Part shown: positions 1 to 64,000 of the stretch, piece after piece
Layout of the letters: each line of letters opens with the position of its first letter
How positions within the stretch are numbered: position 1 is the stretch's first letter
Source of the DNA: Hydrogenivirga caldilitoris
GTDB taxonomy: Bacteria; Aquificota; Aquificia; Aquificales; Aquificaceae
Assembly: GCF_003664005.1 (NCBI RefSeq)
Contig: NZ_RCCJ01000001.1
Span: forward strand, 1,426,001-1,490,000
DNA length: 64,000 nucleotides
Reading direction: 5' to 3'
Notes under the pieces: model-generated
Seen by the model: the letters and a program-made list of their open reading frames with translations, nothing else
Databases searched by the model: none
Told to the model about the DNA's origin: nothing
Program-made: the position numbers and the translations under genes

Positions 1-613
1 AAAGGGAATAAGCCAGATACAGGTGAACCCAAAGGTTGGTCTGACCTTTGCCAGCGGTCTTCGTTCTGTTCTAAGACAGGACCCGGACATAATAATGGTC
101 GGGGAGATAAGGGATTCGGAAACGGCGGACATAGCAGTTCACGCTGCCCTGACGGGGCACCTTGTTCTATCAACACTTCATACCAACGATGCACCCTCTG
201 CCGTAACCAGACTTGCAGACATGGAGATAGAACCTTTCCTGATCGCTAGCTCCTTAGAAGGGGTGATAGCCCAGAGACTGGTCAGGCGTATATGTGACAG
301 CTGCAAGGAGCCTTACAAACCTGAGGGTGAAGAACTCAGGGAACTTGGAATAAAGGAATACGAAGGTGAGTTTTTCAGAGGAAGAGGCTGTGAAAGGTGC
401 CTTGGAACAGGTTACAGGGGAAGGGTTGGCATATTTGAAGTTCTTGAGATGGACGATGAATTGAAAGCCTTAATAATAAAATCACAGGACTCAAACGACA
501 TAAAGAGGCTTGCAAGGCAAAAGGGCTACAGAACTATGCTTGAAGATGGCATAGAGAAGGTTAAGAAAGGGGTAACAACCTCAAGTGAGCTGATAAGTGT
601 GGTCAAGAGCTAA
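1..613 (+). CDS. pilB: Type IV pilus / type II secretion assembly ATPase, 3' part (PilB/GspE)
   Basis: This is the C-terminal part of a hexameric secretion ATPase that powers pilus extension or pseudopilus assembly at the inner membrane. The frame is open through base 1, reading [16 protein letters not shown], so the gene begins outside the window and the GTG at 23 is internal. Visible are the Asp-box/Walker B region ([18 protein letters not shown]), the His-box ([12 protein letters not shown]) and a tetracysteine zinc motif (CDSC ... CERC), which PilB and GspE both carry. PilB is favoured because pilT and pilC lie elsewhere in the window. The gene ends 4 bp into the opposing gene. The family call is secure; PilB versus GspE is not. 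Confidence 0.85.
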
Positions 614-1278
614 GAACCTTCTATCACCTTATAGGATATATCTAAAAATTTCCGCTTCCTCTCAAGGGAGCCTATCTTCTCGGCTAACCTGTTCACAAGT
701 TCGTAGGCATCCTCCTTGGTCAGATGTCTCAAATCAAACCCCCTGTCCCTAACGATTGATTTAAATACTATGTTCGCAGCGGGACCTATTTCGTTTTTAA
801 ACTCTTCCAGAATCATATCTACCTGAAAGGGGGTAAGAAACTCCCCCTCATAGACCGGTTTACTCTCCTGACTCTTTTTGAGAAAATCAACCTTCTTTGA
901 TTTCAGTATCTTATCAAGCTCCCCGGACTTGTTCTTCAACACTTCAGATAGAACCCCCATGGACTGATAAAGTTTAAGCAGGTTCGCATCCTCGGAAAAG
1001 ATACCCAAGAAGCATATATCGGACGAGATGGGAGCCAGATAGACTAAGTTATTCCCGAGCTTCCCAAGGAAGAAAGAGTCTCCACTCTCCAACTTGCTCA
1101 GTTCCGACACAACGCCGCAAAAGGTATTGACCAGAGTATTAACCTCTCTCTCATTCATATCGTGGTCTTCTATCCTGACGAATCCGTTTTTGCTAAATAT
1201 TACGAGGGCTTTCGCCTTTGACAAGCTCCTTTCTTTTGCAAGCAACTCCTGAACACTTCTCTCGTCCACAGAACTCAT
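610..1278 (-). CDS. Hypothetical protein, roadblock/LC7-like N-terminal half
   Basis: This is a 222-residue soluble protein with no confident family assignment. Residues ~20-115 have the alternating hydrophobic pattern of a roadblock/LC7 (MglB-like) fold ([13 protein letters not shown] ... [16 protein letters not shown]). The C-terminal ~75 residues ([14 protein letters not shown] onward) look like a separate helical domain. It is the last gene of a three-gene operon, its ATG overlapping the stop of the HAMP protein upstream (ATGA). A signalling or polarity adaptor for the two HAMP proteins is an inference from context, and the opposing pilus ATPase gene hints at motility control. Confidence 0.6.
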
Positions 1279-1658
1279 TCTACCATTTCATAGAGAGCCT
1301 TTATGCTAAGCCTGATTTTCTCAAAGGCTTCAGCAAGCTGGGCTATCTCATCGTTACCTTTTACCTCAACACTGACGTCCACCTCTCCTGTGCTCACCTT
1401 ATCCATCAACTCCGTAATATGGTTTATCTTTGACAGTATAAGCTTCTCTATCATCAACTTTATCCCAAGTATGGGTCCAACAAGCCAGAGCAACTCCATA
1501 AAGACAGCCAAACCAACCGAGTATCTCAGAGCCAAATCGTCCTTAACCCCGCCCTGAACGAGGGCAAAATAGGTAAGCATACCCACAAAAGCGGCTCCCA
1601 TAACAGAGCCCAAAATTACAATAGACATTATCTTCTTGATAACGCTCTTTCCGCTCAT
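1275..1658 (-). CDS. Small membrane protein with HAMP domain and no output domain
   Basis: This is a 127-residue inner-membrane protein. Two predicted membrane helices (about residues 9-33 and 47-68) are followed by a HAMP domain at ~69-121 (LSKINHITELMDKVSTGEVD ... NDEIAQLAEAFEKIRLSIKAL). HAMP domains normally relay signals to a kinase, cyclase or chemotaxis domain, but here the chain stops right after the second HAMP helix. It is a paralogue of the gene just upstream and both its junctions are 4-bp overlaps. It could donate HAMP helices to a separate partner, for example the roadblock-like protein next door. Confidence 0.75.
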   Translation of the reverse strand: MSGKSVIKKIMSIVILGSVMGAAFVGMLTYFALVQGGVKDDLALRYSVGLAVFMELLWLVGPILGIKLMIEKLILSKINHITELMDKVSTGEVDVSVEVKGNDEIAQLAEAFEKIRLSIKALYEMVE

Positions 1659-2053
1659 CTTTTCTCTACCTTTGACATGAGTAACTTCAGACTCCTCCTC
1701 ATACGCTCAAAGGCTTCCGCCATCCTGCCTATTTCATCGTCTGAGTCTATGTTCACCTTAGCATCCACATCTCCCTCGGTTATCCTTAGTATCACCTCGG
1801 TTATGTTCTTAACTCTGCTCATAATGTACTTATCTATAAGGACCCTTATAACATAGACGGGAACAAGAAAAGAAACTCCTATAAGTGCTCCGTAAATGAG
1901 GGCTCTTCCAGTGGCTTCTTCTTGGGGCACACCAGCCAGAACAAGCACAAAATAAAGAGCAAAGGTTGTAATGGCAGCGCCAGCAACTGCTCCTCCAAGA
2001 ACTATAAGGGAAATCTTATCAAGGACGGTCATATCATATTTAAGATTAGTCAA
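1655..2053 (-). CDS. Small membrane protein with HAMP domain, first of tandem pair
   Basis: This 132-residue protein has the same layout as its downstream paralogue: two membrane helices (about 15-38 and 48-68), then a HAMP domain (SRVKNITEVILRITEGDVDA ... DEIGRMAEAFERMRRSLKLL) and the C-terminus. It heads a three-gene operon. The start is uncertain: the longest frame begins with TTG at 2053, an in-frame ATG lies at 2032, and neither has a clear Shine-Dalgarno sequence. No receptor, kinase or methyl-accepting domain is present, so its role in signalling is inferred from HAMP alone. Confidence 0.7.
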   Translation of the reverse strand: MTNLKYDMTVLDKISLIVLGGAVAGAAITTFALYFVLVLAGVPQEEATGRALIYGALIGVSFLVPVYVIRVLIDKYIMSRVKNITEVILRITEGDVDAKVNIDSDDEIGRMAEAFERMRRSLKLLMSKVEKR

Positions 2054-2099
2054 CCAGGAACACTACACGCTATAAATTCTCTTAATGCTCTTATCAGAC

Positions 2100-2123
2100 T
2101 TAAAAATATATGAATATTTTTAA
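2100..2123. other. AT-only perfect inverted repeat after tal
   Basis: A 10-bp perfect inverted repeat with a 4-nt loop, made entirely of A/T in the stem, overlaps the stop of the transaldolase gene. It lies in the 66-bp gap before the HAMP operon. It lacks the GC stem of an intrinsic terminator, so its role is unclear. Confidence 0.35.
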
Positions 2124-2773
2124 AAGGGCTTTTCTGGAACCTTTTCCCAGTCTTTGAGGAATAGCTCTATGCCTTTATCGGTTAGAGGATGTTTGAAGAG
2201 CTTCTCAAGAACCGCAAAGGGCATAGTGCAGATATCCGCTCCTATCAGAGCTGCTTCAAGGACGTGCATAGGATGCCTTATGCTTGCAACTATTATCTCG
2301 GTGTCCATCTCGTAGTTATAGAAAATCTCCTTTATCTCCCTTATCAGCTTCATACCTTCTCCGGAAATATCGTCAAGCCTTCCCACAAAGGGGGAAACGT
2401 AAGAAGCTCCAGCCTTTGCAGCTATCAGCGCCTGCATAGGCGAAAAGACAAGAGTTACGTTGGTTGGGATGCCTTCCGATTCCAACACCTGGACAGCTTT
2501 CATACCCTCAGGTGTCATGGGTATCTTCACTACCACGTTCTCCCCAAGCTCAGCAAGGAGCCTTCCCTCCTTAACCATACCTTCCGCATCCAGGGAAACG
2601 GTTTCCAGGCTTACAGGTCCATCTACCTCTTCAAGAATCTCCTTTACAACCTCTTTAAAGGGTCTCCCTGTCTTGGAGACCAGGGTGGGGTTTGTGGTAA
2701 CTCCGTCAAGTATACCCCAGCTGTTTGCTGTCTTTATCTCGTTTATATCTGCCGTGTCCAGGAAAAACTTCAT
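2120..2773 (-). CDS. tal: Transaldolase, small (TalC/FSA-like) type
   Basis: This 217-residue TIM-barrel enzyme transfers a dihydroxyacetone unit between sugar phosphates in the non-oxidative pentose phosphate pathway, and so supplies pentose and erythrose phosphates to an autotroph. It begins [13 protein letters not shown] and carries the Schiff-base lysine in [10 protein letters not shown] (Lys83), with the [12 protein letters not shown] and [10 protein letters not shown] signatures. Its length matches the short MipB/TalC subfamily, where transaldolase and fructose-6-phosphate aldolase are hard to tell apart by sequence. A strong AGGAGGTG precedes the ATG. It lies just downstream of the membrane thioredoxin gene (4-bp overlap), so it is probably in the same transcript. 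Confidence 0.9.
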
Positions 2774-3147
2774 GCTTTCACCTCCTGAAAAAGTTTATCC
2801 TCCTTCTGAGCCCCAAGAAACACCTTGATTACCTTCCCCTCTTTGACCACCAACGTTGTGGGTGTTCCAAGTATACCGAACTGCTTGGCAAGTTCAAGAC
2901 CCTCCCTCTGAGAGACATCTATCCTTTTAACCTTTGTGCTCTTTGACAGTTTCTCAATTACAGGCTCCATCTTTCTACAGGCTCCGCAGCCGGGAGAGTA
3001 GAAGTATAGGACGACGTCTCTGCCCAGCTTTTTGGGTATATCCCTTCCCACAAGCTTCTTTGTTCTCCATCTGGCAAAGAGTTGCAAACCTAAAAGGAGG
3101 ATTAAAGTCCCTGCAACACCAATAAGGAATATCTTCAAGAACTCCAT
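2770..3147 (-). CDS. Membrane-anchored thioredoxin-like protein
   Basis: This is a 125-residue protein with one N-terminal membrane anchor (about residues 4-22) and a thioredoxin fold carrying a CGAC redox motif ([14 protein letters not shown]) and the cis-proline loop GTPTTLVV. It is probably a thiol-disulfide reductase facing the periplasm, though the orientation is not proven. I place the start at 3147, where the ATG overlaps the stop of the upstream pseudouridine synthase (TGATG). A longer frame runs back inside that gene and is less likely. Its partner is unknown. Confidence 0.8.
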
Positions 3148-3881
3148 CAGTCTGAATATTTTAAACCAACTGCTGAGAGAAGCTGTCTGAGTTCTCTCTG
3201 GGTGAGCTCCCTCCACTTACCGGTGGGTAACTTTCCAAGCTTCAGAGGTCCAAGGGCTACCCTCTTTAGCTTCAGGACAGGATGCTTAAAGGCGGCAAGG
3301 AAACGCTTAACTATATGCTTCCTTCCCTCATGGAACACTATCTCAAGCAAGGTGTTTTCTCCCTCATACCTAACTATGCGAAGGTCGTCAGGTTTAGCAA
3401 ACCCGTCCTCAAGTTCCACACCTTGTTTCATCTTTCTTAAAGCGTTCTTAGATACCTTCCCCCTGACAAGGGCAAGATACACCTTAGGTAGTTTGTACCT
3501 TGGATGTAAAACCCTGTGAGCAAGCTCTCCGTCGTTGGTGAGCAACAACAGTCCCTCTGTATTGTAATCAAGCCTGCCGACAGGATACACCCTCTGGGGG
3601 ATATCCTTTATAAGCTCTTCTATTGTCTTCTTCCCACCTTGAGTTCTTCCGAGCTGGGTTAAATAGCAGCAGGGCTTGTTCAGTATTACATAAACCTTCT
3701 TCGGGGGCTTTAACTCTTTTCCGTCAACCTCAACCTTATCTGTATCAGGGTCTATCTTCAGCCCAAGGTCCTTGACCACTTCCCCGTTTACCTTTACCCT
3801 ACCCTCCTTTATGAGCTGGTCAGCCTTTCGGCGGGAGGTAACCCCGCACATGGAGAGGTAACGGTTTAGACGAATTAGCAT
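3147..3881 (-). CDS. Pseudouridine synthase, RsuA/RluB/E/F family
   Basis: This 244-residue enzyme isomerises specific uridines in rRNA. An N-terminal S4 RNA-binding domain (about 1-60, RLNRYLSMCGVTSRRKADQL) precedes the catalytic domain with the family signature GRLDYNTEGLLLLTNDG, whose Asp is the nucleophile. RluB (23S) is a common assignment for two-domain proteins of this size, but RsuA or RluE/F cannot be excluded. It lies 9 nt after the DUF3501 gene and has no visible Shine-Dalgarno, so it may depend on translational coupling. Confidence 0.85.
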   Translation of the reverse strand: MLIRLNRYLSMCGVTSRRKADQLIKEGRVKVNGEVVKDLGLKIDPDTDKVEVDGKELKPPKKVYVILNKPCCYLTQLGRTQGGKKTIEELIKDIPQRVYPVGRLDYNTEGLLLLTNDGELAHRVLHPRYKLPKVYLALVRGKVSKNALRKMKQGVELEDGFAKPDDLRIVRYEGENTLLEIVFHEGRKHIVKRFLAAFKHPVLKLKRVALGPLKLGKLPTGKWRELTQRELRQLLSAVGLKYSD

Positions 3882-3890
3882 ATAAAGAGT

Positions 3891-4478
3891 TTAATCGCTC
3901 TCAAGGTCCTTTATAAGTTCTTCCTTAACCTCTGGAGGCAGTTCTGTAATAGCCTTATAATTTTCATGGTTTATCTCTATCCTTACAGGTTCTCTCTTGA
4001 AAGCTTCCACCTGTTCCGGTGTAAAATCCCATTTCAAGAAATGAACAACTGAAGCCTTCCCAGACTCGTAATCCATCTGACTCCTTTCATCTGCACGGGC
4101 TTTTATGGTGTACTTGTTCCCTATATGTATGTAAACGGCATCATGTATACCAACCAGCTTTGGTAGTGCTTCCTTTCTCTCTCCCTCGTCGGGTATCTCT
4201 ATAAACAGAGTGGCGGAGAGCTGGTTCTTATCAGGTATGAGCTCGTTATAGGTATCTATCTCAAACTGTATATCCTCATCCTTAACGAGTCTCTCTATCC
4301 TTATCATCTCCTGTATCTGAAACCACACTGTATCGTAGTTTTCAAAGACTAAGGTAACTTTATCCCCCACGGGAACCCTTCTTTTCTTCTTAAGCTGTGT
4401 AATCTCCGCCAGTTTTTCTGGTCTTACCTTTTCGTATTCGTAAATATTCAGGATATCCTCTTTACTAACCTTTCTCAT
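3891..4478 (-). CDS. DUF3501 family protein
   Basis: This 195-residue soluble protein has the conserved DUF3501 opening (MRKVSKEDILNIYEYEKVRPEK). Its function is unknown, but members are usually encoded next to a rubrerythrin and an HdrD/GlpC-like iron-sulfur protein, exactly the arrangement here. The start at 4478 is chosen because a full GGAGGAG sits 6 nt upstream; the longer frame begins inside the previous gene. The region SQMDYESGKASVVHFLKWDF and two acidic stretches stand out. A role in oxidative-stress or peroxide chemistry is inferred from the neighbours. Confidence 0.85.
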   Translation of the reverse strand: MRKVSKEDILNIYEYEKVRPEKLAEITQLKKKRRVPVGDKVTLVFENYDTVWFQIQEMIRIERLVKDEDIQFEIDTYNELIPDKNQLSATLFIEIPDEGERKEALPKLVGIHDAVYIHIGNKYTIKARADERSQMDYESGKASVVHFLKWDFTPEQVEAFKREPVRIEINHENYKAITELPPEVKEELIKDLESD

Positions 4479-4479
4479 T

Positions 4480-5778
4480 TTAATCTCCTCCATAAGCGCG
4501 ATAAAGAACCTCAAGGGGGTGTAAGGGTTGTTTCCCTGTGCCCAGCTCTATCATATGGGAAGCCAGAGGACAGTCAGAAACGTAAAGGTCCGCTTCCTGC
4601 GCTTTAAGGTCGTCAAAAAGTCTTGAGCCCACTTTGAAAGCGTAGTCAAAGGTTTCCTTCTTAACACCGAAAGTTCCATCGTGCCCTGAGCATCTGTCAA
4701 CTATCCTAACCTTAGTCTCGGGTATAAGCCTCAGGAGCGCAACACCCTTATACCCAACGTTAAGAGATTTGAGATGGCAAGGAATGTGGTAAGCTATGTT
4801 ACCCATTGACACCTTGAAGTCCTTGTTGAACTTTCCTTCTTCGTTCAGTTTCCAAAGATATTCATGAACGTCGTAAACCTTTTCGGCAACAGCTTTCGCA
4901 TCGGGTTCATCGGGGAGCAACAGAGGGTATTCATACTTGAGCTGAAGGGCACATGTAGGTATGGGAACTATTATGTCAAATCCCGCATCCACGTAAGGTT
5001 TTAGGTTGCGCACATTCCTCTTTGCTTTCTGGGCAGCGGAGTCAATATCTCCGAGGTCAAAGTATGGGATTCCACAACACTCCTGGGTTTCGGGGAGCTC
5101 AACGTAAACATCGTTCTTCTCAAGAACTCTCGTCAAGGCTATCCCCTTCTGGAGAAAGTTGTAGTTCAAAAGGCAGGTTGAAAATAAAACTACCTTGCCG
5201 TTTTCTCCCTTCACAGGTCTTTTGTTCTTCTTAAACCAGGATGGGAAGCTCTCCGTATTGAACTGAGGAAGTTTGGCTCTCTGGTCCACCCCCATAAAGT
5301 TCTCAAGGATAACCCTCACGGGTTTTGTATTCATTAGAGCGTTCAGGATGTGTGCCTGGGGTCCAACATTGAGCTTCCCGTTGAGATCGGTATTTACCAT
5401 TAATTTATCTGTTAGTTTTGCACCTTTATTCTTAAACTTCCAGGCTTTGTATCTAAGAGAGAGATGGGGGAAGTCAATCTTCCACTCGTGGGGAGGTGTA
5501 TAGGGACATCTAAAGTAACACTGTTTGCAGTGGAAACAGAGCTCTAAGGGCTTAGCAAGCTCCTCCTTTGTAAGTTTCTCTATGTCGTCATCTTTAGCAT
5601 CAACAGCATCAAAGAGTGAAGGAAAGGAAGGACAAAAACCCACGCACATACGGCAGTCTTTACATTTGGAGTATACTCTCTTCGCTTCCTCCCATATGGC
5701 TTCCTCATCGTAGAACTTTGGGTCTTTAAGGTCAAAGTTGAATTCTTTAACACCGCCTATACCGGATTCGTACATCAT
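4480..5778 (-). CDS. Iron-sulfur oxidoreductase, HdrD/GlpC-like (two CCG domains)
   Basis: This 432-residue protein resembles the electron-transfer subunit of heterodisulfide reductases and glycerol-3-phosphate dehydrogenase. Two N-terminal [4Fe-4S] motifs (CKDCRMCVGFCP and CFHCKQCYFRCP) are followed by CCG-type domains, with CCGIPYFDLGD and a variant CSGHDGTFG. It probably passes electrons between a quinone or ferredoxin pool and the neighbouring rubrerythrin, which is an inference. The start is set at 5778, behind an AGGAG; the longer GTG start at 5811 falls inside a GC-rich hairpin and is rejected. The rubrerythrin-FeS-DUF3501 order is a recurring cluster. Confidence 0.85.
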   Translation of the reverse strand: MMYESGIGGVKEFNFDLKDPKFYDEEAIWEEAKRVYSKCKDCRMCVGFCPSFPSLFDAVDAKDDDIEKLTKEELAKPLELCFHCKQCYFRCPYTPPHEWKIDFPHLSLRYKAWKFKNKGAKLTDKLMVNTDLNGKLNVGPQAHILNALMNTKPVRVILENFMGVDQRAKLPQFNTESFPSWFKKNKRPVKGENGKVVLFSTCLLNYNFLQKGIALTRVLEKNDVYVELPETQECCGIPYFDLGDIDSAAQKAKRNVRNLKPYVDAGFDIIVPIPTCALQLKYEYPLLLPDEPDAKAVAEKVYDVHEYLWKLNEEGKFNKDFKVSMGNIAYHIPCHLKSLNVGYKGVALLRLIPETKVRIVDRCSGHDGTFGVKKETFDYAFKVGSRLFDDLKAQEADLYVSDCPLASHMIELGTGKQPLHPLEVLYRAYGGD

Positions 5779-5799
5779 CTCTCTCCTGAGTGTTTCAGA

Positions 5800-5818
5800 A
5801 AGGGGGGACACCCCCCTT
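5800..5818 (-). terminator. Hairpin between rubrerythrin and Fe-S protein genes
   Basis: An 8-bp stem (AAGGGGGG / CCCCCCTT) with a 3-nt loop follows the rubrerythrin stop on the minus strand, with only a short T run after it. It may be a partial terminator or a processing/stability element that lets rubrerythrin mRNA exceed that of the downstream genes. Confidence 0.6.
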
Positions 5819-5823
5819 AAAGG

Positions 5824-6261
5824 TTAAGCGGAAGCTTTGTACTGCTCAAGGGCTTTCTGGAACCTTCCAGCGTGGGACTTTTCAGCCCTTGCGAGGGTTT
5901 CCATCCACTCCGCTATCTCGTCAAAGCCTTCCTCCCTGGCTACCTTTGCAAAGCCGGGGTACATCTCGGTGTACTCGTAGGTTTCACCGGCTATTGCGGA
6001 CTCAAGCATCTCCTCAAGGGAGTTTATGGGCTTTTCCGTTGCGGGGTCCACACCGCCATACTTTCTGAGCATGTCAAGGTGACCGAAAGCGTGTCCGGTT
6101 TCACCCTCAGCAGTTTCTCTGAAGATGTTGGCTACATCGGGGTAACCCTGGATGTCAGCCTCCCTTGCAAAGTAGAGATACCTTCTGTTAGCCTGGGATT
6201 CCCCAGCAAAGGCATGCTTTAGATTCTCAAGAGTTCTTGTTCCTTGTAGGCTCTTGCTCAT
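5824..6261 (-). CDS. Rubrerythrin (erythrin type, no rubredoxin domain)
   Basis: This 145-residue diiron ferritin-like four-helix protein most likely reduces hydrogen peroxide in the cytoplasm. The ExxH-type iron ligands are visible ([48 protein letters not shown]). The C-terminal rubredoxin domain of classical rubrerythrins is missing, so electrons must come from another protein, plausibly the Fe-S protein encoded downstream. The ATG at 6261 is preferred because GGAGGAGGT lies 7 nt before it; a GTG three codons upstream has no room for that site. Confidence 0.92.
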
Positions 6262-6266
6262 GGCTT

Positions 6267-7409
6267 TCACCTCCTCCTTAGGATTTTATCTATTATTATA
6301 TGCGAAAAATTTTCAAAGGACAAGAGGGACTTTACAAAATCGTACAAGCCTTCCCTGTAAAGCCGTATGTAGCTCTCCTCCCCTCTAAGGAGTTTCAGGA
6401 ACCTGTCCATGGTAAAACCACCAGCCATACGGAAGGCTGCCCATTGGAAGCTGTAAGCGAGCTGGGCTATCTTACCTGCGTAAATAAGGTCGGGTAGGAT
6501 TTCTTTTCTTAGCTTCTCTCCATAAAGGGTAAGGGCATTGGAAGGGTCTTCCGTGATGGCTTCAGCGAGAAGTCTTCCCCCCAGAACCCCGTAATAGATG
6601 CCTTCCCCCAGGAGAGGGTCAACGAGGTTAGCCGCATCTCCAACCAGCAGTACGTTCTCTTTACCGAGCTGCAACTCTCCTTCTGAGGTTATGAAAGGTA
6701 TCATCCAGCCTTTCGCTTTTTTGACCTCCCCGAACTTTATCAGCTTGTGTTTGGCTGTGTAGTCCTTCAGAACCGAGAGAGTGTTCTCCTTTCCTGTTGT
6801 GGCAAGCCCAACGCTAACCATATCCCCCTTGGGAAATATCCAGGCGTAGCCCCTTTTGACTACACCTATGTCTATCACAACTCTGTCCCGTAGGTCTCCC
6901 TCAGTCCAGAACTCTACAGAACGAAAGTATTTTTCCTTTCTATATCCGAGCTGTCTACCAACCCTGGTGTAAAATCCGTCAGCCCCCACAAGGAAGTTCG
7001 CTTCCACCGTTCCCTTGTCAGTTTTTACGCGAAGCGTCCCTCCAGGTTCAAAACTCAGAAATTCGGTCTCCTCCCACAGCACTGTGCCTTCCTCAACCGC
7101 ACTATTCACAAGAAAGCGATCAAAGCTGGACCTGTCCACTATATAAGCTACAGACTCCGGCTCAAGCTTCTCATGGAATACCTCCCCTCTGAATCCCAGG
7201 AGTCCCCCCCTTACTTTGTTTAAGACTTCCGATTCCCAGCCCTTTGGCAGTAGTGGGGTTATCCTTGCAGAGAGACAACCCGCACAAAGCTTGAACCTAG
7301 GAAGTTTTCTCCTCTCAATAAGGAGAACCTTTGCGCCCTTCTGAGATAAGTATCTGGCAGTGCTAGCCCCTGCCGGACCTCCTCCTACAACAACTACGTC
7401 GTACTTCAC
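6267..7409 (-). CDS. Geranylgeranyl reductase family flavoprotein
   Basis: This is a 380-residue FAD-dependent oxidoreductase. It opens with the dinucleotide-binding motif YDVVVVGGGPAGAS, has a second FAD motif NVLLVGDAANLVDPLLGEGIYYG, and the PRFKLCAGCLS segment typical of geranylgeranyl reductases. The family hydrogenates isoprenoid chains of quinones or lipids. The start is uncertain: GTG at 7409 matches the usual N-terminus, while an ATG at 7430 lies in a CCATGG shared with the divergent uppP start. Longer frames run antisense into uppP and are rejected. The adjacent uppP is also an isoprenoid gene. Confidence 0.82.
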   Translation of the reverse strand: MKYDVVVVGGGPAGASTARYLSQKGAKVLLIERRKLPRFKLCAGCLSARITPLLPKGWESEVLNKVRGGLLGFRGEVFHEKLEPESVAYIVDRSSFDRFLVNSAVEEGTVLWEETEFLSFEPGGTLRVKTDKGTVEANFLVGADGFYTRVGRQLGYRKEKYFRSVEFWTEGDLRDRVVIDIGVVKRGYAWIFPKGDMVSVGLATTGKENTLSVLKDYTAKHKLIKFGEVKKAKGWMIPFITSEGELQLGKENVLLVGDAANLVDPLLGEGIYYGVLGGRLLAEAITEDPSNALTLYGEKLRKEILPDLIYAGKIAQLAYSFQWAAFRMAGGFTMDRFLKLLRGEESYIRLYREGLYDFVKSLLSFENFSHIIIDKILRRR

Positions 7410-7414
7410 AGCTC

Positions 7415-7424
7415 TATAATTATC
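7415..7424. promoter_or_regulatory. Symmetric -10 element for divergent uppP and reductase genes
   Basis: TATAATTATC reads TATAAT on the plus strand (7415-7420) and GATAAT on the minus strand. Each box sits 8-9 nt from a start codon (ATG at 7429, GTG at 7409) and neither gene has a Shine-Dalgarno sequence. No convincing -35 box was found. This suggests a bidirectional promoter making near-leaderless mRNAs. Confidence 0.5.
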
Positions 7425-7428
7425 TCCC

Positions 7429-8199
7429 ATGGAGCTTAAGGATGCTTTTATTCTGGGGATTGTGGAGGGGTTAACCGAGTTTCTTCCTGTTTCTTCAACA
7501 GGACACCTGATACTTACAGCCCACATCTTGGGTATCTCCCATACTGAGTTTACAAAGAGCTTTGAGATAGCCGTTCAGCTTGGTTCAATCCTTGCCGTTG
7601 TTTTTATCTACCTTGAACGTTTTATAAAGGACTTTGAGACCTGGAAGAGGGTAGTCTTAGCCTTTATACCTACCGGACTTGTAGGTTTTCTTCTTTACAA
7701 GTTGATAAAGGGATACTTTATAGGAAACGACTTGATAGTGGTAGTTAACCTGTTTTTAGGAGGTATCATACTTATAATCGCCGATAAATACTGTGAGAGG
7801 TTCTGTTCCCTTAAGGATATAGATGAACTCCCTATAAAAAGGGCTCCTATTATAGGCTTATTTCAGGCTCTTGCGGTCATGCCAGGAGTTTCAAGGTCCG
7901 GGGCAACCATAATAGGAGGTATGCTCATGGGTCTTTCGCGCAAAAGTGCCGCCGAGTTTTCCTTCATACTCGCAGTCCCAACAATGCTTGCCGCCACCTC
8001 TTATGACCTGTTGAAAACGGGAGGTCAGTTTGGAAGCTCCCAGTGGGAACTTTTAGGGATAGGTTTTGTAACAGCCTTCTTCACCGCACTGGTAACAGTA
8101 AAAGCCTTTCTAAAGTTCCTCAACTCTCACGGCTTCATGGTCTTTGGTGTTTACAGGATAGTTATAGCCCTGGTCTATGCGGCAGCCTTCCTTCTATAA
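7429..8199 (+). CDS. uppP: Undecaprenyl-diphosphatase UppP (BacA)
   Basis: This 256-residue integral membrane enzyme dephosphorylates undecaprenyl diphosphate to recycle the lipid carrier of peptidoglycan synthesis. The catalytic motifs are clear: EGLTEFLPVSSTGHL near residue 13 and PGVSRSGATI near residue 152, in a chain of about eight membrane helices. The ATG lies in a CCATGG with no ribosome-binding site but a TATAAT 8 nt upstream. The 3' end overlaps the opposing sco gene by 25 bp. Confidence 0.95.
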   Translation: MELKDAFILGIVEGLTEFLPVSSTGHLILTAHILGISHTEFTKSFEIAVQLGSILAVVFIYLERFIKDFETWKRVVLAFIPTGLVGFLLYKLIKGYFIGNDLIVVVNLFLGGIILIIADKYCERFCSLKDIDELPIKRAPIIGLFQALAVMPGVSRSGATIIGGMLMGLSRKSAAEFSFILAVPTMLAATSYDLLKTGGQFGSSQWELLGIGFVTAFFTALVTVKAFLKFLNSHGFMVFGVYRIVIALVYAAAFLL

Positions 8200-8882
8200 C
8201 GTATCTGGGTAAGCCTTACTATGGTAAACACAATTGTCCCAGTGAATCCAAGCATGCCCAGTAGGAACAGGTATCCTCTGAACTTCTCCGGCAGAGCCAC
8301 CTCACCCCTTGCAATCCTGAGAGCGTTGGCAAACTCAAGTTTATCAAAGGTTACTCCGTACATGTACTTGCGTATTACCATATCTTTATCAAGGAAAACT
8401 ATCAGGTTAGGGTGGACAAAGTCCCTGTTAGGGAGGGTAGCGAATCTGAAGTCTATAGCATCAAGGAGTTTAAAAAGCTGGGTCCTGTCTCTGACGAGGA
8501 CTACCTTCCATCCCTTGTAATTCAGTCCGTGTTTCTCTGCAAAGCTTTTCAAGTCAGGAACCGTATCCTGTGGGTCAAAGGTCAGAGTCAGAATGTAAAA
8601 GTCTTTACCTACCTCTCCGAAGAGCTTTATGACCTTTTTAAGGCTCTCGGTTATTATGGGACATGCGGAGGTACAGTGGGTATAAACGGGACTTATTATT
8701 ACGGGTTTCCCCCTTAGGGAGTATAGGTTAAACTCCGTGCCCTCTGAGTCCACGAGTAAAACGTCGGGGACTCTATTTCCCAGGGTTCTACTTTCATTGG
8801 GAGGTATACCGGTCCCACCTGTCTGGGAGAAGGAAAAAAGAAAGAGAAGAAGGAGGGAGACGAGGGGAGCCAGAAGAGACAT
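8175..8882 (-). CDS. SCO1/SenC/PrrC copper chaperone of the ba3 operon
   Basis: This 235-residue exported thioredoxin-fold protein delivers copper to the CuA or CuB site of cytochrome oxidase. It has an N-terminal hydrophobic signal/anchor, the CxxxC copper motif (YTHCTSACP, Cys70 and Cys74), the distal His (DFVHPNL) and a C-terminal membrane helix (about 203-225). The gene sits 1 bp after the ba3 subunit I gene, so it should serve that oxidase; the aa3 operon has its own paralogue. Confidence 0.92.
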   Translation of the reverse strand: MSLLAPLVSLLLLFLFSFSQTGGTGIPPNESRTLGNRVPDVLLVDSEGTEFNLYSLRGKPVIISPVYTHCTSACPIITESLKKVIKLFGEVGKDFYILTLTFDPQDTVPDLKSFAEKHGLNYKGWKVVLVRDRTQLFKLLDAIDFRFATLPNRDFVHPNLIVFLDKDMVIRKYMYGVTFDKLEFANALRIARGEVALPEKFRGYLFLLGMLGFTGTIVFTIVRLTQIRYRRKAAA

Positions 8883-8883
8883 A

Positions 8884-10632
8884 TCACCTCTCCTCCCTCA
8901 GGGAAAGCTCCTTACTCTCCTTCTGGGTCTGCTGTAGTTGCTTTAGTGGTATGGGATATTGCTCGTTGTAAGCGGGTGAGTTCTGAAAGACACCTCTCTG
9001 GGTAACATCGTAGAGTGGAGGTATGTAGGAGAGAACGGCGAGGAGAACAGCCGCGACGGTCCAGCCTTTAAGGTTGTTCAGCACGGTGGAGGGTCCGTCG
9101 TGATAAGCCTCCGCTATAGGGAACTCAACCGTAGCCTCCCTGACTTTTGGAGCGAGAAGCGTTCCTAAAAAGGCTATAAGGAAGAAGAGAAAACCAATAC
9201 CAAGAAGCACACCGCCCACAACGGAAAGCTGGGCGTAACCTACCCACTCAGGTCTGTAGAGGGGAGAGTCTGGGTTAAGGTAAGTGAGTCCGGCGTTTGT
9301 CCTTCTTGGAAAACCTTCAAGGGCACCCCCAACCATCATAGCGTAGGAGAACATGAACATCCCCTGCATCCAGAAGTAGGGAGCTAAGGCGGCAAGACCC
9401 TTGAACTTTACCTCCGTTCCCCTAAGCTTGGAGACCATGTAGAGGGACATCCCTAAGAAGGCAAGGAGGACTAATCCTCCGACGGTTGTGTGGAAGTGTC
9501 CGGGTACGTAAGCTGTGTTGTGAACGGCTAAATTAAGGTTGTAAGAGGCGTTTACTATCCCTGTAATGCCTCCAAAGAAGAAAAGAACGAGCCCTGCGAA
9601 GAGGTAGGATAAGAGCCACTTATCCCCCTCAAGCCTAAGATAGGGTAGTCTCATCCACCAGTAGAACTTGGAGTTCTTCACAGAAGGGTCTTCAGCCTTT
9701 GCAGAGTATTCAAGGGAGGCAGCAACGGTAAAGGCAGTTATAAGACTTGGAAGGGCAACACAGAAGGTAAAGATGGCGTGGATGAGCTTCCAAGCGTTGG
9801 ATATACCAGGCTCTGTAAACTGGTGGTGGAGTCCAACAGGAAGGGAGAACAGGAGAAAGAGTATAAAGGCAAGCCTCGCAGCCTGGTCAGAGTAAAGTTT
9901 TCCTTTTTCTGAAGCTATCTTTGGAAGCATCGTATAGAGCATCACGTAGGCTGGAAGGAGCCAGAAGTAAACGACAGGATGTCCAAAGAACCAGAAAAGT
10001 GTCCTTGCAAGGAGCGGATTTATCTCATCAACCCAACCCACAGAAAGTGGAAAGAGCTGGAAAAGAATTTCTATAGCAACGGGTACTATCATTATAGTCC
10101 AGAGGGTATGGTTTACGAAGACTCCGAATACCGCAAGGGGTAGCTTTTCTTGTTTTTCCCTCCTCCACGCTATGGCGTTAGGTATCCAGTCAAAGAAAAA
10201 GGGCAACAGCGAACCCACAACAAGAAGAACTGTTCCTATATAGAAAGTCCAGTGCCCTATCAGGGGAGGGTAAAAGGTGTAGAGGAGTGTTGCCTTCTTT
10301 GTGAACATAGCCCAGGCTGCCATTAACGTCCCGCCTACCATGAGTATCCAAGAAAGCCACTGAATCGCCGGTCTCAGAGGTTTCTTCAAAAGATACAGAA
10401 CTACGGCGTTTCCAAAGGCAACGGCAAAGAAAGTGGTGAAGACTATCGCGTTTATAACCCCATGTAAGGTGAGCCCCTGGTAGTAGTCTATCCCCAGGAA
10501 GGAGTCAGCTTTAATTATCCCCGCTCTGTATAGAACCTGCATGACGCCGTGATAAACACCGAAAACAAGGAGGAGAATGGGAAAAACTATCTCACTCAGG
10601 ATTATGAACCTGATGCTACCTTCCACTCTCAT
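8884..10632 (-). CDS. cbaA: Cytochrome oxidase subunit I, ba3 type
   Basis: This 582-residue heme-copper oxidase catalytic subunit reduces oxygen at a heme a3-CuB centre in the membrane. It opens directly with helix I (RFIILSEIVFPILLLVFGVYHG) and shows the heme and CuB histidine regions DYYQGLTLHGVINAIVF, FGHPVVYFWLLPAYVM, LHHQFTEPG and VPGHFHTTVGG. The sequence is unlike the aa3 enzyme in the next operon and fits the B-type (Thermus ba3-like) branch, known for high oxygen affinity. It follows subunit II closely and precedes sco. Confidence 0.93.
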   Translation of the reverse strand: MRVEGSIRFIILSEIVFPILLLVFGVYHGVMQVLYRAGIIKADSFLGIDYYQGLTLHGVINAIVFTTFFAVAFGNAVVLYLLKKPLRPAIQWLSWILMVGGTLMAAWAMFTKKATLLYTFYPPLIGHWTFYIGTVLLVVGSLLPFFFDWIPNAIAWRREKQEKLPLAVFGVFVNHTLWTIMIVPVAIEILFQLFPLSVGWVDEINPLLARTLFWFFGHPVVYFWLLPAYVMLYTMLPKIASEKGKLYSDQAARLAFILFLLFSLPVGLHHQFTEPGISNAWKLIHAIFTFCVALPSLITAFTVAASLEYSAKAEDPSVKNSKFYWWMRLPYLRLEGDKWLLSYLFAGLVLFFFGGITGIVNASYNLNLAVHNTAYVPGHFHTTVGGLVLLAFLGMSLYMVSKLRGTEVKFKGLAALAPYFWMQGMFMFSYAMMVGGALEGFPRRTNAGLTYLNPDSPLYRPEWVGYAQLSVVGGVLLGIGFLFFLIAFLGTLLAPKVREATVEFPIAEAYHDGPSTVLNNLKGWTVAAVLLAVLSYIPPLYDVTQRGVFQNSPAYNEQYPIPLKQLQQTQKESKELSLREER

Positions 10633-10644
10633 CTCACAACCTCC

Positions 10645-11094
10645 TCACTTAACTACTATCTTTCCCTGCATAGCTTGATGACCCACGCCGCAGAATTCGT
10701 GGCAGACAACGTGGTAAACCCCCGGTTTCTCAAACCTGTACCTTGCGTAGTTCACCGTTCCTGGTATTGCCATGAGGTTTACGGTAGTTCCATTCACATG
10801 CATACCGTGAACGACATCGGCGGATGTGAGGTAAAAGTCAACGGTTGAGCCTACTGGAAGCTCTATCTCGGTTTGCCCCTGATTAAAGTCAAAAAACCAC
10901 ATCCTTGCAACAACGTGGAGCTCATACCTATCAGGAGCATGCTGTATCAATCTTCCCTCTTTGAAGGGCTGGACATCCGTTATACAAGTTGGAAGGTCTA
11001 TCTTGAGACCCTTTGCAGCATAAACTATAAGGACGAAGAAGAAGAGGAGTAAAGCTATCGCAATAGTAAGAGCGTTTCTCTCAGCTCTATCCAT
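10645..11094 (-). CDS. cbaB: Cytochrome oxidase subunit II, ba3 type
   Basis: This 149-residue subunit has a single N-terminal membrane helix (about 8-30) and a periplasmic cupredoxin domain holding the dinuclear CuA centre. Ligands are visible in VVCHEFCGVGHQAM and in the upstream His of VHGMHVNGT. Its short one-helix form is typical of ba3 oxidases. The ATG at 11094 is preferred because AGGAGGTG precedes it; a GTG three codons upstream overlaps that site. It probably accepts electrons from cytochrome c. Confidence 0.93.
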   Translation of the reverse strand: MDRAERNALTIAIALLLFFFVLIVYAAKGLKIDLPTCITDVQPFKEGRLIQHAPDRYELHVVARMWFFDFNQGQTEIELPVGSTVDFYLTSADVVHGMHVNGTTVNLMAIPGTVNYARYRFEKPGVYHVVCHEFCGVGHQAMQGKIVVK

Positions 11095-11109
11095 GGCAAA
11101 CACCTCCTA

Positions 11110-11226
11110 TCAGGAAAAAGAAAGGAGCAATAGGTAAACCAGCGCCCAAAGGAAAAGGTAAAAACCCACAAGGAGACCAAAGAAGCTCACGGCTCCAGAT
11201 GGGAAAAACCCTTCTCTGCCTTCCAT
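11110..11226 (-). CDS. cbaD: Tiny single-helix oxidase subunit (subunit IIa-like), 38 residues
   Basis: A 38-codon frame begins at an ATG with AAGGAGG about 8 nt upstream and ends 15 nt before subunit II. The peptide is MEGREGFFPSGAVSFFGL followed by a continuous hydrophobic helix ending LLLLSFS. Thermus ba3 oxidase has a 34-residue single-helix subunit IIa (CbaD), and this gene has the same size, topology and operon. The homology is inferred from those features, since such short sequences diverge quickly. It would be missed by a typical ORF length cutoff. Confidence 0.7.
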   Translation of the reverse strand: MEGREGFFPSGAVSFFGLLVGFYLFLWALVYLLLLSFS

Positions 11227-11342
11227 GACAGAACCTCCTTAAGTTAGTAAGTTATAGCTAACCATCATAATAAAACAGGTGGCTCAAAAATGCAAGTCTT
11301 TATTAAATTGAAATTCTCCTCAGAAAATCCTTATAAATTTAA
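11227..11342. promoter_or_regulatory. Promoter region of the ba3 operon
   Basis: This gap separates the aa3 terminator from the ba3 operon and should hold the ba3 promoter. A 12-bp dyad, GTTA-TAGC-TAAC, lies at 11251-11262 just upstream of the ribosome-binding site and could be an operator or overlap the -10. No clean -35/-10 pair could be assigned. Confidence 0.4.
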
Positions 11343-11346
11343 AAGG

Positions 11347-11363
11347 CGGGGGCAACGCCCCCG
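11347..11363 (-). terminator. Intrinsic terminator of the aa3 oxidase operon
   Basis: Downstream of ctaD on the minus strand a 7-bp stem (CGGGGGC / GCCCCCG) with a 3-nt loop is followed by CCTTTTAAATTT. It separates the aa3 operon from the ba3 operon. Confidence 0.75.
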
Positions 11364-11392
11364 AAAGAACGGCTCAGGAGGTTGCTCAAGTT

Positions 11393-13006
11393 CTAAAAGA
11401 CGGGAGGTGCGCCGTACTTATAAGGGTGGTAATCGGGTTCTACTTTGGGGTGCTCCTCACCGAAGTTATCAACGGGAGCCGGTGAAGGTATCTGCCACTC
11501 AAGGGACTGGGACTGCCACGGGTTGTCGGGAGCCTTCTCTCCTGCGAAGAGCCCCTTGAGTATGCCTATCGTAAAGACGAGCACACCGAGACCGAGGATA
11601 AGCGCACCAACAGTCTGTATATTGTGCAGGGTTACCCATTCGGGTATGGGAGGATAGTCGGGATACCTTCTGGGATTACCGAGCATTCCGACCACCATCT
11701 GGAAGAAGTAGAAGAGGTTTGCACCTATGAAGGTGAGCCAGAAGGATACCTTTCCAAGGTTTTCGGGATACATCTTTCCGGTCATCTTGGGGAACCAGTA
11801 GATTATGGCACCGAAGAGACCAAGCGTCAGAGCCATTCCGAGAACGTAGTGGAAGTGTCCGACGATGAAGAGGGAGTCGGAGATTCCAAGGTCTATGGCG
11901 ACCATGGCGTTGGGTATTCCCGTCAGTCCACCTATGAGGAACATGAATATTCCGCCGAGAGCATAGAGCATTGGAGATCTGAGTATTATAGCTCCACCGT
12001 GAAGGGTCCCTATCCAGTTGAATATCTTTATACCGGTGGGAACCGCAATCAGTATCGTGGTGTAAGACATTATCACCCTTGCCCAATCGGGTACACCGGA
12101 GACGAACATGTGGTGTATCCAGACCTCAAAACTTAGGAGGGTTATCCCCCACACGGCAAATATCATAGACTTGTATCCAAAGAGCGGTCTTCTTGCGAAG
12201 GTGGGGACTATCTCAGAGAAGAAGCCAAATACAGGGAGTATCTGAACATAAACAACGGGATGGGAATAGAACCAGAAAACGTTCTGGTAAAGAAGCGGGT
12301 CTCCTCCCTTAGCGGGATTGTAGAAGTTGGTTCCGAGGTACTTGTCAAGGAGGAGCATCGTAACCGCACCTGCAAGGGAAGGGACACCTACGAGCTGTAT
12401 AACGTTCGCCGCTATCAGACAGTGGACGAACATGTTTGTGTTCCAGAAGTTTATTCCGGGCGCCCTCATCTTTATGTAGGTGGTTATGAAGTTTACCGCG
12501 GTGGCTATGGAGGAAACTCCTACGAGGTGGATTATGAAGACGTAAAGGGCTGTAACTCCAGCATCACCGCTCGCTGAGTAGGGAGGGTAACCAGTCCACA
12601 TCATCTTTATGTGGTTTCCAGGTATAAGCGTTAGTAGAACAAGAACGCTCGCGCCGAAGAAAGCCCACCAGCTCAAAGCGTTGAGTCTGGGGAAGGCAAC
12701 GTCCTTGGCACCTATCATAAGGGGTAGGAGGAAGTTACCGAACCCACCTATGTGGGAGGCTATCGCCCACCACAGGAGAAGGACAGCTCCGTGTCCCGTG
12801 AGCAGGTAGTTGTAAAAGTCCGGCTGAACCAGCTGTATTCCAGGAGAGGTCTGCTCAAACCTTATTATCAGACCAAAGAACCCAGCCACGAGGAAAAATA
12901 TGTAAGCGGTGGACAGGTAAAGGATACCTATCTTCTTGTGGTCCGTAGTGAAGAGCCACTCTTTTAAACTCGCACCGAAGTAAGGGACAGATATGGCCTC
13001 TCTCAT
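11393..13006 (-). CDS. ctaD: Cytochrome c oxidase subunit I, aa3 type
   Basis: This 537-residue A-type heme-copper oxidase subunit carries twelve membrane helices. The low-spin heme His is in YNYLLTGHGAVLLLWW, and the CuB/heme a3 region reads WFYSHPVVYVQILPVFGF (His-Pro-Val-Val-Tyr, the His-Tyr crosslink site), followed by IHHMFVSG and VGHFHYVLGMALT. It reduces oxygen to water and pumps protons. It is the last gene of a ctaE-sco-ctaC-ctaD operon with a terminator after it. The length and motifs are normal for the family. Confidence 0.95.
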   Translation of the reverse strand: MREAISVPYFGASLKEWLFTTDHKKIGILYLSTAYIFFLVAGFFGLIIRFEQTSPGIQLVQPDFYNYLLTGHGAVLLLWWAIASHIGGFGNFLLPLMIGAKDVAFPRLNALSWWAFFGASVLVLLTLIPGNHIKMMWTGYPPYSASGDAGVTALYVFIIHLVGVSSIATAVNFITTYIKMRAPGINFWNTNMFVHCLIAANVIQLVGVPSLAGAVTMLLLDKYLGTNFYNPAKGGDPLLYQNVFWFYSHPVVYVQILPVFGFFSEIVPTFARRPLFGYKSMIFAVWGITLLSFEVWIHHMFVSGVPDWARVIMSYTTILIAVPTGIKIFNWIGTLHGGAIILRSPMLYALGGIFMFLIGGLTGIPNAMVAIDLGISDSLFIVGHFHYVLGMALTLGLFGAIIYWFPKMTGKMYPENLGKVSFWLTFIGANLFYFFQMVVGMLGNPRRYPDYPPIPEWVTLHNIQTVGALILGLGVLVFTIGILKGLFAGEKAPDNPWQSQSLEWQIPSPAPVDNFGEEHPKVEPDYHPYKYGAPPVF

Positions 13007-13018
13007 CTCACAACCTCC

Positions 13019-13732
13019 TTAAAGATTCCCCTTTATCTGATTGGACTTGTTAGCAAGGTTGGTCTCACCTTTTAGCCACAAGGTGAACTGTTCTGGGGGA
13101 ACAACCTTCAGTTTTGTAAACATGTGGGAGTGCCCGGTTCCGCAGAACTCCCTGCAGAATATCCAGTACTCTCCAGGCTTGTTTATCTGGAACCAAAGGT
13201 GGGTTATCCTGCCTGGAACCATATCCTCGGTTATCCTTGCCGGCATAACGTAGAAAGAGTGAATGACGTCAAGGGAAGTGAGGAGTGCTTTAACGGGTTT
13301 GCCTGCAGGGACGACTATCTTCTGGTCATCGGGCACCTCATAACCTGTGGGGTTAAAAGTGGTGACAACGGTCTTTATAGTATTACCTTTCTCATCAAGA
13401 TATTCCGCCTGCCAACCCCACATGAAGCCAGTAACCTTAATGGTCATAGCGTCCGGGGGAGCTGTCCTCTGCTTCTTGAATATAGCGAAGGAGTAGGTTG
13501 CAAGGACGAGGACTATTATAGTGGGAACTATGGTCCACAGAGCTTCAAGTCCCCAGTGTCCGTGTTTCTCATGGTCTCCTATCTCCCTCTCGCCCGGCTT
13601 GAACCTGTACTTCATTATGAAGTACAAACCCGGGACCGCAACCACAACGTAAATAACGACCGCAACCACCAGCCACACGGTTACGGCTTCGTTCCACCAC
13701 TTTGCTGGAAAGGCGAGCACCTGCTCCATCAT
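13019..13732 (-). CDS. ctaC: Cytochrome c oxidase subunit II, aa3 type
   Basis: This 237-residue protein has two membrane helices (about 17-40 and 62-84) and a periplasmic CuA domain. The CuA ligands appear in DVIHSFYVMP and CREFCGTGHSHM, and the aromatic electron-entry patch is WGWQAEY. No CxxCH heme-binding motif is fused to it, unlike caa3 enzymes. Its ATG overlaps the stop of the sco gene (ATGATG run), so translation is coupled. Confidence 0.95.
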   Translation of the reverse strand: MMEQVLAFPAKWWNEAVTVWLVVAVVIYVVVAVPGLYFIMKYRFKPGEREIGDHEKHGHWGLEALWTIVPTIIVLVLATYSFAIFKKQRTAPPDAMTIKVTGFMWGWQAEYLDEKGNTIKTVVTTFNPTGYEVPDDQKIVVPAGKPVKALLTSLDVIHSFYVMPARITEDMVPGRITHLWFQINKPGEYWIFCREFCGTGHSHMFTKLKVVPPEQFTLWLKGETNLANKSNQIKGNL

Positions 13733-14532
13733 TGCACCTCCCTTTTAACTAACTTACTTGATATAAAAGCCAGCATAACCACACTCCCAAGCGCCGCAAA
13801 ACCAACCCCTCCAAAGATTATGGTGGGATTGACAACAAAAGCGCTCCTTGAGGGGTCGTAGGTATAGCAGACCAGGAGCGCAAGGTCAACCACCGAGTTT
13901 GTTGATATCCTTCCGCCCTCAGCTTCAGCCAAGGCTATCCTTACATCCCTTTCGGCGGGGTTTATACCAAACAGATACCTAGTTATCCTCCCATCGGGAG
14001 CAAGGAATACGTAAACGTTAGTATGAACAAAGGTCTTATCCCTTTCGGAGAAGAAAAACCTAAAACCAACACTATTCGTAAGGGTCTCTATATTCTCCTT
14101 GGGGATTAAACCGAAAACCCACTGGGAGGTGAAGGGTCCATGAGACTCTTTAAACTTCTTCAGTGTTTCAAGGTTATCCTTCTCATCAAAGGATAGGACA
14201 AGAACCCTGAAATCCCTATTCAGGAGAGAGTCAGACCTCTTTATAAGCCTGTTTAGGTTGTCTATACGTATAGGGCATGAACCCTCACAGGTATAGTAGG
14301 AGAAAAGGAGTACGGTAGGTTTACCCTTGAGGAGTTCATAAAGTTTGACCCTTTCACCCCTTTCAAGAACAACCTCGGTATTTGACACGTAGTTACCCAG
14401 ATACTTGCTCGTATCTATCTTCAGGAGCTCTGGGTCAAAGAAGTCCTTTCTCAGGGCGTTGTTAGCTCCAACAGCTTCTGCAAATGTCATACATGTGCTC
14501 AGAAGAAGGACAGCAAACAACGCCTTAATCAT
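13729..14532 (-). CDS. SCO1/SenC copper chaperone of the aa3 operon
   Basis: This 267-residue exported copper chaperone probably matures the CuA site of the adjacent subunit II. It has a signal peptide (MIKALFAVLLLSTCMTFAEA), a CxxxC motif (TCEGSCP, Cys82 and Cys86), the distal His (KTFVHTNVYVF) and a C-terminal membrane helix (about 235-255). The start at 14532 forms an ATGA overlap with ctaE; the longer frame reads back into ctaE. It is only distantly similar to the ba3-linked Sco, so the two are probably not a recent duplication. Confidence 0.92.
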   Translation of the reverse strand: MIKALFAVLLLSTCMTFAEAVGANNALRKDFFDPELLKIDTSKYLGNYVSNTEVVLERGERVKLYELLKGKPTVLLFSYYTCEGSCPIRIDNLNRLIKRSDSLLNRDFRVLVLSFDEKDNLETLKKFKESHGPFTSQWVFGLIPKENIETLTNSVGFRFFFSERDKTFVHTNVYVFLAPDGRITRYLFGINPAERDVRIALAEAEGGRISTNSVVDLALLVCYTYDPSRSAFVVNPTIIFGGVGFAALGSVVMLAFISSKLVKREVQ

Positions 14533-15308
14533 ATCGCCGTAGACCCCACGAGGTATGCGGTTCCTGCAACGAGCATCCACATGACATCAACGAAGTGCCA
14601 GTATGCAGACACCGCTGCCATCATTGTCGGCTTATCCTTGTTCATCTTTCCGGTAACAAGCAGCCACATTACGTATATCTGGGATATCAAGCCCACCAAC
14701 ACGTGGGAGGTGTGAAGTCCTGTAAGAGCATAAAAGCCTGTTCCGTAAGCGTTGGCACTTAGAGTAAAGCCCTCGTGCCAGAGGTGCATCCACTCCCTCA
14801 TGTGAAGAACTACGAAGAGCCCGCCGAGTAAAAAGGTTAGGAATGTCCAGGTTAGAGCTTTACCGTTATCTCCCTCTTCCTCAAGGGCAAGCTCAGCCTT
14901 GAATATGGTGAAGCTTGAAGCCCAGAGTATCAAGGTAAGGAATCCTGCCATACCGAGGCTTATCCCCTCGGGAACCCACTCATGCCATTTGTCAGCGTGG
15001 GCGGTCCTTGCTGTCCAGAAAAAGGCAAAGAGGGTTCCGAATATCACTATCTCGGAGAGAATGAAAGTTAAGATACCAAGCCACCCGTATCCCATATCCT
15101 TCTCAACCTGGAAGTGCTCGCTTGCCCAGCCTGCAGCACCCACAAGTATGAGCACAAGTCCGACACCCCCGAGGACAAGCCCTGGCATCTGCATGCCGTA
15201 GTGGAAGAAAAGGGTAAAGGCTATGGGTAACAGAAGTGTCCCTATCCCTATAGGGAAGGGCCAGACACTGGTTTCATGGTGCGGATGATGAACAGCTCCC
15301 TGTGCCAT
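14529..15308 (-). CDS. ctaE: Cytochrome c oxidase subunit III
   Basis: This 259-residue membrane protein has seven predicted helices and stabilises oxygen and proton entry to subunit I. Family motifs include WPFPIGIGTLLLP, FILSEIVIFGTLFAFFW, TGLHTSHVLVGL and YWHFVDVMWMLV. It is the first gene of the aa3 operon, preceded by AGGAGGGATTGAG and a good promoter about 60 bp upstream. Confidence 0.93.
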   Translation of the reverse strand: MAQGAVHHPHHETSVWPFPIGIGTLLLPIAFTLFFHYGMQMPGLVLGGVGLVLILVGAAGWASEHFQVEKDMGYGWLGILTFILSEIVIFGTLFAFFWTARTAHADKWHEWVPEGISLGMAGFLTLILWASSFTIFKAELALEEEGDNGKALTWTFLTFLLGGLFVVLHMREWMHLWHEGFTLSANAYGTGFYALTGLHTSHVLVGLISQIYVMWLLVTGKMNKDKPTMMAAVSAYWHFVDVMWMLVAGTAYLVGSTAI

Positions 15309-15367
15309 CTCAATCCCTCCTTAGGAAAAAGCTTCCGCTCAATAATGAGCTAAATCAGCTGAGGTAT

Positions 15368-15396
15368 ATCATATAACTCTCCCACACCCTTTGCAA
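15368..15396 (-). promoter_or_regulatory. Promoter of the aa3 oxidase operon
   Basis: On the minus strand TTGCAA (15391-15396) and TATGAT (15368-15373) are separated by 17 bp, a good housekeeping-sigma promoter, about 60 bp upstream of the ctaE start. Confidence 0.65.
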
Positions 15397-15471
15397 GATT
15401 TTTAAATCAAAAAGTGAGCTGTATGTCATTTATTCCGAGCCTTTAATAATAATGGTTTAAGCTCTTTATTG

Positions 15472-15487
15472 GTTAGTATGTTCTAAC
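15472..15487. promoter_or_regulatory. Dyad GTTAG-N6-CTAAC with core TGTTCTAACA
   Basis: A 5-bp inverted repeat with a 6-nt spacer lies mid-gap. Its right half contains TGTTCTAACA, a decamer that is also found upstream of the yeeE transporter gene near 47755-47764. A shared operator is possible. Confidence 0.35.
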
Positions 15488-15583
15488 AATCCTAAACATA
15501 TTAAACCATAAGTTATTTATAATTCGTTAAGTTTATGCCATAAAGCCTGAAGCCTCATGTCAACCAGAAAACACAACTAAAGA

Positions 15584-15614
15584 GTTTACAACTAAGTAAA
15601 CCCGAATTTATAAT
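15584..15614 (+). promoter_or_regulatory. sqr promoter with overlapping operator dyad
   Basis: TTTACA (15585-15590) and TATAAT (15609-15614) are spaced by 18 bp. A perfect dyad GTTTAC-N6-GTAAAC (15584-15601) covers the -35 box, placed to act as a repressor site. The TetR gene after sqr is a candidate regulator. Confidence 0.6.
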
Positions 15615-15654
15615 AAAGTTAGCGCTTACTAATAGTGGAAAGGAGGTGAAAGAT

Positions 15655-16947
15655 ATGGAAAAGCACGTTGTAATCATAGGAGGCGGAATAGGAGGTATAG
15701 CAACCGCGTACAACCTCAGAAAACTTGACAAAAACCTCAAGGTCACGATAGTCTCCAACAAACCTTACTTCGGTTTTACCCCTGCTTTCCCCCACTTGGC
15801 TTTAGGTTGGAGAAGGTTTGAAGACATAACTATACCCCTTGCCCCCCTTCTTCCTAGGTTCAACATAGGATTTATAAACGAAGCCGCAGAGTCTATAGAC
15901 CCAAAAAGTAATAAGGTAAAGCTCAGGTCTGGCAAAGAGATTGAGTACGATTACCTCGTCATAGCGACAGGTCCGAAGTTGGTGTTCGGTGCCGAAGGGC
16001 AAGAGGAGAACTCCTCCTCTGTCTGTACTGCCGAGCATGCCATGGAAACCAACAGAAAACTGCAGGAGTTTTACCAGAACCCTGGACCAGTTGTCATTGG
16101 AGCCATACCAGGTGTCAGCTGTTTTGGACCAGCGTATGAGTTTGCTTTTATGCTCAACCATGAGCTGGTAAAGAGAAACATAAGGCACAAGGTTCCCATA
16201 ACTTACGTTACCTCCGAACCTTATATTGGTCATCTCGGTCTGGGTGGTGTTGGTCCCTCAAGGAGGATGATGGAAGACCTCTTTGCTGAAAAGGACATAA
16301 AGTATATAACCAATGTAAAGGTTACAAAGATTGAAAAGGATAGGGTGGTTTACGAGGACCTTGACGGTAACTCCCAGGAACTTGAGGCGAAATTTACGAT
16401 GTTTATGCCGAGGTTCCAGGGTCCCGAGGTTGTTGCTTCTGCTGGAGATGAAGTTGCAAATCCAATGAATAAGATGGTCATAGTTAACAGGTGCTTCCAG
16501 AACCCTACTTACAGAAACATATACGGTGTGGGAGTTGTAACAGCTATACCACCGGTTGAGAAAACCCCCATACCCACAGGAGCACCTAAAACGGGTCAGA
16601 TGATAGAGGGAATGGCAATGGCTGTTGCTTTGAACATAATAAACGACATTCACAACTCACCCGACAGGTACGCACCAACACTCGCAGCGATATGTATAGC
16701 GGATATGGGTAAGGAGGCAGCAGGCTTTATCGCAAATCCCGTGATACCTCCAAGGGCATGGGTAAAGACAAAGAAAGCCAAGTGGGTCCACTACCTTAAG
16801 ACCGCCTTTGAGAAGTACTTCCTGTGGAAGGTAAGAAGAGGAGATATAGCTCCATGGTTTGAAGAAAAGGCTCTTGAGCTATTTTTACACCTTAAACCTG
16901 CAGAACCCTGTAAAGATTGTGAGGGTGCTCCAGGCTCAAGATGTTAA
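15655..16947 (+). CDS. sqr: Sulfide:quinone oxidoreductase, type I (Aquifex-like)
   Basis: This 430-residue peripheral membrane flavoprotein oxidises sulfide to polysulfur and reduces quinone. The N-terminal FAD motif is HVVIIGGGIGGIATAYN. Cys124 (SSVCTAEH), Cys156 (GVSCFGPA) and Cys346 (AAICIADM) match the three redox cysteines of the A. aeolicus enzyme. The C-terminal amphipathic tail ends CKDCEGAPGSRC. The ATG at 15655 has GGAGGTGA 5 nt upstream. It feeds the quinone pool used by the oxidase branch encoded divergently. The full set of key residues makes the assignment firm. Confidence 0.97.
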   Translation: MEKHVVIIGGGIGGIATAYNLRKLDKNLKVTIVSNKPYFGFTPAFPHLALGWRRFEDITIPLAPLLPRFNIGFINEAAESIDPKSNKVKLRSGKEIEYDYLVIATGPKLVFGAEGQEENSSSVCTAEHAMETNRKLQEFYQNPGPVVIGAIPGVSCFGPAYEFAFMLNHELVKRNIRHKVPITYVTSEPYIGHLGLGGVGPSRRMMEDLFAEKDIKYITNVKVTKIEKDRVVYEDLDGNSQELEAKFTMFMPRFQGPEVVASAGDEVANPMNKMVIVNRCFQNPTYRNIYGVGVVTAIPPVEKTPIPTGAPKTGQMIEGMAMAVALNIINDIHNSPDRYAPTLAAICIADMGKEAAGFIANPVIPPRAWVKTKKAKWVHYLKTAFEKYFLWKVRRGDIAPWFEEKALELFLHLKPAEPCKDCEGAPGSRC

Positions 16948-16968
16948 ACTTTAAAATTAGGATTGAAC

Positions 16969-17553
16969 ATGGTGAGCACTAGAGAGAGGATCATCAAGGC
17001 GGGGGCTCAGATAATAGCTCACGAAGGGCTCAGAATGTTTACAGCCAAAAGGATAGGGGAGAAATTGGGTATCTCAGACGCCGCCATATTCAAACATTTT
17101 CCCACTATGGACAGTATAGCGGAGGAGATAATCTCAAGGTACACGACCGAGTGCTTAAGGAGAACAGATGAGGCTATCAGGAACGGGAAAAATGCTGTAG
17201 AAAGGCTTGAGCTGATACTGGAGGGACACATTGATTACCTGGAGGAGACGCGGGGCATAAGCCCCGTCCTCTGCTTTGAATTCTCCCGAAGCAACAGGAG
17301 AAAGTTAAAGAAACTGATCTTTGACTTCCTGAACAGCTATGCAGATAAGGTCGGTTGGGTGATACAGGAAGGCATTAAGGAGGGAACTATAAGGAGAGAT
17401 ATTGATATAGAGGAGGTGAGCTTTTCCTTTATAGGTCTCATGCAGGCAAAGGTCTTCCAATGGTTCATAAGGGGAAGAAAAGGGAGGATAGTCAAAGATA
17501 GAGAATCTCTAAAGAAGATGATTCTTAACGGTCTCGTTACCCGCCAACCCTGA
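16969..17553 (+). CDS. TetR/AcrR family regulator downstream of sqr
   Basis: This is a 194-residue DNA-binding repressor-like protein. The N-terminal helix-turn-helix is visible (TRERIIKAGAQIIAHEGLRMFTAKRIGEKLGISDAAIFKHFP), with a helical ligand domain after residue 60. The start is ATG 16969 behind an AGGA, 21 nt after sqr, so the two genes are probably cotranscribed. A dyad over the sqr -35 box would suit autoregulation, which is an inference. The last 17 bp overlap opposing moaA. Confidence 0.88.
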   Translation: MVSTRERIIKAGAQIIAHEGLRMFTAKRIGEKLGISDAAIFKHFPTMDSIAEEIISRYTTECLRRTDEAIRNGKNAVERLELILEGHIDYLEETRGISPVLCFEFSRSNRRKLKKLIFDFLNSYADKVGWVIQEGIKEGTIRRDIDIEEVSFSFIGLMQAKVFQWFIRGRKGRIVKDRESLKKMILNGLVTRQP

Positions 17554-18535
17554 ACATCTCAACCTTTTTAGCCCCTCTGGCACCCTCTAAACTTCTTAAC
17601 TCTGAGTACCTATCCTCCCTGTCAGACCATACACTCCTAATATACTCAACCAACTCAGTATCGCTGGCTCCTGAACGGATAAGTGCTTTCAGGTCATAGC
17701 CCCTTCCAGAAAACAGGCAGGTGAAGAGCTTTCCCTCTGCCGAAAGTCTAAGCCTGGTACAACCCCTGCAGAAGGGTTTGGTAACGGAAGCTATAATGCC
17801 AAATTCTTGTCCAGTGTCTCTGTACTTAAACTTCATGGAGGTCTCACTAAGGTCTCCGGTCTCCTGGGCTTCAATGCCGTATCTTTCATTCAAAAGGGCG
17901 AGTATCTCCTCTGCAGGGACAACCCTGCTCATACTCCAGCTGTTCAGGGTCCCAACATCCATGAACTCTATAAACCTTAAAATCAGGTCATTCTTACGAC
18001 AGAACTCAGCCATATCCAATATCTCATCATCGTTAACACCTCTCACAACAACCATGTTCACCTTTACAGGCTCAAGTCCCACCTCCTTAGCTATCCTTAT
18101 ACCTTCTATCACCCGTCCAAGGTCAACCTCCCTACCAACCATAGAAGCAAACTTTTCCCTGTTGAGACTTATCAGACTCACAGTTATTCTCCCCAGACCA
18201 GCGTTCTTTAACTTTTCAGCTTTCTGGTCAAGAAAGTACCCATTCGTAGTAAGGGCTATATCCTTAAGTCCCTCTATACCGGAGAGCTCCTCTATAAGGT
18301 TTTCTATGTGGGCTCTAACAAGGGGTTCACCGCCCGTAATCCTCGCCTTTTTCACTCCGAGGGAAACAAGCAGTCTAACGATTCTGGTTATCTCTTCATA
18401 GGTAAGGAGTTCCCCTCTATTCAGGAACTCTATCTTCTTATCCGAAGGCATACAGAAGAAACACCTGAAGTTACATCGGTCTGTTACAGATATCCTTACG
18501 TCCTTCAGAACCCTTCCAAGCCTATCCTCAACCAT
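17537..18535 (-). CDS. moaA: GTP 3',8-cyclase MoaA
   Basis: This 332-residue radical SAM enzyme makes the first molybdopterin precursor from GTP with MoaC. The N-terminal cluster is CNFRCFFC (Cys21, 25, 28), the second cluster uses CRGCTRLRLSAEGKLFTC, and the chain ends in the conserved Gly-Gly needed for activity. It abuts moaE. No other molybdenum cofactor gene is in the window. Confidence 0.95.
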   Translation of the reverse strand: MVEDRLGRVLKDVRISVTDRCNFRCFFCMPSDKKIEFLNRGELLTYEEITRIVRLLVSLGVKKARITGGEPLVRAHIENLIEELSGIEGLKDIALTTNGYFLDQKAEKLKNAGLGRITVSLISLNREKFASMVGREVDLGRVIEGIRIAKEVGLEPVKVNMVVVRGVNDDEILDMAEFCRKNDLILRFIEFMDVGTLNSWSMSRVVPAEEILALLNERYGIEAQETGDLSETSMKFKYRDTGQEFGIIASVTKPFCRGCTRLRLSAEGKLFTCLFSGRGYDLKALIRSGASDTELVEYIRSVWSDREDRYSELRSLEGARGAKKVEMFRVGG

Positions 18536-18958
18536 CTAAGCCCCCAAAACCCACTCTCCCCTTCCGGAGGAGAAAATCTCCTTCTTCCATATGGGAGCCC
18601 TTTTCTTTGTTTCATCCACAGCGTACCTGCAGGCTTTGAAGGTTTCATCCCTGTGACCACCAAAGACCACAACCAGGAAGGATTGCTCTCCAACGGGTAC
18701 CACACCCAGCTTATGATGGATAAAAACCTCCTCCACACCAAACTTCTCCAACGTCTCTTTCCTTATCTTCTCCATCTCTTTAAGAGCCATCTCAGGGTAG
18801 GCTTCGTAATGCAGCTCCCTTACATCCCCATCCTCAGGGGCGCTCCGCGGTATACCTATGAATATTGAAGATGCTCCGCAGGAAGGAGGTACCTTATATT
18901 CGGCAAGTATGCTCTCAACCCCAAACCACTCATACCCTATGTAAACTCTGGGTATCAT
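18536..18958 (-). CDS. moaE: Molybdopterin synthase catalytic subunit MoaE
   Basis: This 140-residue large subunit of molybdopterin synthase transfers sulfur from MoaD to precursor Z. Family features include [35 protein letters not shown] and the C-terminal [10 protein letters not shown] with the active-site lysine. The ATG at 18958 follows AAGGAGGAG; a longer frame overlaps the upstream dyad and is rejected. It is one base from moaA and most likely cotranscribed with it. Confidence 0.93.
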
Positions 18959-18970
18959 GCTCTCCTCCTT

Positions 18971-18990
18971 ATATGACAAACATGTCATAT
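18971..18990. promoter_or_regulatory. Perfect 20-bp operator-like dyad between moaE and pilT
   Basis: ATATGACA-N4-TGTCATAT is a perfect inverted repeat just upstream of the moaE ribosome-binding site. The arm TGTCATAT overlaps any likely -10 for moaE. It resembles a dimeric regulator site but does not match a consensus I can name. Confidence 0.6.
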
Positions 18991-19014
18991 ATTATTTTAG
19001 CTACAAGTCTCCCT

Positions 19015-19040
19015 TTGACAAGGTTTTTCTTTTGTATAAT
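19015..19040 (+). promoter_or_regulatory. Likely pilT promoter
   Basis: TATAAT (19035-19040) lies 25 bp before the pilT start. TTGACA (19015-19020) is present, but the spacer is only 14 bp, so the -10 is more credible than the pair. Confidence 0.4.
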
Positions 19041-19064
19041 TTCAATTCAAAAGAAGGAGGGAAA

Positions 19065-20165
19065 ATGGAGGTAGAAACAAGGACTAGAGAGATACGCCTC
19101 ATAGACGTTATACAGAGGGCTGTCCAGCAGGACGCCAGCGACATACACATAACCTCAGGAGCCCGTCCTGCCATAAGAGTTGACGGTAAGATCACCTTCC
19201 TGAATGAGTTTCCTGTCATGACCCCTGAGGTTACCCAAAAGTTAGCCTACTCCGTTATGTCCGAAAGACACAGGAAGACCCTAGAAGAGAGAGGACAGGT
19301 TGACTTCTCCTTCGGGGTGAAGGACCTGGGAAGGTTCAGAGCCAACGTATTTTACCAGAGAAGTTCCGTTGCGGCTGTTTTCAGAAGACTGCCTTACAAG
19401 ATAAGAACGGTTAACGAGCTGGGTTTGAGTGAGAAAGTTTTAGAGCTCTGTCACAGAAAGATGGGTCTTGTGCTCGTAACAGGACCGACAGGTTCTGGTA
19501 AGTCCACCACCCTTGCAGCGATGATAAATTACATAAACGAAAATTTTCCTCACCACATAATAACCATTGAAGACCCGGTTGAGTATATATTCCATCACAA
19601 GCAGAGTATAGTCAACCAGAGGGAACTTGACCAGGATGTTTACTCTTTCGCTGATGCACTCAGAGCAGCTCTGAGGGAAGACCCGGATGTCATACTTGTG
19701 GGTGAAATGAGGGATAAGGAAACCATTGAGATAGCTCTCAGGGCAGCGGAAACAGGTCACCTTGTATTTGGAACTCTACACACAAACACTGCCATATCAA
19801 CCATAACCAGGGTGGTAGACGTATTCCCGGCAGAGCAACAGGAGCAGATAAGGGTCCAACTGTCCCTAACCCTTCAGGGTGTTATCTCCCAGAGGCTGCT
19901 TCCGAGAGTGGGCGGGGGAAGGGTTCTCGCCTATGAGTTACTCATACCAAACGCAGGTATAAGAAACCTGATAAGGGAAAACAAGCTTCAGCAGATATAC
20001 TCCTTGATGCAAAGCGGACAGATTGAAAGTGGTATGCAGACTATGAACCAGAGTCTATACAGGTTGCACAAATCTGGATACATATCCTTAGATGAAGCGC
20101 TGAGAGCTTCGCCCGATATAAAAGAACTGGAGAGGATGCTGGGGATAACAGGTAAGAGGGTCTGA
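19065..20165 (+). CDS. pilT: Type IV pilus retraction ATPase PilT
   Basis: This 366-residue hexameric ATPase depolymerises pili to drive twitching motility. The Walker A motif is GPTGSGKST (140-148), the Asp box is RAALREDPDVILVGEMRD, the His box is GHLVFGTLHTNTA, and the C-terminal retraction motif region is AIRNLIRENK-like (AGIRNLIRENK). It lacks the tetracysteine insert of PilB. The start at 19065 follows AAGGAGG. pilC begins 2 bp after it. Confidence 0.95.
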   Translation: MEVETRTREIRLIDVIQRAVQQDASDIHITSGARPAIRVDGKITFLNEFPVMTPEVTQKLAYSVMSERHRKTLEERGQVDFSFGVKDLGRFRANVFYQRSSVAAVFRRLPYKIRTVNELGLSEKVLELCHRKMGLVLVTGPTGSGKSTTLAAMINYINENFPHHIITIEDPVEYIFHHKQSIVNQRELDQDVYSFADALRAALREDPDVILVGEMRDKETIEIALRAAETGHLVFGTLHTNTAISTITRVVDVFPAEQQEQIRVQLSLTLQGVISQRLLPRVGGGRVLAYELLIPNAGIRNLIRENKLQQIYSLMQSGQIESGMQTMNQSLYRLHKSGYISLDEALRASPDIKELERMLGITGKRV

Positions 20166-20167
20166 GA

Positions 20168-21403
20168 ATGCCAAGGTATAAGGTAAAGGCATACACAGAA
20201 GAGGGGAGCTTGGTAGAGGAGCTTATAGAAGCTTCCAACTTCAACGACCTCATGGAGAAGGTGCGAAGGAGGGGACTGAACTTCGTAAATGCCGATGAGG
20301 TGATTGAAGCCCCTGCAGTTAAAGAGGAAAAGAAGGAGAAAAGGAAGGGATTTTCACTTTTTGGTGGTGTTGGGGATAGGGATATAGCCCTCTTTTGCCG
20401 ACAGCTGGGTGCAATGGTTAGTGCAGGAGTGGGAATAATAGATGCCCTTGACATAGTTGCAGAGCAGATGCCCAATAAAAAGCTTGCGCAGGCTGTAGCC
20501 GAGGTCGCAAAGGAAGTTAGCGAAGGTATGTCCATGTCAAACTCTATGTCAAAGCGGACCAACATATTCCCTGAGCTTGTCGTCAACCTGGTCGCTGTGG
20601 GTGAAGAGACGGGTGAGCTTGATAAAGCACTGCTGAGGGCGTCAGAGTACTATGAGAAACTCGCCATGATAAAGAGCAAGATAAAGAGTGCCTCCTTCTA
20701 CCCTGTGTTTGTTCTCGTTATAGCAACGGTTATAGTTACTGGAATTCTTTATTTTCTGGTACCCACATTTGCTGAGATATACGCAAGCTTCGGCGGTTCT
20801 CTCCCGCTACCGACACAAGTTCTTATAAACTTATCCAACGCCTTGAGGGAAAACATCCTGTACATAATAGGCTTCATAATCTTGTTCTCCATAGTATTCA
20901 GATTTCTTTACACAAGGAGCTATGGTTTCAGGAAGGGTGTACATAAACTTATACTCAGGCTTCCAAAGTTCGGTGACCTTGCCGTCAAGAGTGCCATGGC
21001 AAAGTACGGAAGGACTATGGCCACTCTCTTTGCCAGCGGAGTTTCTATTGAAAGAGCCCTAGAGGTAGCAGGTAACGTAACGGGGAATCTTGTTATACAG
21101 GAAGCCGTGGAGAGAGTAAAGAAGGATGTTACAGAGGGGCAGAATATGTGGTCCTCCATGGAGAAAACGGGACAGTTCCCTAAGCTAGTGGTGGCTATGG
21201 TTAAGGTTGGTGAGGAAACGGGAAGACTTGACGAGATGCTGGACACAATAGCAAGGTTTTTTGAGGACGAGGTTGATAGAACTGTTGAGGGACTCATAAC
21301 GCTTATAGAGCCTATGCTCATAGTCGTTCTCGGTACAATAGTCGGAGGCATACTTATAGCCCTCTATATGCCGATATTCAAGATAGGTGAGCTGGTCAAG
21401 TAA
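20168..21403 (+). CDS. pilC: Type IV pilus inner-membrane platform protein PilC
   Basis: This 411-residue polytopic protein of the GspF/PilC family anchors the pilus motor ATPases at the inner membrane. Two repeated GspF domains are seen (about 75-200 and 275-400), each starting with FCRQLGAMVSAGVGIIDAL or YGRTMATLFASGVSIERAL and ending in membrane helices. It is coupled to pilT, giving a retraction/platform module. The convergent prenyl synthase gene overlaps its end by 8 bp. Confidence 0.93.
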   Translation: MPRYKVKAYTEEGSLVEELIEASNFNDLMEKVRRRGLNFVNADEVIEAPAVKEEKKEKRKGFSLFGGVGDRDIALFCRQLGAMVSAGVGIIDALDIVAEQMPNKKLAQAVAEVAKEVSEGMSMSNSMSKRTNIFPELVVNLVAVGEETGELDKALLRASEYYEKLAMIKSKIKSASFYPVFVLVIATVIVTGILYFLVPTFAEIYASFGGSLPLPTQVLINLSNALRENILYIIGFIILFSIVFRFLYTRSYGFRKGVHKLILRLPKFGDLAVKSAMAKYGRTMATLFASGVSIERALEVAGNVTGNLVIQEAVERVKKDVTEGQNMWSSMEKTGQFPKLVVAMVKVGEETGRLDEMLDTIARFFEDEVDRTVEGLITLIEPMLIVVLGTIVGGILIALYMPIFKIGELVK

Positions 21404-22193
21404 CGCGGCTATAAACCAACCTTACCAATGACTCTATCTCAGAGCCATCTAAAGAAATCTCTCTGAGTTTTTCCAGTAGTGAGTTATACATGGTTTTTGC
21501 CCTTCTTCTGGCTTCCTCCTCTCCAAGCAAAAGGAAAAAACCATCCCTGTCAAGTATATCGTCAGCAAGTTGAAAGAGCAGTCCAAACTCTCTACCAACC
21601 TCTTCAAGGACAGGAAGACGGTCCTCCCTATGGGAGACTATGCCTCCGCACATAAAACAAGCCTCAAAGAGAGCTGCAGTTTTCTTTATATTCACCTTCT
21701 CAAGGTCTTCCTCACCGCCTATGTCAAGAGCTTGCCCGCCAACCATACCAGATACGCCAGACTTAACGGCTATGATATTCACAATATTCAGTATGTCCTT
21801 AGGAGAGAGGGTTTTAAACGCCCCTTCTCTGGTAAGAACCTCAAAGGCGTAGGTGAGTAGAGCATCACCTGCCAGTATGGCTATCCCTTCCCCAAACTTC
21901 ACATGACATGAGGGAAGTCCTCTTCTGAAAGCGTCGTTATCCATAGCTGGGAGGTCATCATGTACAAGGGAGTAGTTGTGGATTATCTCTATAGCACAGC
22001 CGGCTGTTATAGCGTCATTTTCATCACCTCCAAGGGAGTGAGCAACAGCAACAGTTATAAGGGGTCTTATCCTTTTACCTGGCTGGAAGACATAGTAAGT
22101 CATAGCGTCGTAAAGCTCACCCGTCGCCAAAGGGGAAAACAGTTCCCTTAACCTCCCCTCTATCTTTTCCTTCCAGAGAGAAAGCCTGTCCAT
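21396..22193 (-). CDS. ispA: Short-chain polyprenyl diphosphate synthase (FPP/GGPP synthase)
   Basis: This 265-residue all-helical trans-prenyltransferase condenses isopentenyl diphosphate units into C15-C20 chains for quinones and undecaprenyl carrier. The two aspartate-rich motifs are VHDDLPAMDND (Asp79-Asp85) and FQLADDILDRD. The region CAIEIIHNYSL before the first motif suggests an FPP/GGPP product, but length is not provable here. The start at 22193 matches the usual N-terminus and has no Shine-Dalgarno, only a TATAAT 10 nt upstream. Longer frames enter murI. Confidence 0.9.
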   Translation of the reverse strand: MDRLSLWKEKIEGRLRELFSPLATGELYDAMTYYVFQPGKRIRPLITVAVAHSLGGDENDAITAGCAIEIIHNYSLVHDDLPAMDNDAFRRGLPSCHVKFGEGIAILAGDALLTYAFEVLTREGAFKTLSPKDILNIVNIIAVKSGVSGMVGGQALDIGGEEDLEKVNIKKTAALFEACFMCGGIVSHREDRLPVLEEVGREFGLLFQLADDILDRDGFFLLLGEEEARRRAKTMYNSLLEKLREISLDGSEIESLVRLVYSRVT

Positions 22194-22203
22194 AGGACTT
22201 AAA

Positions 22204-22209
22204 ATTATA
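22204..22209 (-). promoter_or_regulatory. -10 box close to the ispA start
   Basis: TATAAT on the minus strand lies 10 nt from the ATG at 22193 with no ribosome-binding site between, predicting a leader of about 3 nt. Confidence 0.45.
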
Positions 22210-22231
22210 GAGAACTGAAGGAGGCGGTTAC

Positions 22232-22999
22232 TTGAAAATCGGTGTATTTGACTCAGGGGTCGGTGGTTTGACGGTTTTAAGAGCCATAAGAAAGAGGTTT
22301 TCCAGAGTTGATATCTACTACCTCGGAGACACAGCAAGAGTCCCTTACGGAACCAAGTCTCCTGAGACAGTAATCAGGTACAGCCTTGAGTGTGCAGAGT
22401 TCTTAAGTGAAAGGTCAATTGACGTACTCGTTGTTGCGTGTAACACTGCAAGCTCATACGCACTGGATACACTGAGGGCTACCCTTTCCGTCCCGGTAAT
22501 AGGCGTGGTTGAGCCGGGTGTAACGAAAGCCTTATCCTGCACAAGAGGGATTGTAGGCGTTATAGGCACGAGCGCCACCATAAAGAGCAACGCCTATCAG
22601 AGCCGTTTAAAAGCTGCCGGCGTTGAGGTTTACTCAAAGGCGTGTCCCTTGTTCGTTCCCCTCGTGGAAGAGGGTCTCTTGGAAGGAGAGATAACCCAAA
22701 GGGTGATTGAGATGTACTTGAAGGAGTTTAAGGATATAGGCATAGATACCCTAATACTTGGGTGTACCCACTACCCACTGCTGAAGGGAGCTATACAAGA
22801 ATTTTTGGGGAACGTTGAGGTTGTGGATTCTTCCGATGCCGTTGCAGAAGAACTCTCTTGCATAGTGAGAGATGAAGGAAACGCAAAAACTGAGCTGTTC
22901 TTTACAGATATGTCTCAAAACCTTGAGAACTTAATTGAGGTTATCCTGGGGAATAAATTACAGCCAAAGATACTCAAAGAGTGGGCGCACAGAGCTTAA
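22232..22999 (+). CDS. murI: Glutamate racemase MurI
   Basis: This 255-residue cofactor-independent racemase makes D-glutamate for peptidoglycan. Both catalytic cysteines are visible: VVACNTASS (Cys70) and LGCTHYPLL (near 180), with the N-terminal signature GVFDSGVGGLTVL. The start is TTG behind GAAGGAGG, 38 bp from the divergent ispA start. The 3' end overlaps the opposing SurA-like gene by 4 bp. Confidence 0.95.
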   Translation: MKIGVFDSGVGGLTVLRAIRKRFSRVDIYYLGDTARVPYGTKSPETVIRYSLECAEFLSERSIDVLVVACNTASSYALDTLRATLSVPVIGVVEPGVTKALSCTRGIVGVIGTSATIKSNAYQSRLKAAGVEVYSKACPLFVPLVEEGLLEGEITQRVIEMYLKEFKDIGIDTLILGCTHYPLLKGAIQEFLGNVEVVDSSDAVAEELSCIVRDEGNAKTELFFTDMSQNLENLIEVILGNKLQPKILKEWAHRA

Positions 23000-23865
23000 C
23001 CGTATATTTCAACGAGACTTTTCCTTCTAAGCTCTTTTATAAGCTCATCTTCTTTCTCCTTTAGCTTCTTGGTAGTCAGTTCCTCTTTAATATCCTCCTC
23101 ACTTCTTCCGGATATCAGCTTTACCTCCCTAACCACCCTGGCGAGATATATGTGCTCCTGGTCTTCCGCTACAGCTATGTCTCCTACTTTTGTTTTCCAA
23201 AGCTCGTTGTCAAGGGCAGCCACAAGCTCGCCTTTTTTGACCTTTAACTTTTCCACCTTCTCACCCAGCTCGTTTGCAAGTTTGTCCATATCCGTACCGT
23301 ACTTTTCCATCAGGGAAAGAAGCTTCTCCTTGTTATCCTTACCTATAACGAGTAGTTCAATCTCCTTTAAGTACTCTATATCTCCTCTCTTCAGCCTTTC
23401 AAGCTCTATCTCAAGGTCAGTAACGTTGACTTTGCTCATAAGATATTCCTTCAATCCCAGGGTTGAAGCGAGTTCAACTCTGATCAAAGCCTTCAAATCT
23501 GAAGGGGAAAGCCCATTCTCATAAAGCTCCCTGTAAAGGGCGTCTATTGTTTTCCCGTTGGATTTGGCTATATCCTGAATTACACTCTCTATGTAGCTTT
23601 CTGGTATGTTTAACCCTTTCTCATGCAAGAACTGAGCTACAAGATGCTTCTGCACAAGAAGCTGTATAAGCTGCTTTCTGTCCTTTATGCCGTAAAAGAC
23701 TTGAGCCACCTTGATCTCGCTCTCAAGGATAGGCTCTCCGTTCACATTGGCCACAACCCTGTCAAGTAGCTGACCAAATGCTGTCCAAGTCACAAAAAAC
23801 AGGAAAACTACAAGTTTTTCAGGTATAACTCCAAACGGTAACTTTTTAGTACCTCTCTGAACCAT
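22996..23865 (-). CDS. SurA-like periplasmic chaperone/peptidyl-prolyl isomerase
   Basis: This 289-residue exported protein has a hydrophobic N-terminal segment (about 17-32), then a SurA N-terminal chaperone domain (DRVVANVNGEPILESEIKVAQ, about 34-140). The C-terminal half (about 160-289) lacks an obvious parvulin active-site pattern. It probably helps fold outer-membrane proteins. Its first 58 bp overlap the end of the second parvulin-like gene and its ribosome-binding site is poor, so the start is uncertain. Confidence 0.75.
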   Translation of the reverse strand: MVQRGTKKLPFGVIPEKLVVFLFFVTWTAFGQLLDRVVANVNGEPILESEIKVAQVFYGIKDRKQLIQLLVQKHLVAQFLHEKGLNIPESYIESVIQDIAKSNGKTIDALYRELYENGLSPSDLKALIRVELASTLGLKEYLMSKVNVTDLEIELERLKRGDIEYLKEIELLVIGKDNKEKLLSLMEKYGTDMDKLANELGEKVEKLKVKKGELVAALDNELWKTKVGDIAVAEDQEHIYLARVVREVKLISGRSEEDIKEELTTKKLKEKEDELIKELRRKSLVEIYG

Positions 23866-24626
23866 TCCTCTAAAACCTCCTGTTTCTTTATCCTCAAAAT
23901 CTTACGCCTGACCTGCTCTCTAACCTCTGACAGGGGCAAAACTCCAGCTTTTCTCTTATCTGTAATCTTAAGTATCAGATAGCCAGTTTCAAGTTCTATT
24001 GGTCTTGATACAGACCCTATATTATAGGGATACAGTCCCCTTCTTATCCGCCTGGGCAGAGCCTGAATGGAGTACCAATGTTCCCTTCCCACTATAACTC
24101 CTTCTACCTCTTCCGGAATACCTCCCCTCTTTAAACGCTTGTACACCTCGTTAGCCTTTTCTCTGGAGTCAGCGACCACCCTGAGCAGCTTAACCTGGTC
24201 TGGATAATAAAACTCCCTCCTGTTGAGGAGGTAGTAAGCCTCCACCTCACCATCGCTCACTGAGATATTCTTTGCAAGCCGCTCCTCTAAAGCTTTAACT
24301 ATCAACTCCCTCCTCGCAAGTTCCACAAGTATAGGCTCAGGGTTTCTACCAAAGGTTTTTAGCTCCCTCACAGCCTCCTCCTCACTTACCTCTATTCCCA
24401 TACTCTTTGCGAGGTCTTCAATGATAAGTCCTTTTATATATTCAAAAAGGAACAACCTTTTATCCTCAGGAGTAGGCTTCTTGGGGGAGAAATGCAACAT
24501 CTCCTTCCAGTACACTTGGAACACACTCTCAAACTCTTCCTTGGTTATCACTTTCCCGTTAACCTTAGCAACTATACTTTCTGCGGCAAAGGAGAAGTAC
24601 ACGAAAAAGAGCAGGAAGAGAAACAT
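23808..24626 (-). CDS. Parvulin-type peptidyl-prolyl isomerase (PpiC/SurA-like), exported
   Basis: This 272-residue protein begins with a cleavable-looking signal (MFLFLLFFVYFSFAAES), then an N-terminal chaperone region (IVAKVNGKVITKEEFESVF) and a parvulin-like segment at about 135-225 (QVKLLRVVADSREKANEVYKRL ... PIELETGYLILKITDKR). It folds exported proteins in the periplasm. Its start codon overlaps the stop of the MFS gene, and its own end overlaps the next SurA-like gene, making a three-gene operon. Confidence 0.82.
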   Translation of the reverse strand: MFLFLLFFVYFSFAAESIVAKVNGKVITKEEFESVFQVYWKEMLHFSPKKPTPEDKRLFLFEYIKGLIIEDLAKSMGIEVSEEEAVRELKTFGRNPEPILVELARRELIVKALEERLAKNISVSDGEVEAYYLLNRREFYYPDQVKLLRVVADSREKANEVYKRLKRGGIPEEVEGVIVGREHWYSIQALPRRIRRGLYPYNIGSVSRPIELETGYLILKITDKRKAGVLPLSEVREQVRRKILRIKKQEVLEEWFREVLKSYRLELYLKNL

Positions 24627-26173
24627 CAGACCTTATTATATCTCCAGCTCCAAAAAAGCAGTAAAAGAGGCAACAAACCCAGAATCGCGAAGACTCCACT
24701 CCACACAAAAAGGTCCTGGAAGGCATAGGAGTACGCGAGTTTGGTCTGAATTGCCCCAAAGGAGTAGTAGGCTTTGGTTAGGGCTTCACCAACGGTTGAG
24801 GAAGTGTTGATGAAGTTGTAAGCTATCCCCTCTATACTCCCTTTAACATAGTGGTAATTTTGAGACTGAAGGGTTGAAATTTCATCGTAGTGAAAGGAGG
24901 CGTTGCCTTTTATTACGTTGGTAGCTATAGCTGTCCCGAAAGAGCCACCTATAAAACGAATATAGTCCAAGAGACTTATAACGAGGATCGTCTTCTCCTC
25001 AAGCCCTCTTAGAGCTATCACCGTGACCGGTGCAAAGAAGAGACCCATACCTATCCCCATGAGGGAAAGTTCTAAAGAGGCTTCCGCCTTTGGAGTATAT
25101 AGATCGTAATGTCTCGTAAATAGAAATATAGAACCAAGATACAAGACTATAGCTACGAAGAGTGTACCCCCTGCACTCCACCTGTCACTCAGGACACCCG
25201 CCACCACGGAGAAAAGGGCTATTGAAAAGGCAAAGGGTAAGAGAAGTAAGCCGGTGGTGAAGGTGCTCAAGCCTTTGAGGAATTCAAAGTATAGGGGTAT
25301 AGCATAGAAAAGAGCGTACATAGAAAAACCAAGAACCAGCATGAAAACCACGAAGGAAACGGAGAAGTTTAAGCTCCTAAATACATTAAGATCAATAAGT
25401 CTATTGCTGGAGAATAAGTCAGACACGAAATAAAGAAGGTATCCCGCAAGGGCTAAAACTGTAAGGAAAGCTATGGTATTTGATGTAAACCAACCAAACT
25501 GTTGTCCCTTTGACAGGACTATAAGGGTGCTTACCGTTGCTACCGATATAAGGGTAAAGGATAACAAGTTGAAGGGAAGGAGCTTCCTCTCCAAGGAAAC
25601 TTCTTTCAGAAAGAATAGGGAGGCTGTTGTGAGAACTATACCAACAGGTATGTTTATGAAAAATATCCAGTTCCAGCTCAGATGCTCGGTAAGCCAGCCA
25701 CCCAAAGTAGGACCAACAGCAGGGGCAAAGGAAGCCCCCAAGCCAAAAACGCCCATAGCTATACCCTTTTGCTCCGGGGGATATATGGTGAAGAGGATCG
25801 CTTGAGCGGAAACTATTATAAGGGCTTCAGCAAATCCCTGAATGGCACGGAATACTACAATCTGATAAAGCTCCGTAGAGACCCCGCACAGGTAGCTTGA
25901 GAGACCGAAAAGAGCCACACCCGCTATATACATAGCCTTTAAACCAGTGAGTTTTTCAAGCCACTCTATCAAGGGTAAGGTGACGGCAGCAGCTATCATG
26001 TAGGCGGTAACCACCCACTGGATACCATACAGGTCGGTTTTTAGAGGAGCCATCATCTTTGGAAGGGCTATGTCTACTATGGTGGTATCCAAAATAGCCA
26101 TAAAAGCCCCAGCCATAACTATCAGGGTGTGAACAATGAGCTCACCTCTATTCAGAGAATATGACTGACTCAT
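24626..26173 (-). CDS. DHA2-family (EmrB/QacA) drug efflux transporter
   Basis: This 515-residue major facilitator protein has about 14 membrane helices and the opening AGAFMAILDTTIVDIALPKM characteristic of the DHA2 14-helix branch. Further motifs are VVTAYMIAAAVTLPLIEWL and GLGASFAPAVGPTLGGWL (motif C, antiporter). It exports lipophilic compounds against protons. No EmrA membrane-fusion partner is adjacent. The substrate is unknown. Confidence 0.88.
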   Translation of the reverse strand: MSQSYSLNRGELIVHTLIVMAGAFMAILDTTIVDIALPKMMAPLKTDLYGIQWVVTAYMIAAAVTLPLIEWLEKLTGLKAMYIAGVALFGLSSYLCGVSTELYQIVVFRAIQGFAEALIIVSAQAILFTIYPPEQKGIAMGVFGLGASFAPAVGPTLGGWLTEHLSWNWIFFINIPVGIVLTTASLFFLKEVSLERKLLPFNLLSFTLISVATVSTLIVLSKGQQFGWFTSNTIAFLTVLALAGYLLYFVSDLFSSNRLIDLNVFRSLNFSVSFVVFMLVLGFSMYALFYAIPLYFEFLKGLSTFTTGLLLLPFAFSIALFSVVAGVLSDRWSAGGTLFVAIVLYLGSIFLFTRHYDLYTPKAEASLELSLMGIGMGLFFAPVTVIALRGLEEKTILVISLLDYIRFIGGSFGTAIATNVIKGNASFHYDEISTLQSQNYHYVKGSIEGIAYNFINTSSTVGEALTKAYYSFGAIQTKLAYSYAFQDLFVWSGVFAILGLLPLLLLFWSWRYNKV

Positions 26174-26188
26174 CAGTTATTATATTAA

Positions 26189-27199
26189 TCAGGAAAGGTA
26201 GAAAGCTCCCATCCTTTTTACCTTACCCTCAATCTCCATCTTTGTGAGTAAGGCAAGAGTTTCCCCCTCACTCAACTTTAGAAAATCTCTTATATCTTCC
26301 AGGCTCCTTGGGACTTTCAAAAAGTCTATAAGGTCGTTCTTGCCTTCTCCACCAGAATGTCCAAACAGGTCAAAGCCGTCCTTTATCAGGGTAGCTTTAC
26401 CTTCCCTCAAAAGCTGGTAACATCCTTCCCAGTTGGGCGACCTGCCTATACCTATATGAACGTAGACCCTCTTTCCCTGCTCAAAGGCGTAGCCTGCAGT
26501 TATCATAGAGCCACTGCCTTTACCAGCCTCGGGGATAACAAGAAACTCGGATAGGGCTGCTATTAACCTGTTTCTCCTGGGGAAGGTATGCCTACTCCCA
26601 GGTTCGTGGGGTAAAAACTCTGTAAGCAAAGCTCCTCCTGCGTCCTCTATCCTTTTAAATACGCTTCCTCTCGCTTTTAGAATTCCGTAACCCAACACAC
26701 AAACCGTGTAACCTCCGTTTTCAATCGCACTCTCATGGGATTTTGAATCAACTCCAGGAGCTCCACCAGAAACTATACCGTAACCCTTTGACAAGCCCAG
26801 TTTAACAAGGTCTTCTATGAAAGAAAGTGTGTAAGGGGTCGGTTTTCTTGTACCAACTATACCAAAAAGAGGAAGTTCCCTTAGATTCCCCTTCAGGAAC
26901 AGCAAAGCCGGAGGGTCCTGCAAAGTCCTGAAGTGCTCGGGGTACGTATCGTCTTCAATAGTCATTACCTTTAAGGAATGTCTTTCAATGGTGTCAAGAA
27001 GCCTGCTAAAGATTTCTCTGTCATACTCACCCTTCACCAGGGCGTTGGCTTTTTTCTCCCCTATAAGGCTCTTTAACTCATCAAAGTTTGCAGATACTAT
27101 CCTCTCCGCGTCTCCGAAAAATCTGTAGAGCTTTGCTAAAGTTCTGTCCCCGAGACCTTTTGTTAACTTAAGCCTGAGCCACAGATCTACCTTTTCCAT
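26189..27199 (-). CDS. dprA: DNA processing protein DprA
   Basis: This 336-residue protein loads RecA on incoming single-stranded DNA in natural transformation. An N-terminal HhH/SAM-like domain is followed by the Rossmann-like core with FGIVGTRKPTPYTLSFIEDL, GIVSGGAPGVDSKSHESAI and PGSRHTFPRRNRLIAALSE, and a C-terminal winged-helix domain (DIRDFLKLSEGETLALLTKMEIEGKV). Its presence with pilus genes suggests competence, which is an inference. Confidence 0.93.
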   Translation of the reverse strand: MEKVDLWLRLKLTKGLGDRTLAKLYRFFGDAERIVSANFDELKSLIGEKKANALVKGEYDREIFSRLLDTIERHSLKVMTIEDDTYPEHFRTLQDPPALLFLKGNLRELPLFGIVGTRKPTPYTLSFIEDLVKLGLSKGYGIVSGGAPGVDSKSHESAIENGGYTVCVLGYGILKARGSVFKRIEDAGGALLTEFLPHEPGSRHTFPRRNRLIAALSEFLVIPEAGKGSGSMITAGYAFEQGKRVYVHIGIGRSPNWEGCYQLLREGKATLIKDGFDLFGHSGGEGKNDLIDFLKVPRSLEDIRDFLKLSEGETLALLTKMEIEGKVKRMGAFYLS

Positions 27200-27230
27200 A
27201 TAGTCCTAACATATATCATAGGGTAAACCC

Positions 27231-27259
27231 TTGTTTTCGTATAAGGATTCTCTTATATT
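27231..27259 (+). promoter_or_regulatory. Promoter of the ferredoxin oxidoreductase operon
   Basis: TTGTTT (27231-27236) and TATATT (27254-27259) with a 17-bp spacer lie 34 bp before the first gene, which has a GGAGG ribosome-binding site. Confidence 0.55.
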
Positions 27260-27292
27260 GTTTATCACTATCATCTGTGAGGAGGCAGGAAA

Positions 27293-27532
27293 ATGTATTA
27301 CGTTGCTCAGGTGATTCGTGATGAGTGCAGCAAATATAACTGTAAGCAGTGTACCCTATTCTGTCCAGAACCTAACACCCTTATGTATACGGATGAAGGT
27401 CACCATGCCTACGTTATGACCGAGAGATGCAAGGGTTGTGCGCTTTGCGTATACGTATGCTCTAACCTTCTAAAGAGAGATTCTATAGAAATGGTTTATG
27501 CAGAAAACAGGGATGTTGCTGGAGTTAGATAA
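27293..27532 (+). CDS. porD: 2-oxoacid:ferredoxin oxidoreductase, ferredoxin-like subunit
   Basis: This 79-residue subunit carries two [4Fe-4S] motifs, CSKYNCKQCTLFCPEP and CKGCALCVYVCS; the first differs slightly from the usual CxxCxxC spacing. It would carry electrons between the thiamine subunit and free ferredoxin. It opens a five-gene operon whose composition matches the five-subunit por/for enzymes described in Hydrogenobacter. Which 2-oxoacid is used cannot be told from the sequence; pyruvate is the likelier guess from operon organisation. Confidence 0.8.
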   Translation: MYYVAQVIRDECSKYNCKQCTLFCPEPNTLMYTDEGHHAYVMTERCKGCALCVYVCSNLLKRDSIEMVYAENRDVAGVR

Positions 27533-27549
27533 CTTTTTGGAGGTAAGTT

Positions 27550-28119
27550 ATGGCTAAATTGGGACCCTCAGGATACTCACCCTATCCTGTTGCTATGTAT
27601 GAAGACATTTTAACACCACCTCCCGGAAAAGCCCTTCTCTTCAATGAAATAGTTGATGAAGAGATAGCTATGAGAGAAGCGGCTAAGGCTATGCTAACCC
27701 GGGAGAACCCAACCATATTCCCAGGACCTCAGGTGCTCTATGCCTGGAATGAGGAGGCTAAGGAGAAGGCAAGGCTTGTAAGGAAGATAGCAGAAACCCT
27801 TGGAGCAAAGATAATTCCAATGTACGATTACAGACCAAAGTATCCAAAGATAGACCCCGAAAAGGAGATAAACCCTAACCACCCTAACCTAACGATATGG
27901 CACAACAACATAAAAGCGTGCATCTTCATAGGTGTTCACTGTCACTATGCAAACGTGGCTCTGAAAATAATAAGGGCGGAGACAGACTGCTTCACGATAG
28001 CTATGTGTGGTAACGCAGGACACGAAGATGCGATGATCACCCTAAGAGACCAGCATACCGAAGAGCTTGAGAAGTTCATAAGGGTTGCTGAAGAAGTGAA
28101 GAAGGAGTTGGGCAAGTGA
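27550..28119 (+). CDS. porE: CO dehydrogenase epsilon/beta-like subunit of the 2-oxoacid oxidoreductase
   Basis: This 189-residue subunit resembles the CO_dh family (epsilon subunit of acetyl-CoA decarbonylase/synthase). A helix AMREAAKAMLTREN is followed by an NPTIFPGPQVLYAW strand-loop and the core IKACIFIGVHCHYANVALKIIRAETDCFTIAMCGNAGHED. In archaeal CODH this subunit binds a flavin-like ligand at a domain interface; here it may stabilise the complex or gate electrons. It has its own GGAGGT site 17 nt after the ferredoxin gene. The family link is by recall of motif layout and is moderately certain. Confidence 0.65.
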   Translation: MAKLGPSGYSPYPVAMYEDILTPPPGKALLFNEIVDEEIAMREAAKAMLTRENPTIFPGPQVLYAWNEEAKEKARLVRKIAETLGAKIIPMYDYRPKYPKIDPEKEINPNHPNLTIWHNNIKACIFIGVHCHYANVALKIIRAETDCFTIAMCGNAGHEDAMITLRDQHTEELEKFIRVAEEVKKELGK

Positions 28120-28206
28120 AGGTGTCCAGCGTGAAGGTAGAGCTAAATCATGTATGTTCCCGAAGCAGGGAATAAATTCAAAAGAGCTTTTTAAGGAGGT
28201 GCAGTG

Positions 28207-29412
28207 ATGCAGAAAACCGAACAGGTTCAATATAATAGAGCGGGGCAGAGGATAGTTTCACCAGACTATCTGCTCTTTGAAGCACCAAGAGAAAAACAGT
28301 TTATGACAGGCTCAGAGGTTGTTAAAGAAGCTGTTAAAAGAGCTAGCGTTGACGCTTCTGTTTCGTACCCGATAACCCCCCAATCGGAGGCAGCACATCT
28401 TATAGGTGAACTATGGGTAGAAGGGTACGTCGGGGTTTACTTCAGGGGTGAGTCAGAGTTCGGAGTTATGTCCGAGGTAGCCGGTTGCTCCATGGCAGGT
28501 GCCAGAACCATAACTACCACATCCGGACCCGGAACCCTGAGAGCAATGGAGAACTTCCCCATGTGGGCGGGCTCACGTCTACCTATACAACTTGTCCTTA
28601 TGGCAAGGGGTGTGAACGCTCCTTTGACTATACAGCCTGATAACCTGGAGATATCCTTCCTCCTTGACACAGGCTGCATGATATGGCACGCAGAAACAGC
28701 TCAAGAGTTGTTTGATATGATACTCGCTGGTTTTGTTGTCGCAGAGCAGCCGGACGTTCACGTTCCTGTCATAACAGCCATAGATGGCTTCTTTATATCC
28801 CATACGAGGGAAGCCGTTATGCTCCCCCCCGATGATATAGCACTTCCTCCCTATAACCCCTACAAGTCCCCCATGGTTCCCCTTGACATGGAGATGGCAC
28901 CCGGCAGGTTCCTAAGAGACCCGTACGTTATGAAGTCTAACTACATATCCTATGCAGCCCATACAAGCTGGCAGTTTGAAGTAAGGGCAGCTATAGAAAG
29001 GTCAAAGCCTTATGCTAAGCACTATCTTAGGGGCTTAATAGAAGAGTTTGGAGACCCTGAAGCCGAGATAGTCTTCGTTGCGTCAGGAACGGCGGCAGCC
29101 CAGGCTAAGGAAGCTACCCTTATGCTCCTTCATGATGAAGGGGTGAAAGCCAGGGTTGTAAGGCTCAAAACTATAAGACCTTTCCCCACAAAGGAACTTA
29201 TAGAAGCCCTCAGGGGCGCTAAGTACGTTTTCGTTCCTGAGTTTAACGTTATAGGCTGGCTTGAAAGAGAAGTAAGGCGTGCCCTTTACGGAAATCTTGA
29301 TGTCCCCGTTATAGGTTCTCCAAGGGTCGCCGGTGGTATGACCATGCCACCTGAGTTTATAGTTAAGGAGATTCTCCAATTCCTTGGAAAGGAGGTGAAA
29401 CATGTCGTATAA
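28207..29412 (+). CDS. porA: 2-oxoacid:ferredoxin oxidoreductase alpha subunit
   Basis: This 401-residue subunit forms domains I and II of the thiamine-dependent enzyme that reductively carboxylates an acyl-CoA with reduced ferredoxin. The substrate-binding motif is SYPITPQSEAAH, and TTTSGPGTLRAMENFPMWAG lines the active site. Domain II follows about residue 265 (AEIVFVASGTAAAQAKEA). The ATG at 28207 has GGAGGTGC upstream; a GTG precedes it by one codon. It overlaps porB by 11 bp, so translation is coupled. Confidence 0.92.
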   Translation: MQKTEQVQYNRAGQRIVSPDYLLFEAPREKQFMTGSEVVKEAVKRASVDASVSYPITPQSEAAHLIGELWVEGYVGVYFRGESEFGVMSEVAGCSMAGARTITTTSGPGTLRAMENFPMWAGSRLPIQLVLMARGVNAPLTIQPDNLEISFLLDTGCMIWHAETAQELFDMILAGFVVAEQPDVHVPVITAIDGFFISHTREAVMLPPDDIALPPYNPYKSPMVPLDMEMAPGRFLRDPYVMKSNYISYAAHTSWQFEVRAAIERSKPYAKHYLRGLIEEFGDPEAEIVFVASGTAAAQAKEATLMLLHDEGVKARVVRLKTIRPFPTKELIEALRGAKYVFVPEFNVIGWLEREVRRALYGNLDVPVIGSPRVAGGMTMPPEFIVKEILQFLGKEVKHVV

Positions 29413-30262
29413 GATTTTTAAAATAAACGAAGACCTTAAAGATTTCATGCCACCTGAAATAGTTGACCTTGAGGAGAAAGCTACCTGGGGGAATCCCAAG
29501 CGTGGAGTCATGGACCTGCCCTACTCCAAAGAGCTCATTGAAGAACACTCCCTCTGTGCAGGGTGTCCAGAATCAGCAGCCTTCAGGTATATCCTTGCAT
29601 CTCTTCCGAACCCTGAAGACACGATAATAGTTAACTCAACAGGTTGCACATCCCTCGTCTTTCCTCACATAGCCCTACACACAGTTCACTCCCTCTTTGG
29701 AAACCAGAACGCCGTTGCCTCTGGCATAAAGAGAGTCCTTGAATGGAGGTTTCCGGACAAGGTCAAAGACGTGATAGTCCTTGCAGGAGACGGAGCAACG
29801 GTTGATATAGGTCTTGACTGTACCCTCCAATCCTTCTTCAGACAGGAGAAGATAACCACCATATGCTTTGACAACGAAGTTTACGCTAACACCGGAGGGC
29901 AGGAGAGTGGAATGACCGTTAAGGGGCACGTCTTTAAGATGGCTCCTAAGGGCAAACAGTGGGATAAGGTTCCCATGTGGCAACTTGCTATAGACTCCGG
30001 GTGTCACTACGTAGTCAGAATGACCGTCTCATCACCTAAGAAGGTTGAAAAGGTTATAAAACAGGCTATATACGTGGCGAGAGAAGTTGGACCAACTTAC
30101 ATACACCTTTACACACCCTGCATACTTGAGATAGGGCTTAACGCCGATGATGGTCTTGAAGAGATGAGGAGAACGGATAAAGAAAGGTTTAAGTTCTTTG
30201 AATATATGACGGATGCGGCTAAGGAAGTCATTGAGAGGAAGAAAGAGGAGGGTCTGATATGA
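29402..30262 (+). CDS. porB: 2-oxoacid:ferredoxin oxidoreductase beta subunit (TPP-binding)
   Basis: This 286-residue subunit binds thiamine diphosphate and a proximal [4Fe-4S] cluster. The cluster cysteines start at CAGCPESA (Cys52, Cys55) and continue at GCTSLVFPHIA. The TPP motif is VLAGDGATVDIGL ... CFDNEVYANTGGQ. A good AAGGAGGTG lies before the ATG. The next gene overlaps by 4 bp. Together with the alpha and gamma subunits it forms the catalytic core. Confidence 0.93.
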   Translation: MSYKIFKINEDLKDFMPPEIVDLEEKATWGNPKRGVMDLPYSKELIEEHSLCAGCPESAAFRYILASLPNPEDTIIVNSTGCTSLVFPHIALHTVHSLFGNQNAVASGIKRVLEWRFPDKVKDVIVLAGDGATVDIGLDCTLQSFFRQEKITTICFDNEVYANTGGQESGMTVKGHVFKMAPKGKQWDKVPMWQLAIDSGCHYVVRMTVSSPKKVEKVIKQAIYVAREVGPTYIHLYTPCILEIGLNADDGLEEMRRTDKERFKFFEYMTDAAKEVIERKKEEGLI

Positions 30263-30981
30263 GCCAGCCAAAGAGGAGAAGGGTTAACGTAAGAATGCCT
30301 GCCATAGGCGGACAGGGTGCCGTTACAGCAGCCCATATTATGGCTACAGCGGCAGACTACGCCGGGTACTACGCCGTTTCAAATCCCTTTTTCGGAGCTG
30401 AGAAAAGGATGGCTCCCGCCGAGAGCTACGTGAGGATAGGCGTTGACCCCATATACGACAGGGGTGAAGTGGTTTATCCGGACGTAATTATGGTTTTCCA
30501 TTCCCAGGTTATAACCATGGGTAAGTCCTACACTATGCCCTTTTACTCAGGTATAAAGAAGAACGGACTGATAATAGTGAACACAGAGGAAGACCTCCTC
30601 ACAGATAGAGACCATAAGTTCCTTGAATCACTCAATGTAAAGGTGTTCAATTTTCCCGCCACCAAGTTTGCTATGGAGATAGCTGGAACTGAACTTGCCA
30701 CCAACATGGCTATGTTGGGAGCTTTCTTTGGAGCTACCCAGATAGTAGGCATGGACGCTATTGAGGAAGGTATAAAGGCAAGGTTCCTTAAGAAGTTTGT
30801 CGCTTCTGGTGGTACCATGTCCCTTGACTCGGCAATAGAAAGGAAGTTCAAGAAGAAGCTTGAACTTATTGAGAAAAACATAAATACCGCAAAGGCAGCC
30901 TATGAGATAGCACAGGACTGGGCAAAGAGCCAGGGTGTAGAGGCTTGGCTGCCAAAACCCGAAGAAGTAGCAAAGGTCTGA
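30259..30981 (+). CDS. porG: 2-oxoacid:ferredoxin oxidoreductase gamma subunit
   Basis: This 240-residue gamma subunit (domain III) binds coenzyme A with the alpha subunit. The signature GGQGAVTAAHIMATAADYAGYYA and FGAEKRMAPAESYVRIG are clear. The C-terminal ~60 residues (AIERKFKKKLELIEKNINTA) extend the usual domain. It is the last gene of the operon, followed by a terminator shared with opposing trxB. Confidence 0.92.
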   Translation: MSQPKRRRVNVRMPAIGGQGAVTAAHIMATAADYAGYYAVSNPFFGAEKRMAPAESYVRIGVDPIYDRGEVVYPDVIMVFHSQVITMGKSYTMPFYSGIKKNGLIIVNTEEDLLTDRDHKFLESLNVKVFNFPATKFAMEIAGTELATNMAMLGAFFGATQIVGMDAIEEGIKARFLKKFVASGGTMSLDSAIERKFKKKLELIEKNINTAKAAYEIAQDWAKSQGVEAWLPKPEEVAKV

Positions 30982-30985
30982 ACAA

Positions 30986-31008
30986 AAAGGGGGCTAATAG
31001 CCCCCCTT
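30986..31008. terminator. Bidirectional terminator between porG and trxB
   Basis: A GC stem (GGGGGCT / AGCCCCC) with a 3-nt loop is flanked by A run on the left and T run on the right, so it can stop transcription from both convergent operons. Confidence 0.8.
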
Positions 31009-31011
31009 TCC

Positions 31012-31989
31012 TTACCACTGAGATGTAATCTTTGCCTTTTTGTTTATGAACTTGTCCACCGCAAGGGCTGCTTTACATCCATCGGCTGCAGCTATCACAG
31101 CTTGTTTTATGTTGGTACATAGAACGTCACCTGCTGCAAAGACACCGGGCACAGAGGTCATCATTTCCTCGTTGACAACTATGCAGTCTCCATCTGTCAT
31201 CTCAACCTGACCCATAAGGAAGTCAACAGAGGGTTTTGTCCCACCGAGGAATATGAAGACCCCATTTACCTCAAGGAGTTTCTCCTCCTGCTTTGCAACA
31301 TCTTTGAGCTTCAGTCCCTTTACAAGTTGGTCTCCAACTATCTCAAGAACCCTGTGTCTTAAAAGTACCTCAACGTTATCAAGCTTCTCAAATTCTTCAA
31401 TAACCTCCGCGGGAGCTTTTATCTTGCTACCGGGAGCAACGAAATAGACTTTACTTGCAAAGCGGGCGATGAACTCTGCCTCTTCTACTCCGTAGTCGTC
31501 TTCACCTACAACGGCAACAGGCTGGTCTTTGAAGAAAGCAGCATCACATACACCGCAGTAAGAGACACCCCTTCCAAGAAATTCATCCTCTCCCTTGAAC
31601 TTGTTAGCTCTCTCCATAGCTCCGGAAGCTATTATTATCGCCTTGCCTCTGAACTCCCTTCCGTCTATGGTAAACACCTTTTTTACCTCATCAGAGAAGT
31701 CTGTAGCGATAACCTTACCCCTCACAAACTGGGTTCCAAAGCTTTTAGCCTGTTCCCTCATTATCTTTAGAAGTTCATATCCAGATACGGGTCCGGGAAC
31801 ACCAGGGTAGTTTTCTATCTGCTGGGTGACTCCAAGGGCACCGTCAGCCTCGGCTCTGTAAAGGACAAGGGTTTTTAGCCCTGCTCTTGAAGTGTATATG
31901 GCGGCGGTAGAGCCGGCTGGACCGGCTCCTATAATGATGACGTCGTATAGCTCTTCCGGTTGGTAGTTTAGACCGAATCCTACACCCAT
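31012..31989 (-). CDS. trxB: Thioredoxin reductase TrxB
   Basis: This 325-residue FAD/NAD(P)H enzyme reduces thioredoxin-like proteins. The FAD motif is YDVIIIGAGPAGSTAA, the redox pair is YCGVCDAAFF (Cys145, Cys148), and the second FAD contact is GVFAAGDVLCTN. The NADP-type GxGxxA motif is altered (VAVVGEDDYGVEEAEF instead of GGGDSAxEEA), so coenzyme preference may be unusual. It is 56 bp downstream of peroxiredoxin on the same strand and likely reduces it. Confidence 0.9.
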   Translation of the reverse strand: MGVGFGLNYQPEELYDVIIIGAGPAGSTAAIYTSRAGLKTLVLYRAEADGALGVTQQIENYPGVPGPVSGYELLKIMREQAKSFGTQFVRGKVIATDFSDEVKKVFTIDGREFRGKAIIIASGAMERANKFKGEDEFLGRGVSYCGVCDAAFFKDQPVAVVGEDDYGVEEAEFIARFASKVYFVAPGSKIKAPAEVIEEFEKLDNVEVLLRHRVLEIVGDQLVKGLKLKDVAKQEEKLLEVNGVFIFLGGTKPSVDFLMGQVEMTDGDCIVVNEEMMTSVPGVFAAGDVLCTNIKQAVIAAADGCKAALAVDKFINKKAKITSQW

Positions 31990-32045
31990 ATCTCTCCTCC
32001 GCAGTAATTTTAACCTATACCTCTACGTGCAAGCTCTGTGCCAAA

Positions 32046-32642
32046 TCATCCAAGTGCCTCATGGACCCTGCCAACTATCTCTTCGGAAGGTTTCAGGGTT
32101 TTTCTTCCAGGTTCCCACTTTGCCGGGCAGGCTTCATCGGGATGACTCATAAGGTACACGTTAGCCTTCATCTTCCTGACAAGTTCCTCAGCGTTTCTGC
32201 CAACGTTGTAGAAGTTTACCTCTGAGCCAACAAGCACACCGTCGGGGTTGATTATAAATGTACCTCTGAGAGCCAAACCTGTATCCTCATCGTACACGCC
32301 GAACATCCTCGCTATTTTTCCGGTGGGGTCTGCACCCATTGGGTACGTTACGTTTTCCAGGAGTTTCTCAGACTGGTGCCAAGCCAGGTGCACATACTTG
32401 GTGTCCGTTGATACGGATATGACTTCCACACCCAGTTGGGTGAGTTCCTCATAGTGCTCTGCAAGGTCGGCAAGCTCCGTTGGACACACAAAGGTGAAAT
32501 CCGCAGGATAAAAGAATAAAACCAGCCATCTCCTCTCTCTTATAAAGTCTTCAAGGGAAACCTTACCAAAGCTCCTCGTCTTTGGATCATAAACTTCCAT
32601 CTCAAAGTTTGGAACCTTCTTACCCACACTTACCATCTCCAT
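32046..32642 (-). CDS. Peroxiredoxin, AhpC/TSA type
   Basis: This 198-residue 2-Cys peroxiredoxin reduces peroxides. The peroxidatic cysteine is in ADFTFVCPTEL (Cys53) and a probable resolving cysteine in HPDEACPAKW. The ATG at 32642 has AAGGAGGT 7 nt upstream; longer starts lack one. It is transcribed ahead of trxB from a good promoter, forming a peroxide-detoxifying pair. Confidence 0.92.
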   Translation of the reverse strand: MEMVSVGKKVPNFEMEVYDPKTRSFGKVSLEDFIRERRWLVLFFYPADFTFVCPTELADLAEHYEELTQLGVEVISVSTDTKYVHLAWHQSEKLLENVTYPMGADPTGKIARMFGVYDEDTGLALRGTFIINPDGVLVGSEVNFYNVGRNAEELVRKMKANVYLMSHPDEACPAKWEPGRKTLKPSEEIVGRVHEALG

Positions 32643-32663
32643 ACCTTTTACCTCCTTCAATTC

Positions 32664-32702
32664 TCTTATTGAGAATATCTATCAAATAAGAAAATTTGTC
32701 AA
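32664..32702 (-). promoter_or_regulatory. Promoter of the peroxiredoxin-trxB operon with dyad
   Basis: TTGACA (32697-32702) and GATATT (32674-32679) are spaced by 17 bp on the minus strand. A TCTTATT-N14-AATAAGA dyad (32664-32691) overlaps the -10 and could bind a regulator. It does not match a PerR or Fur box. Confidence 0.6.
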
Positions 32703-32713
32703 TATGACAGGGC

Positions 32714-34243
32714 TCATTCAAGCACATGCTCAGGATTCACAAGGGTATCCCTTCTGAAAACTTCCCTCTCGTAGGGGTAGTCGGAGCGATAATGAACTCC
32801 CCTGCTCTCTTTTCTTGAAAGGGCACCTTCTACAGTTGCAAGAGCGACAAGTAAGATGTCAAACAGTTGCCTGTTTTCCACAGAAGGCTCAGCCCTCTTC
32901 AAACTCTCAAACCACATCAAGAGTGTACGCTTTGCCTTCAGGAGCTCCTCCTCATTCCTCTCCAGACCGACCTTATCCCACATGAGGGCTTTGAGCTCTT
33001 CAAAGCTAAAACCTGGTATACCCTGAGCATCTCTCAAGTTCTTAAAGTTTGAGCTGTTTTTCTTTAGAAACTTCACGTCAAGGTACAACCGGTAGGCTAC
33101 CCTGTAACCGAACACAACGCCCTCAAGGAGAGAATTAGAGGCGAGTCTGTTAGCCCCGTGAACCCCAGTACAGGTACACTCTCCAACCGCGTACAAGCCT
33201 GCAAGAGATGTCCTGCCTGAGGTGTCAACCTCAACCCCACCGATATAGTAATGGGCAGCCGGGACTACCGGGATCGGCTCCCTTTCAGGGTCTATCCCTC
33301 TCTCCTTTAAGAAGGAAACGATCGTGGGAAAACGATTCTTGAGGTCAATTCCCTTCCCAATAAGGGGTCTAAGGTCTAAGAAAACTTCCTGGTTGTGCTT
33401 TAGAACGTTGAATATGGCACGAGCAACCACGTCTCTGGGTTGAAGCTCGTCCACAAAACGGTTGCCAGAGCTATCTATGAGGTAAGCCCCTTCCCCTCTA
33501 ACCGCCTCCGAGATTAGGAGATTCGTTCCCTTTAAGACCGTAGGGTGAAATTGAACGAACTCTGGGTTCTTTATGCTTGCCCCAGCCCTGAAAGCTATAC
33601 CTATACCGTCCCCCCTGACCTTAGAAGGGTTAGAGGTATGCCTGAACATAGAGGCTGCGCCTCCGGTTGCCAAGATAAGTGCCTTTGCTCTAATGAAACG
33701 GAGCCTTCCTTCACAGGAATATATGAGTCCCTGAAGAGTATCTTCACCAAGAATCTCCTGAAGTTCCCCCTGAAGGACGGGTATGCTTAGCTCTTCAACC
33801 TTTCTCAGCAGCTTGGTGTATATCTCCCTTCCGGTGTAGTCTTTTACCTTTAATACTCTAGGAAAGGAGTGCCCCCCCTCGGTTGTCGTTGCGTAGGCAT
33901 CACCTTCCCTATCAAAGTTAACACCCCACCTTTCCAAATCCGCAATTCTTAAAACTCCATCGTTAACGAGTATCTCAGTTGCCTTCTCATCGTTGAGGTA
34001 TCTTCCGGCTCTCAAAGTATCAAGCAAATGAACGTAAGGGCTGTCAGAGGGGTGTAGAGCTCCAGCTATACCTCCCTGTGAATAGTAGGTGTTGCCTATC
34101 CCTCTTGTGAGTAACAGTGGAGAGAGACCAAGCTCTTTGAGAACTATAGCCGCTGTGAGTCCTCCTATTCCGCTTCCGCATATAACTATATCCGCCTCCT
34201 CGGTTGGTAACCTGGAGGTGTCAAAGCTCAGAAAATACCTCAT
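32714..34243 (-). CDS. nadB: L-aspartate oxidase NadB
   Basis: This 509-residue flavoprotein oxidises aspartate to iminoaspartate for NAD synthesis. The FAD motif is [16 protein letters not shown], and active-site regions include [31 protein letters not shown] and [17 protein letters not shown]. In the C-terminal domain the helical arm is normal. The ATG at 34243 fits the family N-terminus; the longer frame reads further into yvcK. Overlap with yvcK is 23 bp. Confidence 0.93.
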
Positions 34244-35201
34244 TACGAACAATTTTAACGATAAGGTCTGTAAGTCTATCGGGATCGTGCCTAACAAAAT
34301 TATCCTTATCCCCTATCAAATCTTCAGCGAATACCTTCACACCTTCTCTGGCTATCTTGGCTATATCCGGTGTGACAGGCTCCTGACCCTGCTCCAGATA
34401 CCTTTTGAGGATGTCGCCGGAAGGCATCTTTGTGTTCACTATAACGGCATCTATACCCTTTAAACCTGTAAATTTAAGAAAAGTTTTCATGTGGTCGTAG
34501 GCTGTGAACTCGTCCGTCTCTCCCGGCTGGGTCATAGCGTTGACAATCAGAACTTTTAAAGCTGGACTTCTATTAACAGCTTTCCTTATATCCTTGATTA
34601 GGAGGTTGGGGATTATACTAGTGTACAAGCTACCAGGTCCAAAGAGTATAATGTTGGCTTTTTCAATAGCCGCTATAGCTTCTATTGGTGCTTTAGCACT
34701 CTCAGGTTCTATCCATATTTCCTCTATCTTTGCAACTCCCTTTTTCCCGTACTCGGTTATCTCTTCCTCTCCCTCAACGACTGTCCCATCACTAAAACGG
34801 GCAACCAGATGAACATCCTCAATAGTTGAAGGTATTATGTTACCCTTTGTTCTTAATATCTGGGAGGTTAGTTTCACAGCTTCCAAGAAACTACCTGTAA
34901 TGTCCGTGAGGGCTGTCAAAAAAAGGTTTCCAAAGGCATGTCCCCCAAGACCGTCACCCCTGAACCTGTATTGGAAGAGACTCTGCATTATATCCTCACT
35001 CTCTGAGAGAGCCACTATACAGTTCCTTATGTCACCGGGAGCAGGTATGTTGTATATCTTTCTGAGTCGCCCCGTACTCCCACCGCTGTCAGCGACAGTC
35101 ACTATAGCGCTCAGTTCATCAATCGTCTCTCCAACTTCTCTCTTTAACCCCTTGAGAAGGGTTGATAGTCCCGTTCCCCCACCAATAGCAACCGCTTTCA
35201 T
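34221..35201 (-). CDS. yvcK: YvcK/CofD-like gluconeogenesis factor
   Basis: This 326-residue protein of the YvcK family affects cell shape and carbon-source-dependent wall synthesis in Firmicutes. Signatures are [40 protein letters not shown] and [14 protein letters not shown], and the fold binds UDP-sugars. It is related to CofD but lacks deazaflavin context. It lies 13 bp after the RlmN-like gene on the same strand. Confidence 0.9.
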
Positions 35202-35214
35202 ATTTTGACCTCCG

Positions 35215-36021
35215 TTATGTATAATCGGCAGTTTTCCCCACCGTTAATGTCCCACACCCTCCTATTTTATCTTTTCTGAATCTATTTGATAGGGTAACTT
35301 TCACCCCCAGAGAACGTAGCAACAGAAAGGCTCTCTCGTATTCCTCAGGAGACATCTGAGGATAATCAGAGACGCTGTTGTAGTATAGGAGGGCAACACC
35401 AACACCCAGCTCCTTAGCCAGCTGTGCAAGTTTAATAAGTTCACCCTCTGAATCATTGACATCCTTTATGAGCAGGTATGCCAGACTCAGTTTTTTCTTC
35501 CTGCCCTTTGGTAGCAGAGGTAGTTCCTCCTTCAAAAACTTGACAAGACGGTTCAGATCGCCCCCGTAAGGCATAAGAGCTTTCCTCTTGTTTCTATCAA
35601 GGGAGTGAAGGGATACGCTTACACCGTTATGCTGCATAAAGAGTAATTCCCTTAAGTTCTCTAACGGAAATCCTGTTGTGTAAAAGGAGACCTTAAGCCC
35701 CTTCTCCTTAAACTCATAAAAGGCTGCCTTGACCTCGCCCCAGTTGGCAAGAGGTTCCCCTATTCCGGCAACAGCTATACGCCTTATGGGAAGGAAGGAG
35801 CTTACCACATAGTACTGGGAGAGGATCTCTTCTCTCCTCAGGTTCCTCAGAAGACCGTGTTTTCCAGAAGCACAGAAACCACATCTAACATGACAACCGA
35901 CCTGGGTTGATATACATAGAGTATCCCCTCTGTAGTGAACAGCTTCTATCGTAGAACCGTCCTGAAGTTGAAATATAAATAACCTGTTATGTTTACTTTC
36001 AATTGTGCGCAATAAATTCAT
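35215..36021 (-). CDS. Short RlmN-like radical SAM protein
   Basis: This 268-residue radical SAM protein has the RlmN/Cfr core: DTLCISTQVGCHVRCGFCASGKHGLLRNL with the CxxxCxxC cluster, AVAGIGEPLANW, and a C-terminal GGCGTL that could supply the methyl-carrying cysteine. It lacks the ~90-residue N-terminal accessory domain of true RlmN (usual length ~350), so the substrate may differ from 23S A2503 or tRNA. Its start overlaps yaaT by 23 bp. Confidence 0.8.
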   Translation of the reverse strand: MNLLRTIESKHNRLFIFQLQDGSTIEAVHYRGDTLCISTQVGCHVRCGFCASGKHGLLRNLRREEILSQYYVVSSFLPIRRIAVAGIGEPLANWGEVKAAFYEFKEKGLKVSFYTTGFPLENLRELLFMQHNGVSVSLHSLDRNKRKALMPYGGDLNRLVKFLKEELPLLPKGRKKKLSLAYLLIKDVNDSEGELIKLAQLAKELGVGVALLYYNSVSDYPQMSPEEYERAFLLLRSLGVKVTLSNRFRKDKIGGCGTLTVGKTADYT

Positions 36022-36877
36022 AGTTGGCGCTATCCTCGCTCACCCTTCTACAACAACCACCACAGGCTTGGCAGCTTTTGATAACTTTCTCGTAATCTTT
36101 GGGAAGAATTTCGCTTAAAGGTATTTCTTTTGTCTTATCTTCAAAGCTCAGAATGACCAAGCCCCTCATAGGGTCAACCTCAATCAGCTTTGCTACCTTG
36201 TTATCTATGCATAGCTGAGAGCCTTTTTCAGGGAGTAAGTGCTTCACAAGATAGTTGTCCTTTTCAAAGGACATGCAACATATTAGCCTCCCGCAGGGTC
36301 CTGTAAATTTTGAAGGTGAAAGGGGGAGGTTCTGCTCTTCTATATCTTTAAGAGATATAGAGTCAAACTTGTCCATAAATTTCATGCAACAGGGTACCTC
36401 TCCACACAGACCTACCCACCCCAAAATCTGAACCGCATCCCTAACACCGACCTGTCTCATCTCTATACGTTTCTTGAAAACCTTAGCAAGCTCTCTGACA
36501 AGATTCCTGAAATCAACCCTTTCCTCAGAAGTATAGTAAAAGAATATCTTTCTTGAGCTGAGTGGTATATAAGCCTTTAATAGATGCATTTCAAGTCCCT
36601 GCTCTTTAATTTTCTCTTTGCAGGTTTTAAAAGCTTTGCTGCTCTCCTCCTCATTCCTGCTAAAGATTTCCATATCTTGAGGTGTTACTTTTCTAACGAA
36701 TTTATACCTCACACCCGTAGGGCTATCCTCTTTAGAAACTCCCAAAACGCGAACAACGTCCTCTCCCTTTTCATCCGACTCAATTACGACAACCTCACCT
36801 CTTGACAGTTCCTCGTCACAACCCTCCAGAACACCAACCTTGTTGGTGTCAAAACTCCTAACCTTTATGTAATTCAT
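35999..36877 (-). CDS. yaaT: PSP1/YaaT (RicT-like) protein
   Basis: This 292-residue PSP1-domain protein resembles RicT, which in Bacillus forms a [4Fe-4S]-containing complex that helps RNase Y process RNA. Cysteine-rich signatures are WVGLCGEVPCCMKFM and GPCGRLICCMSFE, with an additional C-terminal CQACGGCC. The ATG at 36877 is chosen because GGAGGT precedes it. It overlaps holB, the same neighbour as in Firmicutes, and an RNase Y gene lies elsewhere in the window. Confidence 0.88.
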   Translation of the reverse strand: MNYIKVRSFDTNKVGVLEGCDEELSRGEVVVIESDEKGEDVVRVLGVSKEDSPTGVRYKFVRKVTPQDMEIFSRNEEESSKAFKTCKEKIKEQGLEMHLLKAYIPLSSRKIFFYYTSEERVDFRNLVRELAKVFKKRIEMRQVGVRDAVQILGWVGLCGEVPCCMKFMDKFDSISLKDIEEQNLPLSPSKFTGPCGRLICCMSFEKDNYLVKHLLPEKGSQLCIDNKVAKLIEVDPMRGLVILSFEDKTKEIPLSEILPKDYEKVIKSCQACGGCCRRVSEDSANYEFIAHN

Positions 36878-36882
36878 CTTTC

Positions 36883-37830
36883 TTACCTCCATAATGCGTA
36901 AAGGGAAAGGAGCCCAAGGCTAAATCTTAAGCCTCTTCCGAGTCCCGCTCTGACCTCGGAAATTCTCTTAACGAGCATATCAAATCTATCATAACTTAAT
37001 CCTTCTTTTAAAAAAGTCTCCCTCAATTTATCTTCCAGAAGGTCAAGGAACAGTTCCTTGTCTTCAACCTCCCTCTTATCAAGCTTTATGGCAACCTCAT
37101 AAACCTTATCAGGACGGAGTGAGAGAAATTCGCTCAGAAGTTTTATAAGCTCTCCCTTCTCTTCTATAATTTTGGCAACGGTATAACTACCACCAGAACT
37201 TTGATAAAGGTCCCTGTCTTCCCTTCCTAAGAGTTCATAAAAGGCTTCCTCTTCCAGAGGGAAAAATTCAATCTGGTAAGTTCTTGAGACTATCGTAGGG
37301 AGTACTTGCTCCTTCCCGTTAGATATCAGGATGAAAAGCGTGTCTGCAGGAGGTTCCTCAAGGATTTTCAGGATCGCGTTCCCAGCTTCAGTGGTCATCG
37401 TGTGGGCATCGTCCACTATGATTACCTTCCTGTGGGAAAGAGCCGGTCGCATGTAAGCGAACTCCCTCAAAGCTCTAACCTGGTCTATCTTTATACTCCC
37501 ACCCAGAGGAGGTAGATAAACGAAATCAGGATGCTCTCCAGACAGGTACTTAAAGACCCTCTTACCGTTGCTATCCTCATAAACGGATATGCTTTCCCAG
37601 TTGCCGGAGACTATATCCTGAACTACCCGTCCGTAATGGATACAAGACACACACTCATTACACCCCCAAGCCTCCCCTTTTAAACAGAGAACCCCCTTAG
37701 CAAAGTCCAAGGCTGCGGTTGTCTTTCCCACACCTGGAGGTCCGTAAAAGAGAAAACCTCCCGGAAGCTTACCCTCCCTGTAGAGTTTCTCAAGAAACCC
37801 CTTAACCTTGCTCTGGTCCTTTAGGTGCAT
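36883..37830 (-). CDS. holB: DNA polymerase III delta' subunit HolB
   Basis: This 315-residue clamp-loader subunit has an AAA+ fold with Walker A GPPGVGKTT, a zinc module (CLKGEAWGCNECVSC), VIIVDDAHTMT and the sensor region LEEPPADTLFILIS with NGKEQVLPTIVSRTYQIEF. It helps place the sliding clamp on DNA. It is the first gene of the holB-yaaT-RlmN-like series. Motifs are typical. Confidence 0.9.
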   Translation of the reverse strand: MHLKDQSKVKGFLEKLYREGKLPGGFLFYGPPGVGKTTAALDFAKGVLCLKGEAWGCNECVSCIHYGRVVQDIVSGNWESISVYEDSNGKRVFKYLSGEHPDFVYLPPLGGSIKIDQVRALREFAYMRPALSHRKVIIVDDAHTMTTEAGNAILKILEEPPADTLFILISNGKEQVLPTIVSRTYQIEFFPLEEEAFYELLGREDRDLYQSSGGSYTVAKIIEEKGELIKLLSEFLSLRPDKVYEVAIKLDKREVEDKELFLDLLEDKLRETFLKEGLSYDRFDMLVKRISEVRAGLGRGLRFSLGLLSLYALWR

Positions 37831-37847
37831 TCTTTAAATTTAAGCTC

Positions 37848-39440
37848 TTACATGACTACTTGTTTAACGAAAAGTATCTCAGGTATACTTACAAGGTCTT
37901 CAATCACATGTTCAGGCACCCTGTCGTCAAGGTTGAGTATTCCAAGGGCTATCCCGCCCTTCTTCTCTCTTCCAAGCCTGAAACCGGCTATGTTTACACC
38001 AGCACTCCCAAGGACCGAACCTATCTTTCCTATAACACCGGGTACATCCTTATTCTCAAAAACCAGGAGGATTCCTTCCGGTTCTATATCAACCCTGTAT
38101 CTGTCTATCTGAACTATCCTTAGCAGTTGCCCTTCAAGAACTGTTCCGGCAACAAGCTTCTCAGTCCCGTTTGAACGCACGACCACCTTTATATAGTGTT
38201 TAAAGTCAGGGGCTTCCTCCGAGTAGAGCTCTTCAACCTTTATACCCCTGTCCTTAGCCACGTAGGTGGCGTTTATTATGTTTACAGGAAAATCAACCAC
38301 CTCTTCAAGGATACCTTTAAGGACGGCTGCCGAGATAGGGTGAAAATGCTCGGATATATCTCCTCTAACCTCTATATGGACTTCCCTTATACCTTCCTCA
38401 GCCCATTGAACCATAAACTTTCCCATCCTCTCAGCGAGGTCCAGGTGTGGTTTTATAAGGGTCAGTACGGAAAGGTCTGGGAAGGGAGCGTTTACAACGT
38501 ACTCAACGGTCTGACCCTTTAAAGCCTTTATAACCTGCTGAGCAACTATCACCGCAACGTTTTCCTGAGATTCATAAGTGTTTGCACCTATATGAGGTGA
38601 AAGCGAAACATTTTCAAATTTCTTAAGACGGTCTATAAACTCTGGTGCAGGGGGTTCCTTTGAAAAAACGTCTAAGGCTACCCCTCTTACCTTCCCGTTC
38701 TCAAGGTTTTTTAGGAGAGCTTCTTCGTTTACTATACCGCCCCTCGCACAGTTAACTATGTATACACCCTCTCTCATGAGGTCAAATTCAGCATCACTTA
38801 TCATGTTCCTAGTTTCATGGGTAAGCGGAGCATGAATCGTAAGGACATCTATCTCTCTGAGCATGTCGTGGAGGTTATCCATGAGCTTCACACCGAGTTT
38901 GTCAGCCTTCTCGCGGGGTATGTAAGGATCATAAGCAAGAACGGTCATACCAAAAGCCTTCGCCCTTATAGCAACTTGAGAGCCTATGTTACCGAGACCT
39001 ATAATACCTAAGGTTTTACCGTATAGTTCCGTCCCCATAAACTTTTTCCTATCCCATCTGTGTTCAAGGAGGGATTCATGAGCTCTGTGTCCATTTCTGA
39101 GTATCGTCAGCATGTGCATCATGGTGAGTTCAGTTGCGCCGATGGTGTTAGCCCCAGGGGTGTTCACCACAAGGATACCCCTCCTGGTGGCTTCCTCTAT
39201 ATCAACATTGTCAACACCAACTCCCGCTCTTCCAACCACCTTTAAACGTCCTGCCCTGTCAAGGAGCTCCTTGGTAACAGGTGTCCTTGAGCGTGTGATT
39301 ATGCAGTCGTAGTCTCCGACTATTTCAAGGAGCTCTTCGTAAGATATCTCCGGCTCGTTGTAAACCTCAATATCCGGTTCCCTCTGAAGGAGCTCTATAC
39401 CTTTTGGAGCTATTGGGTCAGTGATAAGCACCTTATGCAA
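37848..39440 (-). CDS. serA: D-3-phosphoglycerate dehydrogenase SerA (long form)
   Basis: This 530-residue enzyme starts serine synthesis by oxidising 3-phosphoglycerate. It has the Rossmann domain motif GLGNIGSQVA, catalytic regions APLTHETRNMI, NCARGGIVNEEAL and LSPHIGANTYESQ, then an ASB domain (about 315-450) and a C-terminal ACT domain (ILLVFENKDVPGVIGKIG) for serine feedback. The start is TTG behind GGAGGAAG. A TATAAT lies at 39473-39478 upstream. Confidence 0.95.
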   Translation of the reverse strand: MHKVLITDPIAPKGIELLQREPDIEVYNEPEISYEELLEIVGDYDCIITRSRTPVTKELLDRAGRLKVVGRAGVGVDNVDIEEATRRGILVVNTPGANTIGATELTMMHMLTILRNGHRAHESLLEHRWDRKKFMGTELYGKTLGIIGLGNIGSQVAIRAKAFGMTVLAYDPYIPREKADKLGVKLMDNLHDMLREIDVLTIHAPLTHETRNMISDAEFDLMREGVYIVNCARGGIVNEEALLKNLENGKVRGVALDVFSKEPPAPEFIDRLKKFENVSLSPHIGANTYESQENVAVIVAQQVIKALKGQTVEYVVNAPFPDLSVLTLIKPHLDLAERMGKFMVQWAEEGIREVHIEVRGDISEHFHPISAAVLKGILEEVVDFPVNIINATYVAKDRGIKVEELYSEEAPDFKHYIKVVVRSNGTEKLVAGTVLEGQLLRIVQIDRYRVDIEPEGILLVFENKDVPGVIGKIGSVLGSAGVNIAGFRLGREKKGGIALGILNLDDRVPEHVIEDLVSIPEILFVKQVVM

Positions 39441-39487
39441 TTTCTTCCTCCGAAAAGAGTGGCTTAGAGGAAATTATTATATAACAA

Positions 39488-41545
39488 TTAACCTTTAGAA
39501 CCTTTCCACAGTAGTAAAGTATTTGCTACAACACTTACCGAAGAAAGAGCCATCATAAGTCCAGCAAGTTCAGGTTTTAGATACACACCAAACTTATAGA
39601 ACAGCCCTGCTGCCACGGGGATACCGACAACGTTGTAAACGAAAGCCCAGGCGAGGTTCTGCCTAATCTTGTTGCTCACAGACTCACCAAGCCTAAAGGA
39701 TTCCGGAAGTTTTCCTATTCCTGATAGGAGAACCACGTCACCAACCTGTTTGGTGATATCAACACCGTGAGGAACTGCAAAGGAAAGGTCTGCCTGAGCC
39801 AGGGCGGGAGCATCGTTAACACCATCCCCCACCATAGCTACCTTAAATCCCTCTTCCTGCAAACTTGCCACTACCCTCCTCTTCTCCTCCGGTTTCACCT
39901 CAGCCATAAAGCTGTCAAAGCCAAGCTCCTTTGCGACAAACTTGGTAGTTTTTGTCCTATCTCCTGACAGTAAAACCGTCTTAAGCCCAAGCTTTTTCAT
40001 CTCACCAACAACGAGTTTTGCCTCCTGTCTGAGGGTGTCCTTTAAATAGAAGACCGCAAGGATTTCACCGTTCCTCTTCAGAGCAACAGCCTTCCACACG
40101 TCCTCAGGGAGAGCTTCCTCTTCATACTCTCCTATGAAATACTCCCCGCAAACTATGCCTCTTCCCAGGAGCTCTTTACACCCGTCAAGTTCAATAGCCC
40201 TCGCCCCTTGCTTTTTGGCAAAATCCCTTATAGCTTTAGCTATCGGGTGGTTTGAGTATCCTTCCATCGTATAAACTACGTCAAGAGCTTCAGAGGAACG
40301 CAGCTCATACCTGACAACCTGAAACCTACCTTCCGTAAGTGTCCCTGTCTTATCAAAGACCACCATGTTTATCTTCGGAAAGACTTCCAAGGTAGAGGGT
40401 CTCTTTATAAGAATACCCCTGGTTAGAGCCTTTGAAATTCCAACAGCGACAGCGAGGGGGGTTGCTATTCCCAGGGCACATGGACAAGAAATAACCAGTA
40501 CCGCAAGAGCAAATTGAACAGCCTGCTCAAAGTTTGCACCCAGTTTTATCCAGGAGAGGAAGGTCAGCGCGGAGATCAACACCACAGTCTGGACAAAGTA
40601 ATGGGACACACGGTCAGCGAGTTTTTGAATCTTAGGTTTTTCGGAGAGAGCCTCTTCAATCATCCTGTTTATCTTAGAAACGTAAGAGTCTTCATAGGAA
40701 GCCTCTACCCAGATTTTAAGCATACCGCTTTCAAGGAGAGAGCCGCTTATCACCCTGCTTCCGGGCTCTTTAAGGATGGGCTCAGGTTCTCCTGTAAGGA
40801 CTGCCTCAGAAACGTAACCCTTCCCACCGATAACCACTCCGTCCACAGGTACCATGTCTCCAGGTCTGCAGAGGATAAGCTCACCCTTCCTGAGCTCACG
40901 AACGTTCCGCTTTAACTCTTCTCCATTCTCAATAACCGTTACCTCAGAATGTTGAAGCGTAAGCATATCCTTAAGTAACTTTAGAGCCTTTCGTTTAGCC
41001 CTATCCTCAATAAGCCTTCCAGCCTTTACAAAGGTTATGAGGAAGGCGTTGGTCTCAAAGAAAGGAGTCCCTGGGATAATACCAAAGAGTGAAAGTAAGC
41101 TGTAAAGGTACGCACCAGTGGTTCCAAGAGCCACAAGCACATCCATTCCAGCCACACCGTTTCTCAGGGAATTGTAGGCTCCCTTATAGAATGTCCAGCC
41201 ACCCAAAGCTTGAACGAGCGTTGATAGAGCCAGCTGAATATAAACAGAACCCTCAAAGGGGCGGAACATAAGCCCCATTATCAAGAGAGCCGATAACCCA
41301 GACAGGAGGAGTATGTACATCTCCCCACCTCCCTCCTGCTCTTCAACAACCCTGTATCCTAATTGCTCTATAACCCTTGTAATTTCCTCCTCGGATATTT
41401 TGCTCTCATCAAACTCTATCCTTACCCTCCCTAGCTCAAAGGAAACGTCAACCTTCTTCACGCCCTCCCTCTTTTTTAGAGCTATGTCTATGGTGCGGGC
41501 ACAGTTCACACAGGTCATGCCCTCAACCTTTAAGGTGCGTCTCAT
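39488..41545 (-). CDS. copA: Copper-type P1B ATPase (CopA-like)
   Basis: This 685-residue pump exports Cu(I) or a similar soft metal. An N-terminal heavy-metal domain has GMTCVNCA (9-16); the membrane metal site is CPCALGIATPLA; phosphorylation is at DKTGTLTEG, with TGEPEPIL and GDGVNDAPALAQADL. The CPC motif and single metal domain are typical of CopA. No CopZ or CsoR lies beside it. Copper demand from the two oxidases and the bufferin-like locus suit it. Confidence 0.92.
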   Translation of the reverse strand: MRRTLKVEGMTCVNCARTIDIALKKREGVKKVDVSFELGRVRIEFDESKISEEEITRVIEQLGYRVVEEQEGGGEMYILLLSGLSALLIMGLMFRPFEGSVYIQLALSTLVQALGGWTFYKGAYNSLRNGVAGMDVLVALGTTGAYLYSLLSLFGIIPGTPFFETNAFLITFVKAGRLIEDRAKRKALKLLKDMLTLQHSEVTVIENGEELKRNVRELRKGELILCRPGDMVPVDGVVIGGKGYVSEAVLTGEPEPILKEPGSRVISGSLLESGMLKIWVEASYEDSYVSKINRMIEEALSEKPKIQKLADRVSHYFVQTVVLISALTFLSWIKLGANFEQAVQFALAVLVISCPCALGIATPLAVAVGISKALTRGILIKRPSTLEVFPKINMVVFDKTGTLTEGRFQVVRYELRSSEALDVVYTMEGYSNHPIAKAIRDFAKKQGARAIELDGCKELLGRGIVCGEYFIGEYEEEALPEDVWKAVALKRNGEILAVFYLKDTLRQEAKLVVGEMKKLGLKTVLLSGDRTKTTKFVAKELGFDSFMAEVKPEEKRRVVASLQEEGFKVAMVGDGVNDAPALAQADLSFAVPHGVDITKQVGDVVLLSGIGKLPESFRLGESVSNKIRQNLAWAFVYNVVGIPVAAGLFYKFGVYLKPELAGLMMALSSVSVVANTLLLWKGSKG

Positions 41546-41591
41546 TTAATTAAGCTTATTCCCCTGTGGACGTTAAAACAATCCTTTAATT

Positions 41592-42113
41592 TCATGTTAA
41601 AAGTTTCATAACCTCCTCTTCCATACCCTCTCTGTTGCTGCGGGTAAGTTCTATCAAAACGGCGCCCTGAAGTTTCCTCAATTCCCTTACAAGTGGATGC
41701 ACGTCCCTTATGGGCAGGGTTGCCAGAATTTTTGACTTTGGGTCTCTGGCTATACTACTTACAAGCTCCCTGAATTCCTTTGAAAAGAGCTCCATCTTTC
41801 CAACTTCATCTATAACTATCACTTTATCCCTTTCCTTTAACGCTCTCTTCAGAATAGGGAGCACAACCTCTTCAAACCTTTTCACATTAACACCGTAGGA
41901 ACCAACAAGATGCTTTGATGTGAAATTTTTACTTGCGAAGAGGGCTTCTTTGCCTTCCGTGGTCACAACCTTGAACCCAATCCTCCTGCGAGTTTTTCTA
42001 TCCCTAACTTCCTGTGTCCAAAAACCCAAAGCTTTATCTCCAAGCCTTTGAACTATCTTCTTAATCAGCGTGGTTTTCCCTACACCGGGTTCTCCTGTGA
42101 TAAATATCTTCAT
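41592..42113 (-). CDS. THEP1-type nucleoside triphosphatase
   Basis: This 173-residue P-loop NTPase of the THEP1 family has the Walker A GEPGVGKTTL, Walker B VIVIDEVGKMEL and the family region FWTQEVRDRKTRRRIGFKV. An Aquifex homologue has been characterised as an ATPase/GTPase, but the cellular role is unknown. Its start overlaps the end of coaE (ATGA). Confidence 0.92.
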   Translation of the reverse strand: MKIFITGEPGVGKTTLIKKIVQRLGDKALGFWTQEVRDRKTRRRIGFKVVTTEGKEALFASKNFTSKHLVGSYGVNVKRFEEVVLPILKRALKERDKVIVIDEVGKMELFSKEFRELVSSIARDPKSKILATLPIRDVHPLVRELRKLQGAVLIELTRSNREGMEEEVMKLLT

Positions 42114-42700
42114 GGGTCCTCCTTTATCCTTTCAAAGAGTTCTTTAACCTGCCTTAGGGTCTTCTCAAGTCCGTTAGAGTTGTCTATTACATAGTCCGCA
42201 TACTTCACCTTCTCCTCTATGTCCATCTGGTTCCTCCACCTTCTTTCAAAATCTTCTTCAGTAAAGCCTTTTCTCAGAGCCCTCTCCTTACAAACCTCAT
42301 AAGGGGCGTATACTACAACCGTTCTGTCATAATTCTTGTAAGTTCCTTTCTCAATAAGAAGACTCGCCTCCACCACAACTATAGTGTCCTCTTTCAACTG
42401 GGAATAGAGCCTCTCCAATTCCTGATAAAGGGCTCTGTGGGTTATCTTCTCAAGCTTCTCAAGCTTTTCCCTGTCCTTGAAAACAATATCTGCAAGTTTC
42501 CTTCTGTCTATATCTCCGTTCTCAGAGAGTATTTCCTCCCCAAACTCCTCAAGAACCTCCTGATAGACAGGGCTTCCTTTTCTGTAAAAGGAACGTATGA
42601 CCTGGTCTGCATCAACAGTAAAAGCTCCAAGCTCCCGGAACATACCGGCTACCGTTGACTTTCCACACCCAATGTTGCCCGTAAGTGCAACCTTTTTCAT
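42110..42700 (-). CDS. coaE: Dephospho-CoA kinase CoaE
   Basis: This 196-residue kinase performs the last step of coenzyme A synthesis. It has the P-loop VALTGNIGCGKSTVA, the dephospho-CoA region FTVDADQVIRSFY, and the lid segment RALRKGFTEEDFERRWRNQM. It is encoded divergently from the UXS-like gene, 43 bp away. Confidence 0.94.
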   Translation of the reverse strand: MKKVALTGNIGCGKSTVAGMFRELGAFTVDADQVIRSFYRKGSPVYQEVLEEFGEEILSENGDIDRRKLADIVFKDREKLEKLEKITHRALYQELERLYSQLKEDTIVVVEASLLIEKGTYKNYDRTVVVYAPYEVCKERALRKGFTEEDFERRWRNQMDIEEKVKYADYVIDNSNGLEKTLRQVKELFERIKEDP

Positions 42701-42728
42701 ATCTAAGTAATTCTCACATAGAATAAAG

Positions 42729-42734
42729 TAAAAT
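42729..42734 (+). promoter_or_regulatory. -10 box close to the UXS-like start
   Basis: TAAAAT lies 9 nt before the ATG at 42744, with no ribosome-binding site in the interval, predicting a leader of about 2 nt. Confidence 0.4.
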
Positions 42735-42743
42735 AGCTATCCT

Positions 42744-43679
42744 ATGCGTGTACTCATAACCGGAGCTGCTGGCTTCATAGGTTCCCATCTCTGTGAGAGG
42801 TTTTTAAGAAACGGTCATGAGGTGATAGGACTGGACAACTTTTTAACTGGTTCTCCCGATAATATAGCTCACCTCTTTGAGAATCCCAGCTTCACCTTTA
42901 TAAAGTACGATGTCACCAATTTCGTTTACGTTGAGGGTGAGCTTGACCTGATACTCCATTTTGCCTGCCCAGCTTCACCCGTTGATTACCTGAACCATCC
43001 CATACACACCATGAAGGTTGACTCCCTCGGAACTCTCCATACCCTCGGACTGGCCAAGCTCAAAGGTGCCCGCTACGTTTTTGCCTCAACTTCCGAGGTT
43101 TACGGAAACCCAACCCTGCATCCTCAACCTGAGACTTACTGGGGAAACGTAAACCCAATAGGACCGAGGAGCGTTTACGATGAAGCCAAGAGGTTCTCGG
43201 AAGCCTTAACTATGGCTTACCACAGGGAACACGGGATAGACGTGAGAATCGCAAGGATATTCAACACCTATGGACCCAGGATGAGAATGAATGACGGGAG
43301 GGTAGTTCCAAACTTCATTACCCAGGCTCTTATGGGAAAACCCCTGACTGTCTATGGAGATGGCTCTCAGACCAGAAGTTTCTGTTACATAGATGACTTG
43401 GTTGAAGGAATATACAGACTCGCCACCTATAAGGACCTTGCAGGGGAGGTATTCAACCTCGGAAACCCAGAGGAGTATTCCGTCCTTGAGCTTGCAAAAC
43501 TCGTGATTGAACTAACAGGCAGCGGATCTGAGATAGTTTTCAGAGAAAGACCTGTTGATGACCCGGACAGGAGAAAACCTGATATAACGAAAGCCAGGAG
43601 GATTTTAGAGTGGGAGCCAAGAACACCGGTAAGGGAAGGTTTGGTTAAAACAATAGAGTGGTTCCGAGATAAAATTTAG
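42744..43679 (+). CDS. UDP-glucuronate decarboxylase-like NAD-dependent epimerase
   Basis: This 311-residue extended short-chain dehydrogenase has the NAD motif [36 protein letters not shown] and the catalytic Tyr145-x3-Lys149 (YDEAK). These, and [13 protein letters not shown] at the end, fit UDP-xylose synthases, which act in surface polysaccharide synthesis. There is no Shine-Dalgarno; a TAAAAT lies 9 nt upstream. It ends 4 bp into opposing sulP. Confidence 0.85.
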
Positions 43680-45466
43680 GCTGTCTTCTTCTCCTCCAAC
43701 TCCTTCTCTTTTACGGTGAGGCACTCCTTAAATACAACATAGGGACACTGCTCCCTGCAGTAATCGTGGTCTATCCTTGCAAAGAGCTCAACTATTGACT
43801 GACCCTTGGAGTCAAAGACGAGCTCGTGTTTTACAACCTCACCGAAACCAGCGTTTTCAAGGAGAGGATAGACATCACATCCTATATTGGCAAAGGCGGC
43901 TTCCGCACCCAGAGCCCTTATAGCCTTTATGAGCCTTATGAGCGCTTCAGAGCCTGTCGCGTCGGTGTAGTTCACCGCTTCCATGTCTATGAGAACAAAC
44001 TTCAGGGGACCTTTCAAAAGCCTTTCTCTAACTTTTTCAACTATATATTCGTACACGTACTGAGCGTTCCCGAAGTATATGGACATATTCGGTCTTATAT
44101 AGAGTATCTGAGGGCACTCCGGGAGCTCCCTCTTTTCAACGTTCACAAAAGTCTTTGACTCTGGGTCTCTTGAAAGAATGACTATCCTGGGATACATAGT
44201 CCTGTAAACGAATGTTCCAAGTGAAAGAATAACCCCAAGAGTTATCGCAACCCATAGGTCCATGAAAAAGACCGAGATAAAGGTAAGCCCACCCACGACA
44301 CCGTCTACCTTGTTTATCTTGTAGAGCCTGATTATGTCCTGTGGTCTTATAAGGTTTATTACAGCTGAGAGAACTACGGCAGCAAGGGTGGCCTTGGGCA
44401 GGTAATAAAAGACCGGAGCTAAAAGGAACAGAGTCACACCTACCAGAGCACCGGTTACTATGCTGGCTAAAGGTGATTTCGCTCCAAGAGCGTAATTCAA
44501 GGAAGACCTTGAAAAGGAACCACCGGCAGGGAAGCCTTTAAAGAAGGCAACGGCTATGTTAGCAAGCCCCTGACCTATAAGCTCCTGGTTCGGGTCCCAC
44601 TTGTCCCCTGTCCTTATGGCAAGGGTTTTTGCAATTGCAACCGCCTCTATTAAACCAAAGAATGCAACTACCAGGGCACCTCCCCACATCTGACTCATAA
44701 CCTGAAAATCTATGGGTGGAAGAGTAGGGTCTGGAAGTCCCTGAGGAACTTCCCCAACTATAGCGACACCTTTACCTTGAAGCTTAAACAGGTAAGTCAC
44801 CAAAGCCGTTAAGAAGACCGCTATCAGAGCCCCAGGCAGATAAGGGTTCACCCTCTTGGCACCCCAGATTATCAGATAGGCTCCCACACCTATAACAAGG
44901 GTGTAAGGATTTGTAAGCTCTATCTTCTTGATCATATCCGCAAGGACGGTAAATATATGAGTGCTGCTTACCACCTGATAACCGAGCATGTGCTTGAACT
45001 GGGACAAGGCTATCACGATCGCACCTGCGGCTGTAAAACCTATAACCACACTGTTTGATATAAGGTCAACGATAAAACCAAGCTTGAAAACACCCACAAG
45101 AAGCCTCACTATACCCACCATGAGGGCTAAAAGACCCATGTAGGCTACCCACTGGTCTGACTGGGGTTGAATGTGAAGGCTAAAGAGTACCGATGCAGAA
45201 AGCAGACAGGTCATTGCAACCGGACCTGTACCTAAAAACCTTGAACTTCCAAAGAGGGCGGCAACTATCGTGGCTATGAAAGCCGTATATAAACCTGTTA
45301 TGGGAGGCATTCCCGCCAGGAGAGCGTAAGCCATAGCCTGGGGAACGTAAACAGCCGCAACGGTTATACCGGCTACAAGGTCCCTGACCAGTGAGTCCTT
45401 GGAGTACCCTTTAAACCATCTTGGGAAAGGAAAACCGAAGTAAACGGGTAAACTCTCAGTTTTCAT
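43676..45466 (-). CDS. SulP family anion permease with STAS domain
   Basis: This 596-residue SLC26-type transporter carries sulfate, bicarbonate or a similar anion. Helical core motifs are [23 protein letters not shown] and [23 protein letters not shown], and a C-terminal STAS domain at about 455-550 has [18 protein letters not shown]. After it is an unusual tail with three cysteines (Cys570, 574, 582; YCREQCP ... KEC). No Shine-Dalgarno is seen, but TATAAT lies 11 nt upstream. The substrate is not decided; bicarbonate would suit an autotroph, sulfate the sulfur context. Confidence 0.85.
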
Positions 45467-45477
45467 TGGTTTTTTAA

Positions 45478-45483
45478 ATTATA
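45478..45483 (-). promoter_or_regulatory. -10 box close to the sulP start
   Basis: TATAAT on the minus strand is 11 nt from the ATG at 45466, with an AT-rich interval lacking a ribosome-binding site. Confidence 0.4.
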
Positions 45484-45543
45484 AAACAGCTTTTGAGTTT
45501 TGTATTATAAGAATCTATTAATGTTTTTATAAGATGAAATAAA

Positions 45544-45565
45544 AAGGGGGCGCTAAGCGCCCCCT
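45544..45565 (-). terminator. Intrinsic terminator of groESL
   Basis: Past the groEL stop on the minus strand a 10-bp stem (AAGGGGGCGC type) with a 3-nt loop is followed by TTTTTATTT. It is a textbook intrinsic terminator. Confidence 0.88.
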
Positions 45566-45585
45566 TAGAAACTTACAGCGCTATG

Positions 45586-47223
45586 TTAATCAAGTTCGGG
45601 CATATCGGTAGGGGTCATGTCCTTCTTTTTGTCCTCGGGAAGGTCTGCTATGAGAGCCTCTGCGGTGAGCATCGTTCCAGCTACAGATGCAGCGTTCTCT
45701 ATGGCTGTCCTTACCACTTTGGTTGGGTCAATTATACCGGTATCCATCATGTCAACGTACTCACCCGTTGCAGCGTTGAATCCCCAGTTCTTACCCTTCT
45801 CTTTTCCGAGCTCTATAACCTTCTCAAGAACTACAAAACCTTCATAACCAGCATTGAGGGCTATCTGCCTTAGAGGCGTCCTGCAAGCTTTCTTTATTAT
45901 CTCAACACCGAGCTTCTGGTCTTCATTATCAACGTCAAGGTTTTCCAGAGCTTCGGAAGCTCTTACGAGTGCTACACCACCGCCCGGAACTATACCTTCT
46001 TCAACGGCAGCTTTGGTAGCATGGACAGCGTCCTCAACCCTGGCTTTCTTCTCCTTAAGCTCGGCTTCGGTGGCAGCTCCAACCCTTATGACAGCCACAC
46101 CGCCGGAGAGCTTAGCGAGTCTCTCCTGGAGCTTCTCCCTATCGTAATCAGAGGTTGTCTCCTGTATCTGTTTCTTAATCTGTTCTATTCTTGCCTTTAT
46201 CTGGTCTGAAGAACCCTTGCCTCCGACTATCGTCGTAGTCTCCTTGTCAACTACTACCTTGTCAGCCCTTCCGAGCATATCAAGGGTAACAGACTCAAGC
46301 TTGATTCCAAGGTCTTCCATTATGGCTGTTCCACCTGTAAGAACAGCTATGTCCTGGAGGTAATCCTTTCTCCTCTGACCAAATCCAGGAGCCTTCACAG
46401 CACAGGCTCTGAGAACTCCCTTGATGTGGTTTACCACAAGGGTTGCAAGTGCTTCACCTTCTACATCCTCAGCTATAACAAGGAGAGGCTTTCCAGCCCT
46501 GACAACCTGTTCAAGGACAGGAAGCATATCCTTTACGTTGGATATCTTCTTCTCATATATAAGTATGTAAGGGTCTTCAAGAACACATTGCATCTTGTCC
46601 GGGTCGGTTATGAAGTAAGGGGACAGGTATCCTCTATCAAACTGCATTCCTTGAACGGTTTCAAGGGTAGTCTCTGCAGACTTGGACTCTTCAACGGTGA
46701 TAACACCGTCCTTTCCAACAGCTTCCATAGCGTCAGCTATTATCTTTCCTATCTCAGGGTCGTTGTTAGCGGATATGGTTGCAACCTGTTCTATCTCTTT
46801 CCTTCCTTTAACATCTACGGACAGGGATTTAACCTCTTCCACGACAGCTTTAACAGCCTTGTCTATACCCCTCTTAACATCCATGGGATTAGCACCGGAA
46901 GCTATAGCCTTGAGTCCTTCGTGGAATATAGCCTGGGCGAGTATTGTAGCGGTGGTGGTTCCATCACCAGCAACATCGGCGGTTTTGGAAGCAACCTCCT
47001 TGACGAGCTGAGCTCCAATATTTTCGTAGTTGTCCTTGAGCTCTATTTCCTTGGCGACGGTAACACCATCCTTTGTAACCAGGGGTGTACCCCAGTTCTT
47101 GCCTAAGATAACTTCCCTACCCCTTGGTCCAAGGGTAACTTTCACCGCATTTGCAAGCTTATCAACACCAGCCTTAAGCTTTGCTCTTGCTTCTTCACTA
47201 TAGATAATTCCTTTTGCTGCCAT
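45586..47223 (-). CDS. groL: Chaperonin GroEL
   Basis: This 545-residue chaperonin subunit folds proteins in a tetradecameric ring with GroES. Motifs include [30 protein letters not shown] (ATP site) and [13 protein letters not shown]. The C-terminus ends [11 protein letters not shown] without the Gly-Gly-Met repeats found in many bacteria. It follows groES by 29 bp. Confidence 0.97.
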
Positions 47224-47252
47224 CTCTCACACCTCCTTCTCTTGGTTTTTAA

Positions 47253-47564
47253 TTAGGCTGTAACTTTTGCATCTTCAACTATCGCAAGAACTTCGTCCTC
47301 TGACATTACAAGATACTTTTCCCCGTCAAGCTCAACTTCCGTTCCAGCATACTTGTTAAAGAGAACCACATCCCCTTCTTTCACCTTGAGAGGTTTGAGC
47401 TCCCCGTTGTTCAGGAGCTTACCCTCTCCAACAGCTATAACTTCGCCCATCTGGGGCTTTTCCTTCGCGGTATCAGGAATGATAATTCCAGACGGAGTCT
47501 TTTGCTCTTGCTCCTCAAACCTTCTTACCACAATCTTATCGTAAAGCGGCTTCAGCTTTGCCAT
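47253..47564 (-). CDS. groS: Co-chaperonin GroES
   Basis: This 103-residue lid of the chaperonin starts [20 protein letters not shown] and has the mobile loop region [16 protein letters not shown] and [18 protein letters not shown]. Its ATG follows GGAGGTAGG. It is the first gene of the groESL operon. Confidence 0.96.
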
Positions 47565-47600
47565 CGGTACCTACCTCCTTCCGTTTTTATTTCGGTAAAA

Positions 47601-47629
47601 ATTATATTAACTTTCTCGTCCCATGTCAA
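47601..47629 (-). promoter_or_regulatory. Consensus promoter of groESL
   Basis: TTGACA (47624-47629) and TATAAT (47601-47606) with a 17-bp spacer, both perfect matches, lie about 37 bp before groES on the minus strand. No CIRCE dyad or sigma-32 type sequence is visible. Confidence 0.8.
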
Positions 47630-47802
47630 GAGGTCTTTTATAAAAAGATGAGTCTTATATGCTAAGATTATTTTAGCCAATAAGAATCACAACCCAACCT
47701 CATTGTGTGTTTTATAGGCTTATAAGTTTTTCTTTTGGTTGCATAAGAGGGAATTGTTCTAACATAACACGTAAGTTTTAAAGATTTTAAGGAGGAGCCA
47801 GT

Positions 47803-49083
47803 ATGGAGACGATAAAGGAACTGTACACTCACCTGTTCCGCCGCCAGTGGCCAGCATGGATAGGTGGGATAAGTATGGGTTTCATCGTAGTCCTCATGTT
47901 CGTATGGGGTGCTCCCTGGGGTGTTACCAACGGGATCCTGGTTTGGGGAGACAACATACTCAAGCCTATACTTTACCCAGATTCAGACGTGCAGAGTCCG
48001 ATATGGCAGTTTACAGCTTTGATAAACTGGGCTTTCCTTCTGGGAGCTTTTATCTCTGCGCTCCTTGGAGGGGATTTCAGGATAAGCATCCCCTCTTTTA
48101 AAGAGTTCCTAATGGGCGCCTTTGGGGGGACGTTGATGGGTATAGGAGCCTTTCTCGCCTTTGGATGTACAATAGGAGCTTTTCTCGTGGGCTTTGGAGC
48201 TCTTTCAGCTTCCGGTATAACGATGATGATAGGTTTGGGTATAGGAACGTATACCGGGTTGAGGCTATATATGTGGCTCCTTACAAAGGGCTGGGGCACA
48301 CCAGGTAGGGCTATTGAAGTTCCGGTAAATTTTCAGGTGATACTCGGTGTTGTACTCATGGTAATAACCCTTGGACTTATAGTCTTACTTGATAAGAAGG
48401 TGTCCACTTACTCCCCAGCCCTTGGGCTGGGTTCCGTTCAGGTCACCGCTGGCTCTTTAATATTCTTCGGAGCTATCCTTGGAATAATCAACCAGAGGAC
48501 AAGGTTCTGCTTCGTAAGAGCCTTCAGAGAACCCTTCATGACCGGTGAGGGTAACATGACGAGGGCTGCAGCTCTCGCCCTCATAGTGGCCGCAGTTTTT
48601 GGTCTTATAGTCAAGTTCTCACCTCTTACTAACGTCCTTGAGATACCAGACGTTAAAGACATACTGGCAATAGAGATGACTGCTCCTCCTTCTATAAAGG
48701 CTATGATGATAGCTCCCTCCTTTCCCATAGGTTCATTGATAGGAGGTTTTATCTTCGGCATAGGTATGACCCTTGCAGGTGGCTGCTCTGTGGGTAGCTT
48801 CTGGCGGGCGGGAGAAGGCTCCCTGAAGAACATGACGGCTATACTCTTTTATGCCTTAGGAGGTTCTCTCTTCGCTTTCCTTTACAGGAAGATAGAGCCT
48901 GCCATACTGAGCACCTTCTCCGGTCTTTACGAAAAACTCGGAGCAACTAACGCAACGGGTATAAGGCTCTTCCTTCCGGATGCTCTTGGTCCTGGGTGGG
49001 CTCTCGTCATATTCCTCGCCTTCGCCCTGGCATGGCTCCTGTTTGCAACCTGGAACGAGAGAACGATGAAGTTTACCTTATAG
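47803..49083 (+). CDS. YeeE/YedE-family sulfur transporter (TsuA-like)
   Basis: This 426-residue integral membrane protein imports thiosulfate or a related sulfur species. The conserved cysteines sit in AFGCTIGAFLVG, RTRFCFVRAFREPF and AGGCSVGSFWRAGEG, as in TsuA. It lacks a fused or adjacent TusA-like partner; instead a DsrE/thioredoxin operon faces it. Its ribosome-binding site is AAGGAGGAG. A TGTTCTAACA decamer lies about 40 bp upstream. Confidence 0.88.
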   Translation: METIKELYTHLFRRQWPAWIGGISMGFIVVLMFVWGAPWGVTNGILVWGDNILKPILYPDSDVQSPIWQFTALINWAFLLGAFISALLGGDFRISIPSFKEFLMGAFGGTLMGIGAFLAFGCTIGAFLVGFGALSASGITMMIGLGIGTYTGLRLYMWLLTKGWGTPGRAIEVPVNFQVILGVVLMVITLGLIVLLDKKVSTYSPALGLGSVQVTAGSLIFFGAILGIINQRTRFCFVRAFREPFMTGEGNMTRAAALALIVAAVFGLIVKFSPLTNVLEIPDVKDILAIEMTAPPSIKAMMIAPSFPIGSLIGGFIFGIGMTLAGGCSVGSFWRAGEGSLKNMTAILFYALGGSLFAFLYRKIEPAILSTFSGLYEKLGATNATGIRLFLPDALGPGWALVIFLAFALAWLLFATWNERTMKFTL

Positions 49084-49456
49084 ATTCAATTATCGGACAT
49101 ACGGAGGCGGGGACGTCCCGCCTCTTCCTTAAGAGACCCTCCAGGAGTTTCTTCTGGGAATTCAGCTCCTCTATGAGATTTTCTATCTCACGGATTTTTC
49201 CCTTTATCTTCTCCTCAACACACCCGCAGGGTGTCCTTCCCGAAAACTTCAGGGAGATAATCTCCTTTATGTCCTCTAACTTAAAGCCGACCGCTTTCGC
49301 TTTGAGGATGAACTCGCAGAGCTTGAGGTGTTCTTCCGTGTAAACTCTGTAACCCGAACTGTTCCTTGACGGTGGTGGAAGGAGACCTATCTCCTCCCAG
49401 TATCTTAGGGTCTTGGGATTCAGTCCAAGCCTCTTGGCAAGCTCACCTATCCTCAT
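49073..49456 (-). CDS. MerR family regulator
   Basis: This 127-residue regulator has the N-terminal winged helix MRIGELAKRLGLNPKTLRYWEEIGLLPPPSRNSS split by motif, a coiled dimer helix, and a cysteine pair CGCVEEK near residue 82 that could bind metal or sense thiols. It is the last gene of the thiol-relay operon, overlapping dsrE by ATGA, and its end overlaps yeeE by 11 bp. It may control yeeE and the operon. Confidence 0.88.
   Translation of the reverse strand: MRIGELAKRLGLNPKTLRYWEEIGLLPPPSRNSSGYRVYTEEHLKLCEFILKAKAVGFKLEDIKEIISLKFSGRTPCGCVEEKIKGKIREIENLIEELNSQKKLLEGLLRKRRDVPASVCPIIESIR
49104..49124 (+). terminator. Possible yeeE terminator inside merR
   Basis: An 8-bp stem GAGGCGGG / CCCGCCTC with a 5-nt loop is followed by TTCCTT on the plus strand, 21 bp after the yeeE stop and within the merR coding end. 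Confidence 0.5.
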
Positions 49457-49875
49457 AGGTATATAGGTATGTACCCTTCTTTAACTTTCAAGACGTGGTA
49501 CTCAAAGCCAGACCTAACGACCTCAACACCGTCAAAGAGCGCCTCCTCGGAAACATTAAACATATTCATGGCGACCTTACAAGCCTTGAACTCAACACCG
49601 TGGAGCATGAGGTTCTCTATCCTCTCCTCAAACTCTCCGTTCTCAAACCTGTCAAGAAAAGTTATCCCCTCATCGTAAGCAACCACCTCTATGTCCGCAC
49701 GCGCTTCCCAGAGGTTTATAGCTCCCCTTATCCTTAGAAAGACCTTCTTCCACCTCTTCCTGTCCCTGAAGGTAACGGGGAATAAAAGTTTGATCTCCTC
49801 ATTAGAGGAAGCTCTCAGGGGAGTTAAAAGGGTAAGCACTCCGGCGGTTCCCAAGAGGAGGTCTCTCCTTCTCAC
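49453..49875 (-). CDS. Tat-exported DsrE/DsrF-like protein
   Basis: This 140-residue protein starts with a twin-arginine-like signal (RRRDLLLGTAGVLTLLTPLRA) and continues with a DsrE-type fold having a single conserved cysteine region (VEFKACKVAMNMF). It is likely a periplasmic sulfane-sulfur carrier. The GTG at 49875 is preferred: it overlaps the CcdA-like stop as GTGA and has GGAGGTG 5 nt upstream. The longer frame starts two codons earlier. Confidence 0.75.
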   Translation of the reverse strand: MRRRDLLLGTAGVLTLLTPLRASSNEEIKLLFPVTFRDRKRWKKVFLRIRGAINLWEARADIEVVAYDEGITFLDRFENGEFEERIENLMLHGVEFKACKVAMNMFNVSEEALFDGVEVVRSGFEYHVLKVKEGYIPIYL

Positions 49876-51146
49876 AACCACACCTCCAGAAAGTTTTTAA
49901 AGAAGTAACCTGAGAGTATCAGGAAGATTGTTCCAACGAGTCTGTTTATGTGAACGTAGTGGGCTTTAAGAAAATCAGCGAGGTAGCTTACAACCACACC
50001 TGAGAGGAAGACAGGTATAGCCCTGCCGACCGCATATACACCCATTAGAAAGACCGAAGCAGTCAGGTTACCCGTTGAGGTACTCAGAACTATTGCTCCG
50101 AGGAGTAGGGAGGTGCAGGAGGGACATAGGGAGAAGGTGTAAGCAACCCCGAGAAGGAAGCTGCCTGTGCCCGCTCCCCTGAAGGGATTGAGCTTAGCCA
50201 CTTGAAGGGAGAAGGGAAGTACGTTGAGGAGGTTGAGGGCAATCAAAAGGAGAATAGCGGCGAGGAAAAGGTTGAAGATATCAGTCCTGAATATCTCCGA
50301 GAGGACTATAGCGCCGGCGGAGGCGATACCCCCGACAAAGGCATGGGTGAGGAGAAGGGCAACAGAGAAGCCGATCACGCTCAGGGTTATATCCCTCTTG
50401 GAGCTGTGCTTAGTAACGAGTATTCCGAAAACCACCGGCAGGAAAGGTAGGGTGGAGGGTCCAAGGCTCGTTAAGAAACCGAGAATAAAGAGTATTAACG
50501 CTAAAAGTAGGAAGGGCTGTTGCTCCTGAAGAAGGGAAGAGACGAAGAGGCTGAGTCCCGTAAAGTTTATGAAAAGACCAATAGCGAGTATAAGGGAAAA
50601 GCCCGTTATTGCCGGGACCGCCGGTATCAGGAAGGTAAGAACTTTAAGAACCTTCTCCGGCAGTAGTATGAGTATAAGGGTGGGGAGGGTGACAAAGAGA
50701 GCGTAAAGATTAAATATCAGAAAAGGACTCTTGAAATAAAGGGAATAGAATGCAAGGAGGGCTATAAAGGGAAGGCTGCAGTAGGTGAGACTGAAACCCA
50801 GAGCCACACCAGGAGGGAACCTTCTGTGGTGGAAGAAGAACTGAGGTGAGAAATCAATGGGTGCTATCCCGAATCTCCTCATGAGGGGAAAGCCGAGGAT
50901 GAATATCCCAGCAACAATTCCTTGAACGACCAGAAGAGTCTCCAAGGAGGGAGTAAACCTCTTTGAGAGAATATAGAAGAGAAAGGCGATGAGATTGAAG
51001 AGAAGGAAGCGAGATAAGAAGAGAAGGGGTATCTCTAAAACGCTTCCCTTCTTCACGTAAGCCCTCAGCAGTAGATTTACATTCCACATGCAGGGGGTGA
51101 AAAAGGACAGGGCTCCGAGGAGGGGAACTATATAAACGGGGCTCAG
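49872..51146 (-). CDS. CcdA-like membrane thiol-transfer protein with two modules, CTG start
   Basis: This 424-residue polytopic protein appears built from two CcdA-like modules. Module 1 opens with ALSFFTPCMWN (Cys19), resembling the first helix of CcdA, and has TYCSLPF (Cys123). Module 2 has LTSLGPSTLPFLP, where Ser231 replaces the usual Cys, and FSLCPSCTSLLLGAI (Cys341, Cys344). It would move electrons from cytoplasmic thioredoxin to periplasmic thiols. An ATG at 51089 would cut off the TPC motif; no ATG, GTG or TTG precedes it in frame, but CTG at 51146 overlaps the thioredoxin stop (CTGA) behind GAGGAGGAG. Confidence 0.75.
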   Translation of the reverse strand: MSPVYIVPLLGALSFFTPCMWNVNLLLRAYVKKGSVLEIPLLFLSRFLLFNLIAFLFYILSKRFTPSLETLLVVQGIVAGIFILGFPLMRRFGIAPIDFSPQFFFHHRRFPPGVALGFSLTYCSLPFIALLAFYSLYFKSPFLIFNLYALFVTLPTLILILLPEKVLKVLTFLIPAVPAITGFSLILAIGLFINFTGLSLFVSSLLQEQQPFLLLALILFILGFLTSLGPSTLPFLPVVFGILVTKHSSKRDITLSVIGFSVALLLTHAFVGGIASAGAIVLSEIFRTDIFNLFLAAILLLIALNLLNVLPFSLQVAKLNPFRGAGTGSFLLGVAYTFSLCPSCTSLLLGAIVLSTSTGNLTASVFLMGVYAVGRAIPVFLSGVVVSYLADFLKAHYVHINRLVGTIFLILSGYFFKNFLEVWL

Positions 51147-51394
51147 GATATCTCCTCCTCTATAGCTTTCCTTATATTCTCCTCTGAAGGCACCACACCG
51201 GCGAACTTCACCTTTCCGTTTATCACCACCGCCGGGGAGGTCAGAATGCCGAGCTCCGTTATCCTGTCCACATCCTCTATGGGGTCGAGCATCTTTACCT
51301 CAGCGCCAAGCTCCCTCGCCACCTTAACAACCCTATCCTTAACCACCGCACACTTGGGGCAGAAGTTTGACTCCAAGAGCTCAACGGCCACCAT
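51143..51394 (-). CDS. Small thioredoxin-like redox disulfide protein
   Basis: This 83-residue glutaredoxin-sized protein (TM0996/MTH895 type) has the redox motif FCPKCAVV (Cys12, Cys15), the cis-Pro loop GILTSPAVVING and a C-terminal helix. It probably reduces the CcdA-like protein encoded next to it, whose CTG start overlaps its stop. It has no Shine-Dalgarno; a TATATT lies 7 nt upstream, right after a terminator-like hairpin, so it may be a leaderless operon start. Confidence 0.85.
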   Translation of the reverse strand: MVAVELLESNFCPKCAVVKDRVVKVARELGAEVKMLDPIEDVDRITELGILTSPAVVINGKVKFAGVVPSEENIRKAIEEEIS

Positions 51395-51401
51395 AGATGA
51401 G

Positions 51402-51407
51402 AATATA
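51402..51407 (-). promoter_or_regulatory. -10 box close to the small thioredoxin start
   Basis: TATATT on the minus strand lies 7 nt from the ATG at 51394, directly after the upstream hairpin, giving an expected leader of zero to one nucleotide. A weak TTGCCT lies 19-20 bp further up. Confidence 0.45.
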
Positions 51408-51409
51408 AA

Positions 51410-51429
51410 CCTTCCAGCTAACTGGAAGG
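51410..51429 (-). terminator. Hairpin terminator after the cytoplasmic DsrE gene
   Basis: A perfect 8-bp stem CCTTCCAG / CTGGAAGG with a 4-nt loop is followed by TTTATATT on the minus strand. It separates the DsrE gene from the thioredoxin operon. Confidence 0.6.
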
Positions 51430-51435
51430 CAAGGG

Positions 51436-51756
51436 CTAAAAGCTGACCACCTTGTCCGCCCAGCTCACGAGCTCATAGAGGTCATTCATTGAGCCGACAG
51501 GACAGGCAGCCCCCTCCTTAGAGTTCCTAACCTCTAAACATACCCCGCAGGCAACGACCTCCCCTCCGTTCTCTTTAAAAAGTTTCATCTGCTCCCGGAC
51601 GTTGAACTTCTCGTTTTCTATCCCGAGACTCTCAACACCCTTTCCGAGAAGGAAGACCTTAACCTCATCCCCCTGAGCCAAGGAGAAGACGCCGAACCTG
51701 AAGGCGTTCCACACGGTCTCAGGGTCGTTGCTATAAACTACTATCCCCACTCTCAT
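51436..51756 (-). CDS. Cytoplasmic DsrE-family sulfur carrier
   Basis: This 106-residue protein has the DsrE fold (MRVGIVVYSNDPETVWNAF ... GDEVKVFLLGKGVE) and cysteines at GGEVVACGVCLE and GAACPVGSM. The CGVC pair region is the usual persulfide site. It lacks a signal peptide and so complements the Tat-exported copy. ATG 51756 follows GGGAGG. It lies 33 bp from divergent queF. Confidence 0.85.
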   Translation of the reverse strand: MRVGIVVYSNDPETVWNAFRFGVFSLAQGDEVKVFLLGKGVESLGIENEKFNVREQMKLFKENGGEVVACGVCLEVRNSKEGAACPVGSMNDLYELVSWADKVVSF

Positions 51757-51776
51757 CCAGAACCTCCCTTTTGAGC

Positions 51777-51782
51777 TATATT
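51777..51782 (+). promoter_or_regulatory. -10 box close to the queF start
   Basis: TATATT lies 7 nt before the queF ATG at 51790, with no ribosome-binding site. Confidence 0.4.
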
Positions 51783-51789
51783 TAATCAC

Positions 51790-52182
51790 ATGGAAGAGGT
51801 AAGGGAAAAGAAGTACGGAGAGATAGCGATAGAGCAGGCGGAGCTTGAACCCTGGGAGAACCCGACTCCTGAGAGGGACTACATGATAGAGATAACCTTC
51901 CCCGAGTTCTCCTGCCTGTGCCCGAGGTCCGGATATCCAGACTACGCGACCATAAGGATACGCTACATACCTGACAGATACATAGTTGAGCTCAAATCCT
52001 TAAAGCTCTGGCTCAATAAGTTCAGGAACAGGTATATCTCCCACGAGCAGGCGACCAACGAGATATACACCGCCCTATACGAGACCCTGAAGCCGAGGTT
52101 CTTAGAAGTGATAGGGGACTTCAACCCGAGGGGAAACGTCCACACGGTGGTGAAGCTCAGGAGTGACGGGAAATATGATTAA
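51790..52182 (+). CDS. queF: NADPH-dependent 7-cyano-7-deazaguanine reductase QueF
   Basis: This 130-residue short (YkvM-type) QueF reduces preQ0 to preQ1 for queuosine in tRNA. The nucleophile is Cys44 in [10 protein letters not shown] with Asp51 seven residues later, matching the family geometry, and ELKSLKLW is the QueF motif. There is no Shine-Dalgarno. The regulator downstream starts inside its end. Confidence 0.93.
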
Positions 52183-52858
52183 GGAAGAGAAGCTTTGGTA
52201 TCTCAAGAACCTTGACATACTTTCCGGACTATCCGAAGAAGAGCTGAAGTTTTTAGACGATAACTCAGTGGGTCTTAACGTTAAGAAAGGAACCACCATA
52301 TACTCTCCAGAGGAAAAGGAAGAGTTTCTTTACTTCGTAAAAAGGGGAAGTGTCAGACTCTATAAAGTTGACAGCAATGGTAAGGAGATAACCTTCGCGA
52401 TACTTGGGGCTGGTGACATATTCGGTGGTATATCTCCCTATGACAGAGACATGTACGGTGAGTTCGCCGTTGCCCTGGAAGACACATTCATATGTCTCGT
52501 AAACAAAAGGGTTTTCTTCAGCCGTATGAGTAGGAACCCCACGATTATGCTTAGGTTGAATAAGTTTCTTGGTTTAATGACCTACGAATTGGAACTCAGA
52601 ATTGAAGAACTCGTAGCCAAACCGGTTTTAACCAGGCTTGCCTCCCTGTTGTTGAGGCTCCAAGACAGGTTCGGCGACCCTGAAGGTGACATAAAACTGT
52701 CCCTATCCCACAGAGAGCTCGCAAGCCTTATAGGGGCAACCAGGGAAGCGACCACTATAGCCCTTAATGAGCTCAAGGATATGGGTGCGATTGAGATCGG
52801 CAGGAAGAAGATAAAGGTCATCAGTAGGAAACTCCTTGAAGAGCTCTCTACATTTTGA
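52175..52858 (+). CDS. Crp/Fnr family transcription regulator
   Basis: This 227-residue regulator has an N-terminal cyclic-nucleotide-binding-like domain ([30 protein letters not shown] ... GAGDIFGGI split by position) and a C-terminal winged helix ([28 protein letters not shown]). No Fnr-type N-terminal cysteine cluster is present. Its ATG at 52175 overlaps queF by 8 bp. It ends 11 bp into opposing bufC, and its target genes are unknown. Confidence 0.88.
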
Positions 52859-53546
52859 CCAGCACTCCGACAGATACAAGCCTGGACATGAAGTTCTCAA
52901 GGTAGGGTATAACCTCCTCAAGTTCAAATTCAAGTTCCCTTCTCTCAAGGGCGGTTTTTGGGCTCACTCCTCCTACCACCTCTTTCAGGTAGCCATAAAC
53001 AAACTCCGTCAGCTCCACACTCTTCACATTCTCATCTCTATCCCTGTACATAAGCAGGTAGTAATTACCCTTAGCGGCAATCATCTCCTCATAAGACATA
53101 GAGTTAAACCTGTGAACGGGAAAGGAAAAATGAAGAATCTTAGCCGATGATGAGAGCCTGTAGCTCCCCTTCCATGAGAAACCTTCAGATAATCTCTCAT
53201 CAGGTGCGTTAAAGAGTTCCACTTCCAGCCATTCGTATAGGGCAAGCTCCTCAAGAAAGGGCAGTTTAGCCTTCAGGGGGAGTTCTTTTCCTCTAAAAAA
53301 ATCAACGAACTCGTTTCCAAGGTCTAACAGAAGCGGGCTTGTATGCTTCAACCTCATAAACTCCCTGACAAGTGGTTCAAGCTCATCTCCGAGGTATTGA
53401 GAAAGTGACGGAAGCGAAGTCTCTATGAATTCCTCAAACCTGTTGTAGACAAGCAGAAAGTATAGCTCTAACCTCTCATTTTCGGGAGGCGTGATTCCCT
53501 TGGCTGTGGCAAAAAGTTTCCTCATCTCAGCAAGCTCTCTTTGCAC
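52848..53546 (-). CDS. bufC: BufC-like protein (DUF2063), partner of MNIO enzyme
   Basis: This 232-residue protein fits the DUF2063 partner of MNIO enzymes, which binds the precursor and presents it for modification. The N-terminal half is helical (about 1-100; LEVYFLLVYNRFEEFIETSLPSLSQYL-like) and the C-terminal half has a mixed fold. The start is GTG 53546 behind AGGAG, overlapping bufB by 20 bp; an ATG at 53525 is an alternative. The assignment leans on the adjacent MNIO gene and the precursor. Confidence 0.75.
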   Translation of the reverse strand: MQRELAEMRKLFATAKGITPPENERLELYFLLVYNRFEEFIETSLPSLSQYLGDELEPLVREFMRLKHTSPLLLDLGNEFVDFFRGKELPLKAKLPFLEELALYEWLEVELFNAPDERLSEGFSWKGSYRLSSSAKILHFSFPVHRFNSMSYEEMIAAKGNYYLLMYRDRDENVKSVELTEFVYGYLKEVVGGVSPKTALERRELEFELEEVIPYLENFMSRLVSVGVLVKM

Positions 53547-54351
53547 CTCTAAAACTCCTCACTTCTTCAAGCTCGCTCATCAGCTCTCCGTACGAAGGTA
53601 TGTTGTTGTCCCTCTCCAAGAGAACAGGGATATCAGGTTTCTTTGATAGAACATAGGCAAGAAGCTCCAGAACTTCCTCCTTAACCTTCTCTCCATGGGT
53701 ATCTATAAGAATCCTGTCATCCTTATCGTGTCCAGCTATATGTATGTAAGCTACCCTATCCAAAGGCATACATTCTATAAACTCGTAAGGGTTGTATCCA
53801 TGGTTAACCGAGTTCACGTAAACATTGTTAACATCAAGTAGCAGGTAAGCCCCACTCTCCTCCAAAACTCCCTTTATAAACTCCCATTCCTCCATATCCT
53901 TCAATGGAGTATAGTAATAAGAGATGTTCTCAATTATCAATGGTATTTCAAGGAATTCCTGAACCTTCCTTATCTTATCCGAAACAAACTTTATCGTATT
54001 ATCAGTAAAGGGCAAAGGGAACAGGTCATGCAGGTATTCACCACCCATAGAGGAAAAACTAAGGTGCTCCGAATAAACCTTAATATCAAAGTCCTTTAAA
54101 AAACTCTTTATCTGCTTGAGGAAGGCGTAATTGAGTTCATCTGGAGAACCTACAGAAAGGGAGAGTCCGTGACAAACTACAGGGAAACGCTCCCTAACCC
54201 TCTCAAGGACCCTTCTGAAGAAACCTCCCCTCCTCAGCCAGTTCTCAGGTGCGATTTCAAACCACTCAGGTGATGAGTCATAATTTACTACCTCTTCAGC
54301 GAATGAATATCTGAGACCGAGTCCAAAGCCTTTAGGTAAGTTTAAGTCCAT
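53527..54351 (-). CDS. bufB: MNIO-family (DUF692) peptide-modifying oxidase, BufB-like
   Basis: This 274-residue TIM-barrel enzyme belongs to the multinuclear non-heme iron oxidative enzymes that modify cysteines of RiPP precursors. Iron-ligand regions are seen: VCHGLSLSVGS, VYSEHLSFS, LLLDVNNVYVNSVNHGYNP, YIHIAGHDKDD, DTHGEKV and LLERDNNIP. It is expected to convert precursor cysteines, as bufferin MNIOs form thiooxazoles. The ATG at 54351 lies 5 nt after TATACT with no Shine-Dalgarno, so a leaderless start is possible. Confidence 0.88.
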   Translation of the reverse strand: MDLNLPKGFGLGLRYSFAEEVVNYDSSPEWFEIAPENWLRRGGFFRRVLERVRERFPVVCHGLSLSVGSPDELNYAFLKQIKSFLKDFDIKVYSEHLSFSSMGGEYLHDLFPLPFTDNTIKFVSDKIRKVQEFLEIPLIIENISYYYTPLKDMEEWEFIKGVLEESGAYLLLDVNNVYVNSVNHGYNPYEFIECMPLDRVAYIHIAGHDKDDRILIDTHGEKVKEEVLELLAYVLSKKPDIPVLLERDNNIPSYGELMSELEEVRSFRGAKRAC

Positions 54352-54356
54352 GTCCA

Positions 54357-54362
54357 AGTATA
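54357..54362 (-). promoter_or_regulatory. -10 box close to the bufB start
   Basis: TATACT on the minus strand lies 5 nt from the ATG at 54351. In the same gap, AACTTAAC (near 54363) and GTTAAGTT (near 54429) form distant inverted arms that flank the divergent promoters. Confidence 0.35.
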
Positions 54363-54455
54363 AACTTAACCCAAATCCTCGTATATTTGGTGAGATAGAT
54401 TACAGATAACTTCCGTGGAGAGTCTATAGTTAAGTTACAAGGAGGTGTAGAAGCC

Positions 54456-54743
54456 ATGAACGGAAAGCAAAAACTTATGGGCCTTTTAGGTTCAGCAGTC
54501 CTACTCGGACTGGGAGCAGAAGGAGTAACACCAGCCCATGCTGGTGAAGGTAAGTGTGCGGGTAAAACAGGCGGGACCAGTACGGAGAAAGCCAAAGAGG
54601 CTACCTGTGCTGGAATGAAGAAGGAAGGCAAGGAAGCTACCTGTGCCGGCACAAAAGAGAAAAAGAAAAAAACTAAGGAGATGACATGCGCAGGACCTGG
54701 GGGATGCGGTGGGAAGATGAAAAAGGACGGCTCAAAGTCCTAA
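54456..54743 (+). CDS. bufA: Bufferin-like RiPP precursor (BufA-like), five cysteines
   Basis: This 95-residue secreted peptide has a signal (MNGKQKLMGLLGSAVLLGLG, probable cleavage after AHA at 28) and a Lys/Gly-rich mature region. Cysteines at 34, 51, 63, 78 and 84 all lie in C-A/G-G contexts: EGKCAG, ATCAG, ATCAG, MTCAG and GGCGG. EGKC resembles the EGKCG motif of bufferins, where an MNIO makes copper-binding thiooxazoles. A strong AAGGAGGTG precedes the ATG. It is divergent from bufB-bufC and leads to the DoxX gene. Confidence 0.82.
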   Translation: MNGKQKLMGLLGSAVLLGLGAEGVTPAHAGEGKCAGKTGGTSTEKAKEATCAGMKKEGKEATCAGTKEKKKKTKEMTCAGPGGCGGKMKKDGSKS

Positions 54744-54778
54744 ACCGAAGACCCAATTAAAAAGCTGGAGGGAACGCT

Positions 54779-55255
54779 ATGACTTCAAACCTAAGCGGTG
54801 TGGTTCGCCTTTATGAAAAGGGGCTAAATCTCCTGCCTCCCCTCCAGTCTCTTTTCCTTCTTTTTGTGAGACTTTACTGGGGATGGCTCTTTGCCCAAGC
54901 AGGATACGGTAAGCTCACCCATATAGATAGAACAACAGAATTTTTCGGAAGCCTTGGGATGCCATTTCCCGAATTTAACGCTTACTTTATAGGTCTTACA
55001 GAGTTTCTTGGAGGTGTTCTTATAAGCCTGGGACTTGGGACAAGACTGGTGGGTGCCTTTCTGGCTGGAGAGATGTTCGTTGCATACCTGGTAGCTCACA
55101 GGAGTGAGCTCATGAGCGTATTTTCAGATCCAAGCGAGTTTTACACTGCACCACCCTTCACCTTTATGTTTGCCTCTCTGATACTATTTCTGTTCGGTGC
55201 AGGGAAGATATCCCTTGACAATCTGGTTACCAAGGTCACAAGAGGTTTAGAATAA
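54779..55255 (+). CDS. bufD: DoxX-family membrane protein (BufD-like)
   Basis: This 158-residue four-helix membrane protein of the DoxX family has the features RLYWGWLFAQAGYGKLTH, FFGSLGMPFPEFNAYFIGLTE (motif split) and GLGTRLVGAFLAGEMFVAYL. DoxX proteins accompany many bufferin operons. It lies 35 bp after bufA with its own GGAGGG site and 4 bp before the cysteine-cluster gene. Its exact function is unknown; quinone or thiol redox roles have been suggested for the family. Confidence 0.82.
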   Translation: MTSNLSGVVRLYEKGLNLLPPLQSLFLLFVRLYWGWLFAQAGYGKLTHIDRTTEFFGSLGMPFPEFNAYFIGLTEFLGGVLISLGLGTRLVGAFLAGEMFVAYLVAHRSELMSVFSDPSEFYTAPPFTFMFASLILFLFGAGKISLDNLVTKVTRGLE

Positions 55256-55259
55256 ACTT

Positions 55260-55928
55260 ATGCCCTCAGAAAGCGAATATGCTGAGGAAAGAAGCCGGCT
55301 CTTTGAAGAAACGCTTAAAAAAGCCACGGAAGACATCAAGGTTGACTGCCGAAGGGGCTGTACTTACTGCTGTTACGGGGTTACCCTCTGGATAAAGAGA
55401 GTTGAAGCTGTCCTAATGGTTGATTTTCTGAATAGGCTACCGTTAAAGGAAAGGAAGGAAATCTGGCACAGGATAAAGAATTACGCAAAGCTCTATGAGG
55501 AAGAGGCTAAAAGGGTAGGGTACGCACCTAGTTTCCCCATCAAAGAGGAGGACCTTGATATAGAAAAGCTGGGTGTGATCGGCGGTTTAGGTATGAACGA
55601 GGTACCTTGTCCCTTCCTTGAAGAACACACGGGAGTATGCCTCATATATGAGGCAAGGCCGGACATGTGCCGACTCATGCTCTATGAGAACAGTTCTGTA
55701 TGTAAAAGAGACTGGGAAAACCCCCTCGGCTTCCTGTGGAAGAGGGAGATAGCACCCTTTATGGACGATATTAAGGCGAGGTTTTTCCCAAGGTGGAAGC
55801 TCAAGAGAGGAGAGCTCTCAAAGAAGTTCCCAAGTTTGGAGCAAGAGAAGCTTGAGGGAGAAGTGGGCTTCGTAACCCACTTTATAAGGTTTGACCCTGT
55901 GAGAAAGGTTTTCAAGGTTACCGGTTAG
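55260..55928 (+). CDS. YkgJ-type cysteine-cluster protein linked to the bufferin locus
   Basis: This 222-residue soluble protein carries a YkgJ-like cysteine cluster: CRRGCTYCCYG near residue 28-36, then CPFLEEHTGVCLIYEARPDMCR and SSVCKRD. Such clusters chelate iron, zinc or an Fe-S centre. The C-terminal third is Lys-rich and unlike the family core. It starts 4 nt after the DoxX stop, so it belongs to the bufA operon. It could supply iron to the MNIO enzyme or handle copper; both are guesses. Confidence 0.78.
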   Translation: MPSESEYAEERSRLFEETLKKATEDIKVDCRRGCTYCCYGVTLWIKRVEAVLMVDFLNRLPLKERKEIWHRIKNYAKLYEEEAKRVGYAPSFPIKEEDLDIEKLGVIGGLGMNEVPCPFLEEHTGVCLIYEARPDMCRLMLYENSSVCKRDWENPLGFLWKREIAPFMDDIKARFFPRWKLKRGELSKKFPSLEQEKLEGEVGFVTHFIRFDPVRKVFKVTG

Positions 55929-56835
55929 GGAGTCTGCAGTCCCTGAAGGTTTCCCATACGTATCTATTCAGCGGGTAGTTTAAGTACTCCCATTCACGCT
56001 TTGATGCATCGTAAACTCTCATTCCTTGATAACCGGCAAAGTCCATAACCATATAGAGAAAAGCTGCACCAGTGCCTCCAAAGCAAAAGAGCAGGACTTC
56101 ATCTTCCCTCTTAATACCCTGATTCTTCAAAAACTCATCTACATAGGCAGGGATTTTTATCAGGAGCTTGTTGGTCCTCTTATCTCTCTGAATCCACCAC
56201 TCCCAAGGTAAAGAGATAGAACAGGGAACATGTCCGTACTTTTTAGCAGCTGGAAACTTGGATATACCAAAGTAATGCCCTACAGGTCTACCATCTAAGA
56301 TAGGTTTCTTACCTATGCTATTGAGCAGGTAATCCGCATCTATCTCCTTCCTGGGGTTATAGTTTGCCCTGAAGTTTCCTTCCTTTATCTGTGGCTCATC
56401 GTAACTTACAGGAAAACCCTTGTTACTCCAGCCAGACCAACCTCCATCCAGCAGGGCTACCTTCTCGTGACCAAGAAGATGGAAAATCCAGTATGCGTAG
56501 ACAGCACCGAGAATCTCATTGGTGTTGTTACCCTTATAATAAAGGACAACTTTTGAGCTGTTGTTTATGCCCCACTTCCTGAAGAGTTTCTCGTACTCCT
56601 TGAGAGGTTTCTTAACAAGGGCTCCTGTTTTCTCATCCATTACCCTCCACTCCTCTTTTTCCGTAAGTCTTGCACCCGGTATGTGCCCCTCAACGAGATA
56701 GCTCTGAGAGTCTGAGAATTCAAGGATAACGATCTCCGGGTCTCCCAGATGCTCTTTCAACCATTCTGGTGACACCAGCTTGGGCAATGAGAAGGACACC
56801 CCTATCATAAGGAGAAGCACAATCAAGAAGTTCAT
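55918..56835 (-). CDS. Exported two-domain thiosulfate sulfurtransferase (rhodanese)
   Basis: This 305-residue protein has a signal peptide (MNFLIVLLLMIGVSFS), an N-terminal rhodanese domain (VSPEWLKEHLGDPEIVILEF, about 20-150) and a catalytic C-terminal one (about 165-290) with ILDGRPVGHYFG and the active-site cysteine in LLFCFGGTGA. It moves sulfane sulfur in the periplasm. It overlaps opposing YkgJ-type gene by 11 bp. Confidence 0.9.
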   Translation of the reverse strand: MNFLIVLLLMIGVSFSLPKLVSPEWLKEHLGDPEIVILEFSDSQSYLVEGHIPGARLTEKEEWRVMDEKTGALVKKPLKEYEKLFRKWGINNSSKVVLYYKGNNTNEILGAVYAYWIFHLLGHEKVALLDGGWSGWSNKGFPVSYDEPQIKEGNFRANYNPRKEIDADYLLNSIGKKPILDGRPVGHYFGISKFPAAKKYGHVPCSISLPWEWWIQRDKRTNKLLIKIPAYVDEFLKNQGIKREDEVLLFCFGGTGAAFLYMVMDFAGYQGMRVYDASKREWEYLNYPLNRYVWETFRDCRLPNR

Positions 56836-56915
56836 GTGAATACCTCCTGAGCTCCTTTCAGAAAAATAAACCCATCTGTTAACCGGAAGTCAAGTATTAA
56901 GCTCACAAAAACAAA

Positions 56916-56945
56916 TTGACATATCACTTAATCACCACATATTTA
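56916..56945 (+). promoter_or_regulatory. Promoter ending at the DUF2203 start codon
   Basis: TTGACA (56916-56921) and TATTTA (56940-56945) are spaced by 18 bp. The ATG follows 5 nt later with no ribosome-binding site, so transcription should begin at or near the ATG. Confidence 0.5.
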
Positions 56946-56950
56946 AGAGC

Positions 56951-57343
56951 ATGAAGGTGTTTACCCTTGAAGAAGCGAGGAACCTACTTATAAAGATAAA
57001 GCCGATAGTGGAGGATATAAACATAAAGAAGTCTGAACTCTATGAGTTTTATTCCCGTTTGGAGGATGAACAGGACGAGCTAGAAAAGATGTACTATCAA
57101 ACCAAGGTTAAGGAACTGGAGAGTCTGATAAAGCACGGCTTCTTAAGGATTGAGGAGTTTGGAGGAGTGATAAAGGGTGTGGACCCTATACTCATTGATT
57201 TCCTCTCCTACCACGAGGGAAGGTACATATGGCTATGCTGGAAGGAGGATGAGGAAACCATAATGTTCTGGCATGAGCTCAACGATGGCTTTGCTGGAAG
57301 GAAACCTGTTGATTACCTAGAAGGCTCAGAGAGGCTCCTTTGA
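56951..57343 (+). CDS. DUF2203 family protein
   Basis: This 130-residue soluble protein has the DUF2203 pattern: a start KVFTLEEARNLLIKIKP, a coiled-coil helix pair in the middle, and the C-terminal signature YIWLCWKEDEETIMFWHELNDGFAGRKPVD split by position. The function is unknown. It overlaps the opposing transglycosylase by 18 bp. Confidence 0.85.
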   Translation: MKVFTLEEARNLLIKIKPIVEDINIKKSELYEFYSRLEDEQDELEKMYYQTKVKELESLIKHGFLRIEEFGGVIKGVDPILIDFLSYHEGRYIWLCWKEDEETIMFWHELNDGFAGRKPVDYLEGSERLL

Positions 57344-58960
57344 AAGCTTTTCCGAGTAAACGTAGTAAAACCATATAACCCTCTTCACGTACCTTCTTGT
57401 TTCATCGTAGGGTATGGTCTCTATAAAAACAAAATCGTCCTCGTACTGTTGCCAGCTCTTTACAGCTCCCTGACCGGCGTTGTAGGAGGCTACAGACCTA
57501 ACCAAATCCCCGTTCCAGAAATCAAGTAGATATCTCAGATAGGCTACTCCAAGGGTTATATTTGTTTCAATGTCATAAATATCATCATACACAAACCCAA
57601 TACGCTCAGCCTTCCACCTTGCCGTTGTGTCAAGCAACTGCATAAGCCCCTTTGCATTGGATTTAGAGAGTGCTCTTGTATCAAATAGACTCTCCTGTCT
57701 CATAACAGCATAAATAAGCGCCTCTTTAACGGCAAACTTATCAGAAATTCTCTGCACAAGCGGTCTGAAAGGTAAAGGATAGGCTATACCTCTATAAAAA
57801 GGGGAGTTAGCCCCGTAATTGCGAGCGGCAACCTTTAGGGCTAGGTACGGGTCAACCTTAAGGATTTCAAGTATATCCTCTGGGAGAAGCTCCTCCGCTC
57901 TGTTGAGAGCTTCAAGTCTCATATAGTAATTGAACCCGAGGCTCTGTATACCCAGCAACCTGATACCGAGAGGAGATGGCTTCCCAACGAGCTTAAATTC
58001 CCCCTTTTCATACACTGGCAAGCCCAGAAATTTTCTCGCTACGGAGGCGTAGAATCCTTCGTACCTTGCACTCTCCTTTAGATAGTATTCTGCAAGTTCT
58101 CTTTCTCCAAGCTTACTTAAGACCTTATACTTCCAGAAGCTCACCTGCGCTCTCTCCATATTTCCTGCTGCAAACCTCTGAGCTTCCGAAAAGTTCTCAT
58201 AGGCGAGTCTGTATCTTCCGAGAATGAAATCTATGAGCCCCACGCGGAACAGAGATTCAAAGTTATAGCCAGACCTAAGGAAAAACTTCCTTGCCTTCTT
58301 TAAGTCTCCCTTAGAAAGAAGATGCCAGGCGTACTTATAATAAAGGTCTTCTCTACCAGCCTGTCTGAGGAAATCCTCTGCCCCCTTCGTATCACCAAGC
58401 TTTATATAAACAAGGAGGGCGTAAACCTTCGCCCTATCGTCCTGACAATTGGTCAACTCACCCAAACTCCTCTCATACTCCCTGAGTCTGAAAAGAGACA
58501 AGCCCCTATAAAAACAGCTCTCAGATATATTCAGAACTTCCTTGTAAAGTCCCTTTGACAGGAGCCTGCTGTACACCTTCTCCCTTTCCTGCTCATTTAA
58601 CTCAACCTTTGGCAAAAGCTCTATGGCGTGCTCAGGGAACCTCAGCACAAGGACTTTCTCCTCCAAGCCTAAAGATAGCCACAGCTTTGCAACGGTTTCC
58701 CCGTATTCATCTCTAGCGTTATCTAGGTTTATACCGGTAAGTATGAACCTGGCTCTATCCTTATCCCCAGATTCTGCAAGCAATTTAGCAACTTCTACCT
58801 TAAGCTCGTCCTTAAAGACAGCGTCTGGATAATTGTTTAATAGAAAAAGACCAACCTTAACATCCTTTGTATCTCTAAACTGTTTGAGAAGCTTATACTC
58901 AGCTGGTACTTGAGAGAAAACAAAGGCTGTGAGGAGGAAAAGGACGGGGAGCAGTTTCAC
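57326..58960 (-). CDS. Soluble lytic murein transglycosylase (SLT) with TPR-like repeats
   Basis: This 544-residue periplasmic enzyme cleaves peptidoglycan glycan strands. It has a signal peptide (MKLLPVLFLLTAFVFSQ), a long TPR-like helical region (about 20-380), and a C-terminal goose-lysozyme domain with catalytic Glu in AVMRQESLFDTRALSKSNAKG, then MQLLDTTA and NITLGVAYLRYLL, ASYNAGQGAV. The layout matches E. coli Slt70 in a shorter form. It overlaps the YmdB-like gene by 4 bp. Confidence 0.9.
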   Translation of the reverse strand: MKLLPVLFLLTAFVFSQVPAEYKLLKQFRDTKDVKVGLFLLNNYPDAVFKDELKVEVAKLLAESGDKDRARFILTGINLDNARDEYGETVAKLWLSLGLEEKVLVLRFPEHAIELLPKVELNEQEREKVYSRLLSKGLYKEVLNISESCFYRGLSLFRLREYERSLGELTNCQDDRAKVYALLVYIKLGDTKGAEDFLRQAGREDLYYKYAWHLLSKGDLKKARKFFLRSGYNFESLFRVGLIDFILGRYRLAYENFSEAQRFAAGNMERAQVSFWKYKVLSKLGERELAEYYLKESARYEGFYASVARKFLGLPVYEKGEFKLVGKPSPLGIRLLGIQSLGFNYYMRLEALNRAEELLPEDILEILKVDPYLALKVAARNYGANSPFYRGIAYPLPFRPLVQRISDKFAVKEALIYAVMRQESLFDTRALSKSNAKGLMQLLDTTARWKAERIGFVYDDIYDIETNITLGVAYLRYLLDFWNGDLVRSVASYNAGQGAVKSWQQYEDDFVFIETIPYDETRRYVKRVIWFYYVYSEKLSKEPL

Positions 58961-59736
58961 TCGTACATCTCCTTTATCCTGCTGATACCCGTAGCTTTAC
59001 CGCTGGTCTCGTCTATGTCAACACTAACAGCGTTGAAAACAACCTTTTCCTTTTCTTCCACCCTGAACTTACGAGGTAAAGCGTATATGAATCTCTCTAT
59101 TGGCTCTTTATAATTCATGCCTATTACTGAATACCAAGCTCCCGTCATACCAACATCAGTTACATAGGCAGTGCCGTTCTTTAAAAGGGTCTCGTCAGCT
59201 GTGGGAACGTGAGTGTGAGTCCCATAAACCACCGAAGCTCTTCCATCAGCGTATATACCAAAAGCCCACTTCTCAGAAGTTACCTCTGCATGAAAATCCA
59301 CAAGGACTATATCCACCTCCTTAGAAAGCAACTCGTATATACGGTCAAAAACCCGGAAGGGATTATCCAGATTCGGTTCAAGGAATACCCTACCCATAAG
59401 GTTTACAACCCCGAACCTGATATCCCCCTTTTCATAGATACCAAATCCCTTACCTGGTACACCCTCTGGGTAGTTGGCAGGTCTGAGAAGGTCTCCAGCC
59501 TTGTCAATGAATTCATATACTTCTTTTTTGTCCCAGATATGATTCCCCGAAGTAAACACGTCTATTCCATAAGACTTAAGCTCCTCATACACCTTCCTGG
59601 TTATACCAAACCCTCCAGCTGCGTTTTCCACATTTGCGATAACAACATCAAACTCGCCACCTCTATCTTCAAGGAATCTGCGGACTCCCTTTCGTCCGGG
59701 ACTGCCTATGATATCACCTACTATCAAAAACCTCAT
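58957..59736 (-). CDS. YmdB-family metallophosphoesterase
   Basis: This 259-residue calcineurin-like phosphoesterase of the YmdB type hydrolyses 2',3'-cyclic nucleotides in other species. Metal ligand motifs are VGDIIGSPGRKGV, NVENAAGGFG, TSGNHIWDKKEV, DFHAEVTSEK and GTHTHVPTADE. In Bacillus YmdB contacts RNase Y; here rny lies just upstream past a tRNA. Its role here is inferred. Confidence 0.92.
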   Translation of the reverse strand: MRFLIVGDIIGSPGRKGVRRFLEDRGGEFDVVIANVENAAGGFGITRKVYEELKSYGIDVFTSGNHIWDKKEVYEFIDKAGDLLRPANYPEGVPGKGFGIYEKGDIRFGVVNLMGRVFLEPNLDNPFRVFDRIYELLSKEVDIVLVDFHAEVTSEKWAFGIYADGRASVVYGTHTHVPTADETLLKNGTAYVTDVGMTGAWYSVIGMNYKEPIERFIYALPRKFRVEEKEKVVFNAVSVDIDETSGKATGISRIKEMYE

Positions 59737-59751
59737 AATTTATTTTTGTAA

Positions 59752-59835
59752 TGCGGGTGGAGGGAGTTGAACCCTCACGCCCTAACGGGCACCGGATCCT
59801 GAGTCCGGCGCGTCTGCCAGTTCCGCCACACCCGC
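59752..59835 (-). tRNA. tRNA-Leu (anticodon CAG)
   Basis: This 84-nt gene on the minus strand has a 7-bp acceptor stem (GCGGGTG / CACCCGC) with discriminator A, a long variable arm, a T-loop GGTTCAACTCC and an anticodon loop CTCAGGA giving CAG. CCA is not encoded (A is followed by TTA). It is located between rny and the YmdB-like gene. Confidence 0.95.
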
Positions 59836-59846
59836 GCTAATAATTA

Positions 59847-61493
59847 TTATTTAGCATACTCTACACGTCTTAGCTCTCTAATTACAACTACCTTTATCTG
59901 TCCGGGATAGTCCATCTCCTCCTCTATCTTCCTGGCTATATCCTTTGAAAGGATGTAGGCTTCCTCATCGCTTATCTCTTCAGGATTCACTATAACCCTA
60001 ACCTCTCTTCCAGCCTGGACAGCGTATGCATTAGCAACTCCCTTAAAGGATTTCACTATCTCCTCAAGCTTTTCAAGTCTCTTCAGGTATGCCTCAAGGG
60101 TCTCCCTTCTTGCACCGGGTCTCGCTGCGGAGAGAGCGTCTGCTGCACACACCAGAGCAACCTCAGGATACCTAACCGGCTCCTCTTCGTGGTGGGCTTT
60201 TATAGCGTTTATGACAGCGTCGGGCTCTCCGTACTTTTTACAGAGTTCCACACCTATATCCGTATGGGAACCTCCAAGCTCATGGGATACGGCTTTACCT
60301 ATATCATGGAGTAGTCCAGCTCTCTTAGCCAGTTTAGCATCCAGTCCCAACTCCTCAGCCATGAGTCCTGCGAGGTACGCGACCTCCTTAGAATGAAGGA
60401 GAACGTTCTGGGAGTAGCTTGTTCTGAAGTAGAGTTTCCCTATATAGTAATGGAGCCCCGGATTTATATCGTGAAGGTCAAGCTCAAAGGCTGTCTCCTC
60501 ACCCATCTTTCTTATCTTTTCATCCATCTCCTTCTTTACCTCATCCACTATCTCCTCAATCCTTGCAGGATGTATCCTGCCGTCCTCTATTAGCCTTTCA
60601 AGAGCCTCCTTTGCTATCTCTCTTCTTAAAGGGTCAAAGGAAGAGATCGTCACAACGTCAGGAGTGTCATCTATTATCAGGTCTACACCGGTAAGGAGCT
60701 CAAAGGTCCTTATATTTCTACCTTCCCTTCCTATAATCCTACCCTTAAACTCGTTGCTGGGAAGCTCCACCGAGGTAGTTGTGTAGTTTATGGCTATCTG
60801 GGGAGATATCCTCTGAACGGCAGTAGTCACAACCCTCTTTGCCTCAAGTTCTGCCTTCTCCTTTGCCTCCTCCTCTATTCTCTTCATCAGTTTAACCGCC
60901 TCTATCCTGCTTTGCTCTTCAACTCTTCTTAGCAGCTCTTCCTTTGCTTCTTCCATAGTCATGGAAGCTATCCTTTGGAGTTCCAAAGTTTCCTGTTCCT
61001 TCAGCTTTCTTATCTCCTCCTGCTCCTTAGCCAGACTCTCCTCAAGCTCAAGGATCTCCTTCCGCCTTATCTCAACCTGTCTTTCAAATTCCCTAACCTC
61101 TTTCTCCCGTCTGTATATCTCCTCTTCCCTTCTCTCTATGGTCTCCCATTTCCTCTCAAGCTGCCTTTCTTTTGCGAAGAGGTTTTCCTCAAATTCCTTT
61201 AGCTCCCTCTTCTTTTCCTCCAGCTCCTTTCTAAGCCTCTCCGCTTCGCGCTGGGCTTGTTCTATTATCCTATGAGCCTTTTCATCAGCCTCCTTCAAAG
61301 CCGCTTCAGCCTTTTGCTGAGCCTCTCTTATAAGTTTCAGAGCCTCCTCCTCAGCCCTCTTCAACTCGCTCTCCACGTCAACGCTGATTGGCTTGCCCTG
61401 AGGAGTTTCCTTCTTGCCCCTCATCAGGAGAAATACAGCAAGACTACCCACCAGAATTCCAAGTGCTATACCAATCAAAACCAACGGCTCCAT
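59847..61493 (-). CDS. rny: Ribonuclease Y
   Basis: This 548-residue membrane-anchored endoribonuclease initiates mRNA decay. It has an N-terminal helix (about 3-24), a long charged coiled coil (about 35-215), a KH domain with GRIIGREGRNIRTFE, and an HD domain with LLHDIGKAVSHE and KAHHEEEP. It is the usual length for the family. It lies just upstream of tRNA-Leu and after MTHFS. Confidence 0.95.
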   Translation of the reverse strand: MEPLVLIGIALGILVGSLAVFLLMRGKKETPQGKPISVDVESELKRAEEEALKLIREAQQKAEAALKEADEKAHRIIEQAQREAERLRKELEEKKRELKEFEENLFAKERQLERKWETIERREEEIYRREKEVREFERQVEIRRKEILELEESLAKEQEEIRKLKEQETLELQRIASMTMEEAKEELLRRVEEQSRIEAVKLMKRIEEEAKEKAELEAKRVVTTAVQRISPQIAINYTTTSVELPSNEFKGRIIGREGRNIRTFELLTGVDLIIDDTPDVVTISSFDPLRREIAKEALERLIEDGRIHPARIEEIVDEVKKEMDEKIRKMGEETAFELDLHDINPGLHYYIGKLYFRTSYSQNVLLHSKEVAYLAGLMAEELGLDAKLAKRAGLLHDIGKAVSHELGGSHTDIGVELCKKYGEPDAVINAIKAHHEEEPVRYPEVALVCAADALSAARPGARRETLEAYLKRLEKLEEIVKSFKGVANAYAVQAGREVRVIVNPEEISDEEAYILSKDIARKIEEEMDYPGQIKVVVIRELRRVEYAK

Positions 61494-61494
61494 T

Positions 61495-62052
61495 TCAACA
61501 CCTCCTTATCACTTCCTTTTCTGTAACAACTATGTCAACAGGTTTGTCCCAAGTGTCCCTGGGAACTCTATCAAGCACCTGAAAGGAATAAGCAACCCCA
61601 ACCTTAGGAGCGCTCACTCTTTCCAGGAGCCTGTCGTAGTAGCCTTTACCAAAACCTATCCTGTACCCATTCACGTCAAAGGCTATTCCTGGCACCACCA
61701 CCAGATCTAACTCTTCGGGGGTAACACTGATACCATCTTCAGGCTCCAGTATGTTAAAGGCTCCCGTGGAAAGACAGGTAAGGTTGTTTACCTCCAGCAG
61801 GAGGAGCTCGTCCTCTTCTACCTTCGGAAGTACAAGCTTTTTTCCCTGTGAGAAAAGCTGGTCAAAGAGAGGTGTAAGGTCAGGCTCCCCTTTAATGGGG
61901 CAGTACAGAAGAACCCTGTTCGCATGCCTAAACTCGGGCAGTGTCCTTAGCCCTGCCCTTATACGCTCATCGTAGGAGGACTTCAGCTCTGAAGGCAGAG
62001 TAACCCTTTTACTTAAGAGTTCCCTTCTTATATCTCTCTTTGTCTCTACCAA
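61495..62052 (-). CDS. 5-formyltetrahydrofolate cyclo-ligase (MTHFS)
   Basis: This 185-residue enzyme converts 5-formyl-THF to 5,10-methenyl-THF. Signatures are KRDIRRELLSKR, YCPIKGEPDLTPL, LVVVPGIAFDVNGYRIGFGKGYYDR. I place the start at a TTG (62052) because a GGAGGTGG lies about 8 nt upstream; the longer frame reads through the 6S-like RNA. The ribosome-binding site is in a hairpin (62064-62081). MTHFS (ygfA) next to 6S RNA is a common arrangement. Confidence 0.88.
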   Translation of the reverse strand: MVETKRDIRRELLSKRVTLPSELKSSYDERIRAGLRTLPEFRHANRVLLYCPIKGEPDLTPLFDQLFSQGKKLVLPKVEEDELLLLEVNNLTCLSTGAFNILEPEDGISVTPEELDLVVVPGIAFDVNGYRIGFGKGYYDRLLERVSAPKVGVAYSFQVLDRVPRDTWDKPVDIVVTEKEVIRRC

Positions 62053-62063
62053 TTCTTCTTCCA

Positions 62064-62081
62064 CCTCCTGTTTCCAGGAGG
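62064..62081 (-). promoter_or_regulatory. Hairpin covering the MTHFS ribosome-binding site
   Basis: On the minus strand CCTCCTG-GAAA-CAGGAGG forms a 7-bp stem with a GNRA tetraloop. The 3' arm is the Shine-Dalgarno of the MTHFS gene, so folding would block ribosome entry. The GAAA loop makes it unusually stable. Confidence 0.6.
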
Positions 62082-62094
62082 AGAAGGCAAGTGG

Positions 62095-62262
62095 TGTTAA
62101 GGACCCACCCTGCCGTGACCTCCAGAGACTTCGTGGGCCTCTCGTCCTAAGGTGGGTACCCTCTCGGAGAGCCTTTAAAGACACCCCCGAAGCCGGGTTC
62201 CCTTACAGCCCACTTGTAGGCCCCATTGATTATCCCTGGGCCACGCACAGGGCAGGAGGTCT
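62095..62262 (-). ncRNA. ssrS: Probable 6S RNA
   Basis: This 160-170 nt GC-rich non-coding stretch follows the pheT stop and precedes MTHFS. Its ends pair (CCTGCC-ct-GTG near 62250 with CACGGCAGG near 62110), and inner arms CGTGGCC / GGCCCACG form a second stem with unpaired parts between, giving a long rod with a bulged middle as in 6S RNA. Location next to MTHFS (ygfA) is the classical ssrS context. 6S binds RNA polymerase as a promoter mimic. Exact ends are not fixed, and other structured RNAs are not excluded. Confidence 0.6.
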
Positions 62263-64000
62263 TTATCTTATTTCAACCTGCAGCTCTTCTCTCAACCTCC
62301 TAACCAGCTGATCAATTAACTCGCTTACCTCCTCGCTTGAAAGACTTCCCTTCAGGCTCCTGAAGGTAATCCTAACACCTACACTCTTCTTGCCTTCCCC
62401 TACCTTGGCATCCGCATAAAGGTCAAACACCATAACATCTTCCACCAAATCTCTAAGCTGAGATTTAATCTCATTTAATAATTTACTCACCGAGAGGTTT
62501 TTGTCCATAACAAAAGCTAAATCCCTTATAACCGGAGGAAACTTGGATAGAGGGCTGTACTGAGGTAGAACAGACCTTGTAAAGGGCTCAAGTTTTAGCT
62601 CGCACAATACCGGCTCTCCTCTGAGCTCAAGCTTCTGGGTCAACTCAGGGTGGAGCTTACCTACAAAACCCACCCTTTTACCATCAAACACAAGCTCAGA
62701 CTGAACGTGGGGATGCAAAAATTCAAACCCTGAAGGCTCCAACTCAAAAGGTAACCCCTTACTCTCAAAGATACCTTGTACAACCCCAAGGAGACGAAGA
62801 GGGTCCCACGACTCCCCAGGGTAATCATTTACAGAACCCTTCACAAGGATACCGAGTCTATCCTCTTCACCTTCCCTAAAGAATACCTTCCCCAGCTCAA
62901 ATATAGCCAGGTCATAGTTATAGTGGCTGTCGTTAAATTTCGCCACCCGCAGAAGGGAAGGGATAAGAGAGCTTCTCATAAACCTCTGGGTGGGAACGAG
63001 AGGATTAAGTATGTCAACCGCAGGTTTATCCAAGCCCAGGAGGTTATAAAGGTCTTCCTCCTCATAGGAGATGTTTATTACTTCACTCAAACCTTTATCT
63101 ATTAAGTACTTTTTAATCTCCAGGTACTCATCCCTCCAGAGCTTTCCTGTTAAGGGTAACTTTAATGTATCCGAGGCATAGTAATCGTAGCCTTTCACTC
63201 TCATAAGCTCTTCAATTATGTCAACGTCACGGTCCAGGTCAAAGCTCCTATGGGAAGGGATTAAAACCTCAATACCGCATCTTTTTATCTCGTGAGGTAT
63301 CTCAAGAGCTGAAAGTATTGAAGAGGCTTCTTCATTCTTGTAGCTCTCCCCCGCGTACCTCATGAACTTTCCCATAGACAGAAATACCTTCTTGGGCTCG
63401 TACCTCTCCACATACAGGTCTTTTACTGCCGAGACCTCACCCCCTGCGGTTTTCAAGATATAGTCAACGGCTATATCCTGGGCTTTATCTACCCTTTCAA
63501 TATCTACATTCCTTTCAAATCTGTAGCTGCTATCCGTTTGGATGCCCAGCTTTTTGGAGGACCTCCTTATACGGGAAGGCTCAAAATAGGCTGCCTCCAG
63601 GAGAACGTTCTTCGTGCTTTCCACTACGCCTGTATCAAGCCCTCCCATAACACCCGCAACAGCAACAGGTCTTGAGCTGTCTGCTATGACAAGGACACAC
63701 TCCTCAAGCTCCCTTTTTTCCCCATCCAAGGTTGTTATTGTCTCCCCCTTCCTTGCACTCCTTACCACTATGCCTCCTTCTAGCTTGTCAAGGTCAAAAG
63801 CGTGTAAGGGTTGTCCCTCCTGGAGGAGAACGTAATTGGTAACATCCACGATGTTGTTTATACACCTGAGTCCTGATTGCCACAGTCTCTTTCTTATGCT
63901 GATAGGGGAGGGCTTAACGCTGACACCTTTAATAACTACACCCCGATAACGTTTACAGTCCCTATCCTCTATAGATATTTTCAGGTCTCCAAACTCTTGA
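62263..64000 (-). CDS. pheT: Phenylalanyl-tRNA synthetase beta subunit, 3' part
   Basis: This is the C-terminal 578 codons of the beta subunit, which with PheS charges tRNA-Phe. The frame is open to base 64000, so the start lies beyond the window. Visible are the B3/B4 region (CINNIVDVTNYVLLQEGQP, HAFDLDKLEGG), B5 (VEAAYFEPSRIRRSSKKLG-like), core domains, and the C-terminal anticodon-binding FDX-ACB domain (YSPLSKFPPVIRDLAFVMD). The 6S-like RNA follows immediately. Confidence 0.95.
   Translation of the reverse strand, partial: QEFGDLKISIEDRDCKRYRGVVIKGVSVKPSPISIRKRLWQSGLRCINNIVDVTNYVLLQEGQPLHAFDLDKLEGGIVVRSARKGETITTLDGEKRELEECVLVIADSSRPVAVAGVMGGLDTGVVESTKNVLLEAAYFEPSRIRRSSKKLGIQTDSSYRFERNVDIERVDKAQDIAVDYILKTAGGEVSAVKDLYVERYEPKKVFLSMGKFMRYAGESYKNEEASSILSALEIPHEIKRCGIEVLIPSHRSFDLDRDVDIIEELMRVKGYDYYASDTLKLPLTGKLWRDEYLEIKKYLIDKGLSEVINISYEEEDLYNLLGLDKPAVDILNPLVPTQRFMRSSLIPSLLRVAKFNDSHYNYDLAIFELGKVFFREGEEDRLGILVKGSVNDYPGESWDPLRLLGVVQGIFESKGLPFELEPSGFEFLHPHVQSELVFDGKRVGFVGKLHPELTQKLELRGEPVLCELKLEPFTRSVLPQYSPLSKFPPVIRDLAFVMDKNLSVSKLLNEIKSQLRDLVEDVMVFDLYADAKVGEGKKSVGVRITFRSLKGSLSSEEVSELIDQLVRRLREELQVEIR

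Follow-up and report, generated by a model that had tools for sequence, protein, structure and literature searches.

What is the purpose of a gene cluster in which a thioredoxin, a CcdA-type membrane protein, an exported DsrE protein and a MerR regulator lie beside a YeeE-type transporter and a second, cytoplasmic DsrE protein? The cluster is found in Hydrogenivirga caldilitoris, and the window analysed here covers 64,000 nucleotides (1,426,001-1,490,000) of the complete 1.75-Mb genome of this thermophilic member of the Aquificaceae. An initial annotation had assigned the locus to sulfur trafficking, and domain scores over the open reading frames of the window recovered every gene that it named:

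47803-49083, plus strand: yeeE/TsuA-like transporter, a neighbour outside the regulon (Sulf_transp, 154 bits)
49073-49456, minus strand: merR, metal-sensor-type MerR with Cys77, Cys79 and Cys119 and no Cys112 (MerR_1, 75.5 bits; MerR-DNA-bind, 44.5 bits)
49453-49875/49881, minus strand: dsrE(Tat), exported DsrE-fold protein with an RR motif (PF02635, 36.5 bits)
49872-51146, minus strand: ccdA2, 424-aa membrane protein with a CTG start, probable tandem of two CcdA/DsbD_TM units, with invariant C19, C123, C341 and C344
51143-51394, minus strand: trx, 83-aa cytoplasmic thioredoxin-like protein (CPKC), MTH895/ArsE-like (Thioredoxin_3, 57 bits, E 2.5e-15)
51402-51432, minus strand: MerR-type operator/promoter of the core operon, with -35 TTGCCT, a 19-bp spacer containing the dyad CCTTCCAG-N4-CTGGAAGG, and -10 TATATT
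51436-51756, minus strand: cytoplasmic dsrE, an upstream neighbour outside the operator-controlled unit (DsrE domain, 43 bits)

The predicted transcription unit trx-ccdA2-dsrE(Tat)-merR (51394 to 49073, minus strand) is well supported as a conserved one. According to a survey of the neighbourhoods in 112 Aquificales genomes, the four genes form one tight unit in the genera g1, g2 and g11, which keep the annotated operon in the same order, and trx-ccdA2 occurs also in g7 and in the sister family f2. The gene anatomy and the regulon described below are well supported, with gene order, the operator and its conservation, the second targets and the invariant cysteines being read directly from the sequence; the inducer and the chemistry of the system we infer.

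The membrane protein had earlier been called from ATG 51089. This start is ruled out by the frame, which is open upstream to CTG 51146 and overlaps the trx stop codon there (CTGA), and by TTG codons with a Shine-Dalgarno sequence at or near the equivalent position in nine relatives. The 19 residues regained in this way hold the catalytic Pro-Cys of TM1, which is invariant (13/13). CcdA2 matches DsbD_TM at 41 bits against a cut-off of 27.1, as do 13 of 13 relatives; Pfam recognises only the C-terminal half, and a Pfam search with the N-terminal half alone gave no meaningful match. The N-terminal half has the CcdA-type cysteine pair, C19 in TM1 and C123 in TM4; the C-terminal half has lost the TM1 cysteine, has CPSC in TM4 and keeps only C341 and C344. 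All four cysteines are invariant in 13 relatives. The two halves align collinearly with a score above that of 60 out of 60 controls, but hhalign found nothing significant between them (the alignment is too shallow), and a tandem double CcdA is therefore likely, not proven. Rather than a single six-helix unit, about twelve helices are seen in an AlphaFold model of low confidence (pTM 0.48). Because of this low confidence, the PDB fold matches of the model (MFS transporters, E > 0.7) were discarded as meaningless. Searching the PDB with a CcdA2 profile yielded no match, nor did a search of the family f2 double CcdA against plasmids. The ccdA2 of G012 (L071:6-1199) has diverged strongly, to an identity of about 42%, and lies in a cassette apart from yeeE.

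Could CcdA2 serve cytochrome c maturation, its neighbours being incidental? The DsbD_TM domain would fit such a role, but a canonical CcdA with SPC and TPC motifs is encoded separately, at 834 kb, and ccdA2 is patchy, found by profile in 20 of the 136 genomes of the phylum (with a permissive cut-off, in 21 of the 112 Aquificales genomes). We therefore consider this explanation highly improbable and, since an ordinary CcdA exists elsewhere, regard CcdA2 as a dedicated conduit.

The thioredoxin has no signal peptide and scores 58 bits against TIGR00412, below the cut-off of 62; its relatives include archaeal thioredoxins of solved structure. The exported DsrE has a genuine DsrE fold, matching 1l1s and 2pd2 with a probability of 1.00 (solved relatives MTH1491 and ST0148), and its single invariant cysteine is C99 of the 140-aa form (14/14 in the alignment). 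Three genomes with the cassette (G011, G013 and G016) lack it, which leaves merR-trx-ccdA2 as the obligate core and makes DsrE an accessory. One DsrE on each side of the membrane had been taken as a feature of the locus; both are indeed present, but their number is not special, with 12 DsrE matches over the Pfam cut-off in the genome. Five TusA proteins also exceed the cut-off, and a TusA-DsrE-DsrE trio is located near 1,375 kb.

The sequence between the cytoplasmic dsrE and trx, TTGCCTTCCAGTTAGCTGGAAGGTTTATATT, contains a perfect dyad in a 19-bp spacer, and a dyad within such an over-long spacer (19-20 bp) is the hallmark of MerR promoters. It is the sole site with 0 mismatches in the window and in the whole genome, and across the 127,948 positions of the window two sites have at most 4 mismatches, this one and a site with 3 mismatches upstream of an exported rhodanese. 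The operator is kept at 10 of the 12 visible Aquificaceae trx starts, in genera g1, g2, g7 and g11; the two exceptions are G014, where merR is also gone from the locus, and the IS-disrupted G063. With at most 1 mismatch the pattern occurs in 15/112 genomes and a reversed control pattern in 0/112, while a loose pattern (3 mismatches) shows no excess in the genome (107 matches vs 147 for the control). Its half-site is identical to the one in the copA promoter of E. coli (CCTTCC-N7-GGAAGG), as checked upstream of copA. The operator is most likely read by the MerR of the locus. In G063 (L140:7777-8683 and the end of L190) the cassette has apparently been wrecked by an IS200/IS605-type element: the operator lies on a contig end, trx is cut after about 19 codons and ccdA2 is gone, with dsrE and merR intact.

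The second site belongs to a gene that the initial annotation had tentatively tied to the cassette:

55918-56835, minus strand: exported two-domain rhodanese, mercaptopyruvate-sulfurtransferase-like, putative second MerR target (domain matches, upstream operator)
56863-56893, minus strand: second, weaker operator/promoter (TTGACT, 19-bp spacer, TATTTT), 3 mismatches, 58 bp upstream of the rhodanese

This tie gains support from the operator common to both. Relatives show the rhodanese-upstream operator with 0, 0 and 1 mismatches (G019, G011 and G022, respectively); it is absent in G023 and in the cassette-less G009, G058, G060 and G061. In genus g10, merTA and the rhodanese orthologue are convergent genes.

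Does yeeE belong to the same system? No TusA partner is encoded nearby, as had been remarked, the five TusA genes all lying elsewhere. The three Cys motifs of TsuA are conserved in YeeE, which falls below the TsuA equivalog cut-offs (90.5 vs 400 bits, and 67 vs 645). The operon had been described as facing yeeE; merR and yeeE are in fact convergent at the 3' end of merR, which therefore does not face the yeeE promoter. Nearly all genomes of genus g1 have yeeE, and in 11 of 17 it adjoins the cassette. It sits directly beside queF with no cassette in G009 and G017, has no merR beside it in G008, and occupies a place different from that of the cassette in G012 and G014; conversely, the cassettes of g2, g7 and g11 have no yeeE beside them. 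Because each occurs without the other, we regard their adjacency as a genus-level accident between two separable modules. In all genomes read, even the best sites upstream of yeeE have 6 or more mismatches, and this lack of an operator removes, at the sequence level, the proposed control of yeeE by MerR. The upstream regions of the cytoplasmic dsrE are likewise without an operator (7 genomes, at least 7 mismatches). This gene adjoins the cassette only in genus g1, and although it does precede the operon as annotated, it lies beyond the MerR-type promoter and therefore outside the regulated unit.

Conservation in relatives thus holds for the four-gene core and not for yeeE, and a grouping that includes yeeE and the cytoplasmic dsrE is wrong, these being separable loci with no shared operator; yeeE looks like an unrelated neighbour of the regulon. 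A sulfur-trafficking locus, in which YeeE imports sulfur, a DsrE on each side of the membrane carries it and the CcdA/thioredoxin pair reduces it, would account for the adjacency in the 11 genomes and for the TsuA motifs. The two-way separability, the lack of a common operator, the dispensable DsrE(Tat) and the absence of the cytoplasmic DsrE beside the cassettes of other genera make it quite improbable. The case of yeeE illustrates that gene adjacency can mislead, and that the operator tells which genes work together.

Which further genes does the operator control in relatives? In G018 it heads, on one contig, a cluster encoding a MerT-like protein, a putative outer-membrane protein, an HMA protein, CsoR, merT and merA, and the same operator-headed cluster spans two abutting contigs in G013. 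The operator also heads the MerT-like module in G011, G016, G019, G021 and G058, and in family f2 the order trx-ccdA2-merT-merP-merA is found in G068 and, truncated, in G067. The further genes under the same operator are thus genes of mercury transport and mercury reduction, and for this reason we do not favour sulfur trafficking as the purpose. Across genomes, merA co-occurs with the cassette (12/22 vs 11/90; Fisher p 6e-5, with no correction for kinship), though counted by genus the correlation loses significance (p 0.14). No merA is seen in nearly half of the genomes with the cassette, several of which are incomplete MAGs. A merA in the same transcription unit occurs in relatives only and not in the genome of the window, whose merTPA lies 0.55 Mb away (merA at 930.9 kb) under a CsoR-like gene and without this operator.

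Several observations on these loci were made in passing. The region upstream of the mer genes in G018 (L188:1385-3065) holds the operator-controlled MerT-like protein of 127 aa, a putative outer-membrane protein of 219 aa (SHEPIFGLGPGTIFKGG) and the HMA protein; neither of the first two has an NCBIfam match. G058 has a perfect operator before its MerT-like module (L189, C118:1984-2010), and in that genome neither a ccdA2 nor the matching MerR was located. An operator-like site in G023 (C144) was not counted, as it sits in a merA remnant. The order of a CsoR-like gene followed by merTPA (L139:6893-9481 in the own genome) recurs as CsoR-merT-merP-merA in most Aquificales merA loci read, which runs against a published account in which the mer operons of Aquificales are simple and have no regulators (PMC3466566). 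The literature searched yielded nothing on CcdA or DsrE within mer operons; a thiol gene has a precedent in a thermophile mer regulon, namely oah2 in Thermus (PMC6445937).

What might the regulator sense? It has the HTH, dimerisation helix and metal loop of the metal sensors and matches CueR structures over its full length. The cysteine pair 112/119-120 is not present, residue 112 being a non-Cys; Cys77 and Cys79 are, and Cys119 is invariant in relatives wherever the C-terminus is present. In the MerR family, Ser at position 77 is associated with monovalent ions, Cys with divalent ones (PMC11591864). Cys77, together with the mer-gene targets in relatives, leads us to favour a soft divalent metal, mercury first, as the probable inducer, with copper or persulfide as live alternatives; because the usual Cys112 ligand is absent, a different soft metal or even persulfide could act as inducer. 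The copper alternative can be considered along with a bufferin/oxazolin-type RiPP cluster of the copper-chelator kind in the window (52848-55255):

52848-53546: DUF2063-like partner
53527-54357: MNIO maturase
54456-54743: EGKC-repeat precursor
54779-55255: DoxX

Within genus g1, the bufferin MNIO gene is found only in cassette carriers (8/14 vs 0/3; p 0.21, not significant). If copper were the signal, the MerR would in effect function as CueR, and the relay would correspond in Aquificota to ScsABCD, a copper-linked thiol system. CueR is the best curated model for the regulator (99 bits against a cut-off of 147), the half-site is identical to that of copA, and the copper-binding type of cluster is next door. 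Nevertheless, Cys77 replaces the Ser of monovalent sensors, Cys112 is lacking, and the operator targets in relatives are mer operons with no copA seen among them; we hold this variant to be unlikely.

Alternatively, a relay like SoxV/SoxW might operate, in which the CcdA-type protein keeps SoxYZ, DsrE and rhodanese reduced during sulfur oxidation and MerR senses sulfane sulfur. The CcdA homologue SoxV, which reduces periplasmic SoxW for thiosulfate oxidation according to a reference cited in PMC10451225, provides a precedent, and both the exported DsrE and the rhodanese have sulfur-transfer folds. Metal-type regulators can also be recruited to sulfur sensing, as with the CsoR-family TTHA1953 (PMC10318464). 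Against this stand the thioredoxin without a signal peptide, the absence of sox genes beside any cassette locus read, and the MerT, HMA and mer genes under the operator in relatives, which leave it a doubtful account.

We therefore propose, with a probability of roughly 0.6, that a MerR regulator of the divalent-metal (mercury) type has its home operon here, and that its regulon supplies periplasmic thiol/persulfide proteins with exported reducing equivalents. This metal-regulon reading is favoured because the operator heads mer clusters in relatives and is absent where the locus has no merR (G014). Weighing against it are the own merTPA without the operator, the lack of significance by genus, the 3-mismatch rhodanese site in the window and its absence in G023, the missing Cys112 and the dispensability of dsrE(Tat).

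We infer the metal, the direction of electron flow and the substrates as follows. A soft divalent metal ion, most likely of the Hg(II) type, would be bound between two MerR protomers, by Cys77 and Cys79 of the first and Cys119 of the second. The metal-bound MerR would then correct the over-long 19-bp spacer and switch on trx-ccdA2-dsrE-merR and, through the second site, the exported rhodanese. From the small cytoplasmic thioredoxin, electrons would flow to CcdA2 (C19/C123, then C341xxC344) and thereby to the periplasm, where they may keep exported metal-binding and sulfur-carrying cysteines reduced. Candidate acceptors are Cys99 of DsrE, the rhodanese persulfide and, in relatives, the CxxC motifs of MerP/HMA proteins; the carriers might release their sulfane sulfur as sulfide. 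An extension of this scheme, which we put forward tentatively and think unlikely, is a metal-induced periplasmic sulfide generator, where the exported DsrE and rhodanese would gather sulfane sulfur as persulfide, electrons passing via the double CcdA would free it as sulfide, and mercury or other soft metals would be trapped in sulfide form outside the cytoplasm, alongside reduction by MerA inside.

The operator, the MerR and the mer-operon targets provide a testable regulator and regulon in an early-branching, vent-dwelling lineage. The metal response would thereby gain a reducing relay across the membrane as well as exported proteins of sulfur transfer, and sulfur chemistry would be tied to the detoxification of metals.

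How does the locus compare with known systems? With TsuA/YeeE transporters, the neighbouring yeeE shares Sulf_transp and the three conserved Cys motifs, but it has no TusA nearby and scores far below the equivalog cut-offs. SoxV/SoxW resembles the locus in its working principle only, a CcdA-type conduit beside a thioredoxin (in the window also a YeeE-family, SoxT-like gene); here, however, the thioredoxin is cytoplasmic, the neighbourhoods read contain no sox genes, and the regulator is MerR rather than SoxR. Likewise, ScsABCD shares as a working principle the metal-linked supply of reducing power to periplasmic thiol proteins, whereas the locus is without the ScsB N-terminal periplasmic domain, ScsC and ScsD and has DsrE, rhodanese and MerR control. 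The likeness to mer operons lies in the locus operator at the head of the mer cluster in G018/G013 and in trx-ccdA2 within the mer operon in G067/G068; on the other hand, the own merTPA is elsewhere under a CsoR-like gene, and trx, ccdA2, dsrE and the rhodanese gene have not been described as mer genes. Finally, the CueR/CadR sensors have in common with the locus MerR the fold, the promoter with 19-bp spacing, the CCTTCC/GGAAGG half-sites, Cys77 (CadR) and Cys119, but the latter has Cys79 instead of Cys112, and its target operon is predicted to export reducing power, not metal.

Follow-up and report, generated by a model that had tools for sequence, protein, structure and literature searches.

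A divergent gene cluster of Hydrogenivirga caldilitoris (Aquificota), in the 64,000-nucleotide stretch analysed here (the window), raises the question of which family of MNIO-modified peptides it encodes and what controls it. We consider it likely that the cassette directs the synthesis of a captophorin-type RiPP (a peptidic thiooxazole metallophore) by the mechanism proposed below, and that it represents a divergent subfamily of Aquificota which falls on the HvfB/oxazolin side.

Gene content and conservation of the locus

The sequence-only reading had described a five-ORF locus at 52848-55928 in an Aquificaceae host, with the enzyme genes divergent from those of the precursor. The host family is correct, all five ORFs are present, and the coordinates confirm two operons, MNIO-partner (minus strand) against precursor-DoxX (plus strand). 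The features are as follows.

52163-52858, plus strand: Crp/Fnr-family regulator (Pfam cNMP_binding and HTH_Crp_2)
52848-53546, minus strand: partner protein with DUF2063 and an RRE-like domain (PF09836 and PF22106, over cut-off)
53527-54357, minus strand: HvfB-like MNIO (DUF692; PF05114, 4e-98)
54389-54404, strand not applicable: Crp-type palindrome GGTGAGATAGATTACA, candidate operator in the shared divergent promoter
54456-54743, plus strand: precursor peptide of 95 aminoacids (ORF with Shine-Dalgarno AAGGAGGTG upstream)
54779-55255, plus strand: HvfX-like DoxX-family membrane protein (PF07681, 6e-22)
55260-55928, plus strand: YkgJ-type CxxCxxCC protein (PF03692, 2e-9)

The precursor has the five cysteines described before, in the motifs EGKCAG, EATCAG, EATCAG, EMTCAG and PGGCGG, and a Sec-type signal with a predicted cleavage at AHA|GE (judged by eye). 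A Cys-rich precursor with an N-terminal signal thus lies next to the enzyme genes, as in captophorins. Seven congeners and one genome of a second family have an orthologue at the corresponding place, likewise divergent from the enzyme genes, and the Cys motifs are kept across these eight precursors, as the earlier description would lead one to expect. Among window-type precursors the number of cysteines varies from 3 to 6 and their positions are not fixed. When compared with locus L019, the window precursor shows 10, 9 and 45 differences at codon positions 1, 2 and 3, with 74% identity in the Cys hexamers, 59% in the signal and 48% in the linker. Judged from these substitutions, it is a genuine gene under strong purifying selection. 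Since the Cys motifs are its best conserved part, the locus reads as a real RiPP locus, and the earlier assignment to MNIO-PME1 pathways with a Cys-motif precursor is borne out by Pfam families and conservation.

In terms of profiles, DUF692, DUF2063 and DoxX were matched as the earlier reading had proposed, while DUF2282 was not matched by the precursor. Profile scans gave the precursor no Pfam or NCBIfam match, including the HvfA models NF050137 and NF050188. NF050137 recovered no Aquificota precursor among those scanned, although it detected the controls L049 and L091 and picks up precursors of Proteobacteria and Campylobacterota. Window-type precursors were not found in any of 298 Campylobacterota genomes.

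The MNIO starts at TTG 54357 or at the in-frame ATG 54351. It matches 3bww at 1e-62, and fold comparison gave a match at 8e-24. The earlier reading had supposed an enzyme with its iron ligands in place, and all aligned metal-ligand positions are conserved: H63, H98, E143, D175, N177, N178, H206, D219, H221 and E248 are invariant in 16 Aquificota proteins. The catalytic Asp D250 is also invariant.

As for the partner, DUF2063 (30.6 bits) and NGO1945_C (30.1 bits) both exceed the Pfam cut-off. A phmmer search against the PDB gave no match for it, but fold comparison of its AlphaFold model (pLDDT 92.7) did, with 3dee (NGO1945) as the best match, followed by TglI (8hi7). By domain content and modelled fold it is a PME-type-1 protein, HvfC-like, as captophorin partners are. 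The DoxX protein adjoins the cassette in 7 of 17 Aquificota loci and is taken to be an accessory protein. All locus proteins stay below the equivalog cut-offs that NCBIfam sets for the Hvf and Buf families: the MNIO scores 337 bits for HvfB (cut-off 360) and 282 for BufB (cut-off 310), the partner 105.6 for HvfC (142) and the DoxX protein 71 for HvfX (80).

A linked regulator and promoter palindrome

The adjoining regulator and the palindrome in the shared promoter are new here, being absent from the sequence-only reading. Of 136 Aquificota genomes, only 7 have a strong orthologue of the regulator (E<1e-37). The cassette is present in six of the seven, each time with the regulator next to it, and this adjacency is seen across different gene arrangements (Fisher p 7e-6 for co-occurrence, a value that ignores shared ancestry). 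Of 17 Aquificota RiPP promoters, 8 contain a palindrome resembling TGTAAT-N4-ATTACA, where 0.05 would be expected; this Poisson comparison likewise ignores shared ancestry. It is present at all seven RiPP loci of regulator-bearing genomes, spanning two families, and at one of ten loci without the regulator. First seen in congeners and L029, the motif recurred in L028, L030 and L031, all of them outside the alignment that suggested it. The window copy is imperfect in its left half (3 of 6 positions against TGTAAT).

These patterns suggest that the regulator subfamily is tied to Aquificota MNIO cassettes as an apparent dedicated switch, and that the candidate operator at 54389-54404 is probably read by the adjacent regulator. 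It is conceivable, though we think it unlikely, that another Crp paralogue reads the site and that the neighbouring regulator is there by chance. The host genome has four Crp-family matches and similar palindromes elsewhere, for example upstream of glnB-glnA, and L021 has the site with no strong regulator orthologue found in its 81%-complete genome. Nevertheless, the site follows the regulator subfamily over two families, and the adjacency survives changes of gene order. Scans for other signals gave little: the classic CRP site TTGTGA-N6-TCACAA had 71 genomic matches against 63 in the control, and a sigma-70 promoter scan gave no excess over shuffles.

Genomic surroundings

The cassette lies among genes for Sulf_transp, DsrE, DsbD-like, thioredoxin-like and rhodanese proteins. 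YkgJ had been included in the system by the earlier reading, an assignment that did not hold: the congeners G009, G012 and G016 have YkgJ with no cassette, and G015 has the cassette with no YkgJ. As YkgJ persists at cassette-less sites, it is probably a co-oriented neighbour outside the RiPP system. In G009 it stands beside the rhodanese gene with no MNIO cassette, a site that led us to reject both YkgJ and a 309-aminoacid protein as system parts.

It could be argued that the modified peptide is made for sulfur metabolism or for redox or NO stress instead of copper buffering. This fits the sulfur island and the Crp/Fnr type of the regulator, whereas Buf1 clusters are reported with ECF sigma/NrsF pairs. 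Furthermore, another palindrome in the host genome precedes an operon of DsrE and a SoxA/TsdA-type cytochrome, and DoxX elsewhere guards against oxidative or sulfur stress (PMC12452194). However, rhodanese, YkgJ and queF stay in place where the cassette is missing, so the sulfur island belongs to the host site and not to the system. The cassettes of the second family sit among unrelated genes, and all characterised relatives bind copper. We regard such a role as rather improbable.

Nothing in the surroundings ties the locus to copper, which counts against a copper link; no copper gene was seen closer than 11 kb. The peptide had been said to serve two copper oxidases, a claim based on their presence in the genome and left unsupported by position, since some 40 kb separate the locus from both COX1 genes. 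The peptide may still be heat-stable and may bind copper, as proposed earlier.

Placement among MNIO peptide systems

In the MNIO tree the Aquificota enzymes group with the EGKCG-linked HvfB/oxazolin enzymes, away from DUF2282-linked BufBs. Five BufB references, four of them annotated with DUF2282, are split from the clade holding Aquificota with 99% SH-aLRT, the only support measure of this quick search. Two specificity residues of EGKCG enzymes are changed, which counts against the captophorin/HvfB-side placement: FonB Arg15 is kept in the window MNIO, but the position of Arg16 is Tyr, and that of Phe250, residue 251 of the window MNIO, is Asn in 17 of 17 Aquificota enzymes. Asn at this position was considered as the sole explanation for the lost Lys before Cys and rejected, as Asn-bearing Campylobacterota enzymes have KCG precursors.

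A separate Aquificota branch of MNIO peptides can be imagined, in which Phe-to-Asn enzymes co-evolved with Thr/Met-flanked Cys motifs in high-temperature microaerophiles. It would have a dedicated Crp/Fnr-type regulator answering a redox, NO or sulfur signal instead of copper, and possibly another modification or metal. We hold this to be doubtful.

The bufferin label of the sequence-only reading is largely refuted, and a true bufferin that has drifted seems very improbable. Buf1, Buf2 and the window share the same four gene families, and bufferin and EGKCG enzymes are closely related (PMC12452194). Yet the precursor is unrelated to the DUF2282 precursor of Buf1 and the MNIO falls in the other clade, scoring lower for BufB than for HvfB, so bufferin is the wrong branch. 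Buf2 has 6 or 12 conserved cysteines, against the 3-6 seen here, and bufferins have bufA-bufB-bufC on one strand where the window is divergent. Lastly, that the locus is decayed or non-functional is hardly credible: its presence is patchy (8 of the 17 genomes listed for the host genus), but precursor and enzyme are under strong purifying selection and all reading frames are intact.

Under the captophorin-type reading, the 95-aminoacid precursor would be synthesised in the cytoplasm, with its signal segment and the HvfC-like RRE partner probably serving to bring it to the MNIO. The O2-activating iron centre of this enzyme would oxidise the cysteines in motifs of the form E-x-[K/T]-C-[A/G]-G; 5-thiooxazoles are the most likely product. 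After Sec export the signal would be cleaved, and the mature Lys/Glu-rich peptide may bind a soft metal in the periplasm, most likely Cu(I), as protection, with DoxX/HvfX as accessory membrane protein. Both operons would be expressed from the one promoter region with its palindrome, probably under the adjacent regulator and its signal.

Captophorins and bufferins have been described mainly from Pseudomonadota, and earlier precursor searches leaned on EGKCG and DUF2282 models and on a precursor gene preceding the MNIO. Because the Aquificota precursors are missed by the NCBIfam HvfA and Pfam DUF2282 models applied here, present counts of such peptides may be too low. Their inducer can be approached by experiment directly through the regulator-palindrome pair, and thermostable enzyme-partner pairs from bacteria of hot springs might be useful for structural studies of the iron chemistry, provided that they express. 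Peptide motifs, back-to-back gene layout and the apparent dedicated switch set the locus apart from its described relatives.

One of the closest known systems is oxazolin (HvfABCX) of nontypeable Haemophilus influenzae, which shares the MNIO clade (HvfB gives the best NCBIfam score of the enzyme), the HvfC-like partner, the HvfX-like DoxX and a signal-bearing Cys-repeat precursor. HvfA has EGKCG repeats, whereas the window has one EGKCA and otherwise EATCA, EMTCA and PGGCG. Arg16 and Phe250 of the oxazolin-type enzymes, associated with the Lys-Cys substrate, are replaced as given above; the precursor gene of the window points away from the enzyme operon, and a Crp-type regulator and palindrome are added. 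Oxazolin has been reassigned to 5-thiooxazole (PMC13419390), which all characterised MNIO-PME1 pathways install (PMC13097082).

Fontiphorin (FonABC) and other captophorins likewise have an MNIO-PME1 pair and, as its substrate, a precursor with Cys motifs (PMC13097082). The fontiphorin host is a moderate thermophile, so the thermophilic host that the earlier reading counted as new has a precedent. Both Thr in position 3 and Ala in position 5 of the motif are tolerated by FonBC, and Pro within the motif is not (PMC13097082). EATCAG shows both tolerated changes, in favour of the captophorin-type reading; PGGCGG, the fifth motif, carries Gly in position 3 and Pro two residues before, which counts against it. 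Gene layout, motif make-up, phylum and the number of cysteines (3-6 among the precursors compared here) differ.

Finally, the canonical-order Aquificota cassettes of the second family (L026-L028, L030-L034) have a related MNIO, again with Asn following the catalytic Asp, and precursors ending in KEMACG.CG, which resembles KEMTCAGPGGCGG of the window. They differ in carrying precursor, MNIO and partner on one strand and in precursors rich in MTCGKEMKEKMKECKK repeats, while some of them have the same Crp regulator and palindrome as the window.

Gene content and enzyme conservation

The locus comprises five genes, and the positions given by the sequence-only reading were confirmed:

52848-53546 (-), partner protein
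53527-54357 (-), MNIO enzyme
54456-54743 (+), precursor peptide
54779-55255 (+), DoxX protein
55260-55928 (+), YkgJ-type protein

The MNIO and partner genes overlap on the minus strand, the other three lie on the plus strand, and 98 bp separate the precursor start from the TTG start of the MNIO, the only copy in this genome. Pfam and NCBIfam identify the enzyme as an MNIO (HvfB 337 bits vs BufB 282 bits) and the partner as DUF2063/NGO1945_C (HvfC 106 bits), and NCBIfam reports the DoxX protein as HvfX-like (71 bits), with the HvfB, BufB, HvfC and HvfX scores each under its equivalog cut-off. The precursor matches no Pfam or NCBIfam model.

The reading depended on an MNIO that keeps its iron ligands, and the positions aligned to the metal ligands of 3BWW, TglH and MbnB are all invariant in 16 Aquificota MNIOs. 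The same is true of the Asp essential in FonB (PMC13097082). The AlphaFold model of the MNIO (pLDDT 90) best matches 3bww, then TglH and MbnB, while that of the partner (pLDDT 93) matches NGO1945 (3dee) and TglI; a phmmer search with the partner against PDB found no relative.

Of the FonB specificity residues, Arg15 is retained; Tyr replaces Arg16 in the window's genus, and Asn takes the place of Phe250 throughout the Aquificota MNIOs. We draw no simple residue-motif rule from this, since Asn-bearing Campylobacterota enzymes still have KCG precursors. FonBC tolerates motifs with Thr as the third residue and Ala as the fifth (PMC13097082), which places EATCAG within reach of FonBC-type chemistry.

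Precursor family and gene layout

MNIOs are present in 16 of 136 Aquificota genomes, eight in the window's genus and eight in a second family (four genera). All eight MNIO-bearing genomes of the genus encode an orthologous precursor, as does G076 from the second family, and every one of these genes is transcribed divergently from its MNIO gene. Between the window and the congener locus L019, precursor substitutions number 10, 9 and 45 at codon positions 1, 2 and 3. The Cys hexamers, whose conservation the reading had put at stake, are the best-conserved part (74%, against 59% for the signal and 48% for linkers). The recurring motif is E-x-[KTAVNS]-C-[AG]; Cys counts range from three to five in the genus, with six in L029 (G076), and the C-terminal pair, e.g. 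EMTCAG-PGGCGG, is kept in every orthologue.

Bufferin clusters have a strict bufA-bufB-bufC order, and the survey of them took candidate precursors solely from genes preceding MNIOs (PMC12452194). Recognised EGKCG-type precursors in 78 non-Aquificota loci are likewise all same-strand and upstream. The divergent layout is so far limited to the window's genus and L029. The second cassette of G076, L028, has canonical order and the other Aquificota precursor type; G076 holds two MNIOs and two precursor types. This second type (L026-L028, L030-L034) keeps the canonical order of genes and has repeats resembling MTCGKEMKEKMKECKK, mixing Cys-Gly and Cys-Lys contexts; family models gave no detection in those scanned.

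Neighbours, regulator and candidate operator

The reading had counted YkgJ as part of the system. The congener G009 has rhodanese, YkgJ, a 309-aa protein and queF in succession, with MNIO, precursor and partner all absent. This looks like the cassette-less form of the site, and YkgJ and the 309-aa protein are therefore residents of the region; in G015 the cassette lacks YkgJ. The same G009 site argues against the 309-aa protein as a component. DoxX adjoins the cassette in 7 of 17 loci.

The 309-aa protein, Cys-free and lacking a Pfam match, has the partner gene on one side and queF (or crp) on the other, and is retained when the cassette is absent:

L019:10219-11148
L020:3639-4568
L025:5038-5967
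L125:8072-8800

In L029, DoxX is followed by a possible distant match of this protein.

Copper and sulfur genes in the window are:

8884-10632, COX1 gene 1
11393-13006, COX1 gene 2
39488-41545, HMA P-type ATPase
47803-51789 and 55918-56835, sulfur-handling island flanking the cassette

COX2 and SCO1 genes were also found. The two copper oxidases that the cassette was proposed to serve thus exist; nothing links them to it beyond the common genome. The sulfur island holds Sulf_transp, MerR, two DsrE, DsbD-like, thioredoxin-like and exported rhodanese genes.

A Crp/Fnr-family gene converges on the partner gene. Strong orthologues (E<1e-37; next match 3e-27) occur in only 7 of 136 Aquificota genomes. 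The cassette is found in six of them, always adjoining the regulator, which converges on the enzyme operon in the window, L019 and L020 and diverges from the cassette in L028, L030 and L031. The seventh genome (G019) is fragmentary, with no MNIO detected. None of the non-Aquificota loci compared has this regulator beside its MNIO; the sole Crp-like match there is a weak one in a 630-aa ORF (L058). The six near-full-length orthologues (window 52163-52858, L020, L129, L028, L030, L031) share one sensory-domain Cys, which could, as a lead only, be a redox or metal sensor. The open-licence papers searched yielded no report joining DUF692 with Crp/Fnr, Aquificota or Hydrogenobacter, which does not prove priority.

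Furthermore, the promoter alignment revealed a conserved palindrome in the divergent promoters. In a GTRA-N6-TYAC scan, 7/7 loci from regulator-bearing genomes carry it in their RiPP promoters, including L028, L030 and L031 outside the original alignment, as do 1/10 loci of regulator-less genomes (L021, genome 81% complete). The association (Fisher p 4e-4) and the excess over background density (8 observed vs 0.05 expected in 1518 bp) are optimistic as p-values, the loci being related and some of them having already served to spot the motif. The strongest copies come close to a perfect TGTAAT-N4-ATTACA; only one of the non-Aquificota loci compared has such a site, chance-like. Sites noted in the window's genome include:

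Window 54389-54404, GGTGAG-ATAG-ATTACA
L140 1763-1782 (G000:C1 about 1544765), near-perfect TGTAATCTGATTTACA on one strand
L139 1767-1786 (G000:C1 about 423070), TGTAAACAAATTTACA, upstream of glnB-glnA-like genes

The L140 site, which directly precedes genes for a DsrE-family protein and a SoxA/TsdA-type cytochrome c, is possibly a second target of the regulator. The L139 site probably belongs to another Crp/NtcA-type paralogue.

Proposed pathway and relation to known systems

From homology and conservation we infer a most likely pathway in which the signal segment and the RRE partner would bring the precursor to the MNIO. With iron and O2, the enzyme would convert Cys of the E-x-[K/T]-C-[A/G]-G motifs to 5-thiooxazoles. 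The peptide would be exported and then bind Cu(I) or a similar soft metal, and the Crp-type regulator would switch the cassette at the shared promoter.

In a tree of 101 MNIOs, with five BufB references as outgroup (four with annotated DUF2282 genes), the Aquificota enzymes stand beside a small Campylobacterota group. Both are nested within an assemblage neighboured by EGKCG/DAKCG precursors, from which the BufBs are separated at 99% SH-aLRT. The bufferin identity first proposed does not hold on the features tested, and the placement argues for a pathway of the oxazolin/captophorin kind. It differs from the oxazolin (HvfA) family in that the window precursor lacks the defining EGKCG repeats. 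The HvfA-repeat model NF050137 detected no Aquificota precursor among those scanned, and was positive on one Rheinheimera and one Sulfurimonas precursor. The locus is thus genuine and well conserved, a variant within a known kind of RiPP that had wrongly been filed under bufferins. Its most useful novelty lies in an Aquificota precursor family overlooked by the family models tested, a divergent gene architecture and a regulator-palindrome pair (candidate operator).
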